A stretch of DNA of 64,000 bases from Halosegnis longus. GTDB lineage: Archaea; Halobacteriota; Halobacteria; Halobacteriales; Haloarculaceae. The stretch lies in contig NZ_QKNW01000001.1 in NCBI RefSeq assembly GCF_009663395.1, positions 1,364,001 to 1,428,000 on the forward strand, read 5' to 3'. Below the pieces are notes generated by a model, which did no database searches, had not been told where the DNA came from, and saw only the letters and a program-made list of their open reading frames with translations. Position numbers and translations under genes: made by a program. Shown piece after piece: positions 1 to 64,000 of this stretch (within the stretch, counting starts at the first letter, position 1; every line of letters starts with the position of its first letter).

Positions 1-1217
1 GGAAACGGGAGGCTCCCGACCACCTGTACCGAGTCGAGACACGCACCGGTAGAGAACTCACCATCACGCCCTCACATCCGCTGTTCGTCAGTCGAGACGG
101 CGGGACGAATGCGGTCGTTGCCGACGATATCGACGCGGGCGAGTTCATCGCTGTGCCGCGGTCACTCTCCACGACGGGCGACGACACGCTTGACGTATCC
201 GTCCGTCGCTCTGCGGCGAACAACGCCGTCCGGCTTGACGTTCCCGATGAACTCACACCGTGGCTTGCACGCCTGCTCGGCTTCATCATCGCCGAAGGAT
301 ACGTCCAACGTCACGACGGCGGCAGCGGAACGACCTACGTCACGAACAACGACCGAGAGATTCTCGACGATGTGACGGCAGGGTTCGAGCGGCTCGGACT
401 GAATCCGACGGAGCGAACGAGCCACGAGGGGAACCAGGCGAACGAAATCGTCTGTTCGTCGAGTGAGTTCGTCAGCTTCCTCGATTCACTGGAGCCGGCG
501 ATGCTTGAGGACTCGGGCCACCAGCGGGTCCCCGACTGTCTGTATCGTGCGACGAATCCGACGAAGCGTGGATTCATCCGTGCGGTCGTCGACGCCGAAG
601 GGACCGTCTCACCGAAACAGCGGTCGGTCGTCGTCTCATCGACGAGTCGCGACCTGCTTGACGGGCTCCGCACGCTGCTGCTCGCGTTCGGCATCGAGTC
701 ACAGCTTCGCGAGAAGGCCGGCGGAAGCTTCCGCCTCCGTATTTCGGGAGAGGACTTTGAGCGATACTGTGAGGATGTCGGCTTCGTCACCGAGCGCAAG
801 GCGACTGCAGCCGCCGAGGTCGCCGGCAGTGACTCGAACACGAATCGTGACGTGATTCCAAACGTCGGGGACACGCTCCGAACCCTTCGTGAGGGACTCG
901 GGCTGACACAGACAGAGTGTGGGCTTCCGCGAAGTACCTACCAACACTACGAACGCGGCGACCGCAACCCGAGCCGCGAGAGTCTCCGAACTGTCGTTGA
1001 GACGTTCACCGAAGCCGCAGACGCGCGAGCGGTCGCCGCCGACGGTGGGCTGGATGTCGAGCGAACGCTCGCGTCGCTTCGCGCGCTCGTCGCCGGCGAC
1101 ATCTCGTGGGACCGGATCAGTCGCATCGAGTCGGTGGAACCGGACGACGAGTGGGTGTACGACCTCGAAATCGAGGGAACACACAACTACCTGACGAACG
1201 GCGTCGTCTCACACAAC
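1..1217 (+). mobile_element. Intein 1 in MCM (C-terminal part), LAGLIDADG homing endonuclease with internal HTH
   Basis: Protein-splicing element in frame with MCM; its N-terminus is upstream of the window. Visible parts in order: block B (TPSHPLF, near base 60), two LAGLIDADG helices (LLGFIIAEG near 276-302 and IRAVVDAEG near 578-604, each with its acidic residue), a helix-turn-helix of Cro/XRE type (about 868-1010), and the C-terminal splice blocks ending GVVSHN. Splicing joins N to serine at base 1218. Because the downstream extein starts SQLLQYV, the element sits inside the ATPase P-loop (GDPGTGK/S). That upstream half is inferred, not seen. The endonuclease motifs look intact, so the element may still be mobile. 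Confidence 0.93.
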
Positions 1218-3887
1218 TCTCAGCTACTTCAGTACGTAAAGAAACTAGCGCCCAGAAGTGTCTACACTTCTGGGAAAGGTTCCAGCTCTGCCGGGTTGAC
1301 GGCGGCGGCCGTGCGCGACGACTTCGGTGAGGGCCAGCAGTGGACGCTCGAGGCCGGCGCGCTCGTGCTCGCCGACCAAGGGATTGCGGCGGTTGACGAA
1401 TTGGACAAAATGCGGCCCGAAGACCGTTCAGCCATGCACGAAGCGCTCGAACAGCAGTCGTACCACCCGGATACCGAGGTGCTGTTCGCCGACGGTCGTC
1501 GTGTCGAAATCGGCGAGTTCGTCGATTCGGAGATGGCGGCACGCTCGGATGAGGTAGTCGATGGCGTCGACTGCGAAATTCTCCCCGTCGACGATACGCG
1601 AATCCACTCGGTCGATTTCGAGACGAACGAGGTTCGAAAGGAGCCAATCGACCGCGTGAGCCGCCACGAGGCTCCCGACGAGTTCGTGCGGGTGACGTTC
1701 TCGAACGGTCGTGACGTGCTCGTGACGCCGGAGCATCCGATGTTCGCCGACGTTGACGGCGACGTTGGTACCGTTGAGGCGCGCAATATCGAAGAAGGGG
1801 CCTTCGTTCCGGCCCCGCGCAAGCTTCCGAACTCGGCTGCTGGCGTCGAACTCGACGAGGAACCGCACCGTGGTACGGAACGCGATGTCTCACTTCCCGA
1901 CGAGCTGAGCTGTGATCTCGCAGAGATCCTCGGTTTCCTCACCGCAGAGGGACACTCCTACGCCGGCTCTGCCCACGAAATCGGCTTCTCGAATCAGGAC
2001 GAGCGGCTGTTGGCCCGCATGGACGACCTGATGACCCGCGAGTTCGGCTTCCAGAGCACCGACACGACGAACGACGCGGGAACGGTGACGAAGCGGTGGG
2101 TCTCCACGAAGCTGTACCGGTGGTTCGAACAGAACTTCCCCGAGTTCATGCACACTGCCCGGGAGAAGCGGATTCCGGCCCGCGTGCTCGGTGCCTCCGA
2201 AGAGCACATCCGTCGGTTCCTCGTCGGCGCGTTCGCCGGTGACGGCGGCGTCGAGAGCGAAGCGATGTCGTTCTCGACGGCCTCCGACGGACTGGCCGAG
2301 GATTACGCCGACGCGCTGGCGAAGGTCGGTGTCGCCTCCAGAATCCACCACGACACCGCCGAAGACGCATGGAAAGTGTACGTGATGGGTGACTCGACGG
2401 AGCGATTCGTTGATGCGGTCGTAGAGCCGGCAGACGACCGGTACGACGACGCCCGCACGTTCGCCAACCGAAGCGAGGCGACGAGCCGCCACCACGACGT
2501 GCTCCCGACGAGTGCTGTCCGCGAACTTCGCGAACTCAGAACGCTCGTGGGACTCGGCAAGACCGGGCAGTTCCGCCCGCACATCGACGAGGGATTCGGC
2601 ATTCAAATCGAGACCGTCGACACGCAGCTATCGACGGTTCGCGACCGAATCAAAACTGTCCGTGCGGCTGTTGCTGACGCAGACGACCTCGCTTCCGTCC
2701 GTGCTGCCGTCGACTGGTCCGGACGCCAACTTGGAGAGCGAATCGACGAGACGACGAGCCGGATTCACTACGCCGAAGACGGCGGCTACGACGTTGAGGT
2801 TCGCGAGCAACTGACCGAACGCGCCAGAACTGCCGTGCTGGCGGCGATGGACGAGGCCGAACGCCGCGTTGACGCGCTCGATGCGCGGACGGACATTCGC
2901 TACTACCGCGTTACCGACGTTGAGACCGTCCCCAACGAGGGGGAGTACGCGACCGACTGGGTGTACGACGTGACTGTCGAGCCGACAAACACGTTCGTGA
3001 GTCAGGGTGTCGCGCTCCACAACTCGATTTCCATCTCGAAGGCCGGCATCAACGCGACGCTGAAGTCGCGATGTTCGCTGCTCGGCGCAGCGAACCCGAA
3101 GTACGGTCGATTCGACGAGTACGAACCGATCCCCGAGCAGATCGACCTCGAACCCGCCCTCGTCTCGCGATTCGATCTCATCTTCACGGTGACGGACAAG
3201 CCGAACCCGGAGAAGGACCGCGACCTCGCGGACCACATCATCAACACGAACTACGCCGGCGAGCTGTTCACCCACCGCGAGAGCGTGCCGACGTCGAACA
3301 TCTCCGAGGAGGAAGTCGAGAGCGTCACCGAGGACGTGGAGCCGGAGATCGACGCCGAACTCCTCCGGAAGTATATCGCCTACGCGAAGCGGACCTGTTT
3401 CCCGACGATGACGGAGGAGGCGAAAGCCGAGATCCGGGACTTCTACGTCGACCTGCGCTCGAAGGGAGCCAGCGAGGACGCGCCCGTGCCGGTGACCGCC
3501 CGGAAGCTGGAGGCGCTCGTCCGGCTGGCCGAGGCGTCCGCCCGCGTCCGGCTGTCGGACACCGTCGAGAAGCGCGACGCCGAGAAGGTGGTCGGTATCG
3601 TGCGCGACTCGCTGGAGGCCATCGGCGTCGACCCCGAGACCGGCGAGTTCGACGTGGACATGGTCGAGGCCGGCTCCTCGAAGAGCCAGCGCGACCGCAT
3701 CAAGAACATCAAGGGCATCATCAACGAACTCGAAGAGGAGTACGAGGACGGCGCGCCAATCGAGGAGGTGTACGAGAAGGCCGACGCCGTCGGGATGGAC
3801 CGCGACAAGGCGGAACACGAAATCGAGAAGCTCCGGCGACAGGGTGACATCTACGAGCCGACGACCGACCACCTGCGAACGGTCTGA
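1..3887 (+). CDS. mcm: MCM replicative DNA helicase, C-terminal part, interrupted by two inteins
   Basis: Minichromosome maintenance protein, the hexameric ATPase that unwinds DNA ahead of the archaeal replisome. The reading frame is open from the left edge, so the start and the N-terminal domains lie outside the window. After removal of two inteins, the visible host protein has an 80-residue piece beginning SQLLQYV (the residues after the P-loop GDPGTGK, which must lie upstream) and containing the Walker B stretch VDELDKM. A second piece has sensor 1 (GAANP), the arginine finger region (LVSRFDLIF) and a C-terminal winged-helix domain. The protein is recognisable with high certainty. The stop TGA overlaps the ATG of the next small gene, so the two are probably translated together. 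Confidence 0.96.
1458..3023 (+). mobile_element. Intein 2 in MCM, full length (522 aa), LAGLIDADG homing endonuclease
   Basis: Complete in-frame intein inserted after MHEALEQQ, a conserved MCM stretch just after Walker B; the host resumes as [13 protein letters not shown]. The first intein residue is serine (SYHPDTEV), not the commoner cysteine. The last residues are VALHN, followed by serine +1. Block B-like TPEHPMF is near base 1729. LAGLIDADG helices are ILGFLTAEG (near 1926) and LVGAFAGDG (near 2220), both with acidic residues retained. About 170 residues of predicted helix without a recognised family lie between the endonuclease and the C-terminal splice blocks. The base 1458 boundary is set by the serine codon that restores the uninterrupted MCM sequence. 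Confidence 0.95.
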
Positions 3888-4156
3888 TGGACCGCATCTC
3901 AACGCTGCGCAACATCGAGGACGCGCTCGCGGCGTTCGAAGACGGGGAGTGTGACCTCGCGGAACTCGAACGCCGCGTCCGGGGAGCCGTACGCACCTAC
4001 GCGACCGAACTGGAGGGTGACCAGCGAGCCTACCGCGCAACGGGCGAGGAACCGGCCGACGGGCGGGTGGTGCTCGCGCCCTCCGAGGGGGCGGCCCGCG
4101 AGCGACTCGCCGACCTGCTTTCCGGCGACCCCGACTTCGAGATGAACGAGGTCTGA
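3887..4156 (+). CDS. Small conserved haloarchaeal protein coupled to mcm
   Basis: An 89-residue acidic protein whose ATG shares a base with the MCM stop codon (TGATG), pointing to translational coupling. The sequence is mostly predicted helix (LRNIEDALAAFEDGECDLAELERRV), with no transmembrane segment, cysteine pair or known catalytic motif. I recognise no function. Position behind mcm suggests a role in, or regulation with, replication, but that is inference. It ends two bases before the convergent phosphoesterase gene. Confidence 0.75.
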   Translation: MDRISTLRNIEDALAAFEDGECDLAELERRVRGAVRTYATELEGDQRAYRATGEEPADGRVVLAPSEGAARERLADLLSGDPDFEMNEV

Positions 4157-4157
4157 G

Positions 4158-5078
4158 TCACTCGCCGAGCCGGCGGGTCGTCGCGTCGAGAATGCCCTGT
4201 GCGAGTGGCTTCCCGGTTCTGGCGTACCAGTAGGCCTCTGCCGTCCCGGCTCTGTCGGCCAGTGGGACGAACCGGACGGTCGTTCCGTCGGCCGCGACGC
4301 GCAGCCACACCATCCCCTGTGGAAACGAGCAGGTCGCCGGGGCGAGCAGTTCGGTCACGCCGTCGCGGTCCTCGACTGCGGGGACGTGCTGGTGACCGGT
4401 GAGAGCCAGCGGAACTCCAGCCTCCGCGAGCAGGGCACGAACGCGTGTCGCGTCGGTCGCGGCGAAGTTCGACCACGGCTCGCCGCCCGGATGTTCGGGT
4501 AACGGACCGAGGTTGTGGTGTGCGACGACGAGCGTCGGCGTTTCCGGTTCGTCGGCGAGCAGGTCGGCGAGCCGGCTCCGCTGTGCCGGACCGACGGCTC
4601 CACCCCACGTGTCGCGAGTCGACACGTCTCCCGGTGCTGCGGTGTTGAGACAGACGACGCGAAGCCCACCGACCCGAAGCACTAGGGGGTAGGCGGCGGC
4701 GTCCGGCCTGGTCGCGTCGCCGCGGTAACGTCGGGCGAAGTCGGTGACGGGCGGCGTCTCGTGGCCGTCGAAGGACTTCGCCACGTCGTGGTTGCCCGGT
4801 ATCGCGGTCCACGGCACCGACAGGTCGGCGAGGAGCTCGTCCACGCGGTCGAACTCCGCGGGGTGGCCGTCGTTCGTCAGGTCGCCGGCGAAGACGACGG
4901 CGTCGGCCTCATTTGCCGTCTCGATAGCCGTCCGGAGCCGCGGCTCGCTCCGGTGGCGGAGCTTCCACGTTCCGCGTCCCTCGACCGCGAGATGCGGGTC
5001 CGCGATGACGGCGAGCGTCACCGGCTCGGCGAGCCGCGGGCGGGCGAGGTCGGCGACGACTGGGCCTCGGTCGGTCAC
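4158..5078 (-). CDS. Calcineurin-like metallophosphoesterase
   Basis: Predicted two-metal phosphoesterase of 306 residues. The family motifs are present in order: D27-x-H29, GDLTND at 65-70, GNHD at 95-98, a histidine pair in VVAHHN (about 185) and GHQH (about 229). It has no signal peptide, so it should act in the cytoplasm. The start is a GTG overlapping the stop of the upstream ABC ATPase gene (GTGA), which makes it the last gene of the transporter operon. The phosphate-ester substrate is unknown. Co-transcription suggests it acts on something the transporter imports, which is inference. Confidence 0.88.
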   Translation of the reverse strand: MTDRGPVVADLARPRLAEPVTLAVIADPHLAVEGRGTWKLRHRSEPRLRTAIETANEADAVVFAGDLTNDGHPAEFDRVDELLADLSVPWTAIPGNHDVAKSFDGHETPPVTDFARRYRGDATRPDAAAYPLVLRVGGLRVVCLNTAAPGDVSTRDTWGGAVGPAQRSRLADLLADEPETPTLVVAHHNLGPLPEHPGGEPWSNFAATDATRVRALLAEAGVPLALTGHQHVPAVEDRDGVTELLAPATCSFPQGMVWLRVAADGTTVRFVPLADRAGTAEAYWYARTGKPLAQGILDATTRRLGE

Positions 5079-6082
5079 GAGTCGAGCACGTGGACCCGTG
5101 ATTCATCGAGCGCGAGCGACACCGTGGCTCCGGGTTCCGGAATCTCGTCCAAGCGAAGCTCGACCGACTGTCCGTCGGCCAGCGTCGCGCGTCCGCGGAC
5201 CGAACCGCCGAGGTACGCGCGGTCGGTGACCGTCGCCTCGAAGTCGTCGCCGTAGACGAACGCTCCCGGCCGGACCGCGGCGGTCGCGGTCGCCGCCGTC
5301 GCGGTCGGTGCCGGTATCCGTATCGGGCCGGCGTCGATGTGACCGTCTCGGACCGGCCCCGACAGCAGCGTGGAGGAGCCGATGAAGTCGGCGACGAACT
5401 CGTTCGCCGGCTCCTCGTACAGCTCCGTCGGCGTCGCGACCTGTTCTAGCTTCCCGTCCGAGAGCACGGCGATGCGGTCGCACATCTCCATCGCCTCGGC
5501 CTGGTCGTGGGTGACGTACAGCGCGGTCACGTCGAGGTCGTCGAGCAGGGCGGAGATTTCGCGTCTGAGCCGGCGTTTCAGCTTCGCGTCCAGCCCGGTC
5601 ATCGGCTCGTCGAGTAGCAGTATCTCCGGCTCGATGGCGAGCGCGCGGGCGAGTCCGACCCGCTGTTGTTGGCCCCCGGAGAGCGTCGTCGGGTCGCGGT
5701 CGCCCAACTCGCCGATACCGAGCATATCGAGCAGGTCGTCGGCGCGCTCGCGCCGCTCCGTCTTCCCGACGCCGGCCATTCTGGGCCCGAAGGCGACGTT
5801 CTGGCGGACGGTCATGTTGTCGAACAGGGCGTACGACTGGAAGACGAGCCCGACGTTGCGCTGTTCGGGCGGGACGTGGGTCACGTCGCGGCCGCCGAAG
5901 GCGACGGTCCCCTCCGTCGGCGTCTCGAACCCCGCGACCGTTCGAAGGGTGGTGGTCTTCCCACAGCCCGAGGGGCCGACGACGCCGAGGGTCTCCCCCT
6001 CCGCGATGTCGAGCGACAGCCCGTTGACGGCGGTGGTCTGGTCGTACTGTTTCCGGACGGAATCGAGTGTGACGTGTGTCAT
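5075..6082 (-). CDS. ABC transporter ATP-binding protein (PotA/iron/thiamine-importer type)
   Basis: Cytoplasmic ATPase of 335 residues. It shows Walker A GPSGCGKTTT (about 36-45), the signature LSGGQQQR, Walker B LLLDEPMTGLD and an H-loop (VTHDQAEAM). After the nucleotide-binding domain comes a TOBE-like beta domain of about 90 residues. The frame stays open far upstream, but the ATG at 6082 is chosen because it overlaps the permease stop (ATGA) and starts at a typical N-terminus (MTHVTLDSV). It drives import through the two permeases encoded just upstream. The substrate cannot be read from the ATPase. Confidence 0.93.
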   Translation of the reverse strand: MTHVTLDSVRKQYDQTTAVNGLSLDIAEGETLGVVGPSGCGKTTTLRTVAGFETPTEGTVAFGGRDVTHVPPEQRNVGLVFQSYALFDNMTVRQNVAFGPRMAGVGKTERRERADDLLDMLGIGELGDRDPTTLSGGQQQRVGLARALAIEPEILLLDEPMTGLDAKLKRRLRREISALLDDLDVTALYVTHDQAEAMEMCDRIAVLSDGKLEQVATPTELYEEPANEFVADFIGSSTLLSGPVRDGHIDAGPIRIPAPTATAATATAAVRPGAFVYGDDFEATVTDRAYLGGSVRGRATLADGQSVELRLDEIPEPGATVSLALDESRVHVLDS

Positions 6083-6951
6083 TCGTGTGTCTGTGTGGTG
6101 AAGCCGTCGCGGCCGACGACCTGGAGCAGCAGCGTGATGGCCACGACGATACAGAAGAACATCGAGACGGCCGCTGCCGCCCGTGTGAAGGTGCTGTTCG
6201 AGATGTGCCGCTGTAAGAACAACGCGAGCGGCTGGGTGCCACGCGACCAGACGATGTACGAGAAGTTGAACTCCGCGGCCGCGAGCGTCCAGCAGATGAT
6301 GGAGCCGGAGACGATGCCGGCCCGCGCGTTCGGAATAGTGACGAGCAGGAGACTCGCCGGCCACGACGCCCCCAGCGACCGCGCCGACTCCTCCAGTTGC
6401 CGGAGGTCCATCGTCTCGAACTCGCTGCGGACGGCCATCACCATGAACGGCGCTTTGAGCAGCGAGTAGCCGATGACGAGACTCACGCTCGTCTGTGAGA
6501 GCGTCGGATACGCCCGCAGGAACGCGACGCCGAGAATCAGGCCGGGAACGAGCGGGAGCACCGACAGCGCGTCCACCCATTCCTTGCCTCGGAAGTCGTA
6601 GCGCGCGATGGCGTACGCGATTGGGACGCCGACGACGAGATTGATGGCCACGCCGCCGAGCGCGAGCCCGACGCTGAAGATGAGCTCCGAGGGCACCGTG
6701 AGCGTGAACGCGCCGAGCGAGACGAGCGTCTCCCACCCCATGCTGCGCTGTGAGCCGATGGAGTCGGTCAAGCCGAGCACGACCCGCCAGTTCTCGAAGC
6801 TGATGGGCCCCGAGGGGAACACGCCGGTCCACTCGCTGGCGACGGAGCCGACGAGCGTGAGCACGACCGGGCCGATGAGAAACGCGACCGCCGCGACGAG
6901 CACGGCGGTGACGACCGGTCGACCGAAGCGCCGCGACGGGGAGACGCTCAC
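6079..6951 (-). CDS. ABC transporter permease, subunit 2
   Basis: Inner-membrane permease of 290 residues with about six hydrophobic segments. It has the binding-protein-dependent coupling loop near the middle (EESARSLGASWPASLLLVTIP), matching the EAA motif that contacts the ATPase. The family covers spermidine/putrescine, iron(III), thiamine and 2-aminoethylphosphonate importers. It overlaps its neighbours by four bases on both sides (ATGA), so the three genes are one tightly coupled unit. Confidence 0.92.
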   Translation of the reverse strand: MSVSPSRRFGRPVVTAVLVAAVAFLIGPVVLTLVGSVASEWTGVFPSGPISFENWRVVLGLTDSIGSQRSMGWETLVSLGAFTLTVPSELIFSVGLALGGVAINLVVGVPIAYAIARYDFRGKEWVDALSVLPLVPGLILGVAFLRAYPTLSQTSVSLVIGYSLLKAPFMVMAVRSEFETMDLRQLEESARSLGASWPASLLLVTIPNARAGIVSGSIICWTLAAAEFNFSYIVWSRGTQPLALFLQRHISNSTFTRAAAAVSMFFCIVVAITLLLQVVGRDGFTTQTHE

Positions 6952-7853
6952 AGCCCCACCTCCGCGCTCGTGTACCGAAGTCCGAGGACGGTAAACAGGA
7001 ACGTGAAGGCGAAGAAGACGACCGCGAGCGCACCGGCGACGGGGAACGAGCCGCCGGAGAGCTCACGGTCGATCTGGAGCGTCCACACCACCAGCGCCTG
7101 GATGACGATGAGCGTCCCGAAGATTGCGAGTGCGGTCCGGAAGGTGAGGATGAACGCACCGGCGATGCCGGCCCGTATCTGGGGAAGCGTCACGTGCCGG
7201 AACGTCTCGAACGGGGTCGCGCCGAGCGACTGGGCGGCCTCCTCGGCGGCGGTGTCGAGTTCGGCGTAGCTCCCCCGGAGGATGAGCGTCGCGCGGGGAA
7301 TCATCGAGTAGAGAAACGCAAAAAAGAGGCCGGGAACGCTCGTCGCGACGGCGAGGTCGATTGCGCTCCGGCCGGACATCGCGGCCACGATGTTCGTGAC
7401 GACGCCGTTGTTGCCGAACAGGACGAGTATCATGAACGCCGCGACGATGCCCGGGAGGCTGATGGGAAAGGAGACGAGCGTCACCCACAGCCCCGAGGCG
7501 GGAAGCTCGTACTTCCGGAGTGCGTGGGCGATGGGAACCGCAATCGCGACCGAGGTGACGGTCGTCGCGGTCGCGAACCACAGGGAGTTGAACGCGACGC
7601 CGCGGTAGTAGGGGTCCGTCGCGAGGGTGCGGTAGGCGTCGAGCGTGAAGCCGACCGACTCGTACGGCTGCGTCGAGACGCTCATCCGAATCGCCTCCGT
7701 CAGCGGGTAGATGCCGGCGACGAGAAGCAAGAGTGCAAACGGGAGACAGAGCACCGCGATGCGTCGTCGCTCGCGTTGGGCCTCCGTCTGTGCGGTCAGT
7801 CCCGACAGCCCGACCGGGAGGCTCGTGTACTGTTCGTCGTCCGAGGTCGCCAT
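6948..7853 (-). CDS. ABC transporter permease, subunit 1
   Basis: Partner permease of 301 residues with about six transmembrane segments and an EAA-type loop (EEAAQSLGATPFETFRHVTLP). The N-terminal 30 residues are cytoplasmic and precede the first hydrophobic helix (IAVLCLPFALLLLVAGIYPL). It lies directly behind the binding-protein gene, the start codon sharing one base with its stop. With the second permease it forms a heterodimeric import channel. Confidence 0.92.
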   Translation of the reverse strand: MATSDDEQYTSLPVGLSGLTAQTEAQRERRRIAVLCLPFALLLLVAGIYPLTEAIRMSVSTQPYESVGFTLDAYRTLATDPYYRGVAFNSLWFATATTVTSVAIAVPIAHALRKYELPASGLWVTLVSFPISLPGIVAAFMILVLFGNNGVVTNIVAAMSGRSAIDLAVATSVPGLFFAFLYSMIPRATLILRGSYAELDTAAEEAAQSLGATPFETFRHVTLPQIRAGIAGAFILTFRTALAIFGTLIVIQALVVWTLQIDRELSGGSFPVAGALAVVFFAFTFLFTVLGLRYTSAEVGL

Positions 7854-9016
7854 CAGATGTTCGCGCCCCGGGTGATATCCTCGATGATGCGGTCCTGCTC
7901 GTCGACGAGCCGGCCGTAGTCGACCTGGAACTCGGTTCGCTCGTACTCGGCGGGGTCGATGAACTCGTCGGGTAACTCCAGCTCGTCGGAGCGAATCGGC
8001 CGGACGTAGGCGTCGAGGAACTGCTGTTGGCCCTCCAAGGAGAGGACGTAATCCATGAACAGCTTTCCGGCCTCGGGGTTCGGCGCGTCTTCGAGTAGGG
8101 CGTAGCCGTACGGCATGTTGAGCGCGCCCTGATTGCCGTTTTCGCCCGCAAGTAGCGCGACGTCGACGTTCTCCTCGGCGATTTCGTCGTTGTTGTATTT
8201 CAGGTCCAGCCCGGAGTAGTCGTACCGCAGGAAGGTGGCGTACTCGCCGCTGGAGAACTGCGCGAGGAAGTTGTCGGTGAACTCCGCGCCGCCCTCCTGA
8301 ATCTGGTTGTAGTAGTCGATGACGGGCTGTACGTCGTCCATGCTCCCGCCGCGGGCGTTGTTAATCGACAGCGCCGTCGCGAGGCCGACCGCCGCCTGTG
8401 GCGTCTGGAGCGCGAGGTCCTGCATGATTTCGGGCTGGAGGAGGTCCTCCCACGTGGTCGGCGCGTCGAGACCCCGCTCCTCGTAGATGTCCGAGCGGTA
8501 GGTGACGGCGGTCGTCACGCGACGGGTCGCGGTGACGTGGCCGTCGTCGGTCTTGAGCGAGTCCGGAACCTGTTCCCAGCCGGCCGGCTTGTACGCCTGG
8601 GTGAACCCCTCGTTGCGGGCGCGCACCCCGTAGGTGTAGCCGCCGTTGTAGCCGGAGTGGTTCATGTTCGCCGCGTTCGCGCGCATGTGTTGGAGCGCTT
8701 CGCCCGACGAGCGGTCGTTGTCGTTGACCGCGACCCCGTAGTTGTTCTCGAAGCTCTCCATGATACTGGGCCAGTTCATCCACCCCGACTGGACGCAGTA
8801 GAAGTAGAGCATGTCCGGGAACGCAGTCGCCGTCACCTCCGTCTCGTAGTCGCCGTGACCGACAGTGTACGCCTGCTCTGCGTTACTGCTGTCGCTGGCG
8901 TTCTCGCCGCTGTCTCCACCGTTGCCGTCCCCAGTGTTTCCCGAGCAGCCGGACAGTCCGGCCGCGAGCGCCGCGCCTGTGCCCTGTAGCAAGCGTCGCC
9001 GTGTCTGTCGTGGCAT
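7853..9016 (-). CDS. Extracellular solute-binding lipoprotein of the ABC importer
   Basis: Substrate-binding protein of 387 residues and first gene of the operon. The N-terminus has a twin-arginine run (R6-R8), a hydrophobic stretch and a lipobox with C24 (LSGC), followed by a Gly/Asp/Ser-rich linker typical of haloarchaeal Tat lipoproteins anchored outside the membrane. The body resembles family 1 solute-binding proteins (spermidine, iron or thiamine type), for example the TWEDLLQPE stretch. The ligand is not identifiable by eye. No cysteine- or tyrosine-rich iron site stands out. The upstream gap holds a palindrome (9106-9123) and AT-rich promoter-like sequence. Confidence 0.9.
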   Translation of the reverse strand: MPRQTRRRLLQGTGAALAAGLSGCSGNTGDGNGGDSGENASDSSNAEQAYTVGHGDYETEVTATAFPDMLYFYCVQSGWMNWPSIMESFENNYGVAVNDNDRSSGEALQHMRANAANMNHSGYNGGYTYGVRARNEGFTQAYKPAGWEQVPDSLKTDDGHVTATRRVTTAVTYRSDIYEERGLDAPTTWEDLLQPEIMQDLALQTPQAAVGLATALSINNARGGSMDDVQPVIDYYNQIQEGGAEFTDNFLAQFSSGEYATFLRYDYSGLDLKYNNDEIAEENVDVALLAGENGNQGALNMPYGYALLEDAPNPEAGKLFMDYVLSLEGQQQFLDAYVRPIRSDELELPDEFIDPAEYERTEFQVDYGRLVDEQDRIIEDITRGANI

Positions 9017-9105
9017 CAGGTGAACGGGCCGAAGAGAGACGCAAAAGCGTGTATAATTGTTCAGTGAAGTGGTCTGTTCACCTCAATAACTAATGGATGA
9101 CAACG

Positions 9106-9123
9106 TTACGCACAGTAGCGTAA
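9106..9123. promoter_or_regulatory. Palindrome between divergent operons (candidate operator)
   Basis: TTACGC and GCGTAA, perfect 6-base arms separated by six bases. It lies in the AT-rich gap between the ABC importer operon (minus) and the 9169 operon (plus), about 20 bases before the plus-strand TATA-like box. The dyad suits binding by a dimeric repressor, but the regulator is unknown. Confidence 0.4.
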
Positions 9124-9143
9124 AATCCGCATACAAAACAACT

Positions 9144-9151
9144 AAATATTA
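9144..9151 (+). promoter_or_regulatory. TATA box for the 9169 operon
   Basis: AAATATTA lies 25 bases before the ATG at 9169, the spacing expected for an archaeal leaderless transcript. A GGAGG is also present one base before the ATG, too close to act as a normal ribosome-binding site. Confidence 0.45.
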
Positions 9152-9168
9152 TCTCCCGAAGCGGAGGT

Positions 9169-9513
9169 ATGTTGCTCGTCGTCGCGTACTCGCGGGCGGC
9201 CAGGCGGACGCTCAGAAATCTCCGGCGTGAACACGAAGAGACCGTCGTCAGGGAGTTCGGCCGCGCCACGCTGTTCGAGCCGACCGGCCACGGCGCGCTG
9301 CTCGCGTGTCGACTCCGCGAGCGGTATCCCGACGCCGTCCGCGTCGAGCGCACCCGACCGTTCAACGAGTTCGCCGTCCCCGAGATTCACGAGGCGGCCG
9401 TCGCCTACGAGACTCAGGCCTCGAAGTACACCCCCTACGCGCGGTTCGCGACCGGAACCGACCACCCCGGTCCCGACGCGCTGCGCGACCGCACGCTCGA
9501 CGCCGAGCCGTGA
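9169..9513 (+). CDS. Haloarchaeal conserved hypothetical protein
   Basis: A 114-residue soluble protein, first in a four-gene operon. It is rich in charged residues, with an Arg-rich N-terminal helix (RAARRTLRNLRREHEE) followed by a mixed alpha/beta region. There is no membrane segment, signal peptide or recognisable catalytic motif. The stop codon overlaps the GTG of the next gene. I do not recognise the function. The tight operon with a coiled-coil protein and a MinD-like protein suggests a shared role. Confidence 0.72.
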   Translation: MLLVVAYSRAARRTLRNLRREHEETVVREFGRATLFEPTGHGALLACRLRERYPDAVRVERTRPFNEFAVPEIHEAAVAYETQASKYTPYARFATGTDHPGPDALRDRTLDAEP

Positions 9514-10325
9514 GGCTCCGACTCACCGACTCCGACCGGGTCGGACGCGCCGTCGACTGTCGCGGGGCCGACGTCGACCCAACGCGCGTTCTCGCGGCGG
9601 TGCGTGACCCGACCGACGACGGGGTTCGGTGTCGGCGCGCCACGCCACTCCACGAGACCCTCGGAGCCGTCGGATTCGGCTCGTCTCCCTCGCGCAGACA
9701 GACGCTGGCCGCGGTCGCGCGCTCGCGCGGGATTCGCGTTCCCGAACAGGAGGCGCTCGCCGCGGCGCGGGACCGACTCGCCGCCCACACGACCGAGTCG
9801 ACGACCCTCGCCCCCGAGCGCGAGCGGGTGGCGAGCGCGAGCCACGAGGACCGCGGTGCGCTCCGCGAGGAGGTCGCGCGACTCCGGGGTGTCGTGGACG
9901 CCAGCCGCGACGGCGACGGGCCGTCAGCGGAGACGCTGGCCGAGTATCGCGAGACGGCGGCACGGCTCTCGGAGGTCGGAACGACTGCGACGGCGGCGCG
10001 CGAGAAGCTCACTCGCGAGCGCGAGCGTCGCTCGGAGCGATACGACGCCCACCAGCGCCGGCTCGAACTCGAAGACGCGGTGGCGAACCGGGAACGCGAC
10101 GTGCGACAGGCGCTCGCGGATCAGGTCACACCCCGGGTCGCTCGCGCCCGCGACGCCCTGGCCGAAACGACGCTACTCGATCCAGAGGATGACCGCACGC
10201 GGCGACTCGCCGCGGTTCGCGTCGCCCGCCTGTCGGCTCCCGTCGTGGTCGCCGGCGGCTCACTCGACGCGAGCGAACTCGCCCGAGTGACGCGCGCGAG
10301 CGTCGTCCGCTGCCGAGATTTATAA
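9510..10325 (+). CDS. Coiled-coil haloarchaeal hypothetical protein
   Basis: A 271-residue protein starting at a GTG that overlaps the previous stop (GTGA); the longer open frame upstream is in a different frame from the preceding gene and is not used. The N-terminal 100 residues are mixed. Residues about 100-215 are heptad-rich and charged (LREEVARLRGVV, REKLTRERERRSERYDAHQRRLELEDAVANRE runs in pieces), predicting a long coiled coil. The C-terminus is a short hydrophobic segment (SAPVVVAGGSL). Function unknown. The last codons overlap the TATA box of the next gene. Confidence 0.72.
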   Translation: MRLRLTDSDRVGRAVDCRGADVDPTRVLAAVRDPTDDGVRCRRATPLHETLGAVGFGSSPSRRQTLAAVARSRGIRVPEQEALAAARDRLAAHTTESTTLAPERERVASASHEDRGALREEVARLRGVVDASRDGDGPSAETLAEYRETAARLSEVGTTATAAREKLTRERERRSERYDAHQRRLELEDAVANRERDVRQALADQVTPRVARARDALAETTLLDPEDDRTRRLAAVRVARLSAPVVVAGGSLDASELARVTRASVVRCRDL

Positions 10326-10326
10326 C
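10317..10326 (+). promoter_or_regulatory. Internal TATA box
   Basis: The sequence ATTTATAAC overlaps the stop codon of the coiled-coil gene and lies about 27 bases before the GTG at 10348. It would give a leaderless transcript of the last two genes of the operon. Confidence 0.45.
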
Positions 10327-10347
10327 CGATAGCGCACCACTCGCGCC

Positions 10348-10719
10348 GTGTTGACGCTCACGACGACCGCGACCCGCGAGCACGGCCGGACGTTCGTCAC
10401 CTGCCGGCTCACCAACGCCGGCGAGGAGCCGCGACTCGCCGCGCTGTCGAGTCCACACGACGCGGTAACACCGTCTGAACACCCCGAGGGAACGCTTCGG
10501 GTGCGCGTCCCCGCGGGCGCGACCGTTGGCACGGGATTCACGACTGCCGCACCGCCGGACGCCGAGCCGCTAGCAACCCTCGACAGCGACGAGCCACTCC
10601 CCGACTCACCCGACCCGGCGCGGCTGCTCGACGCGCTCGGGGCGTCGCGGCCACCGCGTCGAGCGCTCGTCGGGCCGGCGTCGCCCTCGGATTCGGTCGC
10701 GCCCGAGTGGCTGTCGTGA
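10348..10719 (+). CDS. Small haloarchaeal hypothetical protein (beta-rich)
   Basis: A 123-residue protein beginning with GTG. The first 70 residues alternate hydrophobic and polar residues (LTLTTTATREHGRTFVTCRLTN), predicting a beta sandwich that may bind a partner. A Pro/Asp-rich linker and a short tail follow. No signal peptide. Its end overlaps the start of the MinD-like gene, so the two are probably co-translated. Function unknown. Confidence 0.7.
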   Translation: MLTLTTTATREHGRTFVTCRLTNAGEEPRLAALSSPHDAVTPSEHPEGTLRVRVPAGATVGTGFTTAAPPDAEPLATLDSDEPLPDSPDPARLLDALGASRPPRRALVGPASPSDSVAPEWLS

Positions 10720-11387
10720 TTCTGGCCGTCGCCGGCGGGGCCGGCGGGGTCGGCACCTCGACGGTCGCGTTCGCGCTCGCCGACGAACTCGGTGCGGTCT
10801 GTGTCGACGGCGACCTCGCGATGGCCGACTTACCCGAGTCGCGGGGGCCGGACCTCCACGACGTGTTGGCCGACCGCGCCGACCCGGTCGAGGCCGTCGA
10901 CGAGTCCGGACCGGTCGCGCTCCTCGCCTGTGGCCGAACGCTCGCGGGCGCGGCGGCGTGTGACCCCGACCGTCTCGCCGACACCCTGCGCGCGGTCGAA
11001 CGCGAGTACGGCGTCGTCGTCGTGGACTGTCCAGCCGGACTCGGGCGGGTGGTCGGTGAGCTGCTCGCCGCCGCCGACTCGGTGGTGCTCACGACGCGCC
11101 CGACCGAGGGGGCACTCGCACACGCCGACCGCGTTCGGACGCTGGCGCGTGGTCTCGACACCGGACTGGTCGCCGTCGCGGTCTGTCGGGCGAGCGATAC
11201 CGACGAGGCACGCGAGCGGTTCGGCGCACCGTCGGTAGCAGTCCCCGAAAGCGAGACCGTCCGACGGGCGACCCACCTCGGGCGTCCGGTGACGACGCAC
11301 GCGCCCGACTCCCGCGCGGCGAAGGGGATGACCGAGCTCGCGTCCGTCGTGCGTCAAACCCACACAGCGGTCGGTCGCGGAAACTGA
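10716..11387 (+). CDS. MinD/ParA-like P-loop protein with degenerate Walker A
   Basis: A protein of about 223 residues related to the MinD/ParA/SIMIBI class. The GTG at 10716 is preferred because it overlaps the previous stop (GTGA); another GTG at 10707 is possible. The N-terminal loop reads GGAGGVGTST, where the family has GGKGGVGKST: both the signature lysine and the P-loop lysine are replaced. The switch aspartate region (VDGDLAMADL) and Walker B (VVVDCPAG) remain. It may bind a nucleotide weakly or act as a non-hydrolysing partner. The operon context gives no clear cargo. Confidence 0.8.
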   Translation: MILAVAGGAGGVGTSTVAFALADELGAVCVDGDLAMADLPESRGPDLHDVLADRADPVEAVDESGPVALLACGRTLAGAAACDPDRLADTLRAVEREYGVVVVDCPAGLGRVVGELLAAADSVVLTTRPTEGALAHADRVRTLARGLDTGLVAVAVCRASDTDEARERFGAPSVAVPESETVRRATHLGRPVTTHAPDSRAAKGMTELASVVRQTHTAVGRGN

Positions 11388-11399
11388 GGGTATCGTGCG

Positions 11400-12839
11400 C
11401 TACGACGCCCGAGTCGCTGCGTCACCCGCGTCGATACCGAGTCCGGTCGCGGCCATCGCGAACAGCACCACCGGTGAGAGAAACGCGAAGACGTAGTAGG
11501 GGGCGTACGCCGGCACCGCGAGGACACCCACGTTCGTCGTTCCGAGACCGAAGACGGTCATCATGTAGACGCCGCCGGCGTGCCACGGGATGAGCGGGCC
11601 GGTCGGGGTGCCGACGGCCTCGACTGCCCGCGAGAGTTCGGCGCTGTCGAGTCCGTACTCCTCGTAGAGGTCGCCGAGCGTCATCCCCGGCACGACGATG
11701 CTCATGTACTGTTGGGCCGTGAGGACGTTCGTCGCGAACGCGGCGATTCCGGTGCCGGCGACGAGACTCGACGGGCTCCAGACGATGCTCGCGAGCCGGC
11801 GCGCCAGCTCCCGCAGTATCCCCGTCGCTTCCAGTGCACCGCCGAGTGAGAGCGCCGCGACGACGACGCTGATTGTCCACGCCGACCCGGAGAGCCCGCC
11901 GCTCGCGAGCAGGTCGTCCACGAGCGTGAGACCGGTTTCGGGGTCGGTCCCCGAGAGGAACACCTCCCACGCGGCGGTGAAGCCGACTCCCTGCACGAGG
12001 ACGGCGGTTCCGACGCCCGCGAACACGCCGGCGACGAGCGTCGGGAGCGCGGGGTAGCCCCGCAGCGCCAGCCCGAAGGTGACGACCAGCGGGAGGAAGA
12101 CGAGCGGCGACAGCGCGTACTCGCCGGCGAGAGCGGCCTGTATCTCCCCGACCCGACCGGCCGGAATCGCACCCGTGCGCCGGAGACCGAGCCATGCGTA
12201 CACGAGGACAGAGAGTCCGAATGCGACCGCCGTCCCCCACCGCATCGCGCGGATGTGATCGTAGAGGTCCGTGTCGGTGACGGCCGCGGCGAGGTTCGTC
12301 GTGTCCGACAGTGGCGACTGCTTGTCGCCGGCGTAGGCTCCCGACAACACGGCTCCGGCGGTCATCGGCGCGGGAATCCCGAGCCCGGAGCCGATACCGA
12401 TAAACGCCACCCCGAGGGTGCCGGCCGTCGTCCACGACGAGCCGATGGCGAAGGCGACGACCGCCGCGAGCACCGCCGTCGCGGGGAGGAACACGTCCGG
12501 CGTCAGCGTGTCGAGCCCGTAGTACATCAGGCCGGGAATCGTCCCGCTCGCGATCCACGTCGCGATGAGCGCGTAGATGACGAACAGGATGAGGACGGCG
12601 TTGAGTCCGGCCGCGAGCGCGCCGCCGATTCCGTCCGAGAGATCCGTCCACGTCAGCCCCATCCAGTAGCGGGCGACGAGGCCGGTCAGCGTGAGACTCC
12701 ACAACAGTGGGGCGTGGGGGGCGAGTCCGAGCAGGCCGGACCCGATCGCGAGAAACACCACGACACCGAGCACGGGCACGAGCGCCTGTGCCAGCGTCGG
12801 CCGCGCGTCGGTCGTCCCTGCGAGATGTTCTGAGGACAT
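11400..12839 (-). CDS. nhaC: Na+/H+ antiporter, NhaC family
   Basis: Integral membrane protein of 479 residues with roughly 11-12 hydrophobic segments. The family signature GAYAGDKQSPLSDTTNL lies in the middle, and the second half has NVLTAQQYMSIVVPG and PTGPLIPWHAGG. It should exchange sodium for protons across the membrane, central to a salt-adapted cell. Some relatives exchange amino acids or organic acids instead. A TATA-like box lies 27 bases upstream, so it is probably transcribed alone and leaderless. Confidence 0.9.
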   Translation of the reverse strand: MSSEHLAGTTDARPTLAQALVPVLGVVVFLAIGSGLLGLAPHAPLLWSLTLTGLVARYWMGLTWTDLSDGIGGALAAGLNAVLILFVIYALIATWIASGTIPGLMYYGLDTLTPDVFLPATAVLAAVVAFAIGSSWTTAGTLGVAFIGIGSGLGIPAPMTAGAVLSGAYAGDKQSPLSDTTNLAAAVTDTDLYDHIRAMRWGTAVAFGLSVLVYAWLGLRRTGAIPAGRVGEIQAALAGEYALSPLVFLPLVVTFGLALRGYPALPTLVAGVFAGVGTAVLVQGVGFTAAWEVFLSGTDPETGLTLVDDLLASGGLSGSAWTISVVVAALSLGGALEATGILRELARRLASIVWSPSSLVAGTGIAAFATNVLTAQQYMSIVVPGMTLGDLYEEYGLDSAELSRAVEAVGTPTGPLIPWHAGGVYMMTVFGLGTTNVGVLAVPAYAPYYVFAFLSPVVLFAMAATGLGIDAGDAATRAS

Positions 12840-12865
12840 ATGCTACCCGTAGAAATTACTGTTGT

Positions 12866-12875
12866 GAATTTAAAC
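12866..12875 (-). promoter_or_regulatory. TATA box of the NhaC gene
   Basis: On the minus strand GTTTAAATTC lies about 27 bases before the ATG at 12839, a typical haloarchaeal spacing for a leaderless mRNA. Confidence 0.45.
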
Positions 12876-12918
12876 AACGCGAATTATTACTAACGGTCGT
12901 TCCTGAGGGTCGGGGGCG

Positions 12919-13782
12919 CTACTCCTCGCAGAGGTCCGTGTGCGTCCGACGGAGCGTGACCGGCGTGACGCCGGCGACTTCGGCGATTTTGGTCTGCGTG
13001 AGCGCAATCCCCTGCTCCTGTGTCGCCGTGTAGAGACAGCCGGCGGCGACGCCAGCCGGATTGCGACCGACCGAAATCTGCTCCTCGTGGGCGCGCTCGG
13101 CTAGCTCGCGGGCGCGGCGTTCGACGCACGACTCGACGCCGAGTTCGGAGCCGAAGCGCGCGAGATACTCGCGGGGATGTACCGGCCCGACCGGCAGCCC
13201 GAGGTCGCGGTTCAGGGCGTCGTACGCGACCTGTAGCTCGTCCGAGTCGGCCTTCGCCGCGTCGGCGACCTCATCGAGCGTGCGCGACAGCCCGTTCACG
13301 CGGCAGGTCGCGTACACCGCGGCGGCAGCGAACCCTTCTAGCGAGCGCCCCTGAAACAGGTCCTCGGACTGTGCGGATTCGAACAGCGAACACGCCTGCT
13401 CGCGCAGCGCCTCGCCGAGCGAGAGCCCGCTCACCAGCCGGCGAATCTCGGTGAAGCCGTACACCTGATTCCGCTCGCGTTTCGTCGCGATTTGTGCGCG
13501 CTTGTGCTGGCGGCGCATCCTGGCGACCCGGCGGCGCTTGCGCCCCTTCAGCCGCGTTGAGTGGCCGATTTCGGTGGAGAGTCCCTTGTCGTGGCGCGAG
13601 CGAGTGAGGGGTGCGCCGGTGCGTTTCGGATTGGTGTCGTCGTCGGCAAACGAGCGCCACTCCGGCCCGCGGTCGAGACTGTCCTCGCTCACGACCAGCC
13701 CACACTCCGAGCAGACCTGTTCGGTGCCGTCTGTAGTTACCGTCCCTGTACACTCCGGACACGTCGTCGCCGTCGTGCTCAT
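12919..13782 (-). CDS. tfb: Transcription initiation factor TFB
   Basis: General transcription factor of 287 residues that binds the TATA-binding protein and BRE DNA and recruits RNA polymerase. The N-terminal zinc ribbon has C8-x2-C11 and C24-x2-C27. A B-reader/linker region (RGPEWRSF, then DKGLSTEIG) follows, then two cyclin repeats (about 95-185 and 190-280). The Arg/Lys-rich segment at about 78-100 is usual between ribbon and core. Haloarchaea carry several TFB paralogues; which one this is cannot be told. It has its own TATA-like box. Confidence 0.95.
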   Translation of the reverse strand: MSTTATTCPECTGTVTTDGTEQVCSECGLVVSEDSLDRGPEWRSFADDDTNPKRTGAPLTRSRHDKGLSTEIGHSTRLKGRKRRRVARMRRQHKRAQIATKRERNQVYGFTEIRRLVSGLSLGEALREQACSLFESAQSEDLFQGRSLEGFAAAAVYATCRVNGLSRTLDEVADAAKADSDELQVAYDALNRDLGLPVGPVHPREYLARFGSELGVESCVERRARELAERAHEEQISVGRNPAGVAAGCLYTATQEQGIALTQTKIAEVAGVTPVTLRRTHTDLCEE

Positions 13783-13807
13783 ACTCGAATATGGGGCGGG
13801 AAGGGGG

Positions 13808-13815
13808 TTAAAAAC
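13808..13815 (-). promoter_or_regulatory. TATA box of the TFB gene
   Basis: On the minus strand GTTTTTAA lies about 26 bases before the ATG at 13782, the position expected for a leaderless transcript. Confidence 0.45.
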
Positions 13816-13854
13816 GAAGCCGAATCGGGTGAAAATACGACGAATGCGCGACGA

Positions 13855-13879
13855 CTACCCACCGGTCACCGGTGGGTAG
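13855..13879. repeat. Perfect 25-base palindrome
   Basis: Two 12-base arms (CTACCCACCGGT and its complement) flank a single C. Further outward, GACGA and TCGTC also pair across a one-base bulge. It lies between the divergent TFB and TatA genes, not directly after any stop. It could form a strong hairpin or cruciform, be a dyad binding site, or be the end of a transposon-derived element. Confidence 0.6.
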
Positions 13880-13994
13880 CTCGTCGGATTGTATACATTT
13901 CGAGAACCGTTCAAAGCCGATCATCGGCCGATAACGGATCTCTACCGACCGATACGCAGCTCGTACTTATGCTTACACCCGCCTATCGGAGGGT

Positions 13995-14222
13995 ATGGCA
14001 CTCACACCAGCGTTCATCGGTGCGTTCGGCGGCCCGGAGATGTTGATCGTCCTCGCAATCGCAGTGCTGCTCTTCGGCGCAGACAAACTCCCCAAGCTCG
14101 CCCGGTCGTCCGGGCAGGCGATGGGCGAGTTCAAAAAAGGCCGCGACCAGCTCGAATCCGAAATTCGCGAGAGCGCGGAGTCGGCGGCAACCGCCGAACC
14201 CGAGGTCTCGAAGTCCGACTAA
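13995..14222 (+). CDS. tatA: Twin-arginine translocase subunit TatA
   Basis: A 75-residue Sec-independent protein translocase subunit that helps form the pore for folded proteins with RR signals, the main export route in haloarchaea. One N-terminal membrane helix (about 14-27) ends at the conserved F27-G28, followed by the amphipathic helix (ADKLPKLARSSGQAMGEFKK) and a short acidic tail. Several genes in this window encode RR-type lipoproteins that would be its cargo. TatC is not present here. Confidence 0.93.
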   Translation: MALTPAFIGAFGGPEMLIVLAIAVLLFGADKLPKLARSSGQAMGEFKKGRDQLESEIRESAESAATAEPEVSKSD

Positions 14223-14257
14223 CTCATTCGCGTCTGTTCTCGATTTGTGTCCAGTAC

Positions 14258-14905
14258 TCAGTCCTGTGGCGTGAACGCTTCAATCTGTTCAGTGTCTTCG
14301 TACGAGAGGCCGATCGCCTCCGCGGGCGGCGGACACGGCCCGGTGGTGACCTTCGTCGTTCCGATGAGGAGCCGACGGTCGCGAACGGTGTTGTACAGCC
14401 CCAGCAACGCGAGGAGCATTGCCGTCCCGATGGCGTAGGCAAAGCCCGGAAGCATCCCGAACGGCGGAACTCCTACCGCAGCTACGACCGACAGGGCCAA
14501 CAGCACGGCCCCGACGCCGAGATACACCTCGCTCCACGGCAGGTCGTTCGACGGGACGACATCCAGATAGATGTCGAACTCGTCGGTAGTGCGGGTCAGC
14601 GAGATGGTTCCGCGATTCCGGTCGTACTCCACGACGCCTAACTTCGCCATCTTCGGCAGATGGGTCTGGTGAAGCGCCGTGTACACGCGCTTGCGCTGTT
14701 TCGGCACCACCGCCTCGCGCTCGATGCCGTTTTCCCACGCCGCAATCTGTTCTGACAGCGCGCGCGTCGTCGTCTCCCCGCCAGTATGCGTCAGATAATG
14801 TAAGGCGTACCGTCGTCGGCGACTGCTCAGTGTTTCGAACACAGCGTCCGTTGTCAGTTCGTCGCGCTGCACGTCCTCTGAAATTTGTGCACCTACTTGT
14901 GTCAT
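14258..14905 (-). CDS. Winged-helix (DUF7344-like) regulator with C-terminal membrane segments
   Basis: A 215-residue protein; the ATG at 14905 is chosen because the 42 residues upstream lack family features. Residues about 15-105 form a winged-helix domain of the haloarchaeal type beginning FETLSSRRRRYALHYL and containing ALHQTHLPKM before the wing. Two to three hydrophobic segments follow (about 120-175), then a short tail. It is probably a membrane-bound transcriptional regulator. It is a paralogue of the protein at 17401-17931. Target genes unknown. Confidence 0.8.
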   Translation of the reverse strand: MTQVGAQISEDVQRDELTTDAVFETLSSRRRRYALHYLTHTGGETTTRALSEQIAAWENGIEREAVVPKQRKRVYTALHQTHLPKMAKLGVVEYDRNRGTISLTRTTDEFDIYLDVVPSNDLPWSEVYLGVGAVLLALSVVAAVGVPPFGMLPGFAYAIGTAMLLALLGLYNTVRDRRLLIGTTKVTTGPCPPPAEAIGLSYEDTEQIEAFTPQD

Positions 14906-15051
14906 GTCACCGCCCCCACGTCCCGTCAAGAACAACATAATATTCACCGCATGGATAATTAGACTGTCGACTGTCTCAAACATAACATGACACTCGCTGA
15001 ACAATTCGGTACGGGACACATACCTAATCACCTCGGTAGCGAAGCAGTGGT

Positions 15052-15915
15052 ATGCAGTACCGACAGCAGGGACAGAAGCGCCGACCGGAACTGACGCGGA
15101 CGCGACGGCTGCTTGCGGCGGTCAGACAGCCGGAGTACACCGGCGCGAATCGCTGTCTCCCGTGTATGGCCGTCAATCTCGTCCTCGCAGGGGTACTAAC
15201 GGGAGCGCTTTCCGTTGTCTCCGTCCCGGCCGCCGTCGCTGCCGCCGGCGTCTCGCTGGCGAGTATCTGGCTACGTGGCTATCTCGTCCCCGGAACGCCG
15301 ACGCTGACGAAGCGCTATCTCCCCGACCGCGTGTTGGCGTGGTTCGATAAGGCCGACCAGCCGGCCGGATTCGGGGTCGCTGGAACCGACGCGGCGCTTG
15401 ACGGTGACGTAGCGTCGTTCGACCCGACCGGATTCCTCCTGCGCGGCGACGTGTTACTCGACGACGAGACGGACGTACGGCTCGCGCCGACCTTCGAGGC
15501 TGAACTCGCCGAGCGCGCGCTCGCTATCGACGACCTCGACACCGCCGCGGCGCGGATGCTCGACACCTCGCCCGCGCAGATACGCACGACACAGGTGGGT
15601 GACGCGTGGCGCGTCCTCGTTGATGAGTACCGCGTCGGCAACTGGGAGTCGCGCGCGGCGTTCGTGGCCGATCTCGCCGCGCACGAGGTGCTCTCCGAGC
15701 GCGGCCTGTGGGACGAGATTCCAACCGAGGCCGGCGGCACCGTCCTCGCGTCGATTCGGGCGTGTTTGGAGACCTGCCCGGTGTGTGCCGGCTCTATCAC
15801 CTTCGGAACGACGGTCGTCGCCTCCTGCTGTCGTGAACACGAGGTCATCGCTGCGACGTGTGGCGACTGTGACGCCCGGCTGTTCGAGATACGCGCCGCA
15901 CAGGTTCCAGAGTAA
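15052..15915 (+). CDS. Membrane protein with C-terminal zinc ribbon, function unknown
   Basis: A 287-residue haloarchaeal protein. A short cysteine pair near the N-terminus (CLPC) precedes two hydrophobic segments (about 40-80). A soluble domain of about 150 residues follows. The C-terminal 60 residues hold CPVC ... CC ... CGDC, a likely zinc-binding ribbon. A TATA-like CATACCTAAT lies about 25-30 bases before the ATG. It is divergent from the winged-helix gene, with which it may be co-regulated. No enzymatic function is evident. Confidence 0.75.
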   Translation: MQYRQQGQKRRPELTRTRRLLAAVRQPEYTGANRCLPCMAVNLVLAGVLTGALSVVSVPAAVAAAGVSLASIWLRGYLVPGTPTLTKRYLPDRVLAWFDKADQPAGFGVAGTDAALDGDVASFDPTGFLLRGDVLLDDETDVRLAPTFEAELAERALAIDDLDTAAARMLDTSPAQIRTTQVGDAWRVLVDEYRVGNWESRAAFVADLAAHEVLSERGLWDEIPTEAGGTVLASIRACLETCPVCAGSITFGTTVVASCCREHEVIAATCGDCDARLFEIRAAQVPE

Positions 15916-15921
15916 CGGTGT

Positions 15922-17313
15922 TCAGGCGTCGGTACGCTCCTGTTGGGCAATCTTCGGGAGCGTCAACCGGAACACCGCCCCCTCGGGGTCGTTGTCGGTG
16001 ACCTGAATCTCGCCGCCGTACCGGTCGACGAGCATGTTGACGAGGTACAGCCCGATGCCGGTGCCGCTGCTTCCCAACCCCTTCTCGCCCTTGCCGAAAA
16101 TCGTCTCCTTGTGTGCGTCGGCGACGCCGGGCCCGTTGTCCGCGATGCTGACGACGACCTCCTCCGGCCGTTCTTCGACCGCGACGTGCACCTCCGGCAC
16201 TGGCTTGTCGTTGTGCTGGATGGCGTTTTTCAACAGATTCCGGAACACCGACGCCAGCATCTCGTCGGCCAGCACGGTCACCTCGTCGATCTGTCCGTCC
16301 ACAAGGATGGCCGCGTCGGGGTACGAGGCCCGGACGTTGTCGATTTCCGCCGTCAACAGCGGCCGGAGTCCAACCCGCTTTCGCTCCTCGCTTTCGGCAA
16401 ACAGCACGTTCGAGATGTCCGACGCGCTCTTGGTGAGTTCGACGGCGTGTTGTGCCCGCTCGCGGATGATCTCGACGTGTGAGTCGTGTTCCTCGGGGAT
16501 GTGCTCTGCGATCATCTCGGTGTAGGCGGTCACCAACTGGAGGTCATTTCGGATGTCGTGGCTGAGGACGCCGTTCAACACGTCGAGGGTGTCGCGCTGG
16601 CGCTTGAGTCGCTCCTCGTAGGCTTTCCGCTCGGAGATGTCGCGGGCGTACACCGAGAGTCCGTGCTCGTCGGCGAAGACGCGTATCTCGACCCAGTAGT
16701 CGAACGGCTCGGGGAGATAATGCTCGAACTCTGCTGGCTCACCCGAATCCATCACCTCACGGAGCTTGGTTTCGAGGTCGTCGGAAATCTCGTCGCCGAA
16801 CACCACCCAGAGATTCTCTCCGATGACTTCCTCCGGGTCAGTACCCGTGCGTTTCGCCATCCGGTCGCTCCAGAACGTTACCTTCCAGTCGGTGTCGACG
16901 GTGTACACCGCGTCGGTGGTTCGTCTGAGAAAGCGGTAGCGGTCCGAGATATCGGCGGCGGCGAACATCGCACCGTCGACCTCGCCGTCGTCGTCGTACA
17001 GCGGCTCGGCGGCCCCCCGATACCGACGCTGCCCCTCCGGCTTAATCGAGGTGAACTCCCGCTCGACGCGTGCTTCCGTGTCGATGGCATCCTCCTTGAT
17101 ACGCATCGCCGGCTCGGCGATTTCAGCCGAGAACAGTTCGGCGTCGGTCTTTCCGAGCGGCTCTGCGGTGGGTGGCTCGATTGCCGAGTCGTGGACCCAC
17201 TTGTGGCGGAGTTCAGCATCGACGTGTGCGCCGTTCATCCGGCCCGTTTCGAGCGCCAACTCGAGAAACCGACGGAGCTGTTCGTCGTCGTCCGGGAGTT
17301 CCGACTCGCTCAT
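15922..17313 (-). CDS. PAS-domain sensor histidine kinase
   Basis: A 463-residue cytoplasmic sensor kinase, starting at the ATG at 17313 (MSESELPDDDEQ) rather than 23 codons further up. Two PAS-type sensor domains (about 50-135 and 135-235) precede the dimerisation/phosphoacceptor helix with H252 (SHDIRNDLQL). The ATPase domain follows, with its N box (NLLKNAIQHND), G1 box (VSIADNGPGV) and G2 box (GSSGTGIGLYLV). No membrane segment is visible. No response regulator is adjacent, as is common for haloarchaeal kinases. The signal is unknown. Confidence 0.92.
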   Translation of the reverse strand: MSESELPDDDEQLRRFLELALETGRMNGAHVDAELRHKWVHDSAIEPPTAEPLGKTDAELFSAEIAEPAMRIKEDAIDTEARVEREFTSIKPEGQRRYRGAAEPLYDDDGEVDGAMFAAADISDRYRFLRRTTDAVYTVDTDWKVTFWSDRMAKRTGTDPEEVIGENLWVVFGDEISDDLETKLREVMDSGEPAEFEHYLPEPFDYWVEIRVFADEHGLSVYARDISERKAYEERLKRQRDTLDVLNGVLSHDIRNDLQLVTAYTEMIAEHIPEEHDSHVEIIRERAQHAVELTKSASDISNVLFAESEERKRVGLRPLLTAEIDNVRASYPDAAILVDGQIDEVTVLADEMLASVFRNLLKNAIQHNDKPVPEVHVAVEERPEEVVVSIADNGPGVADAHKETIFGKGEKGLGSSGTGIGLYLVNMLVDRYGGEIQVTDNDPEGAVFRLTLPKIAQQERTDA

Positions 17314-17400
17314 TCGCGGAGTGTTCTCGCTCCCCTCACTTATCCGTTTAGCAGAAAGCAGCCGACCATTGCCCCTCTTCACGCGCCGAACCGCGACTTC

Positions 17401-17931
17401 TCACCGTCGCAGAGCGCGCGTGAGCCACCATCGCACGCGCCCGCCGGTGAGTTGATACGCCGTTGAGACGGCGAACAGCCCGAGAAATACCGTCGCCGGA
17501 ATCAGTGGGTCGACGGCCCCGAGCAGGGGCACGTCGGCCAGCGTGGTCGTCGTGGCGAACAGCCCGACGAGTCCGAGCGCCCGATAATACTCCCCCCACG
17601 TGATGCCGGCCCGCGTCACGACATCCATGTACGGAGTGAGTCGGCGCGACGCCGGGAGCGCGGTGACGGTTTTCCGGTCGCCGTCGTACGCGACGAGTCC
17701 AAGCGCGTCCATCTTCGGCAGATGGGTCTGGTGGAGCGCGTTGTAGACGCTCTCGCGCAGCGCGCGCGGGGCGGGGTCGAGTCCCGACTCCGCGGTCGCG
17801 AGTCTCTCCGAGAGCGCCCGGAGGGTGTATGTCGTCTCCGCGTCCCACAACGCCGCGAGCGTCTCGCGACGGCGGGGATTGCTCAACACACCGTAGATTT
17901 CTGGCTCGGTCAGCGTCGACTGTGGGAACAC
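17401..17931 (-). CDS. Winged-helix (DUF7344-like) regulator with C-terminal membrane segments
   Basis: A 176-residue paralogue of the protein at 14258-14905. The winged helix (about 10-100) shares the stretch ALHQTHLPKM, and two hydrophobic segments lie at about 115-160. It is transcribed divergently from the SipW/TasA-like surface locus, with 294 bases between the starts, so it is a candidate local regulator. That link rests only on position. Confidence 0.8.
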   Translation of the reverse strand: MFPQSTLTEPEIYGVLSNPRRRETLAALWDAETTYTLRALSERLATAESGLDPAPRALRESVYNALHQTHLPKMDALGLVAYDGDRKTVTALPASRRLTPYMDVVTRAGITWGEYYRALGLVGLFATTTTLADVPLLGAVDPLIPATVFLGLFAVSTAYQLTGGRVRWWLTRALRR

Positions 17932-18130
17932 AAGCGTCGAACGCGTCGTTCGAGATTAGACATGCGCAGGCTACCGGGCGGTATGGTTTCCCATCCGTTG
18001 TGCTCAAACGGGCAATTTGGGCGGTAGGCACACCCCTCGGCGGCGGTAGGGCGACACTATTTTGCCGCGGATTTGTGGTACCCATACCCTGTAAACACGG
18101 GTTAGAGAGCCTGAAACGCTGAATCTGCGA

Positions 18131-18140
18131 TTATCTAATA
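18131..18140 (+). promoter_or_regulatory. TATA-like box upstream of the surface-protein locus
   Basis: TTATCTAATA is the best TATA-like element in the gap. Transcription from it would leave a 5-prime leader of about 60 bases, long enough to contain the hairpin at 18189-18199. The rest of the 294-base gap is G/C-rich with no other feature I can name. Confidence 0.35.
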
Positions 18141-18188
18141 CCTCCCTTGTCCTGGGGGGTGGTATACCCGAAGCCGACCGAACAGCCG

Positions 18189-18199
18189 CCCCGATGGGG
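18189..18199 (+). promoter_or_regulatory. Leader hairpin CCCC-GAT-GGGG
   Basis: A four-pair GC hairpin with a three-base loop followed immediately by AGG, in the presumed leader of the first surface protein. It lies 26 bases before the ATG. Similar hairpins precede the next two genes. Confidence 0.4.
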
Positions 18200-18225
18200 A
18201 GGTGGTCCAATCGGGACATACAACC

Positions 18226-19530
18226 ATGACATCCGACGACAACCAACCACAGCTGTACCGACTCTCGCGCCGCAACGTCCTCGCTGGTCTCGGGACCATC
18301 GGGCTCGCGTCCGCAGGCGCAGGTCTCGGCACCTCCGCGTTCTTCTCCGATGAGGAGAGCTTCGAGGACAACACCCTGACGGCAGGGTCACTCGACCTCC
18401 GCGTCCAGTACGAGGCTAGCTACGACAGTGACGGCGCAGTCCAGAACCTCGCCGACAGCGCGATGGGCACGCAGGACGGCACCCCTGCTTCTACGTTCTA
18501 TAATCTCGACGACGTGAAGCCGGGCGACTCCGGCCATGTCGAGTTCTGCTTCGACATCGTGGACAACCCCGCGTACGTGTGGGCGTGTGCAGACTACTCC
18601 GAAGCCGAGAACGGCATGAGCGAACCCGAGATGGATGTCGACCAGACGCCCGACGAGGGTGAGCTGGCCGACAGCATCGAGGCCGAGCTCGTCTACTGTG
18701 ATGAGGACGGCGAACCAATCCAGAACGGCGAAATCGTCTCCGGCTCGCTCGCCGAGGTTCTGGACGCGATCCGCTTCGGTGCCGCACTCGACGGTGACGG
18801 TGTCCCCAACGTGCCCGGCGAACAGTCGCCCCACGACACCCCGATGACGCCTCAGGGAGAGGCAACCTACGTGACCGGCGCGTGCATCTGTCTCTTCTGG
18901 GAGATCCCCTACGAGACCGTCGGCAACGAAATCCAGACCGACTCGCTGAGCATGAACTTCGAGTTCCACGCGCTGCAGTCGCGACACAACGACGGCACGA
19001 CGAACCCATGTCTCGACGGCACGACCACCGTCCAGTACGACAACGACTGGAAGGGCCAGACGCTCGGTAACCCGACCGACGGTAGCGTCACCACCGACGT
19101 GGCCTTCGGTCCCGACAACGTCGGCATCCGATTCACGTTCGAGGATGACGGCGATGGTGTTGATTTCCTCGACACCGCCGACTACTCCAGCACGAACCTC
19201 CCGGTCGTAATCGACGGGGACGCCGACGGTACCCACGACTTCCAGCTCATCTGGCAGCCGAACGCCGGCTTCCCGGACGCACCGTTCGGCTACCAAGAGA
19301 ACAACGGTGGTAGCTACTCCGCGACGACGGCTCTCCCGGCCGGCTTCTCGGCTGCGAAGAACGGGAACGAAATCGTGTTCACTGTCCCGCGTACTGAGAT
19401 TTCCTCGACGTTCCGGCTCCTCGCGTACGGTTCGACCGGTGGCGAGGGACCAATCGCAGAGGTCAACACCGACCCCGCGCTCGGGCCTGACTTCTACAAC
19501 AGCAGCAACGCCGTGTCGTTCAGCGAATAA
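18226..19530 (+). CDS. SipW/TasA-like exported surface protein, first of four
   Basis: A 434-residue exported protein. The signal region has RR (LSRRNVLAGLGTIGLASAG), ending near AFFSDEE and followed by DNTLTAGSLDL, the pattern of SipW-processed TasA/CalY-like proteins. A beta-rich domain with KPGDSG, CFDIVDNPAYVW and, near residue 240, the WEIP ... GNEIQ ... RHNDG block forms the family core. After it is a second domain of about 165 residues (beta-rich, many Asp/Asn/Gly) with no family I recognise. Alternative GTG at 18202 is rejected because it abuts the hairpin. It is probably a filament or matrix component outside the cell, by analogy with Bacillus TasA. Confidence 0.83.
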   Translation: MTSDDNQPQLYRLSRRNVLAGLGTIGLASAGAGLGTSAFFSDEESFEDNTLTAGSLDLRVQYEASYDSDGAVQNLADSAMGTQDGTPASTFYNLDDVKPGDSGHVEFCFDIVDNPAYVWACADYSEAENGMSEPEMDVDQTPDEGELADSIEAELVYCDEDGEPIQNGEIVSGSLAEVLDAIRFGAALDGDGVPNVPGEQSPHDTPMTPQGEATYVTGACICLFWEIPYETVGNEIQTDSLSMNFEFHALQSRHNDGTTNPCLDGTTTVQYDNDWKGQTLGNPTDGSVTTDVAFGPDNVGIRFTFEDDGDGVDFLDTADYSSTNLPVVIDGDADGTHDFQLIWQPNAGFPDAPFGYQENNGGSYSATTALPAGFSAAKNGNEIVFTVPRTEISSTFRLLAYGSTGGEGPIAEVNTDPALGPDFYNSSNAVSFSE

Positions 19531-19592
19531 GCGACGACCAGCGTTCGGTATCCCATACAGGACGGCGGGGGTTCGACTCCCTCGGTGGGATT

Positions 19593-19603
19593 CCCCTATG
19601 GGG
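19593..19603 (+). promoter_or_regulatory. Hairpin CCCC-TAT-GGGG overlapping the ribosome-binding site
   Basis: The right arm GGGG followed by AG forms the Shine-Dalgarno-like GGGGAG, five bases before the ATG at 19611. Folding would hide that site. Confidence 0.45.
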
Positions 19604-19610
19604 AGTAATC

Positions 19611-21344
19611 ATGACAAACGATCAGGAACCACAACTGTACCGCCTCTCGCGCCGGAACGTTCTGGCGGGCCTCGGGACCATCGGCCTCGCCTCGGCTGGC
19701 GCAGGCCTCGGCACCTCGGCATTCTTCTCCGACGAGGAGGAGTTCGTCGACAACACCCTCGTTGCTGGCGAGCTCGACCTGCTCGTCGACTGGCAACAGA
19801 CCTACGACTTCGGCGACGGCCACCAGTTCGTCAACGCTCACCCGGACCACGACGGCGACGGCGAGCAATCCGTCGATATCGACGGCGCTGTCAGCAAGTA
19901 CAGCGACTTCCCGGACACGGAAGACCCAGACAGCAACGGTGCGAACCTCCCCGTCCTCGACTGTGACAACATTCCGCCCCTCACCGAGGCCGACTTCGGT
20001 ACGGACCCCGTGACGGGCGAAGACATGGAGACGCTGGTCCAGTTCACGGACGTGAAGCCCGGTGACTCCGGCGAAGTCACCTTCTCGCTCCATCTCTGTG
20101 ACAACCCCGGCTACGTCTGGATGCAGGCGAACAACATTTCTGAGACTGGTGGCGCTGGCACCGAGCCGGAGCTCATCGTCGACCCGGACAACCTCGGTGA
20201 CCTCGGCGACGCGATTCAGGCGACCCTCTGGTACGACGAGGACTGTGACAACGTCTACGACGCGGCACGGCCGGTCGATATCATGCTGACGCTGGACTTC
20301 TCCGGCTCCATGCTGTACAATCAGTACGGCGGCGTCATCAGCAACGACGACATCCAGATTGACGGATTCACCTACGACGAGACGACGAAGATCGACCTCG
20401 TCGAACTCGGCACCCGGCAGTTCGTCAACTACCTGCAGGCGCAAAACGCCGACGTGCAGGTCGGTGTCGCCTACTTCGACGGCGAAGGCAGCGACGACAC
20501 CGAACCCCGGACTGGCGTGCTCCAGCCGCTGACGAACGATCTCTCGGTTGTCGATGGCGCACTCTCGGACCTTCGACAGAAGCTCGCCAACCTCGTAACC
20601 GGTTCCGGCCCGAACTCGACGCCATCCGACGGCGACGGCAACCCGGACCCGTTCTCGAACGCGAGCGGTATCGCGACGGGCACCTACATCGGCGAGGGTG
20701 TCGACGACGCGCAGGCGGAACTCGCAAGCAACGGTCGCACCAGCGCCGAAAAGCGGAACATCGTCCTCTCTGACGGTGAGTCGTTCAACGGCACCGGCTC
20801 GACGCAGTTCTCCTCACCCACGGCAGCGGCCGACAACGCACGACTCGGCAGCTCCAGTGGCGGCGTTGACCCGGAGACCAGCCTCTACACCATCTCGGTC
20901 GGCAGCGCGAACGATGCGGTGCTCCAGTCGATGGCCGGCGCGGCCGGTGACGTGACCGGCGACGACGCCACGTTCTTCAGCGACGTTGACGACCCGCTGA
21001 ACATCCCGACTGTGTTCGGGAACCTCGCGGCCCAGACCGTCGAGGAGAAGGTCATCATGGAGGATTCGCTGACGAACGTGCTGGCGGAACTCGCAGACGG
21101 CAACGGTATCCCGCTCGACGGGAACCGCGCGACCATCTACGACGAACTCGCGGACCCGGCCGACGACGCCGACCGCGATGCCTTCCGCGGCGATGGCGTG
21201 ATGCACTGTGTCGCGCTCGAGTGGGAGCTCCCCTTCGAGGTCGGGAACGAAGTGCAGGGCGACACGCTCGGCTTCGATATCGGCTTCTACACCGAACAGG
21301 AGCGGCACAACGACGGCTCTGGCCCGGCGAATACGCCGGCCTGA
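19611..21344 (+). CDS. SipW/TasA-like exported protein with nested von Willebrand A domain
   Basis: A 577-residue paralogue of the upstream protein, with a nearly identical signal region and cleavage site. The TasA-like core starts normally (KPGDSGEVTF, CDNPGYVW) but is split after the stretch LWYDEDC by a VWA domain at about residues 222-480. The MIDAS metal site is D229-x-S231-x-S233 in LDFSGSM. The core then resumes with VIMEDSLTNVL and ends WELPFEVGNEVQGD ... RHNDG. The VWA domain could mediate metal-dependent adhesion. No cell-wall anchor is seen at the C-terminus. Confidence 0.85.
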   Translation: MTNDQEPQLYRLSRRNVLAGLGTIGLASAGAGLGTSAFFSDEEEFVDNTLVAGELDLLVDWQQTYDFGDGHQFVNAHPDHDGDGEQSVDIDGAVSKYSDFPDTEDPDSNGANLPVLDCDNIPPLTEADFGTDPVTGEDMETLVQFTDVKPGDSGEVTFSLHLCDNPGYVWMQANNISETGGAGTEPELIVDPDNLGDLGDAIQATLWYDEDCDNVYDAARPVDIMLTLDFSGSMLYNQYGGVISNDDIQIDGFTYDETTKIDLVELGTRQFVNYLQAQNADVQVGVAYFDGEGSDDTEPRTGVLQPLTNDLSVVDGALSDLRQKLANLVTGSGPNSTPSDGDGNPDPFSNASGIATGTYIGEGVDDAQAELASNGRTSAEKRNIVLSDGESFNGTGSTQFSSPTAAADNARLGSSSGGVDPETSLYTISVGSANDAVLQSMAGAAGDVTGDDATFFSDVDDPLNIPTVFGNLAAQTVEEKVIMEDSLTNVLAELADGNGIPLDGNRATIYDELADPADDADRDAFRGDGVMHCVALEWELPFEVGNEVQGDTLGFDIGFYTEQERHNDGSGPANTPA

Positions 21345-21365
21345 TACCAGCTGATTTTGCTGGTA
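21345..21365 (+). terminator. Hairpin directly after the VWA gene
   Basis: TACCAGC and GCTGGTA form a seven-pair stem around a T-rich loop, starting at the base after the stop codon. It may end or process the transcript. Archaeal terminators are usually plain T runs, so the role is uncertain. Confidence 0.35.
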
Positions 21366-21499
21366 ACGGGACGTGGTAGTCACGGCCTACCGGCACATCA
21401 CCGACGCATACCTATACCGTCGGCTGGCATCAGAACAGACGAATCATGCGGGACCGACCCGAGCTACCGACCCGGCGTGTTCCGGGCACACCACGTCAG

Positions 21500-21514
21500 C
21501 CACCGATTCGGTGG
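21500..21514 (+). promoter_or_regulatory. Hairpin CCACCG-ATT-CGGTGG before the third surface gene
   Basis: A six-pair stem with a three-base loop followed by AGG, giving a Shine-Dalgarno-like GGTGGAGG whose first part is in the stem, 11 bases before the ATG at 21529. Same arrangement as at 18189 and 19593 but with different stem bases. Confidence 0.45.
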
Positions 21515-21528
21515 AGGATAACCATACG

Positions 21529-22329
21529 ATGAAATTCACACGTCGGCAACTGTTGGCAGGACTCGGCGGCGGGTCCCTCGCACTCGGAGGCGTTACCTTC
21601 GGGCAGCGACCGCCACAATTCACGGAGTACACCTACGCCGCACCGAGCGACGATACCGACGACGGGCGAATGCGCGTCGCGTGGTACGAGACGTACAACG
21701 GCGCGACGGTGGAGACGCAGGCGGTCACGACCGACGGCGAGGAAGCCCTCGACCCGGTCGACGGTCCCGGCTACGTCACCGACGCGACGTTCGTGACGGA
21801 CGTGTCCGGCCCGGTCATCAGTATCGGGAACGTCATGCCCGGTGACACCGGCACGCTCGTCGTCGGCATCGAGGTCGTCGACGAGGCGAACGCCGCCCCG
21901 CTCGACGTGTATCTCCGCGCGGCCGTCACCGGTGACGCGGAAAACGGTATCAACGAACCGGAGCTGGTCGCCGGCGACACGACGACCGACGACGGGGAAC
22001 TCGACGAGTCCGTGACGGTCGAGGTGTGGCGTGATGGCTCGCCGTTCGGCGGCTGTGACGGCGCCCGACAGTTCGGCGCGGTGCTCGAACCCGCGCTCAT
22101 CGAGGAGACGACGGCAGCGGCCGGCTTCACCGGCGATGTCGCGGGCGACGGCGTACTCGCGTTCGACTGTCTCTCCGTCGGTGAACTCCGGTGTGTCGCC
22201 CTCCGGTGGGCGCTCCCGGCGACGACCGGCAACGAGATACAGGGTGACAGCGCGGCGTTCGACGTTGCGTTCGGCGGCGTCGCCTGTGGGAGTGACAGCC
22301 CCTTCGCTGTCACGGGAGGTGCACAATGA
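21529..22329 (+). CDS. SipW/TasA-like exported protein, third
   Basis: A 266-residue exported protein. The ATG at 21529 gives a clean RR signal (MKFTRRQLLAGLGGGSLAL); the frame upstream has no signal features. The core has MPGDTGTLVVGIEVVDE, NGINEPELV and the closing block WALPATTGNEIQGDSAAFDVAF. It lacks the RHNDG element and any extra domain. Its last four bases overlap the next start (ATGA), so translation is coupled. It is probably a minor subunit or accessory part of the same surface structure. Confidence 0.8.
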   Translation: MKFTRRQLLAGLGGGSLALGGVTFGQRPPQFTEYTYAAPSDDTDDGRMRVAWYETYNGATVETQAVTTDGEEALDPVDGPGYVTDATFVTDVSGPVISIGNVMPGDTGTLVVGIEVVDEANAAPLDVYLRAAVTGDAENGINEPELVAGDTTTDDGELDESVTVEVWRDGSPFGGCDGARQFGAVLEPALIEETTAAAGFTGDVAGDGVLAFDCLSVGELRCVALRWALPATTGNEIQGDSAAFDVAFGGVACGSDSPFAVTGGAQ

Positions 22330-23537
22330 GTGGTGACGTGAGTCGCCGACGCGTGCTCGCCGCCCTCGCGGCCGCGGGCGCTGGCGGTGCCCTCACCGGC
22401 AACACCACCGCGGCCGCCCTCACCGACCGTGAGGGAACGGGCGGTGTGCTCACGGCTGGTGCGCTCGATATCGACATCGCCTACGAGATACTCACCGGCC
22501 CCGAGGCCGGAACGACCGGCACCACGAACGGGGTGCGACTTCCGCTCCCGCTCGGCACGCTCACCGACACGGTGTCCTCGGGCGCGACACGCATCACCGT
22601 CGGCGTGCCCGACCAGCCCGACGCCGTCGCCAACCCGGCGGCGGTGTGGCTGGCGACCGACTGTCCGCCGGAGGCGACGACGCTCGCAGAGGCGCTGTCC
22701 GTCACCGTCTCGTACGCCGAGACGGGCGAGGTGGTGGCGTCCGGCTCGCTTCGCGAGGTCGCAGACGACCTCCGTGGCGGGGTTCGACTCGACGGCGAGC
22801 CGACGAGCGCCGGCGACGACTGTGTCGCGGACGCGCTCGACTTGCTGTTCGAGTACGAGCTCACCGACTACGTCGGCACCGAGTCGACGGACCTCGTCGT
22901 GGAGTTCGCCGCCAGACAGTGCCGGTACGACGACGGGACGAACCCCTTCGCGGGCCGGTCGGCCGAACCGTGTGCGACCACGCCGGAGCCGTGTGTCTGC
23001 TGTCGCTACCTCGGGAAACTGAATCTCGAGGACGACGGGCGCGCAGGCATCGGCGAGAGCTTCATCGCACCCGGTGGCCCGTACTACTTCGACGAGGGCG
23101 ACAGCCGCTACGGCATCGTGGTGACGGACACCACGACCAAAGACAACGGAACGGAGACGACCGGCGTCGCGTTCCGACTGGTCGAGCGCAACGGCGCGCC
23201 CACAGAGCGACTCTGCCGCGTCGAGGTGAAGGGCGGACGGAACACGCTGAGATACGAAGGAACTGGCTCGGATACGACAGCCCTCGACGGGGCCGACGGT
23301 GACGGTATCATCGTCGCACCCGACGGGAAGGCAATCAGCAACATCCAGGTCTACGTCTGTGACGACGCGTCGGCGTGTGCCGACGACGTATCGAGCAGCG
23401 ACACGAACGACACGAGCGGTGATGACGACCACGACGGCGACAACAACAACAACGGCCGCGGACCCGGGCGTGGCGGTGGCCGCGGTCGCGACAAGAAGAA
23501 CGATGACACCAAAGACAAACGTGGGGGATGGAAGTGA
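22326..23537 (+). CDS. SipW/TasA-like exported protein with CC motif and charged Asn/Gly-rich tail
   Basis: A 403-residue exported protein. The signal has SRRRVLAALAAAGAGG and a SipW-like site (TDREGTGGVLTAGALDIDI). The first domain is the TasA-like core, ending EFAARQCRYDDGTN. A cysteine cluster (CVCCRYLGKL, about 220) then introduces a second beta-rich domain. The last 50 residues are Asp/Asn, then Gly/Arg/Lys-rich, a likely disordered and charged end. It may belong to the haloarchaeal CC-star (HcsL/HcsS) group, which I recall only vaguely. Coupled to both neighbours. Confidence 0.78.
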   Translation: MSGDVSRRRVLAALAAAGAGGALTGNTTAAALTDREGTGGVLTAGALDIDIAYEILTGPEAGTTGTTNGVRLPLPLGTLTDTVSSGATRITVGVPDQPDAVANPAAVWLATDCPPEATTLAEALSVTVSYAETGEVVASGSLREVADDLRGGVRLDGEPTSAGDDCVADALDLLFEYELTDYVGTESTDLVVEFAARQCRYDDGTNPFAGRSAEPCATTPEPCVCCRYLGKLNLEDDGRAGIGESFIAPGGPYYFDEGDSRYGIVVTDTTTKDNGTETTGVAFRLVERNGAPTERLCRVEVKGGRNTLRYEGTGSDTTALDGADGDGIIVAPDGKAISNIQVYVCDDASACADDVSSSDTNDTSGDDDHDGDNNNNGRGPGRGGGRGRDKKNDDTKDKRGGWK

Positions 23538-24376
23538 GCGATAGCCCGATGCGGCGGGGAATCGCCGTTGCGGTGACGCTCGCGTTGGTCGTCGCCGTCG
23601 TCCCGTTCGTGCTGTTCGCCGTCCCGGGGCTCGTGGGCGCGGAACACGCCTTCGTCGTGCTCTCGGGGAGCATGGAGCCGGCGCTCTCGCCGGGGGATAT
23701 CGTCTTCGTCGACGCCGACGCGGCCATCGCGACGGGTGACGTCATCACCTACGCCGGCGGCGACGTACCAATCACGCACCGCGTCATCGACACGGTCGAC
23801 GGTGGCTACCTGACCCAGGGTGATGCCAACGAGGATCCCGATTCGGGCGTCGTCGCTGCCGACACCGTGCTCGGTGAGGTAGCGTTCTCGATTCCGGTCG
23901 TCGGGCGTGTCGTCCTCTGGGCGAACACCTCGCTCGGCTACCTCGCGCTCGTGGTGGTCCCGCTGTTCCTGCTCGTCGCGAACGAGCTGTTCGAGTGGGC
24001 GCGCCGCGGTGACGACGAGGAGTCCGACGCAGACGCACCGATTCCGGCGATTCGTCCAATCGACGACTCCCCGTCGACACAGCCGACCCAAACTCCAGAG
24101 CCCTCCGACTCCGGAATGGTCGCGGTCGCGCTCGTGGACCTGAAGCTGACGGTGCTCGCGTTAGGGATACTGCTGGCGTACGCGGCGTGGAACATCCGCG
24201 CCGAGTTCGGTCTCACCGGCGCGCCGGACCCGATTTCGGTCGGGGCCGCGACCGCTGGACTGGTCGGCATCCTGTTCACCGGCTGGGTGACGTTCACCGC
24301 GTGGCGGACCGCGCGGGTGTCGATGCCGACGCCGGTCGCACAGACCGACGGCGGCGTGGAGGTGGACGATGAGTAG
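23528..24376 (+). CDS. Signal peptidase I, archaeal/SipW type
   Basis: A 282-residue membrane serine protease that removes signal peptides at the outer face. The first membrane helix (about 11-35) is followed by the catalytic S48 in VLSGSMEPALSPGDIV and by H84 in ITHRVID. Histidine replaces the bacterial lysine, as in SipW and ER-type enzymes. Asp-rich GDANEDPD follows. Two or more further hydrophobic segments lie in the C-terminal half, longer than in minimal enzymes. It is embedded among four SipW-type substrates, so it probably processes them. Start and stop overlap both neighbours. Confidence 0.9.
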   Translation: MEVSDSPMRRGIAVAVTLALVVAVVPFVLFAVPGLVGAEHAFVVLSGSMEPALSPGDIVFVDADAAIATGDVITYAGGDVPITHRVIDTVDGGYLTQGDANEDPDSGVVAADTVLGEVAFSIPVVGRVVLWANTSLGYLALVVVPLFLLVANELFEWARRGDDEESDADAPIPAIRPIDDSPSTQPTQTPEPSDSGMVAVALVDLKLTVLALGILLAYAAWNIRAEFGLTGAPDPISVGAATAGLVGILFTGWVTFTAWRTARVSMPTPVAQTDGGVEVDDE

Positions 24377-25106
24377 ACTGGTCGTCCTCGCCGTCGCCGC
24401 GTTCGTCGTCTTCGCGGCGGCGACCGGCGGGCAGGGCGTCATCGCCGTCCTCGGCGACGAGGAGTCGACGAGCGTTCGGTTCAGCGCCGACGTCGACGCG
24501 CCGTCGCCGTCGGTCGCGCCGACGAGTCTCGGAACCGGAGACTCGGCTGGCGCGCGCGTGGCCGACAACGCCACGAACACGACCGACCTCGGACCGACGA
24601 ACACGACGGAGACGAACACGACCGACGTGGACACACCCGACGTGAACGCCACGAACACGTCCGACGCGTCCGATCCGGTCGCACCCACTCCGGAGAAAAA
24701 CGCGAGCACGAACGAGTCGGCGACGGACCCCCCGACGCCGACACCACAGACTCCCGCGACGAACGGCACGGATGCGACGAGTGATACGCCGACACCGGTC
24801 CCCGCTGACAACGAGACGGCTGTCGAATCTGAGTCGACGCCGACGCCAACGCCGGAGGCGGAGTCGACCCCGACGCCAGAGACGGAATCGGCTCCAACTC
24901 CGACGCCGGAGCCAGAATCAACGCCAACCGTGACGCCGGCATCGACGCCGGAGCCAGCATCGCCGACCCAGACTCCCACCCCGGAACCGACCGCGACCCC
25001 GACACCAGAGTCGATCGCGACCCCGACGCCTGACGGCGAGTCAGCGACCGTGGTGAACGACCGACTGCTCGATGTTTCGGCCCAGATACTGCTCGGCCTG
25101 TTCTAA
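24369..25106 (+). CDS. Exported Pro/Thr-rich low-complexity protein
   Basis: A 245-residue protein, last gene of the surface operon (ATGA overlap). An N-terminal hydrophobic segment (VVLAVAAFVVFAAATGG) is followed by LGDEESTSVRFSAD, faintly like the SipW cleavage region. Most of the rest is Asn/Thr then Thr-Pro-Thr-Pro-Glu repeats, a typical extended stalk open to O-glycosylation. The C-terminal LLDVSAQILLGLF is weakly hydrophobic. It may be a spacer or adhesion stalk. The last 66 bases overlap the end of the convergent phosphatase gene. Confidence 0.7.
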   Translation: MSRLVVLAVAAFVVFAAATGGQGVIAVLGDEESTSVRFSADVDAPSPSVAPTSLGTGDSAGARVADNATNTTDLGPTNTTETNTTDVDTPDVNATNTSDASDPVAPTPEKNASTNESATDPPTPTPQTPATNGTDATSDTPTPVPADNETAVESESTPTPTPEAESTPTPETESAPTPTPEPESTPTVTPASTPEPASPTQTPTPEPTATPTPESIATPTPDGESATVVNDRLLDVSAQILLGLF

Positions 25107-25490
25107 CAGCGCGGGGTTCGGATACGCCTCCGGCTGTGACTGTTGTATCTTCGCGACCGCGTGCTCGAAGGACGGATACACGCCCTCTGCGGTGAGCATC
25201 GCCGCCATGACGGTCACGCTCCGGGAGAGCCCGGCCGAACAGTGGATGAGCAGCGACCCCTCCTCGCGGTAGCGCTCGCGTGCGAGTTCGACGGCCGCCT
25301 CGAACTGCTCGTACGAGATCGTCAGATCATCCCGTAGCGGCTGGTGGTCGGTCGTGAGCGGCTGTGCGTTCTCGCTGACCGTCAGCACGTGGTCGAACTC
25401 GTGGTCGTGGCCCTCCTTCGCGGAGTAGACGTTGCCCAGAAACAGTTTCGGCTCGACTTCCACGAGCGCCAGCCCCGCCTGTTCGTCCAT
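25041..25490 (-). CDS. Dual-specificity protein phosphatase family protein
   Basis: A 149-residue cytoplasmic cysteine phosphatase. The catalytic loop H83-C84-SAGLS-R90-S matches HCxxGxxRS, and the recognition stretch LFLGNVYSAKEG near the N-terminus is typical of the DSP fold. The general-acid aspartate is probably in the DDLTISY region. It may dephosphorylate proteins or small molecules; the substrate is unknown. The 3-prime end overlaps the convergent Pro/Thr-rich gene by 66 bases. Confidence 0.9.
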   Translation of the reverse strand: MDEQAGLALVEVEPKLFLGNVYSAKEGHDHEFDHVLTVSENAQPLTTDHQPLRDDLTISYEQFEAAVELARERYREEGSLLIHCSAGLSRSVTVMAAMLTAEGVYPSFEHAVAKIQQSQPEAYPNPALLEQAEQYLGRNIEQSVVHHGR

Positions 25491-25622
25491 ACGCGTACGA
25501 GGGGGCTCACGGTGAAAGGCTCGGCGGCAGCCGTCCTCGACTCCGTATACCCACCGCCACGCGATAGCTTTCTTCCAAAACTAATACGCAACAATTTAGT
25601 ACTGCTGCTCGATTGGGTGGAT

Positions 25623-26117
25623 ATGAGTCTCGACGACATCGCCGCTGGTCTGGCGGTGACGACCACCCAGTCCGAGCGCGGGGTCGCCGTCGCCGACCGG
25701 ACGGAGACGCCGCTGGTCGAGCGGCTAGAACCGGTCGCCGACGACCTGCCGTGTACGCCCGCCGCGGCCGCGACGCTCGTAGAGTCGTACGCCGACGGCG
25801 CGAGCATCGGCGACGCCGCTCGCGCCGCCAACGTCGCCGCGGTGACGGCGGCGAAGACGCTCCACCTGTTCGGCGAGGACACCTCGCCGCTCGGTCCGAC
25901 CGGGCGAGACATCGTCCGCGACTGGCTCGACGCGAGGATTTCGCGGACCGACGCGAAGACGCTCACCAAGACCGACGACGACGCGTTCGCGCTCGCCGTG
26001 TACGTCGAGACGCACGACCCGCTGCCGGTCGCGGAGACTGCCCTCGACAGTCTGCTCGCCGTCGAGCAGGCCGACCCGCTCTCGGACGCGCGCTCGGGGC
26101 TGACCGACCTCGGATAG
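25623..26117 (+). CDS. Haloarchaeal hypothetical protein
   Basis: A 164-residue soluble acidic protein. The ATG at 25623 is preferred over the longer frame because AT-rich promoter-like sequence (AACAATTTAGTAC) lies just upstream. It is helical and Ala-rich, with an HTH-like middle region (GASIGDAARAANVAAVTAAKTLHLFG). It could be a small regulator, but this is tentative. Its stop abuts the stop of the convergent MinD-like gene with no gap. Confidence 0.7.
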   Translation: MSLDDIAAGLAVTTTQSERGVAVADRTETPLVERLEPVADDLPCTPAAAATLVESYADGASIGDAARAANVAAVTAAKTLHLFGEDTSPLGPTGRDIVRDWLDARISRTDAKTLTKTDDDAFALAVYVETHDPLPVAETALDSLLAVEQADPLSDARSGLTDLG

Positions 26118-26819
26118 CTACCAGAGCAGCCCTTCGTTCGTCGGCTGATCGACGGCGATGTCGAAGCTGTTCTCGACGACCGCAGCGACCCCGGCAGTGA
26201 ACGGCCCACCCTCCGTATCAGCGACGGGCGTCTCGCCGGCGGGGGTCGCGTCGGTCGGCACGGTCACGTCGGCCACGCTCGCCCCGTCGGTTCGGGTCGC
26301 GACGACGGTGTCCGCGTCTGCACCGATGTCGCTCACGCGGTCGCGCATCCGCGGCACCGTCTCGGTCCGGTCGCCCGGCGCGACGAGCGTTACGGCGTCG
26401 GCCGCGGCGACGGCGGCTACCGCCTCGTTCGACGCGATCGGCGGCACGTCCACGAGGACGTACTCGGCGCGCTCGCGCGCCTCGTCGACCAGCCGTTCGA
26501 ACGCTTGTGCCGCGTCGGCTGTCTTCGCCCGGGCCATCCGCTCGAACGGTGCGCGGGCCGGCACGCAGACGACGGTGCCGTCGCCGGCCGTCTCCAGTTC
26601 GTACGCCGCCTCGCCGAGCGGTCGCTCCTCGGTCACCAGCGTCGTCACGTCCGTCGAGAGCCGTCCCGACAGATGCGTCGCCAACCCCTGTGTCGCGAAC
26701 GCGGCGTCGAGCACGACGACGCCCACGTCTTCCGTCGAGAGCAGCGCCGCGCTCTCGATACAGAGCCGGGTAACACCCGCTCCGCCTGCCGTCCCGACGA
26801 ACGCAGCCACGTCTCCCAT
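26118..26819 (-). CDS. MinD/ParA-like protein with degenerate P-loop
   Basis: A 233-residue protein beginning MGDVAAFVGTAGGAGVTRL; ATG 26819 is chosen, though an ATG 11 codons upstream is possible. The position of the Walker A loop reads GTAGGAGVTR, lacking the lysines of GGKGGVGKT. The following aspartate (VVVLDAAFATQGL) and Walker B-like YVLVDVPP are kept. It looks like a second member of the lysine-less group seen at 10716-11387, though the two are only distantly similar. Function unknown. Confidence 0.75.
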   Translation of the reverse strand: MGDVAAFVGTAGGAGVTRLCIESAALLSTEDVGVVVLDAAFATQGLATHLSGRLSTDVTTLVTEERPLGEAAYELETAGDGTVVCVPARAPFERMARAKTADAAQAFERLVDEARERAEYVLVDVPPIASNEAVAAVAAADAVTLVAPGDRTETVPRMRDRVSDIGADADTVVATRTDGASVADVTVPTDATPAGETPVADTEGGPFTAGVAAVVENSFDIAVDQPTNEGLLW

Positions 26820-26892
26820 GCGTTCGTTTCCCGACTCGACAACTGAATACATTTGTGTCTCGTCGTGCGACCGTCGCCGCAACTCGACCGCG

Positions 26893-27318
26893 TTACGCGT
26901 TCGACTCGATTTCGGCCGCGATGGTGTCGAGGTCCTCGTCGCTCAGCTCCGGCGGGCTGCCGGCGACAGCGTGCACCGGCCGGCCGCCGTCGCCATCGAA
27001 CCGCGGGATGATGTGGCCGTGGACGTGTGGAATCTCCTGGCCGGCGGCGGGGCCGTTGTTGAACGCGACGTTCGAGCCGTCCGCGCCGACCGTCTCTTCG
27101 ACCACCGGGACGAGTCGGTGGAGCGTCTCGTACACCGCGGTCGCGGTCTCGTCGTCGAGGTCCTGTAGCTGTCCCGCGTGCGTCTTCGGGATGACGAGGG
27201 TGTGACCCTCGGCAAGCGGGTTCGCGTCGAGGAACGCGAGCGTCTGGTCGGTCTCGTAGACGGTGCGTGCGGGGATGTCGCCGTCGATGATCTGACAGAA
27301 GATGCAGTCGTCGCTCAT
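26893..27318 (-). CDS. HIT family nucleotide hydrolase
   Basis: A 141-residue histidine-triad protein. The catalytic triad is H98-V-H100-G-H102. The N-terminal C5-x2-C8 and the TLVIPKTHAGQ segment match Hint/HinT-type enzymes, which hydrolyse AMP-linked substrates such as adenosine phosphoramidate. Cytoplasmic. It is probably a single gene, separated by 73 bases from the MinD-like gene. Confidence 0.92.
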   Translation of the reverse strand: MSDDCIFCQIIDGDIPARTVYETDQTLAFLDANPLAEGHTLVIPKTHAGQLQDLDDETATAVYETLHRLVPVVEETVGADGSNVAFNNGPAAGQEIPHVHGHIIPRFDGDGGRPVHAVAGSPPELSDEDLDTIAAEIESNA

Positions 27319-27401
27319 ATCGGCGGATGTCGCGGCTCGCTACTAAGCCTGCCGCCGACTGCAAGCGGTAGCTTCTTTCGGTGTCTGTGTGTGGCCCACC
27401 C

Positions 27402-28649
27402 ATGCCCCGTCGCCGCCGACTCCTGATGTGGTCGTTGCTCGCGGGAGCGTTCCTGCTCGTCAACTTCCACCGGACGGCAACAGGCGTGTTGGCGTCGAGT
27501 CTCGCCGTCGCCTTCGACACCACCGGCACCGAACTCGGCGTGCTCCACTCGTCGTTCTTCTACATCTACGCCGCGCTTCAACTACCGGCGGGGCTGCTCG
27601 TGGACCGCTACGGCTCCCGGCGGGCGGCGACGGCGAGTCTCGTCGTGATGACCGTCGGCGTCGGCTGGTTCGCGACCGCCGGCTCGTTTCCGGCCGCGTT
27701 TCTCGCCCGCGGACTCATCGGCCTCGGCGGAAGCACCATCTACATCGCGACGCTCGCCTTTCTCGCCTCGTGGTTCCGCCCCGACGCGTACGCGACGATG
27801 ACCGGGCTGACGATTGCGGCCTCCGGTATCGGCGGCGTGCTCGCGACGACGCCCCTCGCCTACGCCATCGGCGCGGTCGGGTGGCGGTCGTCGATTCTCG
27901 CCGCGGGCGTCGTCGGTGGACTGCTCGCGGGCGCGGTGTGGGCGGTCGTGCGCGACAGCCCGCCCTCAGAGGCGGCCGACCGCGACCCGCCGGAAGCCCG
28001 GGAGGTGCTCGCGAACACCCGGACGGTGCTCGGTGAGGTGGAGACGTGGCTGATGGGCGCACTGTTGTTCCTCGCCATCGGGATGAACTTCACCGTCCTC
28101 GGGCTGTGGGGCGTCCCGTTCGTCGCCGACGTGTACGAGGTGTCCGTCCAGACCGCCTCGCTGTTCGTCCTCGTCGGAAACGTCGGGACGATACTCGGCT
28201 CGCCCGTGTTCGGGGTGCTTTCCGACCGCCTCGGCTCCCGCACGCCGCTGATGATTCTCGGGGGCGCGGCCGGCGTCGTGGTGTATCTCACCCTCGCGAC
28301 GGTGCCGCCGCTCCCGGTCGTCGGCGTCGCGCTCTTTCTCGCGTTGTTCGCCAACGGCTCCGTGACGCTCGCGTTCACCGTCGCGAAGGAGCAACACGCG
28401 CCCGGCGTCAGCGGGACGGCGACGGGTGTCATCAACAGTCTCGGCTACTTCGGTGCGGCCGTCTTTCCGGCCGTGATGGGCGCAATCCTCGATGCCTACT
28501 GGACGGGTGAGACGGTCGGCGGCGCGCCCACCTACACCGTCGCCGGCTACCGGGTCGCGTTCCTCGTCGGCGCGGGCGCGGCGCTGCTCGCGATGCTCGT
28601 CGCCGTCGCCCTCCACTACCGGGTCAGCCGCGACGGCCGGGCCGCCTGA
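27402..28649 (+). CDS. MFS transporter
   Basis: A 415-residue membrane protein with about 12 hydrophobic segments. The cytoplasmic loop 2-3 signature is LLVDRYGSRRAATAS, and a similar loop (LSDRLGSRTP) opens the second half. The ATG at 27402 is chosen over an in-frame start seven codons earlier. The substrate is unknown. Relatives include sugar phosphate, organic acid and drug transporters. Confidence 0.88.
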   Translation: MPRRRRLLMWSLLAGAFLLVNFHRTATGVLASSLAVAFDTTGTELGVLHSSFFYIYAALQLPAGLLVDRYGSRRAATASLVVMTVGVGWFATAGSFPAAFLARGLIGLGGSTIYIATLAFLASWFRPDAYATMTGLTIAASGIGGVLATTPLAYAIGAVGWRSSILAAGVVGGLLAGAVWAVVRDSPPSEAADRDPPEAREVLANTRTVLGEVETWLMGALLFLAIGMNFTVLGLWGVPFVADVYEVSVQTASLFVLVGNVGTILGSPVFGVLSDRLGSRTPLMILGGAAGVVVYLTLATVPPLPVVGVALFLALFANGSVTLAFTVAKEQHAPGVSGTATGVINSLGYFGAAVFPAVMGAILDAYWTGETVGGAPTYTVAGYRVAFLVGAGAALLAMLVAVALHYRVSRDGRAA

Positions 28650-28665
28650 CCGCCCGCCGCGAACG

Positions 28666-28673
28666 CTTTATCG
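28666..28673 (+). promoter_or_regulatory. TATA box of the CPBP gene
   Basis: CTTTATCG lies about 25 bases before the ATG at 28695, suiting a leaderless transcript. Confidence 0.35.
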
Positions 28674-28694
28674 GTCGCGCACTCACCAACTCAC

Positions 28695-29459
28695 ATGTCC
28701 GGCTCTCTCGTCGCGGTCCGTACGAACGAGCGCGTCGTCGCGACTGTTGCCGTCCTGCTGTTGACCGTCGGCGCAATCGCGCTGGGGAACCTCGTCTTGC
28801 TCGCCGCGGGCGTCGTCGCTGGTCTCACGGGGGTCGAACTCACCTCGCTCCGCTCCGTGCTCCTGTCGCTCGTTGCACTCCAGGGCGTCGGCTTCATCGG
28901 CGGCGGGGTGGCGTATCTCTACTGGCGGGGCGCGCCGGCCGTCCCGATTGCGCTCCCGTCGCTGAATCAGTGGGGACTCGTCCTCGTCGGCTGGGTCGCG
29001 ATGCTCGCGGCGAACATCGTCACCGGCATCGCCACACAGCTGGCGAACATCCCGATGCCACAGAGCAGTATCACCGACCTCGCGCTCGGCAATCCGACGG
29101 TCATCATCGTCCTCTTCGTCGCCTCCTTCCTCATCATCGGCCCGGGTGAGGACTTCTTCTTCCGCGGTGTCGTGCAGGGGCGACTCCGCGAGGCGTTCGG
29201 TCCGAGGGCCGCGATTGCGCTCGCGACCGTCACCTTCGGTCTCATCCACGTCACGAACTTCGTCGGCTCCCCGCCCATCAGCATCGCGGCCACGGTCGGC
29301 CGACTCATCCTCGTCTCCTTCGTGCTCGGAGGGCTCTACGAGTACACCGACAACCTCGCCGTCCCGGTCGCGATTCACTCCGTGTACAACGCGACGCTGT
29401 TCGGACTCCTGTACATCGCCACTATCTACGGGGTCGAACCGGCGTTCGTCCTGCTGTAA
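28695..29459 (+). CDS. CPBP family intramembrane metalloprotease
   Basis: A 254-residue membrane protein with about seven hydrophobic segments. Family motifs are E152-D153-x3-R157 (usually EExxxR), H185 in FGLIHVTN and H228-x3-N232 in AIHSVYN. The second glutamate of motif 1 is an aspartate here, a conservative change that may or may not keep zinc binding. CPBP proteins process prenylated proteins or bacteriocins. In archaea their targets are largely unknown. Single gene. Confidence 0.87.
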   Translation: MSGSLVAVRTNERVVATVAVLLLTVGAIALGNLVLLAAGVVAGLTGVELTSLRSVLLSLVALQGVGFIGGGVAYLYWRGAPAVPIALPSLNQWGLVLVGWVAMLAANIVTGIATQLANIPMPQSSITDLALGNPTVIIVLFVASFLIIGPGEDFFFRGVVQGRLREAFGPRAAIALATVTFGLIHVTNFVGSPPISIAATVGRLILVSFVLGGLYEYTDNLAVPVAIHSVYNATLFGLLYIATIYGVEPAFVLL

Positions 29460-29460
29460 A

Positions 29461-30063
29461 TCACAGCAGGTCGCGGAGTTCCGCGACGTACGACGCCCGC
29501 GTGTAGCCGAGTCGCGACAGCCACACCGCCTGATAGCTCGGGTGGAGCAACGGAATCACGGTTCCGTACGGCGTCGCCCGCGGTTCTAACACCGCATCGA
29601 GGAAGCCGTCGAGCGATTCGTCGGCGAGCGCGAACACCGACAGCGTCGCGTGTTTGCCCGTCGGCAAAATCACGTCGGGGTCGATATCGCGGAGTTCACG
29701 CGCCAGCCACGACCGGCAGTGCTCGCGCTCGTCGTCCGTCGGGTCGCGGTTCCCCTCGGGGTGACACTTGACCGCGTTCGTGTAGTAGGCCGGGTCCGCC
29801 CCCGCATCGGCGACGAGCGCACGCACCGCCCGCCCGGACGCGCGTGAGGTGTACGCCTTCCCCGTCAGATTCCCGCCCTGCCAGCGGTCGGCCTCGGGGT
29901 CGCCCGCGGCCGGCGCTTCACCCACGACCACGACCTCGGCGTCGGTCGGGCCGACGCCCCAGACGATGCGCTCGCGAGAGTCACACAGCGCCGGACACCG
30001 CCGGCAGTCGTCGGCCAGTCGGTTCGCCGGGCCGTCGGGGTACGACACCTCGCTCGGGTTCAC
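29461..30063 (-). CDS. Uracil-DNA glycosylase, family 4/5-like iron-sulfur type
   Basis: A 200-residue DNA repair enzyme that removes uracil from DNA. Four cysteines suitable for a 4Fe-4S cluster are C20, C23, C100 and C116. Motif A is GEAPAAGDPEADRW, an unusual variant of GEAPG; the closing motif is LLHPSYQ. ATG at 30063 gives a normal length. It is convergent with the CPBP gene, one base apart. Confidence 0.88.
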   Translation of the reverse strand: MNPSEVSYPDGPANRLADDCRRCPALCDSRERIVWGVGPTDAEVVVVGEAPAAGDPEADRWQGGNLTGKAYTSRASGRAVRALVADAGADPAYYTNAVKCHPEGNRDPTDDEREHCRSWLARELRDIDPDVILPTGKHATLSVFALADESLDGFLDAVLEPRATPYGTVIPLLHPSYQAVWLSRLGYTRASYVAELRDLL

Positions 30064-30129
30064 GCCCGGTATTTCGGGTGGAGGGCGAAAACCGTTCTCG
30101 GTTCCCGGCCTTTCGTGTCCGCCCCCGAG

Positions 30130-30345
30130 TTACCGGTATCGCTCCCAGTCGCTGTTCACCAGCGTGCCCAGCGCGGCGACGGCGATGAGGAAGCCGACGA
30201 GCCGCATCAGGTCGGGAAGCCCGCCCTGATGGAGGGCGACGCCCTGTTGAATCGCGGACAACTGGAAGACGACGATACCGAGCGCGAGCACGCCGGCGAC
30301 GAGCCAGCGGCGAATCGACGCGAGCAGTTCGGCTTCGGAGGGCAT
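30130..30345 (-). CDS. Small two-helix membrane protein
   Basis: A 71-residue protein with two predicted membrane helices (about 14-30 and 44-62) and a charged C-terminus (NSDWERYR). No family recognised. It lies in a group of three tiny membrane proteins (30130-30922). Confidence 0.6.
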   Translation of the reverse strand: MPSEAELLASIRRWLVAGVLALGIVVFQLSAIQQGVALHQGGLPDLMRLVGFLIAVAALGTLVNSDWERYR

Positions 30346-30386
30346 ACACGGGATTCGGGTGTGGCGAGCGAAAAGTAGCTACCGGC

Positions 30387-30614
30387 TCACTCTACGAGCG
30401 GAAGCGCGATGCCGAACAGAAACGGCGAGATGGCGAAGATGAGGATGCCGAGAATCTCCATATCCACGAGCAGGGTGTGTTCCCACGCGGGGAGGGTGAT
30501 ACCGGCGGCGTGGGTGAGCAGTTCGATCCCCGCGCCGAGGGCAAAGAGGGTGAATCCGAGCGCAGTGGCGCGTTTCGTTACCGTCGCGTAGTCTGTCGTG
30601 CCGGTGTGGCTCAT
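30387..30614 (-). CDS. Small two-helix membrane protein
   Basis: A 75-residue protein with two predicted membrane helices (about 17-37 and 49-72). The start ATG is preceded by a spacing that suits leaderless transcription. Function unknown. Same strand as 30130-30345, with a 41-base gap. Confidence 0.6.
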   Translation of the reverse strand: MSHTGTTDYATVTKRATALGFTLFALGAGIELLTHAAGITLPAWEHTLLVDMEILGILIFAISPFLFGIALPLVE

Positions 30615-30666
30615 ACGGTGGCTGTTCGACGCGCCGTTGTATGCTTTTTCGTCGCTCTCAAAAAGA

Positions 30667-30672
30667 CTATAG
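30667..30672 (+). promoter_or_regulatory. TATA-like box of the 30695 gene
   Basis: CTATAG after an A-rich run, about 25 bases before the ATG at 30695. Confidence 0.35.
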
Positions 30673-30694
30673 CCGCGTACCGACCAGCGATAGT

Positions 30695-30922
30695 ATGACG
30701 CTTCAAGAGACGCTCGCGGAGGCGGCCCCGCTCGCGTTCGACGCGGCGCTCACGCTCGTGCTCACGCTCGTCGGACTGTCGGCGGAGCTGTCGGGACTCA
30801 ACAGCCTCGGAGAGAGCACGGCGCTCGCGCTGTGGTTCGGGGTCATGGGTGCGGTCGCGCTGTACGGCGGGCTGGTCCTCGTCGGTCGCGACCGACTGTT
30901 GCCGCGAGTGCGCGCGCTCTGA
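30695..30922 (+). CDS. Small two-helix membrane protein
   Basis: A 75-residue protein; the ATG at 30695 is preferred over an upstream in-frame start because a TATA-like box lies between them. Two membrane helices (about 13-30 and 43-62), ending in an Arg-rich tail (GRDRLLPRVRAL). Function unknown. It is 54 bases before ileS and may be transcribed with it. Confidence 0.62.
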   Translation: MTLQETLAEAAPLAFDAALTLVLTLVGLSAELSGLNSLGESTALALWFGVMGAVALYGGLVLVGRDRLLPRVRAL

Positions 30923-30976
30923 CTGGGGCACCTGCGAGACCGATTCGTCTTTGTGGTCGCACCCGCCAGAGGTGGT

Positions 30977-33900
30977 ATGGAACGATTCGCCCCGGTCTCC
31001 GAGCAGTACGACCCGGACGAGGTCGAGGAGTCGACCTTCGAGTACTGGGCGGAGACGGACGCCTACGAGCGAACCCGGAAACATCGCCGCGACGGTGAGG
31101 ACTTCTTCTTCGTGGACGGGCCGCCGTACACCTCCGGTGCCGCCCACATGGGAACGACGTGGAACAAGACGCTGAAAGACGCCTACATCCGCTACAAGCG
31201 CATGCAGGGGTACAACGTCACCGACCGCCCCGGCTACGACATGCACGGGCTTCCCATCGAGACGAAGGTGGAGAGCAAGCTCGGCTTCGAGAACAAGAAG
31301 GACATCGAGGAGTACGGGATGGAGGCGTTCATCGACGCCTGCCAAGAGTTCGCCGACGAACAGCTGGAGGGACTCCAGGAGGATTTCAAGTCTTTCGGCG
31401 TGTGGATGGACTGGGACTCGCCGTACAAGACCGCCTCGACGGAGTACATGGAGGCGGTCTGGTGGGGGTTCCAGCAGGCTCACGAGCGCGGGCTGGTCGA
31501 GCGCGGGAAACGCTCCATCACGCAGTGTCCCCGGTGTGAGACGGCCATCGCGAAAAACGAGGTCGAGTACCACCAGGTCGAAGACCCCTCCATCTACGTG
31601 AAGTTCCCCCTCGCGGAGCGTGAGGGGTCGCTCGTCGCGTGGACCACGACCCCGTGGACCGTGCCGGCGAACACCTTCATCGCCGTCGACGAGGACGTGA
31701 CCTACGCCGCCGTCGAGGCGACGAAGGACGGCGACACCGAGACGCTCTACGTCGCCGAGGGCGTCGTCGAGGACGTTCTGAAGAAGGGTCGCTATCAGGA
31801 GTACGACGTGGTGGAGACGCTGTCGGGCGCGGAGATGCTCGGCTGGACGTACGACCACCCGCTCGCCGACGAGGTGGCGGAGTACCCCGACTTCGAGGGG
31901 AGCGGCGAGGTGTACCACGCCGACTACGTCGAAGTCGACCGGACGGGCCTCGTCCACTCCGCACCCGGCCACGGGCAGGAGGACTTCGAGCGCGGCGACG
32001 AACTCGGCTTGGACGTGTACTGTCCGGTCGGCTCCGACGGCGTGTACGACGAGCGTGCCGGCGACTACGCCGGCCAGTTCGTCCGCGACGCCAACGACGA
32101 CATCATCGCCGACCTCGATTCCAACGGCTATCTGCTCGCGAGCGAGACGTACACCCACGACTACGGCCAGTGTTGGCGGTGTGACACGGACATCATCTTC
32201 CTCGCGACCGACCAGTGGTTCATCACCGTCACCGACGTGAAAGACGAACTGCTCGAGAATATCGACGACAGCGACTGGTATCCGCACGAGGCGCGGGAAG
32301 ACCGGTTCAAGAACTTCGTCGAGGAGTCGCCCGACTGGAACGTCTCCCGCCAGCGCTACTGGGGGACGCCCATCCCCATCTGGCTGCCCGCAGAGTGGAA
32401 CGGCGACATGGACGAGGCCATCATCGTCGGCACGCGCGAGGAACTCGCACAGCGGGCCGACCAGGAGGTCGACCCCGGTGACATCGACCTCCACCGGCCG
32501 ACCGTGGACGACATCACCATCACCGAGGAGGGGACGACCTACGAGCGCGTCCCCGACGTGTTCGACGTGTGGATCGACTCGTCGGTCGCCTCGTGGGGCA
32601 CGCTCGACTACCCGGGCAACAGCGAGGCGTTCGACCGGCTGTGGCCCGCCGACCTCATCATGGAGGCCCATGACCAGACGCGCGGGTGGTTCTGGTCGCA
32701 GTTGGGGATGGGCACCGCCGCCCTCGGCGAGGTGCCGTACTCGGACGTGTTGATGCACGGCTACGCGAACATGCCCGACGGCCGCGGCATGTCGAAGTCG
32801 AAGAACATCACCGTCGAGCCGGGCGAGGTCATCGAGGAGTACGGCGCGGACCCGATGCGGCTGTTCCTGCTCTCGCGGAACCCGCAGGGCGAGGATATGC
32901 GCTTCTCGTGGGACGAGACCGAGAACATGCAGCGGGACCTGAACATCCTCTGGAACGTGTTCCGGTTCCCGCTCCCGTACATGCGAATGGACGAGTTCGA
33001 CCCCGAGGCGGTCGACCTCGCGGACTGCGAACTCGAAGCCGTCGACGAGTGGCTGCTCTCGCGGCTCCAGACGACGGTCGAGGAGATGACCGCCGCCTGG
33101 GACAGCTACCGACAGGACGAGGCGCTGGACGTGCTGTTGGAGTTCCTCGTGGAGGACGTGTCGCGCTTCTACATCCAGGTCGTCCGCGAGCGCATGTGGG
33201 CGGAGGCCGACTCCGAATCGAAGACGGCGGCGTACGCCACTTTCCACCACGTGCTCACGAAGACCGTGACCCTGTTTGCGCCGTTTGCCCCGCTCGTCGC
33301 CGAGCAGATTTACGGCACGCTCACCGGCGAATCGGGCCACCCGACCGTCCATATGGAGGATTGGCCCGAGTTCGACGACGAGTGGTACGCGCCACAGCTG
33401 GAGGCCGACATCGAGACCGTACGCGCGGTGGAGGAGGCCGGCGCGAACGCCCGCCAGCAGGCCGGCCGCAAGCTCAGATGGCCCGTCACGCGGGTCGTCG
33501 TCGCGGCCGACGCCGACGGCGTCGCCGACAGCGTGGACCGCCAGCGCGCCCTCCTGCGTGAACGACTCAACGCCCGCGAAATCGAACTCATCGAGGCGAC
33601 CGAGGACTGGGGCGAACTCGCCTACGGGGCCCGCGCAGACATGTCGGTGCTCGGGCCGGCCTTCGGCGGCGACGCCGGCGAGGTGATGGACGCGCTCAAC
33701 AGCGTCACCGTCGCCCGGAAGGACCTCGACGCGCTCGAAGCCGCCGTCGCCGAGGAGCTCGGCCGCGAGGTCGACCTCGACGCAGAGATGGTGGAGTTCG
33801 TCACCGAGACGCCCGAGGGCATCGAGGGGACGGAGTTCCGCGTCGCCGGCGAGTCGGGCGGCGTCGTCTACGTCGACACGGAGCTCACCGACGACATCGA

Positions 33901-34153
33901 GGCCGAGGGGTACGCCCGCGAAATCATCCGCCGGGTGCAGGAGGCCCGCAAGGACCTCGACCTCGATATCGACGCGGAGATTCACCTCGACATCGACGTG
34001 GCGGACGGCCGCATCGCCGACCTCGCGAGCGAGTACGACGACCTCGTGGCCGAGGAGACGCGCGCCACCCTCACCGACGTGGACGAAGGGTTCCACGAGA
34101 CGTACGACATCGAGGGCGTCGAGGTGACCCTCGGCGTCGCACGCGCGAACTGA
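30977..34153 (+). CDS. ileS: Isoleucyl-tRNA synthetase
   Basis: Class I aminoacyl-tRNA synthetase of 1058 residues that charges tRNA-Ile. The HIGH-type motif is PPYTSGAAHMG (about 49-59), the KMSKS loop is M605-SKSKN, and the editing domain (about 190-390) has the usual WTTTPWT motif. The C-terminal anticodon-binding and zinc-like domains follow. The start at 30977 (MERFAPVSEQYDPDEVE) is canonical. Length fits archaeal IleRS. A very long antisense ORF opposite it is a codon-bias shadow. Confidence 0.97.
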   Translation: MERFAPVSEQYDPDEVEESTFEYWAETDAYERTRKHRRDGEDFFFVDGPPYTSGAAHMGTTWNKTLKDAYIRYKRMQGYNVTDRPGYDMHGLPIETKVESKLGFENKKDIEEYGMEAFIDACQEFADEQLEGLQEDFKSFGVWMDWDSPYKTASTEYMEAVWWGFQQAHERGLVERGKRSITQCPRCETAIAKNEVEYHQVEDPSIYVKFPLAEREGSLVAWTTTPWTVPANTFIAVDEDVTYAAVEATKDGDTETLYVAEGVVEDVLKKGRYQEYDVVETLSGAEMLGWTYDHPLADEVAEYPDFEGSGEVYHADYVEVDRTGLVHSAPGHGQEDFERGDELGLDVYCPVGSDGVYDERAGDYAGQFVRDANDDIIADLDSNGYLLASETYTHDYGQCWRCDTDIIFLATDQWFITVTDVKDELLENIDDSDWYPHEAREDRFKNFVEESPDWNVSRQRYWGTPIPIWLPAEWNGDMDEAIIVGTREELAQRADQEVDPGDIDLHRPTVDDITITEEGTTYERVPDVFDVWIDSSVASWGTLDYPGNSEAFDRLWPADLIMEAHDQTRGWFWSQLGMGTAALGEVPYSDVLMHGYANMPDGRGMSKSKNITVEPGEVIEEYGADPMRLFLLSRNPQGEDMRFSWDETENMQRDLNILWNVFRFPLPYMRMDEFDPEAVDLADCELEAVDEWLLSRLQTTVEEMTAAWDSYRQDEALDVLLEFLVEDVSRFYIQVVRERMWAEADSESKTAAYATFHHVLTKTVTLFAPFAPLVAEQIYGTLTGESGHPTVHMEDWPEFDDEWYAPQLEADIETVRAVEEAGANARQQAGRKLRWPVTRVVVAADADGVADSVDRQRALLRERLNAREIELIEATEDWGELAYGARADMSVLGPAFGGDAGEVMDALNSVTVARKDLDALEAAVAEELGREVDLDAEMVEFVTETPEGIEGTEFRVAGESGGVVYVDTELTDDIEAEGYAREIIRRVQEARKDLDLDIDAEIHLDIDVADGRIADLASEYDDLVAEETRATLTDVDEGFHETYDIEGVEVTLGVARAN

Positions 34154-34190
34154 CCCGTACATCCAAGCGCCCGGCGTGCGTTCGTGACGT

Positions 34191-35624
34191 ATGTCACGAG
34201 GCCCGCTGCTCGCGGTCATTTTTGTTCTCGTTCTCGCCGTTGCTCCCGCGAGCGCCGCAGCTGTCGACCTGTCGCCGGCACAGACGCAGGACGACACGAT
34301 AACGCGGACGTTCACCGTCTTGCTGACGCCCGACGCGCCCGGCGAGGTCGACGTGGAGATGGCCTTCGACCTCCCGCCGGACGTGTCGCAGGTGACGACC
34401 CGCCTTCCCGATGGAACGACCGTTCGAGAGACGACCGGCTTCGAGCGGACGGCCGACGGCTACCGCTCCACGACCGATTCGCCGTCGCTCCGCTACACGC
34501 TCCCGGTCAACCGGACGAGCGCGCGCGGCTACGAGTACGCCGACACCGGGGAGTGGGCAATCGTACCGACGCCGCGTGTTGGCTTTGAGTATTCAACACG
34601 GAGCGAGGTATCCGTCGAGACCAACTACGACACCGACGGTCCGGGTGTCGCCGGTGAGACGATGCTGTATCTCGGTGAGCACACGACCTACGAGCGCACG
34701 ACCGGCGGGACGCAGTTCCGCCTCGTCGTTCCCGCGTCCGGCGAGCTGCTCGCGAATCCGGAGGCGGTACTCGATACGCTCGCGGCCGGGACCGACGGTC
34801 TCGAACTCGGTGACGCCGCCGGCTCCCACGTCGCCATCGCCGCGCCGACGAGCGTGCAGTGGGGACCGTCGGGGCTCGCCCGCGGTTCCGCGGATTTCTG
34901 GGTGCGGGCGGGACTCCCCGTCAACGCGGCGAACAACGTCTGGCTCCACGAGTACGTCCACACCCGCCAGCCGACGGATACGACAGCGGCGATGCGCTGG
35001 TCAATCGAGGGTAGTGCGGACTACTACGCCACGCTGGAGACGCTCAGACAGGACCGCATCGAGTTTGCCGAGTTTCAGCAGTTCCTCGGCCGCGCGGCGA
35101 GATACGACGAAGCCACCCTCGCGGAGCCGAACACGTGGGCCGAGCCGTTCGTCCCGTACGTGAAGGGTCGACTCGTCGCCGGCGAACTCGACCGTCAGAT
35201 TCGCGTCGCCTCCGACGGCTCCGCCACGCTCGCGACGGCCCTGAACGACATCGACGGGCAGGTGTCGCTGTCGGAGTTCTATTCGGCCGTCGAATCAGCC
35301 GGCAACGCGACCGTCCGCGCGAACGCCGAACGACTCATCGAGACGGCGTCGACGCCACGCCCGTGGTCCGCGCCAGAACACCGGGCGGCGTTCCAGCAGG
35401 ACGTGGTGACGCCCACTGCGACGGCCACGCCGACCGCGGCAGTCACGGCGACTGCGACCCGGACGGCGACGCCGATGGCTACCGAGACTGTGACCCAGAC
35501 ACGGACGACGACCCCCGCGACGGAGCCACGGACCACTGAATCACCCGGCCAACCCGGATTCGGTGGCGCGGTGGCTGTCGGTGCGGTCGTCGCTGCCGGA
35601 CTCCTCGCTCGCCGTCAGAAGTAG
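34191..35624 (+). CDS. Exported gluzincin-type metalloprotease with PGF-CTERM-like anchor
   Basis: A 477-residue secreted protein. An N-terminal signal peptide (about 1-23, ending ASAAAV) precedes a beta-rich domain. The zinc motif H253-E254-Y-V-H257 (HExxH) follows, with the probable third ligand E in IEGSADYYATLE. The C-terminal part is a Thr-Ala-rich stalk, then PGFGGAVAVGAVVAAGLL plus RRQK, a PGF-CTERM signal removed by archaeosortase A. The mature protease should be lipid-anchored on the cell surface. Substrate unknown. It lies 37 bases behind ileS, perhaps with its own promoter. Confidence 0.85.
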   Translation: MSRGPLLAVIFVLVLAVAPASAAAVDLSPAQTQDDTITRTFTVLLTPDAPGEVDVEMAFDLPPDVSQVTTRLPDGTTVRETTGFERTADGYRSTTDSPSLRYTLPVNRTSARGYEYADTGEWAIVPTPRVGFEYSTRSEVSVETNYDTDGPGVAGETMLYLGEHTTYERTTGGTQFRLVVPASGELLANPEAVLDTLAAGTDGLELGDAAGSHVAIAAPTSVQWGPSGLARGSADFWVRAGLPVNAANNVWLHEYVHTRQPTDTTAAMRWSIEGSADYYATLETLRQDRIEFAEFQQFLGRAARYDEATLAEPNTWAEPFVPYVKGRLVAGELDRQIRVASDGSATLATALNDIDGQVSLSEFYSAVESAGNATVRANAERLIETASTPRPWSAPEHRAAFQQDVVTPTATATPTAAVTATATRTATPMATETVTQTRTTTPATEPRTTESPGQPGFGGAVAVGAVVAAGLLARRQK

Positions 35625-36460
35625 TCGGCCAGCGCCGGGGCGACCGAGACGGCGCTCGCGGGGCGCTCGATGGTGTCGGTGCCCCAGACGCCGGCGACGC
35701 CAGCGTCGGCCAGTTTCGAGCGCGCGTTCGCGGCGAACATCGGATGGAGGCAGGTGACGTACACCTCGCCCACGTCGCGCTCGTGGAGTTGGCCGATGGC
35801 GGCCGACATCGTGGAGCCGGTCGCGACGATATCGTCGACGAGCACGACCGTCCGGCCCGCCGGTTCCGTACCCGACGGCTCGACGGTCACGTCGCCGGTG
35901 TCGTACGAACGGGTCTTCTCGAAGTAGTCCGTGCTCCCGTCGCCGTACGCCTCACACACGGTTTCTGCCAGCCCGATTGCGCCCTCGTCGGGGGCGAGAA
36001 ACAGCGGGTCATCGAGATCGGGGAGCGGTTCGGCCAACTGCGGTGCGGCATCGACCACGTCGAACGGTACGTCGAAGAACTCGCCAATCGCCGGCTCGTG
36101 CGGATTCACCGCGACGACGCGGTCCGTGCTCGCCGAGAGGGCGCGAGCGACCGCGCGCGCCGACACCGGCTCGCCGTCGCGGAACGACTTGTCCTGTCGC
36201 GCGTACCCCATGTACGGGAGGACGGTCACCACCTCGTCGAAGCTCTCCCGGGCGAGGTCCTGCAGTTGAAGCAGTTCGAGGTGTGCCTCGGCGGAGGTCG
36301 TCGCGGCGACGATGATGGCGCGGTCGCCGCCCGCGTCGGGCACTCGGAGCTTGAACTCACCGTCGGCGAAGTGTTCCGTCTCGACGACGGCGAGCGGTTC
36401 GTCCAGTTGGTCGGCGAGCGCGGCGGCGAGCGACTGTGAGGCCGACCCCGGCAGTATCAT
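35615..36460 (-). CDS. prs: Ribose-phosphate pyrophosphokinase (PRPP synthetase)
   Basis: Makes PRPP from ribose 5-phosphate and ATP, for nucleotide and histidine synthesis; the his genes lie nearby. At 281 residues it is of the short archaeal type. The flexible loop LPYMGYARQDKSF and the PRPP-binding loop VVLVDDIVATGST are both intact, as is GEPVSARAVA. The start at 36460 gives a canonical N-terminus. Its 3-prime end overlaps the convergent metalloprotease gene by 10 bases. Confidence 0.94.
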   Translation of the reverse strand: MILPGSASQSLAAALADQLDEPLAVVETEHFADGEFKLRVPDAGGDRAIIVAATTSAEAHLELLQLQDLARESFDEVVTVLPYMGYARQDKSFRDGEPVSARAVARALSASTDRVVAVNPHEPAIGEFFDVPFDVVDAAPQLAEPLPDLDDPLFLAPDEGAIGLAETVCEAYGDGSTDYFEKTRSYDTGDVTVEPSGTEPAGRTVVLVDDIVATGSTMSAAIGQLHERDVGEVYVTCLHPMFAANARSKLADAGVAGVWGTDTIERPASAVSVAPALADYF

Positions 36461-36707
36461 GTCCGACCGTGCCGCCCGCTCGCTAACAAGTGTTGTTCTT
36501 CGCCCCGCTTCTCGTTGGCTCGATGAGCTTCACGCGGTGACCGCCGACTGCCGATGACAACACCTCGGAAGCCCCTGCGCCGCTACGGTCGGTGCGACGG
36601 CTGCGCTCCTCGCTTCGCTGCGGTGCTTGCTCGTTCGCGCCGTCCCGTAGCGACGCAGCCCCTTCCATTCCCTCCCACCCTGGACTCTCCGGGTAGCCGT
36701 CGGTCGG
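36461..36707. other. Gene-free GC-rich gap, possible dispersed repeat
   Basis: No gene-like frame is convincing between prs and the propeller gene. Both strands carry short open frames of Arg/Ser/Ala-rich composition. The stretch around 36560-36690 (with GCTTCGCTGCGGTGC) resembles the GC-rich dispersed sequences that many haloarchaeal genomes carry between genes. I see no terminal repeats that would mark an insertion element. Confidence 0.35.
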
Positions 36708-37481
36708 CTACTCGGGTCGTGCAGTCGGGACTGCAAGCCGGCGTGCACCCGGAAGCCCGAGAACGCGCGAGCGCCACCCGTCGCCGGCGTCGGCGAGGAA
36801 GGTGCCGTCGACCGTGATGGCGTAGATGCCGTCGGCGGTGAGTGCGGCGTCGGCCACCTCGCCGGGCGCGTCGAGGTCGCGCCACTCGCCGTCGCGTTCG
36901 AGCACGTTCCCCGAATCGGTGACGGCGAGCAGTCGGCGCTCGCCGGTCACGACTGCGCGGAAGCCCCCGTCGCGAATCAGTTCCCAGTCTGGCCCGCGAA
37001 ACAGCCCGTCGGCGGTCGCGGCGTACTTGCTGGACATGTCCCGCACCGCATCCAGGCCACGAGAGCGGCCGTCGAAGCCGACGACGCCCGACTCGGTAGC
37101 GACGACGCCGTCGCCGATTGCTGTCGGGTGCTCGACCTCGGCGAGTGTCGTCCATCCCCCGTCGTCGTAGCGGGCGAGCCGACCGTCGCCGGCAGCGACG
37201 ATACCGCCCGAGAAGCCGACGACGGTCGCGCCCGGGAAGCCGAGGGCCTGATTCCCGTCGTCGGTGAGCTGTCGAATCTCGTCGGTCGCGGCGACGACGC
37301 GGCCGTCGTCCGTTGCTACGTCGGTCGCCGACTCGCGCACCGCCAGCCCGAACTCCCCCACGAGGTCGCCCGAGACCGAAACCCGGGCGAGGCCGGCATC
37401 GGTGGCGACGAAGGCGGGGCGGGCGGAGCCGCCGGCGTAGACGCGTTTCTCCTCCAGCGAGATGTCCTCGTCTGCGCTCAT
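36708..37481 (-). CDS. HVO_0234-type beta-propeller protein
   Basis: A 257-residue cytoplasmic protein. It has repeated motifs of about 40 residues with the pattern hydrophobic-AAxDGhhR or VVATESGVVGFDG, which predicts a beta-propeller of five or six blades. ATG 37481 (MSADEDISLEEKRVY) is used; the frame is open much further up but without homology-like features. The name follows recalled Haloferax volcanii synteny. It has no catalytic motif and probably acts as a binding scaffold. Confidence 0.75.
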   Translation of the reverse strand: MSADEDISLEEKRVYAGGSARPAFVATDAGLARVSVSGDLVGEFGLAVRESATDVATDDGRVVAATDEIRQLTDDGNQALGFPGATVVGFSGGIVAAGDGRLARYDDGGWTTLAEVEHPTAIGDGVVATESGVVGFDGRSRGLDAVRDMSSKYAATADGLFRGPDWELIRDGGFRAVVTGERRLLAVTDSGNVLERDGEWRDLDAPGEVADAALTADGIYAITVDGTFLADAGDGWRSRVLGLPGARRLAVPTARPE

Positions 37482-37562
37482 ACCCGGCCTGTCACCGCTG
37501 CGGACAAAGCCGTGTCTCTTCGGACCGATACCGACTTTGGCGCGCCCGCGAAAGCAGTCGGC

Positions 37563-38921
37563 ATGAAGGTCTTCGGGTCGAGCGGGGTCCGCGGCGTCGT
37601 CGGAGAAACCATCACGCCGGCGTTCGTCGGCCGCGTCGCCAAGGCCGCCGGCTCCACGCTCGGTGCCGAGACGGTCGCCGTTGCGCGTGACACCCGTCGC
37701 ACGGGGGAGATGCTGGCCGACGCCGCCGCCGGTGGGTTGGCCGCCGTCGGCAGCGACGTGCACCGACTCGGCGTCGCGCCGACGCCCGCCGCGCAGGCGT
37801 ACGCCGAACGCGAGGGCGTTCCCGTCGTGATGATAACCGCGAGTCACAACCCGCCCGCGTACAACGGCGTCAAGCTCGTCGGCCGCGACGGCATCGAACT
37901 GTCGCGCGACGCGCTCGAACGCATCGAGGACCGCCTGCTCGCCGACCGCTACGAGACGAAGGCGTGGGACGAGACGGGCGAGAGCGAGCGGGTCGAGAAC
38001 ACCCGCCGCGCGTACGTCGACCAACTGCTCGCCGCCGTCGACCGCGAACGAATCGCCGACGCCGACCTGACGGTCGCACTCGACCCCGGCCACGGTGCCG
38101 GCGCGCTCACCTCGCCCGAGTTCTTCCGCGAACTCGGCTGCCGGGTCGTCACCGTCAACGCCCAGCCGGACGGCCACTTCCCCGGCCGCGACCCCGAACC
38201 CGTCGCCGAGAACCTCGCCGACCTCGGCGCGCTCGTCCGGGCGACCGACGCCGACGTGGGGATCGCCCACGACGGTGACGCCGACCGCGCCATCTTCTAT
38301 GATGAACACGGCGACTACATCGAGGGTGACGCTACGCTCGCCGCGCTCGCCGAGGCGCGACTCGATGCGGGCGACACCGCCGTCTCTGCGGTCAACGTCT
38401 CCCAGCGGCTCGTCGACGTGACGAATCGCGTCGGTGCCGACCTCGAACTCACGCCGATCGGCTCGACGTACATCATCACCCGCATCCGCGAACTCCAGAA
38501 CGAGGGCGAGACCGTCCCCGTCGCCGGCGAGGGGAACGGGGGGATTCTGTTCCCGAACTACCGGCTCGCGCGCGACGGGGCCTACACCGCCGCCAGCTTC
38601 CTCGAACTGCTCGCCGACCAGCCCGCAAGCGCGGCGGTCGCCGACTACGGGGGCTACGTCAACGTCCGGCGCAACGTCGAGTACGACTCCGACGCCGAGC
38701 GCGAGGCACTACTCGCGGCCGTCGAGGAGTACGCCGCCGAGGCCGACGCCGAGCCGACCACGACCGACGGCTACCGACTCGACTACGGCGACGCGTGGGT
38801 GCTCGCGCGCCCCTCGGGAACGGAGCCGGTCGTCAGAATCTACGCCGAGGCGCGCGACCGCGACCGCGCCGAGTCGCTCGTCGAGGGGGTTCACGACCGT
38901 CTGCTCGCCGCGCTCGAGTAG
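37563..38921 (+). CDS. glmM: Phosphoglucosamine/phosphohexose mutase family protein
   Basis: A 452-residue alpha-D-phosphohexomutase, likely converting glucosamine 6-phosphate to the 1-phosphate for UDP-GlcNAc used in surface glycans; mannose/glucose activity is also possible. Motifs: active-site S94 in ITASHNPP, metal loop DGDADR, sugar loop GEGNGG and phosphate loop RPSGTEP. The ATG at 37563 is strongly preferred over the longer frame. The name is tentative because archaea have several mutase paralogues. Confidence 0.87.
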   Translation: MKVFGSSGVRGVVGETITPAFVGRVAKAAGSTLGAETVAVARDTRRTGEMLADAAAGGLAAVGSDVHRLGVAPTPAAQAYAEREGVPVVMITASHNPPAYNGVKLVGRDGIELSRDALERIEDRLLADRYETKAWDETGESERVENTRRAYVDQLLAAVDRERIADADLTVALDPGHGAGALTSPEFFRELGCRVVTVNAQPDGHFPGRDPEPVAENLADLGALVRATDADVGIAHDGDADRAIFYDEHGDYIEGDATLAALAEARLDAGDTAVSAVNVSQRLVDVTNRVGADLELTPIGSTYIITRIRELQNEGETVPVAGEGNGGILFPNYRLARDGAYTAASFLELLADQPASAAVADYGGYVNVRRNVEYDSDAEREALLAAVEEYAAEADAEPTTTDGYRLDYGDAWVLARPSGTEPVVRIYAEARDRDRAESLVEGVHDRLLAALE

Positions 38922-38931
38922 TCTAACGGAC

Positions 38932-40062
38932 TCAGGGTTCGGGCGTCGAATCGAGCGCTTCCTCGAGCGCCGCGCGCTCTGCCCGACACGCCTCCAACTG
39001 CGGTTCGACCTCGCCGGCTCGGAGGCGGTCGCGCTCGTCGTCGGTCAGCGTTTCGAGGGCCTCGGCCGCCTCGCGGAGCCGTTCGTAGTCGGTCTCGCTC
39101 GGGAGCGACCGCACCGCCCGCAGCGCGGCCAGCGTCTCCTCGTCGGCAAACCGGTTGCAGACGGCGATGTACTCCTTACACTCGTACTCCAGTTCGCCGG
39201 CTTCCGGCGGCGGGTACGCGACCGTCAGCGGGGAGGCGTCCAGATTCGCGAGATACGTCTGGTTCGTCGCCACGAACCGGTTCAAGTCGCCCGGATTGTC
39301 GACGTAGTGGCCCAGCTTCTCCGCGGAGTAGTCGGCGTACTCGAGCAGCTGCTTCACCGACTCCTCGCCGACCGGGTCGTCGGCGATGTACTCGCGCATC
39401 CGTGTCGGCGGGTCGCGAAACCCCACGAGCGGGTAGCTGTCGGCGCTCTCGATGACGCCGAACAGCTCGCGGGCCGACGCCTCCCGCTTGAGCCGCTCGA
39501 AGTCGGCGAGTACGCCTTCGTTGTACCGTTCGATGGGGTCGCGCAACTGCTCGACGGGCGCACCGAGGTCGGCGTCGCCGAGTTCGAGCAGTCGCTCGTC
39601 GGCCTCGATTTCCTCGTCCAGCGTGTCGAGACGGTCGCGGGCCGCACGGCGCGTCTCTCGTAGGAGTTCCTCGGCGGCCTCCCACTCCACGAGCAGGTCG
39701 GCGTACTCGCGGGCGGGGTCGAGCGCCTCGCGGGCGTTCTCGAAGTCGCTCGCCGAGAGCCGGTTCACGTGGACGGCGTCGTCGGCCGCCTCGAACGCCT
39801 CGTAGGCCGGCATCGACTCGTCTAACTCCTCGGTCGCCGAGGCGACGGCCTCCTGAAACTGGATGTACTCCTGGAAGCCGGTGCCGGTCGCGGACTCCTC
39901 GTTGTCCGCGAGCAGCCGGCGAAAGCGCCGGTATGCGCCGGTCGTCTGCCGGACGGCCGACTCCCCGCCCGCCTCTTCGACTGCCTCGCGCACGCGCTCG
40001 TACTCGTCCGCGGCCCGGCGGAGCGCGGCGCGCGTGTGTTCGGGGTCGGGGGCGTCACTCAT
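38932..40062 (-). CDS. Haloarchaeal coiled-coil hypothetical protein
   Basis: A 376-residue soluble protein, highly acidic and helical, coupled to hisI by ATGA. Long heptad-rich segments (for example [17 protein letters not shown] and [15 protein letters not shown]) predict coiled coils. A middle region ([21 protein letters not shown]) seems globular. No nucleotide-binding motif is seen. It is conserved next to hisI in other haloarchaea, from memory (perhaps the group called DUF7118). Function unknown. Confidence 0.72.
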
Positions 40063-40433
40063 CCGTCGCCGTACACCTCCTCGGGGTCGAAGACGCGCTC
40101 GCCGACCTCCTCCCCGTCGAGGGTTCGGTGGAAACAGGACTCGAAGCCGGTGTGACAGGCTCCGCCCTCCTGTTCGACCACGTACAGCAGAGTGTCGGCG
40201 TCGCAGTCGACGCGAATCTCCTCGACGGATTGGGTGTGGCCCGAACTCCCGCCTTTGTGCCAGAGTTCCTCGCGCGAGCGGGAGTAGTAGTGTGCCTCGC
40301 CCGTCTCGCGGGTGCGTTCGAGCGCCTCCTCGTTCACGTACGCGAGCATGAGGACGGTGCCGTCCGCGGCGGATTGGGCGACGGCGGGGACCAGTCCGTC
40401 CTCGTCGAACTCGACCGTCACGGATTCGCTCAT
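40059..40433 (-). CDS. hisI: Phosphoribosyl-AMP cyclohydrolase
   Basis: Third step of histidine synthesis: opens the adenine ring of phosphoribosyl-AMP. The 124-residue single-domain form (not fused to HisE) has the family blocks [33 protein letters not shown], the metal-binding DCDADT and the zinc cysteines in [12 protein letters not shown]. Stop overlaps the start of the coiled-coil gene. The promoter would lie between this gene and the divergent RHH gene. Confidence 0.95.
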
Positions 40434-40492
40434 ACCGCGAGTGGGTCACCCCGCCGAATAGGTCTTTTCACCCGTGGCAACGTCTGACGAAC

Positions 40493-40500
40493 GTTTATAC
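40493..40500 (+). promoter_or_regulatory. TATA box of the RHH gene
   Basis: GTTTATAC lies about 27-30 bases before the ATG at 40527, in the gap shared with the divergent hisI promoter. Confidence 0.45.
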
Positions 40501-40526
40501 GCGTGGAACAGGGAGTACCGATAAGC

Positions 40527-40937
40527 ATGGGCAACAAGAACAAGACCATCTCCTTCCGGGTCAACGAGGACGCGTTCGAGACCCTGCGCGAGATTGCCGA
40601 ACAGCGCGACATCTCGCTGTCGGCGGTGTTTCGCGACTACGTCGAGACGCTCGTTGCCCACGACGGACAGGTAGAGGTCGTTCCCGAACACGAAATCGGC
40701 GACACGGACGCCGACGAGGAGTCGTTCCCGCCGAAGGTCGAGGTGCCGAAGAGCTTCATCCGCGAACACGAGCGGCTGGAACTGGAAGCCGAGCACCTGC
40801 GTGAACAGCTCGACGAGTACAAGCGCTACGTGACGAAGCTCTCCCAGCAGCTGGAAGACGAGTCCGACGAGGAGGTCATCCAACTGGAGGACCTCGACGG
40901 CGAACAGGAAGACGAACCCTCCTTCCGGCTCGGCTAA
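40527..40937 (+). CDS. Ribbon-helix-helix / coiled-coil protein, likely DNA-binding
   Basis: A 136-residue protein. Residues about 5-45 (KTISFRVNEDAFETLREIAEQ and onward) fit a ribbon-helix-helix, with a beta strand followed by two helices. A linker and a long coiled coil (EHERLELEAEHLREQLDEYK) and acidic tail follow. ATG 40527 (MGNKNKTISF) is preferred over an in-frame start eight codons earlier. It may regulate transcription, but no operator is known. Confidence 0.72.
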   Translation: MGNKNKTISFRVNEDAFETLREIAEQRDISLSAVFRDYVETLVAHDGQVEVVPEHEIGDTDADEESFPPKVEVPKSFIREHERLELEAEHLREQLDEYKRYVTKLSQQLEDESDEEVIQLEDLDGEQEDEPSFRLG

Positions 40938-41122
40938 CTCCTCGCGTTCGATGGGTTGATATACGCCACCCAACTACCGGTAGGTCCGGAGTTGCGTACG
41001 CCCGACAGCGGCGCGAACCCCCTTCCTTCGAATGCAGATATCGCCGACGGCGACGGTATCGTATCTCCACCGGAAGATTCGTCTGCCGGGCGTCAGACGC
41101 GGCGCTGTCCGGCGATTTTCCG

Positions 41123-41740
41123 TTAGCGCGCCTCGATAGTGACACGACCGCTCGTCGCACTCCGGAGTCGGTCGCGGAGACCGGCGGCGTCGGCCACCGG
41201 CACCGACACCACGAACTGCACGTCCTCGCCGTAGTCGGCCTCGTACTCCACGTCCGCCGAGTCGAGGACGCCGCGAACCGTCCCGGAGTCGTCGTACGCG
41301 ACGGTGGCGGCGAACCGCTCGTGTGGCTCGCGCTCCGTGGTGCCCGCCGCGTCGACCGCATCCTTGACGGCCTGTCCGTAGGCGCTGACCAGTCCGCCGA
41401 CGCCGAGGTTCGTCCCGCCGTAGTATCGGGTCACGACGACGGCGACGTTCTCCAGTTCCTGCCCCTGTAAGACGTTCAGCGCCGGTTTACCCGCGCTGCC
41501 GGATGGCTCCCCGTCGTCGCTGCTGTACTCGCGAAACGGGTCCGCCCGGACGCGGTAGGCGGGGACGTTGTGGGTCGCGTCGCCGTACTCGCTCCGGACC
41601 TCCTCGATGAACGCTTCCGCGGCCTCGGCCGACTCGACCGGCCGGACGTGGCCGATGAACTCCGAGCCGCGCACCTCGAAGGAGGCCCGTGCCGCGCTCG
41701 CGACGGTCCGGTAGCTGTCCCGGTCGTCGCCCTCGCTCAT
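41123..41740 (-). CDS. IMPACT/YigZ family protein
   Basis: A 205-residue protein. The IMPACT domain blocks are SEFIGHVRPVESAEAAEAFI, a DGEPSGSAGKPAL stretch and VVVTRYYGGTNLGVGGL. The C-terminal part is the DUF1949-like ferredoxin fold. Eukaryotic IMPACT regulates translation; the archaeal role is unknown. Its start overlaps the stop of the ACT-domain gene (ATGA), indicating co-transcription. Confidence 0.92.
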   Translation of the reverse strand: MSEGDDRDSYRTVASAARASFEVRGSEFIGHVRPVESAEAAEAFIEEVRSEYGDATHNVPAYRVRADPFREYSSDDGEPSGSAGKPALNVLQGQELENVAVVVTRYYGGTNLGVGGLVSAYGQAVKDAVDAAGTTEREPHERFAATVAYDDSGTVRGVLDSADVEYEADYGEDVQFVVSVPVADAAGLRDRLRSATSGRVTIEAR

Positions 41741-42240
41741 TCGAGTTCGAGCTTCCGGACGAACTCCAGCGTCTGGATGTCGGTCACCAGTTCCCCGGGG
41801 AGGGGTTCGTCGGTGACGACGTAGAGCTTCGGCTCGTCGGTGAACTCGGGGTCCTCGGAGATGGTCTGTCGAATCGAGATATCGTGTTCGGCGATGGCGG
41901 TCGTGACGGCCGCGACGATGCCCGGCACCTCGGCGGTGTTCGGGTGGATGGTCAACACGGTCAAGCCGAGCACCGGCGCGAGGTCCATCAGCGAGGGAAT
42001 CGCGGAGATGTTCCGGAAGACGCGTTCGAGTTCCGGGTCATCGAGGATGGCGTCGGTCGTCGCGTCGACCACCCGGCGGTCCACGCCCACCTCCCGCGCC
42101 AGCCCGGTGTTGGGGATTTCGATGCCCCCCGAGACCACCCGCCCGTCGGCGTTGACGGAGAAGCCGCGTTCGAGCAGCAGTCGCACGACTGCCCGCTGGC
42201 CGGGCGAGTCGGCGAACTTCGCCATGATTTCGTCGAACAT
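41737..42240 (-). CDS. Regulator with helix-turn-helix and ACT domain (amino-acid metabolism)
   Basis: A 167-residue protein of the COG2150 type. The N-terminal half has a helix-turn-helix region (NTGLAREVGVDRRVVDATTDA). The C-terminal half is an ACT domain (TVLTIHPNTAEVPGIVAAVTTAIAEHDISIRQ), usually binding an amino acid. It probably senses an amino-acid level and regulates genes. Co-transcribed with the IMPACT gene. Confidence 0.85.
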   Translation of the reverse strand: MFDEIMAKFADSPGQRAVVRLLLERGFSVNADGRVVSGGIEIPNTGLAREVGVDRRVVDATTDAILDDPELERVFRNISAIPSLMDLAPVLGLTVLTIHPNTAEVPGIVAAVTTAIAEHDISIRQTISEDPEFTDEPKLYVVTDEPLPGELVTDIQTLEFVRKLELE

Positions 42241-42333
42241 ACGTGGGCGTTGTGGCCTCGGGGTTTGGCTGTTCCGCTCGTCTGTCCGTTGGTGGCTTTT
42301 TGACTTCTCTAGACGCTCTGGTGTTTACCCTCG

Positions 42334-42400
42334 GAAAGCTCCGGGCGTGTCGTCTGGTGATTGGTCTGTTGGGACCAACTCGAAAGCCCCGGGCGTGTCG
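42334..42400. repeat. Direct repeat pair GAAAGCYCCGGGCGTGTCG
   Basis: Copies at 42334-42352 and 42382-42400 differ at one base and are separated by 29 bases. Similar GAAAGCCCC-type words occur between genes in many haloarchaea; I have not checked how often in this genome. Confidence 0.6.
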
Positions 42401-42700
42401 CGGTCTCCCCGTGACATATCGGTCACTCGCTTCGCTCGTTCCCGATAGTGGTCACGGAGCCGACCAAACACGCGCGACACGCCCGCCCCTTTCAGTCCAC
42501 CCACACCGCCCACGAGCCTCCCCAACCGACTCACTCACTGCGTTCGTTCGTCCCTCGCGACGACGGGCGCGCACGAGGCGCGCCGGCTCACGCCACCGCA
42601 TCGCTTGATTGGGCAACCGTGGCGGTGGCCTACCGCACCGCGCCTCTGGCGCGTGTGCGGTGTGGGGAAAGGTTGGTGCGGTCGCGGTGCTGGTCCCTAA

Positions 42701-42786
42701 GCCAAGCAACGAGAGTGGTCACGGTGCTGTCGAAGTCAGTGTAAACAACGCGGTCTCCGAGCCAAGCAACGAGAGCGGTGTCGGTG
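42701..42786. repeat. Direct repeat pair, 60-base period
   Basis: GCCAAGCAACGAGAGYGGT begins at 42701 and again at 42761, with similarity continuing for a few bases. It may be a remnant of a tandem duplication or a repeated binding site. Confidence 0.55.
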
Positions 42787-42892
42787 TTGAATCTGAATCT
42801 ACCGGTGGTGCTGTAGAGACAATCGTAGCGACAACACCCAGAACTGCCATCAAAACCAGCACACCAACAACAACCACACCCTCACAGCAACG

Positions 42893-42902
42893 AATTAATA
42901 CG
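42893..42902 (+). promoter_or_regulatory. TATA box of the zinc-finger gene
   Basis: GAATTAATAC lies about 26 bases before the ATG at 42924, giving a leaderless mRNA. It also supports the later start of this gene. Confidence 0.45.
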
Positions 42903-42923
42903 AGGGCCAAACCCACAACGACC

Positions 42924-43502
42924 ATGCGCGAGGTAGCCGGCTGTGACTTCTGTGGCGAACCGCCCACCGGAACGTTCGACGTGCTCCCGGCAAAGTACGA
43001 CCCCGACGGCGACGGGAAACGCATGGTCCTGTGTTCTCACTGCCGGGACGCGCTCGCGTCCATCCTCGACCCGCTGCTCGACGCGAAGACCGCTACCGAC
43101 GTGGAGCCGGGCCGCGAGGACGTTGCCACGCGCACTACCGAACCGTCCGATACTGCCCTCGACGGCGATCCGGAGCCGACGGTCCCGGACGCCGAAGAAC
43201 GTACGCAACCGGAGTCGGATGCAGTCGACGCCGACACGGACACGGACGAAGCAGACGGCGATGAACTGGACAGCCAGGAGTCGGACGCGGCCGACGAGCA
43301 GGACCGAACGACCGTGCCGTCGGGCTACCGGAAGGTGGTCCGATTCTTGGATGGGCGCGAACTCCCGATTGCGCGCGCCGACGCCGTGGAGATGGCCGCC
43401 GGAGCCTACGACCTCGCCGAGTCGCAGGTCGAAGAGATTCTGGAGGAAGCGGACGCGCGCGGGCGACTCCGGGTCGCCGGCGACGAACTCCGCCGGCCCT
43501 AG
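42924..43502 (+). CDS. Protein with N-terminal zinc finger and acidic linker
   Basis: A 192-residue protein; ATG 42924 ([16 protein letters not shown]) is preferred over a much longer frame because of the TATA box and because the earlier part has no gene-like features. CDFC and CSHC (about 7 and 39) form a zinc finger. A 100-residue Asp/Glu/Thr-rich, disordered linker follows, then a C-terminal helical domain ([17 protein letters not shown]). Its stop shares CTAG with the convergent hisB stop. Function unknown. Confidence 0.73.
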
Positions 43503-44086
43503 AGCGTCCCCTTCGTCGAAGGAGTGTCCGTCCGGCGCTCGTCGTAGCGGGTGGCGTCGTCCAGCGCGCGGGCGACGGCTTTGAACAGCGCCTCGATTTC
43601 GTGGTGGGCGTTTCGCCCCTCGATTCCGGCGTGGAGGGTGACGTTCGCGTGCATCGCGAACGACTCGAAGAAGTGGCGGGCCATGTCGCTCGTGAACTCG
43701 CCGACCTGCTCCTGTGAGAAGTCGCCGTCCCACTCGAAGTAGGGGCGACCGGAGATGTCGAGCACGACGGAGCCGACGGCCTCGTCGAGCGGAACGCGAC
43801 GGTCGGCGTACCGCACGATGCCGCGCTTGTCGCCGACGGCGTCGGCGAACGCCTCGCCGAGCGTGATGGCCACGTCCTCGACGGTGTGGTGGTCATCGAT
43901 GTCGAGGTCGCCGTCACACCGGACGGTCACGTCGAACAGGCCGTGGGTGGCGACGGCCCGAAGCATGTGGTCGAAGAAGCCGATACCGGTGTCGATGGTG
44001 GCGTCGCCGTCGCCGTCGATGGCGACCGTCACCTCGATGTCCGTCTCGCCGGTGGTGCGGGTGACCGCCGCCGTTCGCTCGCTCAT
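43499..44086 (-). CDS. hisB: Imidazoleglycerol-phosphate dehydratase
   Basis: Histidine synthesis: dehydrates imidazole glycerol phosphate to imidazole acetol phosphate. A 195-residue single-domain form. Metal-binding motifs [11 protein letters not shown] and [11 protein letters not shown] are intact, with GIGFFDHML in between the first strands. Length fits the family. It is convergent with the zinc-finger gene and separated from hisA by 229 bases. Confidence 0.95.
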
Positions 44087-44190
44087 ACGCGACGTTCCGC
44101 GGGCGACGGCATGACGGTTGTGGTGGTCGGCGGCGTCAGGGCGCGATAACCGTCCTGCCGACTAAGTGGCTGGAGACGTGGTGTCGTGGT

Positions 44191-44358
44191 ATGCTTCAGG
44201 CAGTCGTCCCACGGGTCATGCGGCTGGCGGCGCGTACCACTCCGCAACTGCTGGCCTCATCCCCGGTGACGGCCGCCGCGGCCAGCGGACTCGTCTACGG
44301 CCTGCTCCGCGGGCGTCAGACCGACATCGCCGCTTCGAGCGTGAACTTTCCCTCATAG
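44191..44358 (+). CDS. Possible 55-residue protein in the hisB-hisA gap
   Basis: An ATG frame reading MLQAVVPRVMRLAARTTPQ, with a hydrophobic Ala-rich centre and an Arg-rich end. Its last 43 bases overlap the end of hisA on the other strand. No ribosome-binding site or TATA box is clear. It may be a real small membrane-associated protein or chance. Confidence 0.28.
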   Translation: MLQAVVPRVMRLAARTTPQLLASSPVTAAAASGLVYGLLRGRQTDIAASSVNFPS

Positions 44359-45032
44359 AGCGCGGTGCCGACGACGACCGCCGCCGCACCCACCTCGCGG
44401 AGCGTCCGGATGTCATCGAGCGTCGCGACGCCGCCGGAGGCGATGACCGGAATCTCGACCGCCTCGGTGACGGCCTCGATTGGCCCCCGGCGCACGCCCG
44501 TCAGTTGCCCTTCTACGTCCACGTCGGTGAAGAGGATGCCCGCCGCGCCCAACTCCTCGTAGCGTCCGGCCGCCTCTGCGGGGTCGAGTCCCGTCCCCTC
44601 GGTCCAGCCGTCGACGACGACCTCGCCGTCCTTGGCGTCCAGGCTCACGATGACGCTGTCGGCGTACATCTCCGAGATGCGCGTGACGATGTCGGGGTCT
44701 TCGACGGCGGCGGTACCGAGAATGACGCGGTCGACGCCCAGCGAGAGTAAGTCGCCCGCGTCCGAGGCGGTGCGAATCCCGCCGCCGACCTGCACCGGCA
44801 CGTCGACGGCCTCGACGATGGCCTCGACCGCGTCGGCGTTGACACGCTCGCCCTCGAAGGCCCCGTCGAGGTCGACCAGATGGAGGATTTCCGCGCCGGC
44901 GTCGACCCAGCGTTCGGCCGCCTCGACCGGATCACCGTACTGGGTACCGGTGTCGCGCTCGCCACCGACCAGCTGGACCACCTCGCCGTCCTGCATATCG
45001 ACGGCGGGGATGACGGAGAAGGAATCGTACAT
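44316..45032 (-). CDS. hisA: ProFAR isomerase (HisA)
   Basis: Histidine synthesis: isomerises N-(5-phosphoribosyl)formimino-AICAR-phosphate (Amadori rearrangement). A 238-residue TIM barrel. Catalytic aspartates are the D in VIPAVDMQDG and the D in LFTDVDVEG; the phosphate loops are VQVGGGIRT and VIASGGV. ATG 45032 (MYDSFSVIPAVD) is used; a longer frame exists but is not plausible. Confidence 0.95.
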   Translation of the reverse strand: MYDSFSVIPAVDMQDGEVVQLVGGERDTGTQYGDPVEAAERWVDAGAEILHLVDLDGAFEGERVNADAVEAIVEAVDVPVQVGGGIRTASDAGDLLSLGVDRVILGTAAVEDPDIVTRISEMYADSVIVSLDAKDGEVVVDGWTEGTGLDPAEAAGRYEELGAAGILFTDVDVEGQLTGVRRGPIEAVTEAVEIPVIASGGVATLDDIRTLREVGAAAVVVGTALYEGKFTLEAAMSV

Positions 45033-45108
45033 ATCCGGCGGTTGCTCGCTCGGGGGGTAAATCCGCCGGTTCCGACGAACCCCGGAGATTAAACCCCGAC
45101 TTCGCGAT

Positions 45109-46248
45109 ATGTTATATATGATATCGCCACTGCTTATTCTTGGCTTGGTCGTCGCGGCGTTCGTCGGCTTCAACATCGGTGGGTCGTCGACGGGCGTCGC
45201 GTTCGGACCAGCAGTCGGCAGCGACATTATCAGCAAAGGCGGTGCGGCCGCGCTGATGACCGTCTTCGCCTTCGCCGGCGGCTGGTTTTCCGGCCGCAAC
45301 GTCATCCAGACGATGGGCGGTGAAATCGTCCCGGCGAGCTACTTCACGCTGATTGCGAGCGTCACTATCCTGCTGTTCGTCGGCCTGGCGCTGCTCATCT
45401 CGAATCTGTTCGGCGTGCCCGCCTCGACCTCGATGACTGCCGTCGGCGCGATCGCCGGGATGGGACTGGCAGAACGCGCGCTCCAGTGGGCGGTGATGGG
45501 CCAGATTATGGTGTGGTGGCTCGTCGCCCCGCTGCTCGGCTTCTGGGTCTGTACGATGATTGGTCGCTACTTCTACCCGTATCTGGACTCGTGGTTCGCA
45601 CTGGAGGAGGCCACCGGGCTGAAGCGGATGGTCACCCGGTTTCTCGTCGTCGCCATCGGCTGTTACATGGCCTACTCGGCGGGGGCGTCGAACGTCGCGA
45701 ACGCGGTCGCACCCCTCGTCGCCGGCGGCACCGGTCAACTGACGGCGAGTCAGGGTGTCTTCCTCGCCGGTGGTGCCATCGCCGTCGGCGCGTTCACCAT
45801 CGCTCGACGCACGCTCGACACAGTCGGGACGGGGCTGACCGACCTGCCGCTGCTCGCTGCGCTCATCGTCGAGGCGGTGTCGGCGACGCTCATCACGTTC
45901 CTCTCCGAGCTGGGGATTCCCGCCTCGCTCGCCGTCTCCGCGACGATGTGTATCATCGGGCTCGGCTGGGGGCGTGCCACCCGGACGAGCCGGCTCGTCG
46001 ACGTGGCGACGACGGCGATGGGCGGCAACACCTCCGAGACGGTCCAGCCCGGCGTCGACTCGCTCAACACCGACGACGATGAGATTCGGCCAATCGGCGA
46101 GGAGGAAACCGAGGAGCTGTCGGCGAACGACCTCTTTGACCCCGCGGCGACGGGCCGGGTCATCACGCTCTGGCTGGCGACGCCGACGCTGGCCGCAGTC
46201 GGCTCTTTCGTCGTGTTCGCGGTCGTCTTCCCGGTCGTGTTGGGGTGA
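45109..46248 (+). CDS. Inorganic phosphate transporter, PiT family
   Basis: A 379-residue membrane protein with about 10-12 hydrophobic segments and a central cytoplasmic loop. The second-half signature YSAGASNVANAVAPL is clear; the first-half signature is diverged (GFNIGGSSTGVAFGPAVG). It probably couples phosphate uptake to sodium or protons. A second ATG lies three codons later and either could be used. TATA-like AGATTAAAC lies 20 bases before the first. Confidence 0.87.
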   Translation: MLYMISPLLILGLVVAAFVGFNIGGSSTGVAFGPAVGSDIISKGGAAALMTVFAFAGGWFSGRNVIQTMGGEIVPASYFTLIASVTILLFVGLALLISNLFGVPASTSMTAVGAIAGMGLAERALQWAVMGQIMVWWLVAPLLGFWVCTMIGRYFYPYLDSWFALEEATGLKRMVTRFLVVAIGCYMAYSAGASNVANAVAPLVAGGTGQLTASQGVFLAGGAIAVGAFTIARRTLDTVGTGLTDLPLLAALIVEAVSATLITFLSELGIPASLAVSATMCIIGLGWGRATRTSRLVDVATTAMGGNTSETVQPGVDSLNTDDDEIRPIGEEETEELSANDLFDPAATGRVITLWLATPTLAAVGSFVVFAVVFPVVLG

Positions 46249-46267
46249 GGGTCATCGAAAAGGCGAC

Positions 46268-46277
46268 CTTTAACAAT
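46268..46277 (+). promoter_or_regulatory. TATA box of the ferredoxin gene
   Basis: CCTTTAACAA lies about 26 bases before the ATG at 46301. Confidence 0.4.
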
Positions 46278-46300
46278 AGCCGGATACAACATAGCTGTTG

Positions 46301-46690
46301 ATGCCAACTGTAGAATACCTCAACTACGAAGTGCTCGACGACCACGGCTGGTCGATGGACGACGACAACCTCTTCGAGGAGGCGGCTAGCGCCGGTCTCG
46401 ACGACGAGGACCACGGCGAGCTTGAGGTGAACGAGGGCGAGTACATCCTTGAGGCGGCCGAGGCACAGGGCTACGACTGGCCCTTCTCGTGTCGCGCCGG
46501 TGCGTGTGCAAACTGCGCGTCGATTGCCGTCGAGGGCGACATCGACATGGACATGCAGCAGATCCTCTCGGACGAGGAGGTCGAAGAGAAGGACGTCCGA
46601 CTCACCTGCATCGGTTCGCCCGCGACCGACGAGGTCAAAATCGTCTACAACGCGAAGCACCTCGATTACCTCCAGAACCGCGTCATCTGA
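46301..46690 (+). CDS. fdx: Halobacterial-type 2Fe-2S ferredoxin
   Basis: A 129-residue plant-type electron carrier typical of haloarchaea, supplying 2-oxoacid oxidoreductases and nitrogen metabolism. Cluster cysteines are in [13 protein letters not shown] and LTCIGSPA. The acidic N-terminal extension (LEEDD-type, here [16 protein letters not shown]) is a halophile hallmark. A TTG one codon earlier is disregarded. Its own promoter is present. Confidence 0.96.
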
Positions 46691-46817
46691 CTCGCACGGT
46701 CGACGCTTCGTTCTGCTCGTTTCTTTCTTTCACCCCCCAGCACCCGCAGTGTCGTCTGGCCGCGAAGACGTGACGCGATAGGGACTGTTTTACCCACCCC
46801 ATGGGGATGGACACGGG

Positions 46818-48032
46818 ATGAGGCTGTACCGCGTCGTCTCGCTCATCTTCGGCTGGCAGCTCGCGGCGAGCATCTGTTATTACGCCGTCTTCGCCGCGAC
46901 GCCCTTCTTCCGCGACGAGTTCGGACTCTCCGGTGCGGCAATCGGGTTCGTCGTGACGGCACTGACACTCGGGTACGCCGTGTTTCTGTTACCGCTCGGG
47001 GTGGTCACCGACCGCTACGGCGAGCGGCGGACTCTCACGCTCGGGCTGTGCGGGCTTGCGGTCGGCACCGTCCTCGTCGCCGTCTCGTGGTCGTACCTCT
47101 CGCTTTTACTCGCCGTCTTCCTGCTCGGCTCCGTCTACGGGACGGCGATGCCGGGGACGAACAAGGCCATCTTCGACAACACGCCCGTCGACCGCCAGAA
47201 CCTCGCCGTCGGCATCAAACAGGTGGGCGTGACGGCCGGCAGCGGGGCGAGCGCGCTCATCGTCACCGGACTCACGGGCAGCGTCGTGTGGTACGTCGCC
47301 GGCAGCCGACTCACGTGGGAGGTGAGCTTCCTGCTCGTGGGTGCACTCGGAGCCGTCGTCGCGGCGGCGTTCTGGCTCCTCTACCGGCCCGCGAGCACGA
47401 GCGACGAGGCGAGCATTCCGGAGTTCCGGACGCTGCTCTCGAACCGCCCCTATCGCGCACTCACGGCCGCCGGTGTCTGTATCGGGACGGGCGTGTTCAC
47501 GACGACCGGCTACACCGTCCTGTACATCGACGAGTCGGTCGGCGCGACCGTCGCCTACGGCGGCGTGGTGCTCGCCGGCCTCCAACTGTCGGGGAGTGTC
47601 GGCAGAGTGGTGACCGGCTGGCTGAGCGACACCGTGCCGGGTGAGCCACGCCGCGCAATCGGGGCGATTCTGCTGGTGCAGTGTCTCGCCAGCGGGCTGT
47701 TGTTCGCCCTCGTCGCCGTGACCGAGGGCGTGCTCCTGTCGACCGGCGCGCTGCTCGCGCTCGGCTTCTTCGCGCTCGGCTCGACCGGCGTCTACTACTC
47801 CTGTATGGCGACGCTCGTTCCCGTCGAACAGATGGGCGGGGCGACCGGCGGGGGACAGCTGGCGCTCACCACCGGGGCGCTCGTCGCGCCGCCGGCGTTC
47901 GGCTATCTCGCCGACACCGTCGGCTACCGGAGCAGTTGGCTGTTGCTCGCTGGCATCTCACTCCTTGGCGTGGTGTTCGTCGGCCGCGTCATCCAGCTGT
48001 CGCCGCCGAAGCGAGAACAGCCACTGGATTAA
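46818..48032 (+). CDS. MFS transporter
   Basis: A 404-residue membrane protein with about 12 hydrophobic segments. The loop signature is GVVTDRYGERRTLTLG, and KQVGVTAGSGASAL and GGQLALTTGALVAPP recall organic-acid/nitrate-type members. Upstream are a TATA-like CTGTTTTACC and the palindrome CCCCATGGGG. It is followed five bases later by a universal stress protein gene, so they form an operon. Substrate unknown. Confidence 0.87.
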   Translation: MRLYRVVSLIFGWQLAASICYYAVFAATPFFRDEFGLSGAAIGFVVTALTLGYAVFLLPLGVVTDRYGERRTLTLGLCGLAVGTVLVAVSWSYLSLLLAVFLLGSVYGTAMPGTNKAIFDNTPVDRQNLAVGIKQVGVTAGSGASALIVTGLTGSVVWYVAGSRLTWEVSFLLVGALGAVVAAAFWLLYRPASTSDEASIPEFRTLLSNRPYRALTAAGVCIGTGVFTTTGYTVLYIDESVGATVAYGGVVLAGLQLSGSVGRVVTGWLSDTVPGEPRRAIGAILLVQCLASGLLFALVAVTEGVLLSTGALLALGFFALGSTGVYYSCMATLVPVEQMGGATGGGQLALTTGALVAPPAFGYLADTVGYRSSWLLLAGISLLGVVFVGRVIQLSPPKREQPLD

Positions 48033-48037
48033 TCTTA

Positions 48038-48493
48038 ATGACCGGTGGCGGTGAACCGGCGAGCGTGTACCACGTGCTACTCGCTATCGACGGTGACGAG
48101 GACCGACTCGAACGACAGCTCGACACGCTCGATTCACTCCCCGGCCGCGAGGAGATTCGTGCGACCGTGCTGTACGTCCACGAAGAGGTAGACGTGCCGG
48201 GTGGGCCGGCGACCGTCATCGAGGCTATCAACCGCGAACTGGACGAACTGCAGGGCGTTCCGGACGTGGTGTACGACGCCGTCGACGCGCTCGACGAGAT
48301 GGGTATCGAAACCGAGACGGCGGCGCAGGTCGGCAAGCCGGCAGAGCGCATCCTCGATGCCGCAGACGAACTCGACGTGGACGTCATCCTCATCGCCGGA
48401 CGGAATCGCAGCCCGGCCGGGAAGGCCATCTTCGGGAGCGTCACACAGGGTGTCATCATCGACAGCGACCGACCGGTGCTCGTGGCTTCCTGA
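48038..48493 (+). CDS. Universal stress protein (UspA) family protein
   Basis: A 151-residue alpha/beta protein. The first strand is YHVLLAIDGDEDRL and the last third has DVILIAGRNRSPAGKAIFGSV, close to the ATP-binding GxxGx9GS pattern, though its second glycine is changed. It may bind ATP and act as a stress or transport regulator. ATG 48038 comes five bases after the MFS stop. Many haloarchaeal Usp genes sit by transporters. Confidence 0.85.
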   Translation: MTGGGEPASVYHVLLAIDGDEDRLERQLDTLDSLPGREEIRATVLYVHEEVDVPGGPATVIEAINRELDELQGVPDVVYDAVDALDEMGIETETAAQVGKPAERILDAADELDVDVILIAGRNRSPAGKAIFGSVTQGVIIDSDRPVLVAS

Positions 48494-48560
48494 TTTTCAC
48501 GTTTCTAATCGTTCATTAACATTCGTTCGATATATTGGCCCTTTTTCGTGTGAACGACAG

Positions 48561-48568
48561 TGTTAAAC
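48561..48568 (+). promoter_or_regulatory. TATA box of the TAXI-TRAP gene
   Basis: TGTTAAAC lies about 28 bases before the ATG at 48593. The preceding 60 bases are unusually AT-rich, with repeated CGTTCA/CGTTCG words that might be regulator sites. Confidence 0.45.
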
Positions 48569-48592
48569 ATTCCCTTGCCAAGAACTACACAC

Positions 48593-49654
48593 ATGTCTGA
48601 AGACGGGATTAGCCGACGCGACATGGTGAAAGGCGCAGCAACTACGATGGGAGTCATCACGATGGCGGGCTGTAGCAGTGGTGGCGGTGGCGACGGCGAG
48701 AACTATCAGGTGACGATTGCGGGTACGTCCTCGGGCAGTTCGACCCAGCAGGCCGGGCAGGCACTCGCGCGTGCGGCAAGCCAGCACAGCGACTCGCTGA
48801 ACATCTCCGTGCAGGTCACGGACGGCTGGACGGCGAACCTCTACGAGTACGACAGCGACAACATCTCCGCGATGGGCGTCGACAACAACTCCCTCTCGAA
48901 GGCGATGAACGACGAGGGCCCGTTCGCGGAGGAGCCGGTCGACTCGCTCCCGATGCAGGGGTTCGTCTTCACGAACCTGGAAATCTACTGGGTCGCGACC
49001 GAAGACTCCGGCATCGAGTCGACGGCCGACCTCGCCGAGGGTGGCTACACCATCTACCCGATTCAGCCGGGCTTCGGGACGCGACTCCTCACCGAGGAGG
49101 TCATCCGCGAGGCGGGGCTGTGGGAGCCGAACGAGATTCTCAACGTCGGCACGAGCGACATCGCCGGCGCAGTCGAGGAGGGCCGCGTCGACGCCCTCGC
49201 CATCTACGGCGCGAACGGCGTCGCGCTCTCCAGTTGGGTCCAGGAGGTCGACGTTCGCTCCGGCGGCGGACTCAACGTCATCGAGGTCGACGACAACTTC
49301 GAGCAGGCAATCGACAACGTCGGGGGCGCAATCAAGAAGTCCGGGCTGGAGCCGTACGGCTGGGAGCAGGACGTGACGAGCATCACCGACACCACGACCG
49401 CGTGGGTGCTCGCCGGTCAGTGGGCCTTCGGTCCGGACGTGCCCGCGGGCGCGACCCAGGAAATCGCCCGCATCTCCAGTGAACACTGGGAGTCCATCCA
49501 GGAGTCCGACCCGACGGCGCTCGACCACTCCGACCCCGAGTCGATGACGACGGCCGTCATCCCCGAACTGGAGATTCACCCCGGCGTCGCAGACTTCTTC
49601 GAGCAGGAGGGCGTCTGGAACGACGAGTGGACCCGCGGCGAGACCAACGAGTAA
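48593..49654 (+). CDS. TAXI family TRAP transporter solute-binding lipoprotein
   Basis: A 353-residue periplasm-side receptor. The signal has twin arginines (SRRDMVKGAATTMG) and a lipobox cysteine (MAGC), so it is a Tat lipoprotein. A Gly-rich linker follows, then the TAXI body (VTIAGTSSGSSTQQAGQALARA, GVDNNSLSKAM, GFGTRLLTEE). These receptors bind small organic acids or amino acids and hand them to the fused permease encoded next. The ligand is unknown; the neighbours suggest a C5 dicarboxylate. Confidence 0.9.
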   Translation: MSEDGISRRDMVKGAATTMGVITMAGCSSGGGGDGENYQVTIAGTSSGSSTQQAGQALARAASQHSDSLNISVQVTDGWTANLYEYDSDNISAMGVDNNSLSKAMNDEGPFAEEPVDSLPMQGFVFTNLEIYWVATEDSGIESTADLAEGGYTIYPIQPGFGTRLLTEEVIREAGLWEPNEILNVGTSDIAGAVEEGRVDALAIYGANGVALSSWVQEVDVRSGGGLNVIEVDDNFEQAIDNVGGAIKKSGLEPYGWEQDVTSITDTTTAWVLAGQWAFGPDVPAGATQEIARISSEHWESIQESDPTALDHSDPESMTTAVIPELEIHPGVADFFEQEGVWNDEWTRGETNE

Positions 49655-49754
49655 CGCCCGGGCGTCGAAGCACTAAACAATCTCAACTTACATGAACGAA
49701 CATGCACATTACGAATAGGTCGACGTGTAGCGGCCACGTACCGGCGGGTGGACG

Positions 49755-51815
49755 ATGAGCGGACCGGAAGAGCAGGTAGCCGACGCGGATATCGGCTTCG
49801 AGCGCGAGCAGCCGGGCGACGCGGAGCTCGTCTCGCTGCGGAACGTGCTCATCATCTGCTCCGTCGTCTTCTGGCTCGGCATCATGTGGTACGCGTACGC
49901 CCTGCCGATGTCGCGCGCGCTGCTTGCCGTGTTGTTCCTCGGCGCGATCTTGGAGATGTACATTCTGACGGAGCTGATGGCGATGGGTGGTGGCGGTCGC
50001 GGCCACCTCGTCCCGGAGTTGAAACAGGCGTTCGGGCCGGGGAATCGGCTCCACGCGACCCTGTTGACGCTTTCCGCCGTCGACATCCTCATCACCACCG
50101 TCTACATCGGCTGGAACTTCCAGGCGCTGTACGTTGAGCGAGCCGGCCGCGCGCTCCCACACGAGTACGTGATGGCGGCGGTGTTCTCGCTCGTGATGAT
50201 TTATCTGACGTGGCGCTCGTTCGGCCGGACGTTCCTCGCGGTGGTCCTCATCGGCTTCGCGTACGGTCGCTTCGGTGCGTTCGCGCCCGGTCCCCTGCAA
50301 CACGGCGGGCTCGGCGTCGACCGCATCCTCCGGACCGTCGTCATCAGCGTCGACGGGTTCTACGGCTTCCTGACGCAGCTCGTCGCCGCGTGGATTGCGC
50401 TGTTCCTGCTGTACGCCGGTCTGTTGAAGGCGTACGGCGCGTTCGATCTCATCATGCGGCTGGCGTTCCGGTCGGCGAAGTACATCGACTCGGGTATCGC
50501 CCAGACCGCCGTCCTGTCGTCTGCGGTCATCGGCTCCGTCAACGGAAGCCAGACCGCAAACGCCGGGATGACCGGCTCGTTCACGATTCCGCTGATGAAA
50601 CGCTACGGGGTGAAACCCGAGACGGCGGGCGGTATCGAGGCGGTCGCGTCGACGGCCGGACAGGTGCTCCCGCCGGTGATGGGTGCCGGTGCGTTCATCA
50701 TGGCGTCGCTCATCCCCGGTATCACCTACGTCGACGTCATCGTCGCCGGGCTGATTCCGGCGGCCATCCTCTCGTTGACGATTTTCGTCGCGGTGCATTA
50801 CGTCGCCGCGCCGCAGCTGGACAACACCAGCGCCGAATCGCTGCTCGGTGACAAGCTCCCCCGCAGCGAGTTCGCCTCCGAGAGTCTGAAGTACGGCATC
50901 CCGCTCGCGGTGCTCATCTACAAGCTGGGCATCCAACAGGTGACCGTCGGGACCGCGGCGCTGTGGACGACGGCCGCCATGCTGTTGACCGGGATTCTGT
51001 TTCCAATCGTTCACGCCGCCGCCGGCACGAACGAGGAGTCCCCCGTCGGAGCGCTCAAGCGAACCCTCTGGGAGACCCTCGACGGCTGTCGTGAGGGTGT
51101 CGTCGTGCTCGCGCCGGTCGCGATTATCCTCGCGGCCATCAACGGCGTGGTCGACATCCTCACCGCGACGGGTGTGCCGACGGCGATCTCGCTCACGCTG
51201 CTCGACCTCTCGGGTGGCGTGTTGATCGTCGCGGCCATCCTCTCGATGATCATCTGTATCGTCCTCGGACTGGGAATGCCGACGACGGCCTCCTACACCA
51301 TCGTCGCGCTGCTGGTCGCGCCGACGCTCATCAGTCAGTTCTTCCTGCCGGAGCTGGCGAGTCACTTCTTCGTCTTCTACGCCGCGATTCTCGCCGGCCT
51401 GACGCCACCGATTGCGACCTGTGTCGCCGTGGCGTGTGGTATCGCGGGCGCGGACTTCTGGCGCAGCTGTGTGGAGGCGATCAAAATCTCCGCGCCGCTG
51501 TTCGTGTTGCCGTTCGTCTTCGTCTACCACCCGGATATCGTCTCGGCTGAACTCAACATGGCGACGGCACAGATCGGCATCCTCGCGATGCTCGGTGCGG
51601 TGGCCATCATCCACGGCATCAACTTCCCGTTCCGCTTCGATTCGCGGGTACAGGTACTCGGTGCTCGCGTCGTCTTCTTCGTCGGCGGAGTCATCACGAT
51701 GGTCTACCCGACGTTCCTGATTCAGGCCGGCGCAGTCGGCGTCCTCGCGATTCTGTACGGGTCACAGGTCGCGACCGGGCAGGCGAGTCTCCGCCCGGCG
51801 GAAGTCGAAGGCTAA
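49755..51815 (+). CDS. TRAP transporter fused permease (4TM/12TM, DctQ-M type)
   Basis: A 686-residue membrane protein with about 16 hydrophobic segments. Signature stretches: GSVNGSQTANAGMTGSFTIP, VASTAGQVLPPVMGAG and LGLGMPTTASYTIVALL. The fused DctQ/M architecture goes with TAXI receptors. It probably uses the sodium gradient. Downstream, 169 bases separate it from the LeuA-like gene; I see no clear promoter there. Confidence 0.93.
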   Translation: MSGPEEQVADADIGFEREQPGDAELVSLRNVLIICSVVFWLGIMWYAYALPMSRALLAVLFLGAILEMYILTELMAMGGGGRGHLVPELKQAFGPGNRLHATLLTLSAVDILITTVYIGWNFQALYVERAGRALPHEYVMAAVFSLVMIYLTWRSFGRTFLAVVLIGFAYGRFGAFAPGPLQHGGLGVDRILRTVVISVDGFYGFLTQLVAAWIALFLLYAGLLKAYGAFDLIMRLAFRSAKYIDSGIAQTAVLSSAVIGSVNGSQTANAGMTGSFTIPLMKRYGVKPETAGGIEAVASTAGQVLPPVMGAGAFIMASLIPGITYVDVIVAGLIPAAILSLTIFVAVHYVAAPQLDNTSAESLLGDKLPRSEFASESLKYGIPLAVLIYKLGIQQVTVGTAALWTTAAMLLTGILFPIVHAAAGTNEESPVGALKRTLWETLDGCREGVVVLAPVAIILAAINGVVDILTATGVPTAISLTLLDLSGGVLIVAAILSMIICIVLGLGMPTTASYTIVALLVAPTLISQFFLPELASHFFVFYAAILAGLTPPIATCVAVACGIAGADFWRSCVEAIKISAPLFVLPFVFVYHPDIVSAELNMATAQIGILAMLGAVAIIHGINFPFRFDSRVQVLGARVVFFVGGVITMVYPTFLIQAGAVGVLAILYGSQVATGQASLRPAEVEG

Positions 51816-51984
51816 CCCGGCTTCTTCTCCTCTCTGCGTCGCACGCCGTCGAGCCGCGGCTGTCCCACAGCTACGGTGACGAGTAGAGCTATGTTCAGCT
51901 GTCGTGTACGGTGGGCCGTATGCTACCTTGGTTCGTGACTTCGCGACCCGGTAACCGTTCGCCGCGACGGCTCGGGGGGCTGTG

Positions 51985-53091
51985 ATGACTGGACTCAAAG
52001 ACGTCACGCTCCGTGAGGGCGCACAGATGCCGGGGCTGGACATCGGCGACGAGCAGGGCCGCGCCGTCATCGAGGCGCTCGCGTCGCTCGGACTCGGTCG
52101 AGTCGAGCTTTCATTCCCCAGGGCGACGCCGCGCGAGTCGTGGTATCGAGCCGCCGAGCGCCACGGGCTGGAGACCGCGGCGCTCGCGCGGTCGATTCCG
52201 GCCGACGTCGAGGCCGCCCTCGCGGTCGAGCCGGACGAAATCGAGATCATCATCACGACCTCCGAGCTCCAACTGGAGCACGCGCTCGGGAAATCACGGC
52301 AGGCGGCCGAGACGATGATGCGCGACGCCGTCGAACTGGCTGTCGACGGTGGCGTCCGGGCCGGAGTCACGCTGATGGATGCGGTTCGCGCCGACGGAGA
52401 CGTGCTCGATAGCTACGCCGAGACCGCCGTCGAGGCGGGGGCGAGCCACGTCACCGTCGCAGACACGACCGGGGCGGGCGACCCGAGCAGCGTCGCCGAG
52501 ACGGTTCGGGGCGTGGTCGAGACCGTCGGCAGCGAGGCGGGCGTGACAATTCACCCCCACGATGACATGGACGTCGGGGCGGCGAACGCCAAGGCGGGCG
52601 TCGAGGCCGGCGCGGACAGCGTCGACGCCACCGTCGGCGGTCTCGGTGAGCGGGCGGGAAACGCCCCACTGGAGGCCGTCGCGGTTCTGCTGGCGGAACA
52701 CGGCGAGCCGTTCGACATCGACCACGCGAAGCTGACGCCCGTCTGTCGCCGGGTCCACGAGCTACTCGACGTGCCACTCGACCCCACCACGCCCGTCATC
52801 GGGGAGGCGGTCCACCGCCACGAGAGCGGTCTCCACACCGCGGCGATGCTCAGTGACCCGGCCGCCTACGAGGGGTTCGACCCGACGCGCTACGGGGCCG
52901 ACCGACACCTCCTCTTCGGCCGCGGAACCGGGAGCGGTGCCGTTCGGACGCTGCTCACCGATGCCGGTATCGAGCCGACCGAGGACAGAGTCACTCGCGC
53001 GCTCACCGTGATTCACGAGACCGCTACGGACCGCGGGGAACCGCTCTCCGAGCAGGAAGCCCGCGACATCGTCCGCGAGCGCGTCGAGTGA
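51985..53091 (+). CDS. LeuA/homocitrate-synthase-like DRE-TIM enzyme (C-C bond forming or cleaving)
   Basis: A 368-residue TIM-barrel metalloenzyme, without the C-terminal LeuA allosteric domain. Motifs: LKDVTLREGAQMPG (DxTLRxG), VTIHPHDDMDVGAANA (HxH-type metal ligands), GGLGERAGNAPLE and HRHESGLHTAAML. It may condense acetyl-CoA with a 2-oxo acid, as in isopropylmalate, citramalate or homocitrate synthases, or run the reverse cleavage of a citramalyl-CoA-like compound. ATG 51985 is chosen over GTG 51982. It is alone on the plus strand between the transporter and the minus-strand CoA genes. Confidence 0.83.
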   Translation: MTGLKDVTLREGAQMPGLDIGDEQGRAVIEALASLGLGRVELSFPRATPRESWYRAAERHGLETAALARSIPADVEAALAVEPDEIEIIITTSELQLEHALGKSRQAAETMMRDAVELAVDGGVRAGVTLMDAVRADGDVLDSYAETAVEAGASHVTVADTTGAGDPSSVAETVRGVVETVGSEAGVTIHPHDDMDVGAANAKAGVEAGADSVDATVGGLGERAGNAPLEAVAVLLAEHGEPFDIDHAKLTPVCRRVHELLDVPLDPTTPVIGEAVHRHESGLHTAAMLSDPAAYEGFDPTRYGADRHLLFGRGTGSGAVRTLLTDAGIEPTEDRVTRALTVIHETATDRGEPLSEQEARDIVRERVE

Positions 53092-53109
53092 CGGCCCACG
53101 GGGTCGCGG

Positions 53110-54564
53110 CTACTCGCCGTCCGTCCAGTCGAAGACCGTTTCGAGGTCGTGGGGGACGTGGCCGCCGGCGGCGGTCGCGCGGTCGAGATACTCGTCGAGC
53201 GCCGACCGGAAGGACGGGGCTGCACACTCCCGGAGTTCACGCGCTCGCTCGCGAGGCGATAACCCACGCAGGTCCGCCACGCCGTGTTCGGTCACCACGA
53301 CGTCGAGGTCGTGTTCCGTGTGGTCGACGTGGGGGACCATCGGGACGATACGCGACACCTCCCCGCCGGCCGCGGTCGAGGGGAGCGCGATAATCGACAG
53401 CGGGGCGTTTCTGGTGAAGTCGCCGCTCCCGCCGATGCCGCTGATGAGCCGCGATCCGTTCACGTTCGTCGAGTTGACGTGGCCGTAGAGGTCGACGCCG
53501 ACGGCGCTGTTGATGGCGACGACGCCGAACCGGTCGATGAGCGACGCCCGATTCGACACGTCGCCGGGTCTGAGGAGCACGTCCTCGGCGTACCGGTCTG
53601 CCGACTCGAACAGCCGGGTCTGTCCCTCGGCCGACAGGGCGAGTGAGGTCGCGCTCGCGGCCTCGAGTTTCCCGTCGTCGAGCAGGTCGAGCAGGCCGTC
53701 CTGAATCACCTCGCCGTAGTAGATGAGGTCGCGGTCCCCGAGGTCGGCGTCGCCGATGGCACGCATGAGGGCGTTGCCGAGACTGCCGACGCCGAACTGG
53801 AGGCGGACGGACTCCTCGTACAGCGGCGAGCGGTCGACTTCCCGCTCCATGAACGAGCCGAGGTTGGCGGCGATTTCGAGGTCCGTCTCCGTCGGGTCGC
53901 GGAACTCATAGGGCACGTCCCGGCGGTCCGTCTCCACGACCGCGGACAGCTTCGCGGGGTCGAACTGGATTCTCGCGTCGCCGATGCGCTCGCCGGGGTG
54001 TGAGAGCGGAATCGGCTCGCGGTTCGGGGGGATTTCGGGTCGGTACACGTCGTGGAACTGTTCGAGCGCCCGCGGCTGTGCGGTGTTCACCTCGACGATG
54101 AGTTCGTCGGCGCTCTCGATGAACGCGGGCGTCAGCCCGAGCGAGGTGGACGGGACGAGCCAGTCTTCTCCGACGCTGACCGCCTCGACGACTGCGATAT
54201 CGGGGTCGACCATCCCGCCGAACTGCACGTCGTCGCCGAGCGTCGAGATGTGGCGGTCGGCGAAGGCGACCTCGCCGGCGTTGATGGCCTCGCGAATGGC
54301 GTCGCGTGCCTGGAACGGGTAGCGGCGGGCCATCGCGTCGGCCTCGACGAGCGCCACGTCGATTTCCTCGCCGACGCTCCCGCCGCTGACGACCGCAAGC
54401 GAGAGGTCGCGCTCAGACTCGGCCAGCGTCTCCGGCACCAGCTTCGGGTAGCCGACGCTGCCGAAGCCGCTGACGAGCATCGTCGCGTCGTCGCCGACGT
54501 GTTCGCTCGCCGCCTCGGGGGAGGCGACCGGGAGGTCCCCCTCGGTTCGGGCCTCGAAGCTCAC
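53110..54564 (-). CDS. Acetyl-CoA hydrolase/4-hydroxybutyrate CoA-transferase family protein
   Basis: A 484-residue class I-type CoA-transferase, starting at a GTG overlapping the MaoC stop. The catalytic glutamate is probably E285 in YYGEVIQDGLLDLL. The glycine-rich SGIGGSGDFTRNA and the VVTEHGVADLRG block are typical. In NSAVGVDLYGHVN a position that is often Glu is Gly. It would move CoA from succinyl-CoA or acetyl-CoA to a free acid. Yersinia RipA (itaconate CoA-transferase) belongs to this family. Co-transcribed with MaoC and ACAD genes. Confidence 0.9.
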   Translation of the reverse strand: MSFEARTEGDLPVASPEAASEHVGDDATMLVSGFGSVGYPKLVPETLAESERDLSLAVVSGGSVGEEIDVALVEADAMARRYPFQARDAIREAINAGEVAFADRHISTLGDDVQFGGMVDPDIAVVEAVSVGEDWLVPSTSLGLTPAFIESADELIVEVNTAQPRALEQFHDVYRPEIPPNREPIPLSHPGERIGDARIQFDPAKLSAVVETDRRDVPYEFRDPTETDLEIAANLGSFMEREVDRSPLYEESVRLQFGVGSLGNALMRAIGDADLGDRDLIYYGEVIQDGLLDLLDDGKLEAASATSLALSAEGQTRLFESADRYAEDVLLRPGDVSNRASLIDRFGVVAINSAVGVDLYGHVNSTNVNGSRLISGIGGSGDFTRNAPLSIIALPSTAAGGEVSRIVPMVPHVDHTEHDLDVVVTEHGVADLRGLSPRERARELRECAAPSFRSALDEYLDRATAAGGHVPHDLETVFDWTDGE

Positions 54565-55109
54565 TCTTCGAGGTCCTCCGGCTGGGTGCCGATGCCCTCG
54601 GGCCAGCCGGTGGGCTGGGCGGCGCTCGGATCGGCGTGTTCGCGTTTCAGCACCATCGGTGTCCGCTCTAGGGAGAGCACGAGGTCGTCGTGTTGGTTGT
54701 ACGCGCGGAGCTCGGTCGTCACCATGCCGACGTGGTCGCGGCTCTCGGATTCGCGCTTGTGGAGCACCTCGCTTTCGGCAAACAGCGTGTCGCCGTGGAA
54801 GACGGGCGCGTGGTGGCGGATGTCGTCGTAGCCGAGATTCGCCGTCGCGTTCGCCGACACGTCGATGACGCTCATCCCGACCGCGAGCGCGATGACGAAG
54901 GTGCCGTCGACGAGCCGCTCGCCGAACTCCGTCTCGGCGGCGTACGCCTCGTTGAAGTGCATCGGGTTCAGGTTCATCGAGAGGTTCGTGAACCAGACGT
55001 TGTCCGTCTCGGTGACGGTGCGACCGTACGGGTGTTTGTAGATGTCGCCGACCGCGAAGTCTTCGTAGTAGCGACCCTGCCAACCGGCTTCGAGTGTTCT
55101 CTCTGTCAT
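54561..55109 (-). CDS. MaoC-family acyl-CoA hydratase
   Basis: A 182-residue hotdog-fold hydratase. The start is YYEDFAVGDIYKHPYGRTVT, followed by NPMHFNEAYAAETEFGERLVDG, holding the catalytic Asn/His-type pair, as in mesaconyl-CoA and itaconyl-CoA hydratases. It probably adds water to an unsaturated C5-dicarboxyl-CoA. Its start shares one base with the ACAD stop (55109), and its stop overlaps the CoA-transferase start. Confidence 0.9.
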   Translation of the reverse strand: MTERTLEAGWQGRYYEDFAVGDIYKHPYGRTVTETDNVWFTNLSMNLNPMHFNEAYAAETEFGERLVDGTFVIALAVGMSVIDVSANATANLGYDDIRHHAPVFHGDTLFAESEVLHKRESESRDHVGMVTTELRAYNQHDDLVLSLERTPMVLKREHADPSAAQPTGWPEGIGTQPEDLEE

Positions 55110-56311
55110 TAGTATGAGCGTGGTAAGTCGAGTTCGTTCTCCGCGACGAAGTTCAGTACGAGTTCCTGCGTGATGGGGACGAGTCGGGTGAGCCGCGCCT
55201 CGCGGAGATACCGCTCCACGTCGTACTCGCGGGCAATCCCGAAGCCGCCGTGCGTCTGGACGGCGGCGTCCGCGGCGTCGAAGGCCGCGTCGGCAGCGAG
55301 ATACTTCGCGACGTTTGCCCGTGCCCCGATTGCGGTCGCGTCACCGTCGCGCGCCACCGCGTCCGCGGCGCTGTACACCGTCTGTTTCGCTGCCGTCACA
55401 CGCGCGTACGCCTCCGCGAGCGGGTGTTGTATCGCCTGATTCGCGCCGATCTTCCGGCCGAACACCTCGCGCTCGCTCGCGTACTCCGCGCCGGCCTCCA
55501 AGGCGAGTTCGCCCAGGCCGACACACTCGGCGGCGATGACGAGTCGCTCCTCGTTGAGCCCGTCGAGCATCTGATAGAAGCCGTTGCCCTCCTCGCCGAT
55601 GAGCGCCGACTCGTCGACCCGGAGGTCATCGAGCCACAACTCGTAGGAGTGGACGGCGCGGCCGGCGGTCTTTTCGATTTGCTCGAGCGTGAGCGAGTCG
55701 GACTCGTAGGCGGCTTCGAGGTCGACGAGGAACATCGACAACCCCTTGGTCCGCTTGTCGACCGCCTCGCGGCGGGTCGTGCGCGCCATGAGGACGAGGT
55801 AGTCGCTGCGGTCGACGCGGGAAATCCAGATCTTCTGGCCGTTGATGACGTACTCGCCGTCCTCCTTCTCGGCCGTGGTGGTGATGCGCGTGGAGTCCGA
55901 GCCGGCGTTCGGCTCCGTCAGCCCGAACGCCTGTATCGAGGTGTCGCCCTCCGCGACCGCCGGCAGGAGCTCCGATTTCATCTCCTCGGTGCCGTACTTG
56001 ACCAGCGGGACGGCGTTGTAGATTGCGCCGTGGACGGCCTGGGCGGCGCTGAATCCACCCCCGCCTGCGGCAATCTCCTCCATCATCACGACGGCTTCGG
56101 CCGTCGACATGCCGGCTCCGCCGTACTCCTCGGGGATGAGCGCGCCGAACCAGCCGTGGTCGGCGAGGCTGTCGGCGAACGCCTCCGGGTAGGTAGCGTT
56201 CTCGTCGTGCTCCCGCCAGTAGGCGGCGTCGAAGTCCGAGCAGATGTCCCGGATGGAGTCGCGGACGAGCCGCTGTTGCTCGCTCAACTGCACTGTGTCG
56301 CGCTGTATCAT
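55109..56311 (-). CDS. Acyl-CoA dehydrogenase
   Basis: A 400-residue flavoprotein. The FAD-binding motif is AFGLTEPNAGSDSTRI, with IWISRVDRSDYLVL after it, and the C-terminal RV(F)GRKIGANQAIQ and HGGFGIAREYDVERYLREAR blocks are typical. The usual catalytic base cannot be placed with certainty by eye. It would oxidise a saturated acyl-CoA such as methylsuccinyl-CoA. First gene of the minus-strand CoA operon after MmgE/PrpD, with a 45-base gap. Confidence 0.92.
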   Translation of the reverse strand: MIQRDTVQLSEQQRLVRDSIRDICSDFDAAYWREHDENATYPEAFADSLADHGWFGALIPEEYGGAGMSTAEAVVMMEEIAAGGGGFSAAQAVHGAIYNAVPLVKYGTEEMKSELLPAVAEGDTSIQAFGLTEPNAGSDSTRITTTAEKEDGEYVINGQKIWISRVDRSDYLVLMARTTRREAVDKRTKGLSMFLVDLEAAYESDSLTLEQIEKTAGRAVHSYELWLDDLRVDESALIGEEGNGFYQMLDGLNEERLVIAAECVGLGELALEAGAEYASEREVFGRKIGANQAIQHPLAEAYARVTAAKQTVYSAADAVARDGDATAIGARANVAKYLAADAAFDAADAAVQTHGGFGIAREYDVERYLREARLTRLVPITQELVLNFVAENELDLPRSY

Positions 56312-56356
56312 TCCGTGGGCAGTTCTCGCGTCAGTGACCGCTTAAACCATGCGGGT

Positions 56357-57664
56357 TCACACCACACTGCCGATATCATCGACGGCGGTGAGGTCGGTGA
56401 ACATGTCGTACAGGCGGTCGGCCTCGGGCGGTTCGACCGCCCGCCGCGCGCAGTCGTCGAACTTCCGTTTTCGTCGGGCCGGCGAGAGCGGATTCGTGTG
56501 GACGCCCGGCGGATTCTCCTGTCGCCGCTCGACCGTGCCGTCGTCGGTCGTGACCCGGACCGTCGCCTCGTGGCTGTCGTACGGGAGCGACTCGTCCACG
56601 CTGAACGCGACGCGCTCGCGTAAGCCGGCGACCGTCTCGTCGGCCAGCGCGTCGGCTTCGAAGGCAGCGAGGTCGACCCGGTCGCGGGCCGCCGCACAGG
56701 CGACGGCGTGTTCCATCGAGAACTTCGCCTCCAGTCCCGTCTCCGGGTCGGGGTACGTGAGCGCGTCGCCGGCCCCGCCCGCCGCGGTCACTTCGATGTG
56801 GTCGATAGCTTCGGGGTCGATGTCGTCGGTGAGCGCCTGCGTCGCGGCGATGGCGGTGTGGGTGAAATAACAGCAGGGGTACGCTTTCGCGTGGATGCCC
56901 TCCGTGTCGAGTGCCCACTCGTCGCCGAAGCTGAACGCGCTTGCCGGCTCCGGCCCGTAGAGGTCCCAGAAGCCCTGGTCGCCCGACATCGCGGTCGCGG
57001 AGGTGGTCAGTCCCTCCGCAGCGAGCAGGGCGGCCGTCATCCCCGAGCGGGCACACAGCCCCGCGTGCAGCGGTTTCGTCATCGAGCCGAAGTTGCGTTT
57101 GGTGCCGGCCGGCATCGAGGCGGCGGCGTTGAGCGCGCGCTCGGCCGTCGCGGCGTCGAAATCGAGCAGCGAGGCCGCGGCCGCCGCCGCGCCGAAGGTG
57201 CCGAACGTGGCCGTGGCGTGCCAGCCGGCCTCGTAGTGGCTCGGGCTGATGGGACCGGCGACGGCACACTCGACCTCGAAGCCGACGGCGAAGGCCGTCA
57301 CCAGCTCCCTCCCGGAGTGGTCGTCCGCGAGGGCGAACAGCGGCGGGACGAGGGTGACGCTCGGGTGGCCGTCGAGCGCCCACGAGAGGTCGTCGTAGTC
57401 GAGGGCGTGGGCGGCGGTGCCGACGCGGAGTGCCGCGCGCTCGGGGTCTTCGGTCCCGAGACCGAGCAGGGTTGCGGCGTCAGCGTCCTCGCCGATATCG
57501 TCGTGCTCGGCGGCGACAGCCCCCGCCCCTTCGACTGCGCCGGCGAGGGTCACGCCGACCGTATCGACGACCGCCCGCGTCACCGTCTCCGGCGCGTCGG
57601 CGGGGAGGTCCTCGTATGTCGTCTCGGCGACGAACTGCGCGAGCGCGTGCTCTGGTGTCGACAT
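56357..57664 (-). CDS. MmgE/PrpD family protein
   Basis: A 435-residue member of the family that includes 2-methylcitrate dehydratase and cis-aconitate decarboxylase. Characteristic parts: ALDYDDLSWALDGHPSVTLVPP near the N-terminus, GWHATATFGTFGAAAAAASL, and AYPCCYFTHTAIAA. ATG 57664 (MSTPEHALAQ) is used. It lies upstream of the acyl-CoA genes in the same direction, so it is probably the first gene of the operon. The exact substrate is unknown. Confidence 0.91.
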   Translation of the reverse strand: MSTPEHALAQFVAETTYEDLPADAPETVTRAVVDTVGVTLAGAVEGAGAVAAEHDDIGEDADAATLLGLGTEDPERAALRVGTAAHALDYDDLSWALDGHPSVTLVPPLFALADDHSGRELVTAFAVGFEVECAVAGPISPSHYEAGWHATATFGTFGAAAAAASLLDFDAATAERALNAAASMPAGTKRNFGSMTKPLHAGLCARSGMTAALLAAEGLTTSATAMSGDQGFWDLYGPEPASAFSFGDEWALDTEGIHAKAYPCCYFTHTAIAATQALTDDIDPEAIDHIEVTAAGGAGDALTYPDPETGLEAKFSMEHAVACAAARDRVDLAAFEADALADETVAGLRERVAFSVDESLPYDSHEATVRVTTDDGTVERRQENPPGVHTNPLSPARRKRKFDDCARRAVEPPEADRLYDMFTDLTAVDDIGSVV

Positions 57665-57759
57665 ACACAGAGGGCACACGACGGGAGCAAAAAGGTCGCG
57701 CGCCCGAGCCGCGTTCGGAGAACGGACGGCTTACTACCCCCACTGCGCTAGCCACGGCG

Positions 57760-58968
57760 ATGTCTGTCGCCCGAAGCGTCCGCCAGTCGCCCGCGGTCCT
57801 CGTCATCTTCGCGAGCACGCTCATCGCCGTGATGGGCGTCTCGCTCATCAGCCCCGCGCTTCCCGCCGTGCAGGACGCGCTCGGTATCACTGAATCGCAG
57901 GCGAGTCTCCTCCTGTCGGCGTTCACGCTCCCGGGCGTCGTGCTCACGATTCCACTCGGCATGCTCGCCGACCGCATCGGCCGCAAGCCGATTCTCGTCC
58001 CCTCGCTCGTCCTGTTTGGACTCTGTGGCAGCGGTATCGTCTTCGTCGAATCTGCTATCCCCATCTCCATTGGCCCCGTCGTCCTCGCCGAGGCGTTCCC
58101 GGTCATCCTCGGGCTTCGGGCGGTCCAAGGGGCCGCGAGCAGCGCCATCGCGATGGTCACGGTGACGCTCATCGGCGACAGCTTCGACGGCGACACGCGC
58201 CGGAAGCTCATCGGGACCAACGCCGCCATCCTCGCGTTCGGCGCAGCGGCGTACCCGCTGCTCGGCGGTGCACTCGCCACCATCGCGTGGACCGTCCCGT
58301 TCCTCTGTTTCGGTCTCGGTCTCGTCGTCGCAGTCCCCGGGCTGTTCGTGCTCTCGGAGCCGGACCGGAAAGCCGTCGAAGACGGCCAAGGGCTTCGCGC
58401 CTTCCTCACCGGTCCGACCTCGCTGCGGCCGTACGCCGTGCTCTATGCTGCGATTCTCGGCATCTTCGTCATCCTCTACGGCGCACAGCTGACGGCGGTG
58501 CCGTTCCTGCTCGACGACACCTACGGGCTGTCGTCGGCCGAAATCGGTCTCCTGCTCGGAGTTCCCGCGGTCGCGATGGGGACGACCGCCACCCAGACCG
58601 ACCGCATCCTCGCTCGGCTCACCAGCTTCCAGTCCATCGCGCTCGGGTTTGTCGTGTACGGCGTCGGCATGGGCATCGTCGCGACCACGCAGTCGGTCGT
58701 CGTCTCCGGGTTCGGGCTTCTCCTGTTCGGCTTCGGACAGGGCTTTGCCGAACCGATTACCGACACCGCGCTCAACGAACTCGCGCCCGACGAGTTCCGC
58801 GGAAGCATCATGAGCGTCCGGACCAGCGTGCTCCGACTCGGGACGACCATCGGCCCGCCGCTGTGTACCGTCGCCGCGCTCCGGGTCGGCTACCGCCAGA
58901 CCCTCCTCGTCGGCGGCGTCCTCGCGGGCGCGTTCGGTCTCTGCTGGCTCGCCGCGAGCTACCGGTGA
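57760..58968 (+). CDS. MFS transporter
   Basis: A 402-residue membrane protein with about 12 hydrophobic segments; the signature GMLADRIGRKPILVPSL follows helix 2. ATG 57760 is chosen over a long upstream extension. It is divergent from the MmgE/PrpD gene (95 bases between starts), so the gap may hold promoters for both. Drug-efflux-like members (such as bicyclomycin/chloramphenicol exporters) look similar. Confidence 0.87.
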   Translation: MSVARSVRQSPAVLVIFASTLIAVMGVSLISPALPAVQDALGITESQASLLLSAFTLPGVVLTIPLGMLADRIGRKPILVPSLVLFGLCGSGIVFVESAIPISIGPVVLAEAFPVILGLRAVQGAASSAIAMVTVTLIGDSFDGDTRRKLIGTNAAILAFGAAAYPLLGGALATIAWTVPFLCFGLGLVVAVPGLFVLSEPDRKAVEDGQGLRAFLTGPTSLRPYAVLYAAILGIFVILYGAQLTAVPFLLDDTYGLSSAEIGLLLGVPAVAMGTTATQTDRILARLTSFQSIALGFVVYGVGMGIVATTQSVVVSGFGLLLFGFGQGFAEPITDTALNELAPDEFRGSIMSVRTSVLRLGTTIGPPLCTVAALRVGYRQTLLVGGVLAGAFGLCWLAASYR

Positions 58969-59013
58969 CGCTCTCCGTGCGTTCCCGTCGGCCGCCCGCA
59001 ACACTCATTACTG

Positions 59014-59027
59014 ACTGAACGTTCAGT
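59014..59027. promoter_or_regulatory. Palindrome ACTGAACGTTCAGT, likely TetR operator
   Basis: A perfect 14-base dyad seven bases before the ATG of the leader ORF. Half-sites TGAAC/GTTCA recur at 59874-59889. Both flank the TetR gene's own transcript and the exporter, which supports autoregulation and control of the exporter. Confidence 0.55.
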
Positions 59028-59033
59028 ACACAT

Positions 59034-59090
59034 ATGTTCGATTCGAGACGGCTCCCCCCGACGACGGCCGTGGAGGTGACACGCGCGTGA
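59034..59090 (+). CDS. 18-residue leader ORF overlapping the TetR start
   Basis: MFDSRRLPPTTAVEVTRA, ATG to TGA, whose TGA overlaps the GTG start of the regulator (GTGA). Translation of the leader could couple to or attenuate the regulator. It may also just be the place where ribosomes enter a leaderless transcript. The same design occurs before the exporter at 59978. Confidence 0.4.
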   Translation: MFDSRRLPPTTAVEVTRA

Positions 59091-59677
59091 GCGGCGACCC
59101 GGACAGCCGCGAGCAGATTATGCAGGCGGCCTTCGAGGCGCTCGCGACCCACGGCTACGCCGACCTGACGGTCGCGCGCATCGCCGACGAGTTCACGAAG
59201 AGCAAGTCGCTGCTCTACTACCACTACGACGGAAAAGACGACATCCTGCGGTCGCTGCTCGACTACGCGACCGACCAGTTTCTCGCCACGCTCGACGCTG
59301 AGTCGACCGACGACCCGGCCGCGAATCTGCGCGAGTTCGTCGACCAACTGCTCCCCGAGTCGCCGAGCGAGGACGCACTCACCGGCCGTCGGGTCATCCT
59401 CGAACTCCGGGGCGAGGCGGTCGGCAACCCCGACTTCCGGGCGACGTTCACCGCGATGGACGACCGACTCCGCGACCGCGTCACCGCGGAAATCGAAGCC
59501 GGCGTCGAGCGGGGCCGGTTCGCGGTCGCGGACCCCGAGACGGCGGCGACCGACCTGACGATGCTGTTGAACGGTGCGCTGTTGGAGAGTGCGACGACCG
59601 ACCACGACATCACCGAGCAGGCGCGTGCGACCCTCCACGCCCGCATCGACGCGCTCGCGGAGGGAGTGGATGAGTAG
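59087..59677 (+). CDS. TetR/AcrR family regulator
   Basis: A 196-residue repressor. The N-terminal helix-turn-helix is IMQAAFEALATHGYADLTVARIADEF in pieces (about 10-45), followed by KSLLYYHYDGKDDIL. The C-terminal ligand domain resembles AcrR-type regulators. The GTG at 59087 overlaps the leader ORF stop. Palindromic sites at 59014 and 59874 suggest it represses itself and the efflux gene downstream. Inducer unknown. Confidence 0.9.
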   Translation: MSGDPDSREQIMQAAFEALATHGYADLTVARIADEFTKSKSLLYYHYDGKDDILRSLLDYATDQFLATLDAESTDDPAANLREFVDQLLPESPSEDALTGRRVILELRGEAVGNPDFRATFTAMDDRLRDRVTAEIEAGVERGRFAVADPETAATDLTMLLNGALLESATTDHDITEQARATLHARIDALAEGVDE

Positions 59678-59877
59678 CTGCGACGTGAACGTCATCGAGG
59701 AGATATCCTGAAGCCCCCCACCGTGCTCGCCGGGCCAATCGTCCTCTCACAGCTGTTGCAGGTGGGTACAACCTCACAGACACGTCCTGGGTCGGCCAAC
59801 TCGGCCAGGAGGCGGCGTCGGCGCTGCCGTACTCGTCGCCGCTGGTTTTCCTGATGGTGTCCGTCGCCGGCGACTGA
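59670..59877 (+). pseudogene. Broken MATE family efflux gene (N-terminal remnant)
   Basis: Its ATG overlaps the TetR stop codon. Three frame pieces join to a MATE N-terminus: MSSCDVNVIE, then DILKPPTVLAGPIVLSQLL, then YNLTDTSWVGQLGQEA and SPLVFLMVSVAGD. Each join implies one lost base (near 59700 and near 59764), and a TGA at 59875 ends it, so about 65 of some 480 residues remain. No other start or ribosome site rescues it. It marks a lost multidrug/toxin exporter next to the repressor. Confidence 0.75.
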
Positions 59878-59889
59878 ACGACCGTTCAG
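59874..59889. promoter_or_regulatory. Palindrome CTGAAC-N4-GTTCAG, likely second TetR operator
   Basis: Six-base arms with a four-base spacer, overlapping the end of the MATE remnant and preceding the exporter's TATA-like box. It shares TGAAC/GTTCA half-sites with 59014-59027. Confidence 0.5.
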
Positions 59890-59901
59890 ATACTTCGGAA
59901 C

Positions 59902-59910
59902 CGTTATACG
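59902..59910 (+). promoter_or_regulatory. TATA box of the exporter
   Basis: GTTATACGC lies about 28-35 bases before the leader ATG at 59937. Confidence 0.4.
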
Positions 59911-59936
59911 CGCGGTGTTAGTAGAATAGTACAGAC

Positions 59937-59981
59937 ATGAGTAGCGCCGAGAGCGGACCGCTCACGAGGGGTCTCGCGTGA
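59937..59981 (+). CDS. 14-residue leader ORF overlapping the exporter start
   Basis: MSSAESGPLTRGLA; its TGA overlaps the GTG start at 59978 (GTGA), exactly as at 59034-59090 for the regulator. Confidence 0.4.
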   Translation: MSSAESGPLTRGLA

Positions 59982-62900
59982 GCGTCGTAGACCGTATCGT
60001 CGACGGAATCTTAGACCACAGCCGGGCGGTCATCGCGGTGATGATTCTGCTGACGGTGGTCGTCGGCGCTGGCGCGCCGATGGTCGAACAGACCTCCTCG
60101 CTCGACCAGTTCCAGACCGACTCCGAGGCGGGCGAGAAGCTGGAGTATCTGGAGGAGAACTTCCAGACCGGCGACGAGAACACCACCTCCGCACAGATAA
60201 TCATCCGCGACGACAACGTCTTGGACCGCGAGTCGCTGCTCGGGAGCATCGCGTACCAGCAGACGCTCCGGGCAAACGAGACGGTCAACGCGACGCTCAC
60301 CGACTCGACGCCGACGGTCGGCATCTCGAACATCGTCGCCATCACGGCAATCAGCCAGGAGGAAGGCGAAGACGTCCAGCGACTCGCGACCGAGTTCCAA
60401 CAGCTGAACCAGACGGTCACCGAGGAGCGCGCCGCGATCGAAGCGCGCAACGAGACGCTGACCGAGACGACCGGGCTGCTCCGTGAACGGCTCACGTTCC
60501 TGCGCGAGAACCCGGACGCCGACCCGGCGGCGGCCTTCGAGGAGGTCCGCGCGAACACGCCGGTCGAGTTCACGGAGGAGGACGGCCAGACGTTCGAGCA
60601 GGCCGCCCAACAGCTTCGACAGGCAGAGACGCAGGAAGAAGCCGAGCAGGCGTACACGCTCGGCACCCAGGGCGTCTTGAGCGACCAGTACGAGCAGCTC
60701 ACCGAGCGCAGCGAGGACCTCGAAGCGACCGCCACAGAACTGGAGTCGGTCGGCGACCAGCTTCAGACCGAACGCGAGCAGTTCCAGAACGCGCAAAACG
60801 CCACGCTGACCGAGCAGTACGAGCAGCTGGAGTCGATGAACGGCAGCGACATCGAGTCGACCGTCGCGACCGTGCTCGGTGACGGCGGCGACGGCGGCGC
60901 GAACACGCGCGCGCTCGGCTTCATGCCGACCGACTTCGACACCGGTTCGACGAGCGCGGAGGCGACGATGCTGCTCGTTCGCCAGTCGAGCGACGCGCCC
61001 GCCGGCAACAACGCCGCGGCGTCCGACCCCGTCATCGACGCCCAACTCGCGATGCAGAGTCTCGGTGAGTCGGCCGACGGCGGCGAGTATCTCATCTTCG
61101 GGGCGGGTATCATCAGCGACGAAATCAACAGCTCGATGACGGATAGTCTCCTCATCGTCGGGCCGCTCGCGCTCATCTTCGTGATTATCGCGCTCGTGGT
61201 CGCCTACCGCGACGTGCTCGACATCCTGCTCGGCCTGCTCGGCATCGGCGGGGTGTTGGCGTGGACGTTCGGCTTCATGGGCTGGGCCGATATCTCGTTC
61301 AATCAGTTGATGATCGCGGTGCCGGTGTTGCTCATCGGGCTGAGCATCGACTACGCCATCCACATCTTCATGCGCCACCGCGAGGAGCGCGGCGAGGACG
61401 ACACCCCGCGCGGCTCGATGCGCGTCGCGCTCGCGGGCGTCGGTATCGCGCTCGTCTACGTGACCGCGACGACCGTCATCGGCTTCCTGTCGAACCTGAC
61501 GAGCCCGATTCCGCCGATTCGCGACTTCGGTGTCGTGAGCGCGTTCGGTATCACCGCGGCGCTCGCCATCTTCGGCATCCTGATGCCGGCGGTGAAGGCC
61601 GAACTCGACGAGGCGCTCGAAGCCCGCGGTATCGACCGCCGGAAACGCGCCTTCGGGACCGGCGGCGGTCGGTTCTCGGCTGCCCTCTCCGTCGGCGCGA
61701 CCGCCGCACGCCGCGCGCCGTATCTCGTGCTCGTGCTCGTGTTACTCGTCAGCGCGGGCGGGGCCTACGGGGCGACGCAGGTGGACACCTCCTTCTCACA
61801 GGAGGACTTCCTCGCCGAGGAGCCGGCCGACTGGATGAAAGACCTGCCGGAGCCGTTCGCGCCCGGTGAGTACACCGCGAAGTCGAACCTGGAGTACGTC
61901 AACGAGAACTTCATCCGCGAGGACTCACAGGCGCAGATTCTCGTCGAGGGTGGCGTGACAGCAGACACCGTCCTCGAACGGGTCGACACCGCGGAAGAAG
62001 CCGCGGCCGACAAGGAGGTGACACAGACCCTCTCGAACGGCGACCCCGACGCCACGACGCCGCTGTCCGTGATGCGTGACGTGGCCGCCAGCGACGAGGC
62101 GTTCGCCGAGACCTTCGAGAGTGCTGACACCGACGGCGACGGCGTCCCCGACCGCAACGTCGAGGGCGTCTACGACGCGCTGTACGAGGCCGCTCCCGAC
62201 GAGGCGAACAGCGTCATCTACCAGACCGACGACGGCGAGTACGAGGCGCTGCGGCTCGTCATCTCGGTGCAGGGTGGCGCGAGCGGCGACGCCATCCAGA
62301 CCCAGATCGGCGAGGTCGCGACCGAACTGGACGGCAACGGACTGGAGTCGACCGCCACGGGCAGCGCCATCCTGAACAAAATCGTCCAGGACGAACTGCT
62401 CGATACGGTCATCAACAGTCTCATCATCACGCTGGCGGCGACGTTCGTCTTCCTGATGGCCGCCTACCGGCTCACGGAAGGGAGCGCGACGCTCGGCGCG
62501 GTGACGCTGTTGCCCGTCGCCCTCACCGTGACGTGGATTCTGGGGACGATGTATCTGCTCGACATCTCCTTCAACGTCCTGACGGGGATGATTACGAGCC
62601 TCACGGTGGGGCTTGGGGTCGCCTACAGCATCCACCTCTCCGAGCGGTACAATCAGGAGTTGGCTCGGACCGGTGACGTGTGGGACTCGATGGAACGGGC
62701 CGTCACGGGGACCGGCGGCGCGCTGCTTGGCTCTGCTGCGACGACCATCGGCGGCTTCGGCGTGCTCGTCTTCGCCATCCTGCCGCCGCTCCAGCAGTTC
62801 GGGCTCATCACCGGGATGACCATCCTCTATGCGTTCCTCGCGAGCGTGTTGGTGCTCCCGAGTCTGCTTGCCATCTGGACCCGGTTCGTCGGTCCGGCCG

Positions 62901-63457
62901 ATATCGACGACGACTCGGCGGGTGACGCGGCGACGACGGCAGCCGCCGAGCAGACCGCGACCGGCGACCGAACCGGGACGCGGGATGTCGAACGCACCGT
63001 CGCCGCCCCCGGCGACAGCGTCCCGGTCACGGTCTCCGTGACCGGACTCGGTGGTCGCAGCGTCGTCCACGAGCGAAGCGACGCCCCGGTCACCTTCCAC
63101 GACGCCACGCCCGTCCCGGTCGACACGGCGACGGCCGACGGCTCGCTGTACGTCGCCTTCGAGACCGACGCCGCGACCGTCGAGTACACGGTCGAGATAC
63201 CGGCCGACGCGACCGACGGCGCGAGCTTCGACATCGAGGGTGAGGTACTCGCCGGCGACGAGACGACGACAGTCGAGGGCGAGACGACTATCCAGGTGAT
63301 TCCGGACCTGTTCGAGCGTATCACCGTCGCGGGCGAGGTCTCGGACGCCGACCTCCGGCGGGCCGCAGACCAGTACGAGGCCGGCGACCTCTCGGAGACG
63401 CAGATGGATCGCATCTACCGCGCGTGGGTCCGGGGCGAACTCGCCGAGGAACAGTAA
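59978..63457 (+). CDS. MMPL/RND family transporter with C-terminal extension
   Basis: A 1159-residue exporter (GTG start). A membrane helix near the N-terminus precedes a large external loop with coiled-coil segments (about 120-290), then a cluster of membrane helices with GLSIDYAIHIFMRHREE. The second half repeats the design, ending in GLGVAYSIHLSERYN and the final helix near residue 960. After residue about 970 come 185 further residues: a beta-rich domain (APGDSVPVTVSVTG, later VEYTVEIPADATDG) and a helical end. Most MmpL proteins lack this tail. Substrate unknown; the TetR gene suggests toxic compounds or lipids. Confidence 0.9.
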   Translation: MSVVDRIVDGILDHSRAVIAVMILLTVVVGAGAPMVEQTSSLDQFQTDSEAGEKLEYLEENFQTGDENTTSAQIIIRDDNVLDRESLLGSIAYQQTLRANETVNATLTDSTPTVGISNIVAITAISQEEGEDVQRLATEFQQLNQTVTEERAAIEARNETLTETTGLLRERLTFLRENPDADPAAAFEEVRANTPVEFTEEDGQTFEQAAQQLRQAETQEEAEQAYTLGTQGVLSDQYEQLTERSEDLEATATELESVGDQLQTEREQFQNAQNATLTEQYEQLESMNGSDIESTVATVLGDGGDGGANTRALGFMPTDFDTGSTSAEATMLLVRQSSDAPAGNNAAASDPVIDAQLAMQSLGESADGGEYLIFGAGIISDEINSSMTDSLLIVGPLALIFVIIALVVAYRDVLDILLGLLGIGGVLAWTFGFMGWADISFNQLMIAVPVLLIGLSIDYAIHIFMRHREERGEDDTPRGSMRVALAGVGIALVYVTATTVIGFLSNLTSPIPPIRDFGVVSAFGITAALAIFGILMPAVKAELDEALEARGIDRRKRAFGTGGGRFSAALSVGATAARRAPYLVLVLVLLVSAGGAYGATQVDTSFSQEDFLAEEPADWMKDLPEPFAPGEYTAKSNLEYVNENFIREDSQAQILVEGGVTADTVLERVDTAEEAAADKEVTQTLSNGDPDATTPLSVMRDVAASDEAFAETFESADTDGDGVPDRNVEGVYDALYEAAPDEANSVIYQTDDGEYEALRLVISVQGGASGDAIQTQIGEVATELDGNGLESTATGSAILNKIVQDELLDTVINSLIITLAATFVFLMAAYRLTEGSATLGAVTLLPVALTVTWILGTMYLLDISFNVLTGMITSLTVGLGVAYSIHLSERYNQELARTGDVWDSMERAVTGTGGALLGSAATTIGGFGVLVFAILPPLQQFGLITGMTILYAFLASVLVLPSLLAIWTRFVGPADIDDDSAGDAATTAAAEQTATGDRTGTRDVERTVAAPGDSVPVTVSVTGLGGRSVVHERSDAPVTFHDATPVPVDTATADGSLYVAFETDAATVEYTVEIPADATDGASFDIEGEVLAGDETTTVEGETTIQVIPDLFERITVAGEVSDADLRRAADQYEAGDLSETQMDRIYRAWVRGELAEEQ

Positions 63458-63458
63458 G

Positions 63459-64000
63459 ATGAACGCCGACGGCGCGGTCGAGGCGCTCACCGACCTCGGC
63501 CTGTCGACGTACGCCGCCCGGACGTTCATCGGGCTACAACAGCTGGGCGTGGCGTCGGCGAGCGACATCGCCGCCGTCACGGACGTGCCGCGCTCGCAGG
63601 TGTACGGCGCGACGGACGAACTCGAAGCGCTTGGACTCGTGGACGTACAGGCCGGGTCGCCACAGCGCTACCGGTCGGTCGACCTCGACCGCGCCCACGA
63701 GATTCTCCGGTCGCGGCTCGAAACGACGACCGACCGCGCCTTCTCGTATCTGGAGTCGATTCAGGACGAACAGGAGCCGTCGGACGGACAGGAGGCAATC
63801 TGGACGACCGAAGGAGCCGACAGCATCGCCGCCCGCGTCGCCGCGCTCGCAGACGACGCCGGCGGACGCATCTTCTTCGCGACGAGCCAGCCGCGGCTCA
63901 TCGACGGGAACGTGCTCGACGCGCTTGTCGCCGCCGACGCCCGTGGCGTCGACGTCATCGTCGCGAGCGCCGACGACGAGGTGCGGACGCTCGTCGCCGA
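63459..64000 (+). CDS. TrmB-like transcriptional regulator, 5-prime part
   Basis: The frame starts one base after the exporter stop (TAAG ATG) and runs off the window end. The first 70 residues form a winged helix-turn-helix of the TrmB type (ALTDLGLSTYAARTFIGL, then ASDIAAVTDVPRSQVYGATDEL). A helical linker and the start of a ligand or phospholipase-D-like domain (GGRIFFATSQPRLIDG) follow. It is co-transcribed with the exporter. Only about 180 residues are visible. Confidence 0.85.
   Translation, partial: MNADGAVEALTDLGLSTYAARTFIGLQQLGVASASDIAAVTDVPRSQVYGATDELEALGLVDVQAGSPQRYRSVDLDRAHEILRSRLETTTDRAFSYLESIQDEQEPSDGQEAIWTTEGADSIAARVAALADDAGGRIFFATSQPRLIDGNVLDALVAADARGVDVIVASADDEVRTLVA

Follow-up and report, generated by a model that had tools for sequence, protein, structure and literature searches.

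What does a run of exported proteins encoded next to a signal peptidase gene build at the surface of a haloarchaeon? We addressed this question in a 64-kb window, the whole stretch of DNA analysed here, which is part of a 2.77 Mb genome. As the preliminary description stated, four tandem, co-directional open reading frames (ORFs) encode exported proteins (P0001 to P0004), and they are followed by real ORFs for a signal peptidase (P0005) and for a protein with a signal peptide and a Pro/Thr-rich sequence (P0006). That description overlooked the twin-arginine signals on all four proteins, the upstream DUF7344 regulator and an intercistronic RNA element, and the locus is better outlined as 14258-25106, with the regulators included (Table 1). 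Taken as a whole, it is best explained as encoding a surface filament of the TasA/camelysin kind, which we consider probable.

The cluster is not confined to this genome. Here T denotes a TasA-like pilin of the P0001 type, T-VWA one with an inserted VWA domain (P0002 type), and p3, p4 and p6 the counterparts of P0003, P0004 and P0006. The order (T)n - T-VWA - p3 - p4 - SipW - p6 recurs in dozens of Halobacteria and in most of about 80 fetched loci, which partly overlap one another. We regard the locus as more than a chance assembly because this order is conserved and because P0002 has full-length orthologues in other genera (70-79% identity). In the fetched loci, gaps are about 110 bp between T genes and about 190 bp between T and p3, and the p3-p4 and p4-SipW genes typically overlap (median 4 bp; no more than 10 bp apart in 38/41 and 43/49 cases, respectively); the 4-bp overlap of the P0003 and P0004 genes is conserved in relatives. 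Of 145 well-completed genomes of the class, 68 have matches to the p3 profile (E <= 1e-3), which may include other family members. Halorubrum species carry the cluster especially often, and for one member of that genus, Hrr. lacusprofundi, a knockout system has been established (PMC5052560). Many related clusters open with a core-only first pilin, which the window's cluster lacks. A second cluster in the same genome (C1 ~69.4-73.8 kb) is a small version of the same plan, with a divergent DUF7344 gene, T, an RNA element, a second T, SipW and a P/T-rich protein. A viral origin was considered and rejected, as no relative is encoded on any viral contig. We found no description of the haloarchaeal cluster or of the RNA element in the open-access literature searched; prior mention in subscription journals is possible.

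Table 1. Features of the locus, with positions in the window and the evidence by which they were placed.
Feature	Position	Strand	Evidence
Second DUF7344 winged-helix and membrane-helix regulator (R2)	14258..15031	-	Pfam DUF7344, E 2e-30
Cys-containing membrane-type protein, between the two regulators in many relatives	15052..15915	+	phmmer
Histidine kinase	15922-17382		
Divergent DUF7344 regulator (R1)	17401..17931	-	Pfam DUF7344, E 4e-25
CCCC-NAT-GGGG small hairpin in the P0001 leader	18189..18201	+	CCCCNATGGGGAG repeat
P0001, twin-arginine TasA-like pilin core with C-terminal CBM9-like beta-sandwich	18226..19530	+	
Intercistronic T-loop hairpin RNA element, 3' end on the P0002 start codon	19563..19613	+	Covariance model
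P0002, twin-arginine TasA-like pilin with VWA inside the core	19611..21344	+	
Inserted VWA of P0002, approximate extent	20271..21038	+	Invariant residues, insertion boundaries, Pfam VWA
P0003 (p3), TasA-like subunit with twin-arginine signal, core only, no SipW-type cleavage box	21529..22329	+	
P0004 (p4), twin-arginine TasA-like core with conserved cysteines and Gly/Asp/Lys-rich tail	22326..23537	+	
P0005, SipW-like archaeal signal peptidase	23528..24376	+	TIGR02228
P0006 (p6), hydrophobic signal, SipW-box-like segment and P/T-rich stalk	24369..25106	+	

Judged by profile comparison, the four exported proteins belong to one family. The P0001 family aligns with the P0002 family at E 2e-68, with the VWA domain lying between the two aligned blocks, p3 with P0002 at E 6e-30, and p4 with the P0001 family at E 4e-35 (hhalign) and with p3 at E 8e-22; these scores come partly from the signal region, but the p4-P0001 and p4-p3 alignments extend across the domain. 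The core motifs said to be shared by all four are present in P0003 (MPGDTG and GNEIQGD), but P0004 has neither PGDSG nor GNEIQGD, and its kinship is visible by profile only. Pfam and NCBIfam scans returned no type IV pilin family for these proteins, and sialoadhesin matches of the pilin profile were judged to be chance.

All four proteins begin with an RR signal peptide. Export looks like Tat rather than Sec, an assignment read from the RR motif alone, with the twin-arginine model TIGR01409 scoring under its cut-off. The SipW-dependent signal model TIGR04088 matches P0001 (26.7 bits) and P0002 (19.7 bits; cut-off 19). P0004 scores 15.1 bits, under the cut-off, and 17 of 25 p4 relatives match at E <= 1; no member of the P0003 family does (0/35). 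The common SipW-type cleavage region proposed earlier is thus retained for P0001, P0002 and, in relatives, p4, but not for the P0003 family. All five TIGR04088 matches of the genome fall in the two TasA-SipW clusters, each of which has its own SipW. In 33/35 and 24/25 pilins, Phe occupies the P2' position, two residues past the presumed cut. In TasA, the P2' Phe makes the site a poor LepB substrate and accompanies SipW in Bacillus (PMC10269814).

The Pfam name Peptidase_M73 (PF12389) would suggest that these proteins are camelysin-like metallo-endopeptidases. P0001 scores 23.2 bits, over the cut-off, and 33 of 35 aligned proteins match at E <= 0.01. However, the P0001 match spans residues 21-63 only, which is the signal and first strand, and Pfam and NCBIfam support is confined to the N-terminal region of the proteins generally. 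The fold, moreover, matches TasA fibres, not proteases, and we consider a peptidase identity extremely improbable.

Models of the P0001 core and of P0003 match TasA best; P0002 and P0004 are related to them by profile only. TasA is the best fold match covering the domain for both models (mean pLDDT 75.5 for P0001 and 73.8 for P0003), in both of which the N-terminal strand is poorly defined; TM-scores to TasA are modest (0.23-0.43). The top three Foldseek matches of P0003 are the TasA fibre 8aur (E 2e-4), the Pyrobaculum bundling pilus 7ueg and the Sulfolobus thread 7pnb, all of them donor-strand filaments; Z scores (VIA) are 8.4/8.1/7.9 for TasA, 6.4 for 7ueg and 5.3 for 7pnb. The P0001 core (residues ~50-75 to 259) matches TasA with Z 9.9/9.4/8.6 (5of2 9.9; 8aur 8.6), and 8aur is among the two listed Foldseek matches with probability 1.00. 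The models lend moderate support to a TasA-type beta-sandwich subunit fold in the family.

Several subunits carry added domains. The C-terminus of P0001 (~285-434) is modelled as a CBM9-like, sugar-binding-like domain, with Z 11.0-10.6 to CBM9 modules (7nwn, Z 11.0, 8% identity); EbdC-type proteins have the same fold. Close relatives of P0001 have the same core and a different C-terminal domain, which is thus exchangeable. The VWA domain noticed earlier lies in P0002 and is confirmed by a Pfam PF00092 match (E 1e-4; 23.1 bits, just short of the cut-off of 23.8) and by an intact MIDAS, in which D229-x-S231-x-S233, T358 and D388 do not vary among 12 aligned orthologues. It sits inside the TasA-like core, since the P0001-P0002 alignment splits into two blocks around it, and P0002 is a putative tip or adhesin subunit. 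Polyubiquitin matches of P0002 residues 471-510 were attributed to chance, as they concern one 40-residue stretch with scores summed over repeats, and no stretch passes alone. In P0004, C216 and C226 are invariant. These modular additions (VWA, CBM9-like, Cys-rich) are in line with a composite filament.

Alternatively, the four could be TasA jelly-roll proteins for display or adhesion, monomeric or attached to the S-layer, that do not polymerise. Large added domains such as VWA and the CBM9-like module suit individual adhesins, the donor strand is poorly defined in the models, and the proposed filament is deduced from genes and models. Against such proteins stand the several tandem paralogues with a dedicated peptidase, the N-terminal segment, which contains Phe and aligns with the donor strand of TasA, and the top fold matches of P0003, every one from a donor-strand filament. 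We therefore consider non-polymerising proteins unlikely and favour a filament.

The signal peptidase is of the Ser-His type, as described earlier: S48 and H84 are invariant in P0005 and 19 relatives, in which Asp99 and Asp105 are also invariant. It scores 82.9 bits against the signal peptidase model TIGR02228 (cut-off 51.85) and 73.8 bits against SipW NF046067, below the cut-off of 190, and is thus not the Bacillus equivalog; its nearest PDB entries are SEC11C/SEC11A. On sequence grounds, P0005 is an archaeal/ER-type Ser-His enzyme that is SipW-like in role. The genome has three signal peptidase genes, two in the TasA clusters and a third apart from any TasA-like gene (C1:1042664). The match to TIGR02228, a general archaeal model, would also be expected of a housekeeping enzyme sitting here by chance, but the separate location of the third copy and the recurrence of the clustered type beside pilins in nearly all loci make this very unlikely. 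That the peptidase is dedicated to the cluster is well supported by genome context. A TasA-like surface locus with its own peptidase, the central proposal of the preliminary description, is likewise well supported, by the common family and fold, by the clustering of the enzyme with its presumed substrates and by the P2' Phe (57/60).

Directly 3' of SipW, a small p6-like gene was found in ~50 loci. In these proteins, a hydrophobic signal is combined with a box resembling A-L-[LF]-[ST]-D-x-E-x-V; the remainder is rich in P/T/S/N/D/E/G. Compared with shuffles of the post-signal part, the box scores above the 95th percentile in 22/50 and above the 99th in 16/50 (expected 0.5 at the 99th); P0006 itself is indistinct from its own shuffles. 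The TapA model TIGR04087 matches neither P0006 nor its relatives. In Bacillus, TapA provides TasA with the first donor strand, and the tapA gene overlaps sipW (PMC9674648, PMC10151520). By analogy, we propose that p6 is a functional counterpart of TapA, not a homologue, and may supply a donor strand or serve as an anchor. The tRNA-Asp that ARAGORN predicts at 24404-24499 falls within the reading frame of P0006 and was dismissed as a false call.

Upstream, a homologue of the DUF7344 protein R1 occurs in 71 loci, mostly 100-450 bp from the first pilin gene and divergent from it, and R1 is likely a local transcription regulator. Close homologues of R2 lie upstream of R1 in many loci. For the Cys-containing membrane-type protein, phmmer matches were found in 35 of ~80 loci, for the most part at a distance of 0.5-2.3 kb from the cluster, and no Pfam family scores over its cut-off. 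The histidine kinase was not retained as a member of the system, its homologues being near few loci only.

The RNA element before P0002 consists of a hairpin, C-GGCGG-TTCGACT-CCGCC-G, followed by GGTGGG, a CCCC/GGGG hairpin and the start codon. A covariance model scores it at 52.6 bits (whole-genome E 1.4e-15), and the only other strong match in the genome (E 4.9e-6) is in the second cluster, ahead of its second pilin gene; the third best has E 0.04. Among 116 genomes of the class, 93 have a match at E <= 0.01, of which the weaker ones are partly stem-only. No Rfam model (4227 models) matches the window element (E <= 5) or four loci holding about a dozen further copies (E <= 1). The sequence CCCCNATGGGGAG occurs only at 18189 and 19593 within the 64 kb (expected 0.01), and a CCCC/GGGG hairpin is present within 60 nt of 93/244 pilin genes versus a background of 1.1%.

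Pairing was assessed on unselected sites with a pattern that fixes only the loop and two inner pairs. Near pilin genes, the three pairs that follow are formed at 72/72, 70/72 and 72/72 unique sites; elsewhere the counts are 27/39, 26/39 and 15/39, with some true copies among the sites counted there. In a set of 40 copies, four of six pairs are changed on both sides, which was reached in 0/500 shuffles; these copies were preselected for pairing, and the unselected pattern is the cleaner test. The CCCC/GGGG hairpin was not aligned in register, so the covariation claim covers the T-loop stem and not this hairpin. From sequence comparison, the covarying T-loop hairpin is a conserved and previously undescribed RNA.

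Its placement is selective. The element precedes 92/172 later pilin genes, but 5/79 first genes, 0/55 p4 and 0/71 SipW genes (later versus first, Fisher p 4e-14; as the loci overlap, p serves as an indication only). All copies that have the GGTGGG-like part lie in sense orientation (106 sense, 0 antisense). In 60 regions picked from strong matches, not at random, 48 of 73 strict copies lie before TasA-type genes (T 41, p4 4, p3 3), 12 before DUF1102-type proteins and 13 before others, several of which have a signal peptide. A solved structure named Pilin, 9p0a, is related to the DUF1102-type proteins (E 8e-13, 1e-11).

In stem and loop, the element corresponds to a tRNA T-arm, and integrases often use tRNA arms. 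The element could thus be a T-arm copy or remnant, or an integrase attachment site, that was carried along when the pilin genes, which are repeated in tandem, were duplicated and that has no RNA function. This is difficult to reconcile with the compensatory changes at four of six pairs, the exclusively sense orientation, the fixed position right before start codons, the near absence before first genes and the presence before a second pilin family, and we think it improbable. An RNase Z minihelix is not favoured, as the stem has only six pairs and the flanks are without acceptor-like pairing. We incline instead to the reading that this RNA is a cis-acting, class-wide haloarchaeal control element of exported filament-subunit genes, common to TasA-like and DUF1102/9P0A-like twin-arginine pilins, and possibly a T-arm mimic bound by a tRNA-handling protein or an intercistronic switch of processing or translation.

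From these observations we infer Tat export, SipW cleavage, donor-strand assembly, the subunit roles and the RNA function, as follows. The subunits would already be folded when they pass through Tat, each with its acceptor groove filled by its own chain, as in soluble TasA. The SipW of the cluster would cut ahead of the Phe-rich N-terminal strand, and the freed strand could then insert into the next subunit by donor-strand exchange. P0001 is the likeliest stalk subunit, displaying the sugar-binding-like domain; P0002 would present a metal-dependent VWA adhesin; and P0003 and P0004, presumably coupled to SipW in translation, may be minor base subunits. For P0006, in which a donor-strand-like segment and a stalk make up nearly everything, we propose a TapA-like role in nucleating or anchoring the fibre. 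The divergent DUF7344 protein would control transcription, and the RNA element before P0002 may set translation or processing of the downstream pilin genes, and hence subunit ratios. A function in biofilms is suggested by analogy.

The system resembles B. subtilis tapA-sipW-tasA (TasA 8AUR, 5OF1/5OF2) in its jelly-roll subunit fold, its SipW-type cleavage region with P2' Phe, its adjacent Ser-His SipW, an extra protein gene overlapping sipW and a local regulator. The preliminary description assumed the Bacillus arrangement; the haloarchaeal proteins, however, have twin-arginine signals and TasA a Sec-type signal, so they may work like TasA but are not TasA proper. The haloarchaeal set also has several paralogous subunits, to which VWA and CBM9-like domains have been added, a p6 without an evident folded domain, DUF7344 in place of SinR, and RNA elements between genes. 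Pyrobaculum bundling pili (7UEG) and Sulfolobus threads (7PNB) are likewise archaeal donor-strand filaments, but the fold similarity noted above is distant and the matched chains have no VWA or CBM9-like domain; Sulfolobus threads are thought to be Sec-exported (PMC9715654). The haloarchaeal DUF1102-type pilin (9P0A) has a twin-arginine signal of closely similar sequence, and the RNA element is also found ahead of its relatives, but the mature domain differs by sequence and a common fold was not found. For the B. cereus sipW-calY operon, we know of no VWA insertion, Tat signal or p3/p4/p6 set. Like the haloarchaeal cluster, that operon encodes a specific SipW together with several camelysins (PMC10151520).

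Known from Bacillus, the TasA/SipW biofilm-fibre system is thereby extended to a large family in Halobacteria that is conserved, modular and seemingly Tat-routed. If this is right, it raises the question of how a donor-strand pilin can fold and pass the membrane while its donor strand has yet to be freed. The layout of VWA adhesin, sugar-binding-like subunit, minor base subunits and TapA-like p6 gives each gene a testable role. The RNA element would add a new regulatory RNA to those of archaea, and as it links two pilin families it may be a marker for further surface-filament genes.

The Halosegnis longus genome encodes a second TasA-SipW cluster, which includes a gene for a DUF7344 regulator and, after SipW, one for a P/T-rich protein. 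A conserved T-loop hairpin RNA element, for which Rfam holds no family, is sited in this genome in exactly both TasA-SipW clusters. The element was also found outside TasA clusters (regions L128, L132, L133, L135, L139, L144, and L145), upstream of genes for DUF1102-type twin-arginine proteins, which are relatives of the solved pilin 9P0A.

Features of the two clusters and their surroundings (L050, region holding the second cluster; G000:C1, genome coordinates)
Feature	Location	Strand	Remark
Second TasA-SipW cluster	L050:6448-10765		Diverged; layout as in window cluster
T-loop element, copy 1	window 19563-19613		Precedes pilin gene in TasA-SipW cluster
T-loop element, copy 2	G000:C1:71490-71540 = L050:8491-8541 (strand given for L050)	-	Precedes pilin gene
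CBM9/EbdC-like beta-sandwich	P0001 residues 285-434 (gene window 18226-19530)		C-terminal, on TasA core
Hairpin TACCAGC-TGATTTT-GCTGGTA	window 21345-21365		Immediately 3' of P0002 stop codon, ahead of P0003
PAS/HisKA-type sensor kinase	window 15922-17382	-	Between conserved neighbor genes of cluster

The C-terminal domain of the TasA-like pilin P0001 is replaced by another domain in close relatives. Residues 77-84 of the VWA pilin P0002 (window about 19839-19862) read H-P-D-H-D-G-D-G, are (near-)invariant among orthologues, and by sequence resemble a calcium-binding loop.

Genes similar to the sensor kinase occur near few other loci only. At the other end, a small membrane protein is encoded after p6, the counterpart of the Pro/Thr-rich protein P0006, in several relatives (L041, L043, L044, L058, L066, and L069); it shows the pattern P-G-x(n)-K-R-N and then a hydrophobic stretch, a type not encoded after P0006 in the window. 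A tRNA-Asp called by ARAGORN within the P0006 coding frame (window 24404-24499) is probably false. The hairpin following P0002 could possibly act as an attenuator or stabilizer before P0003.
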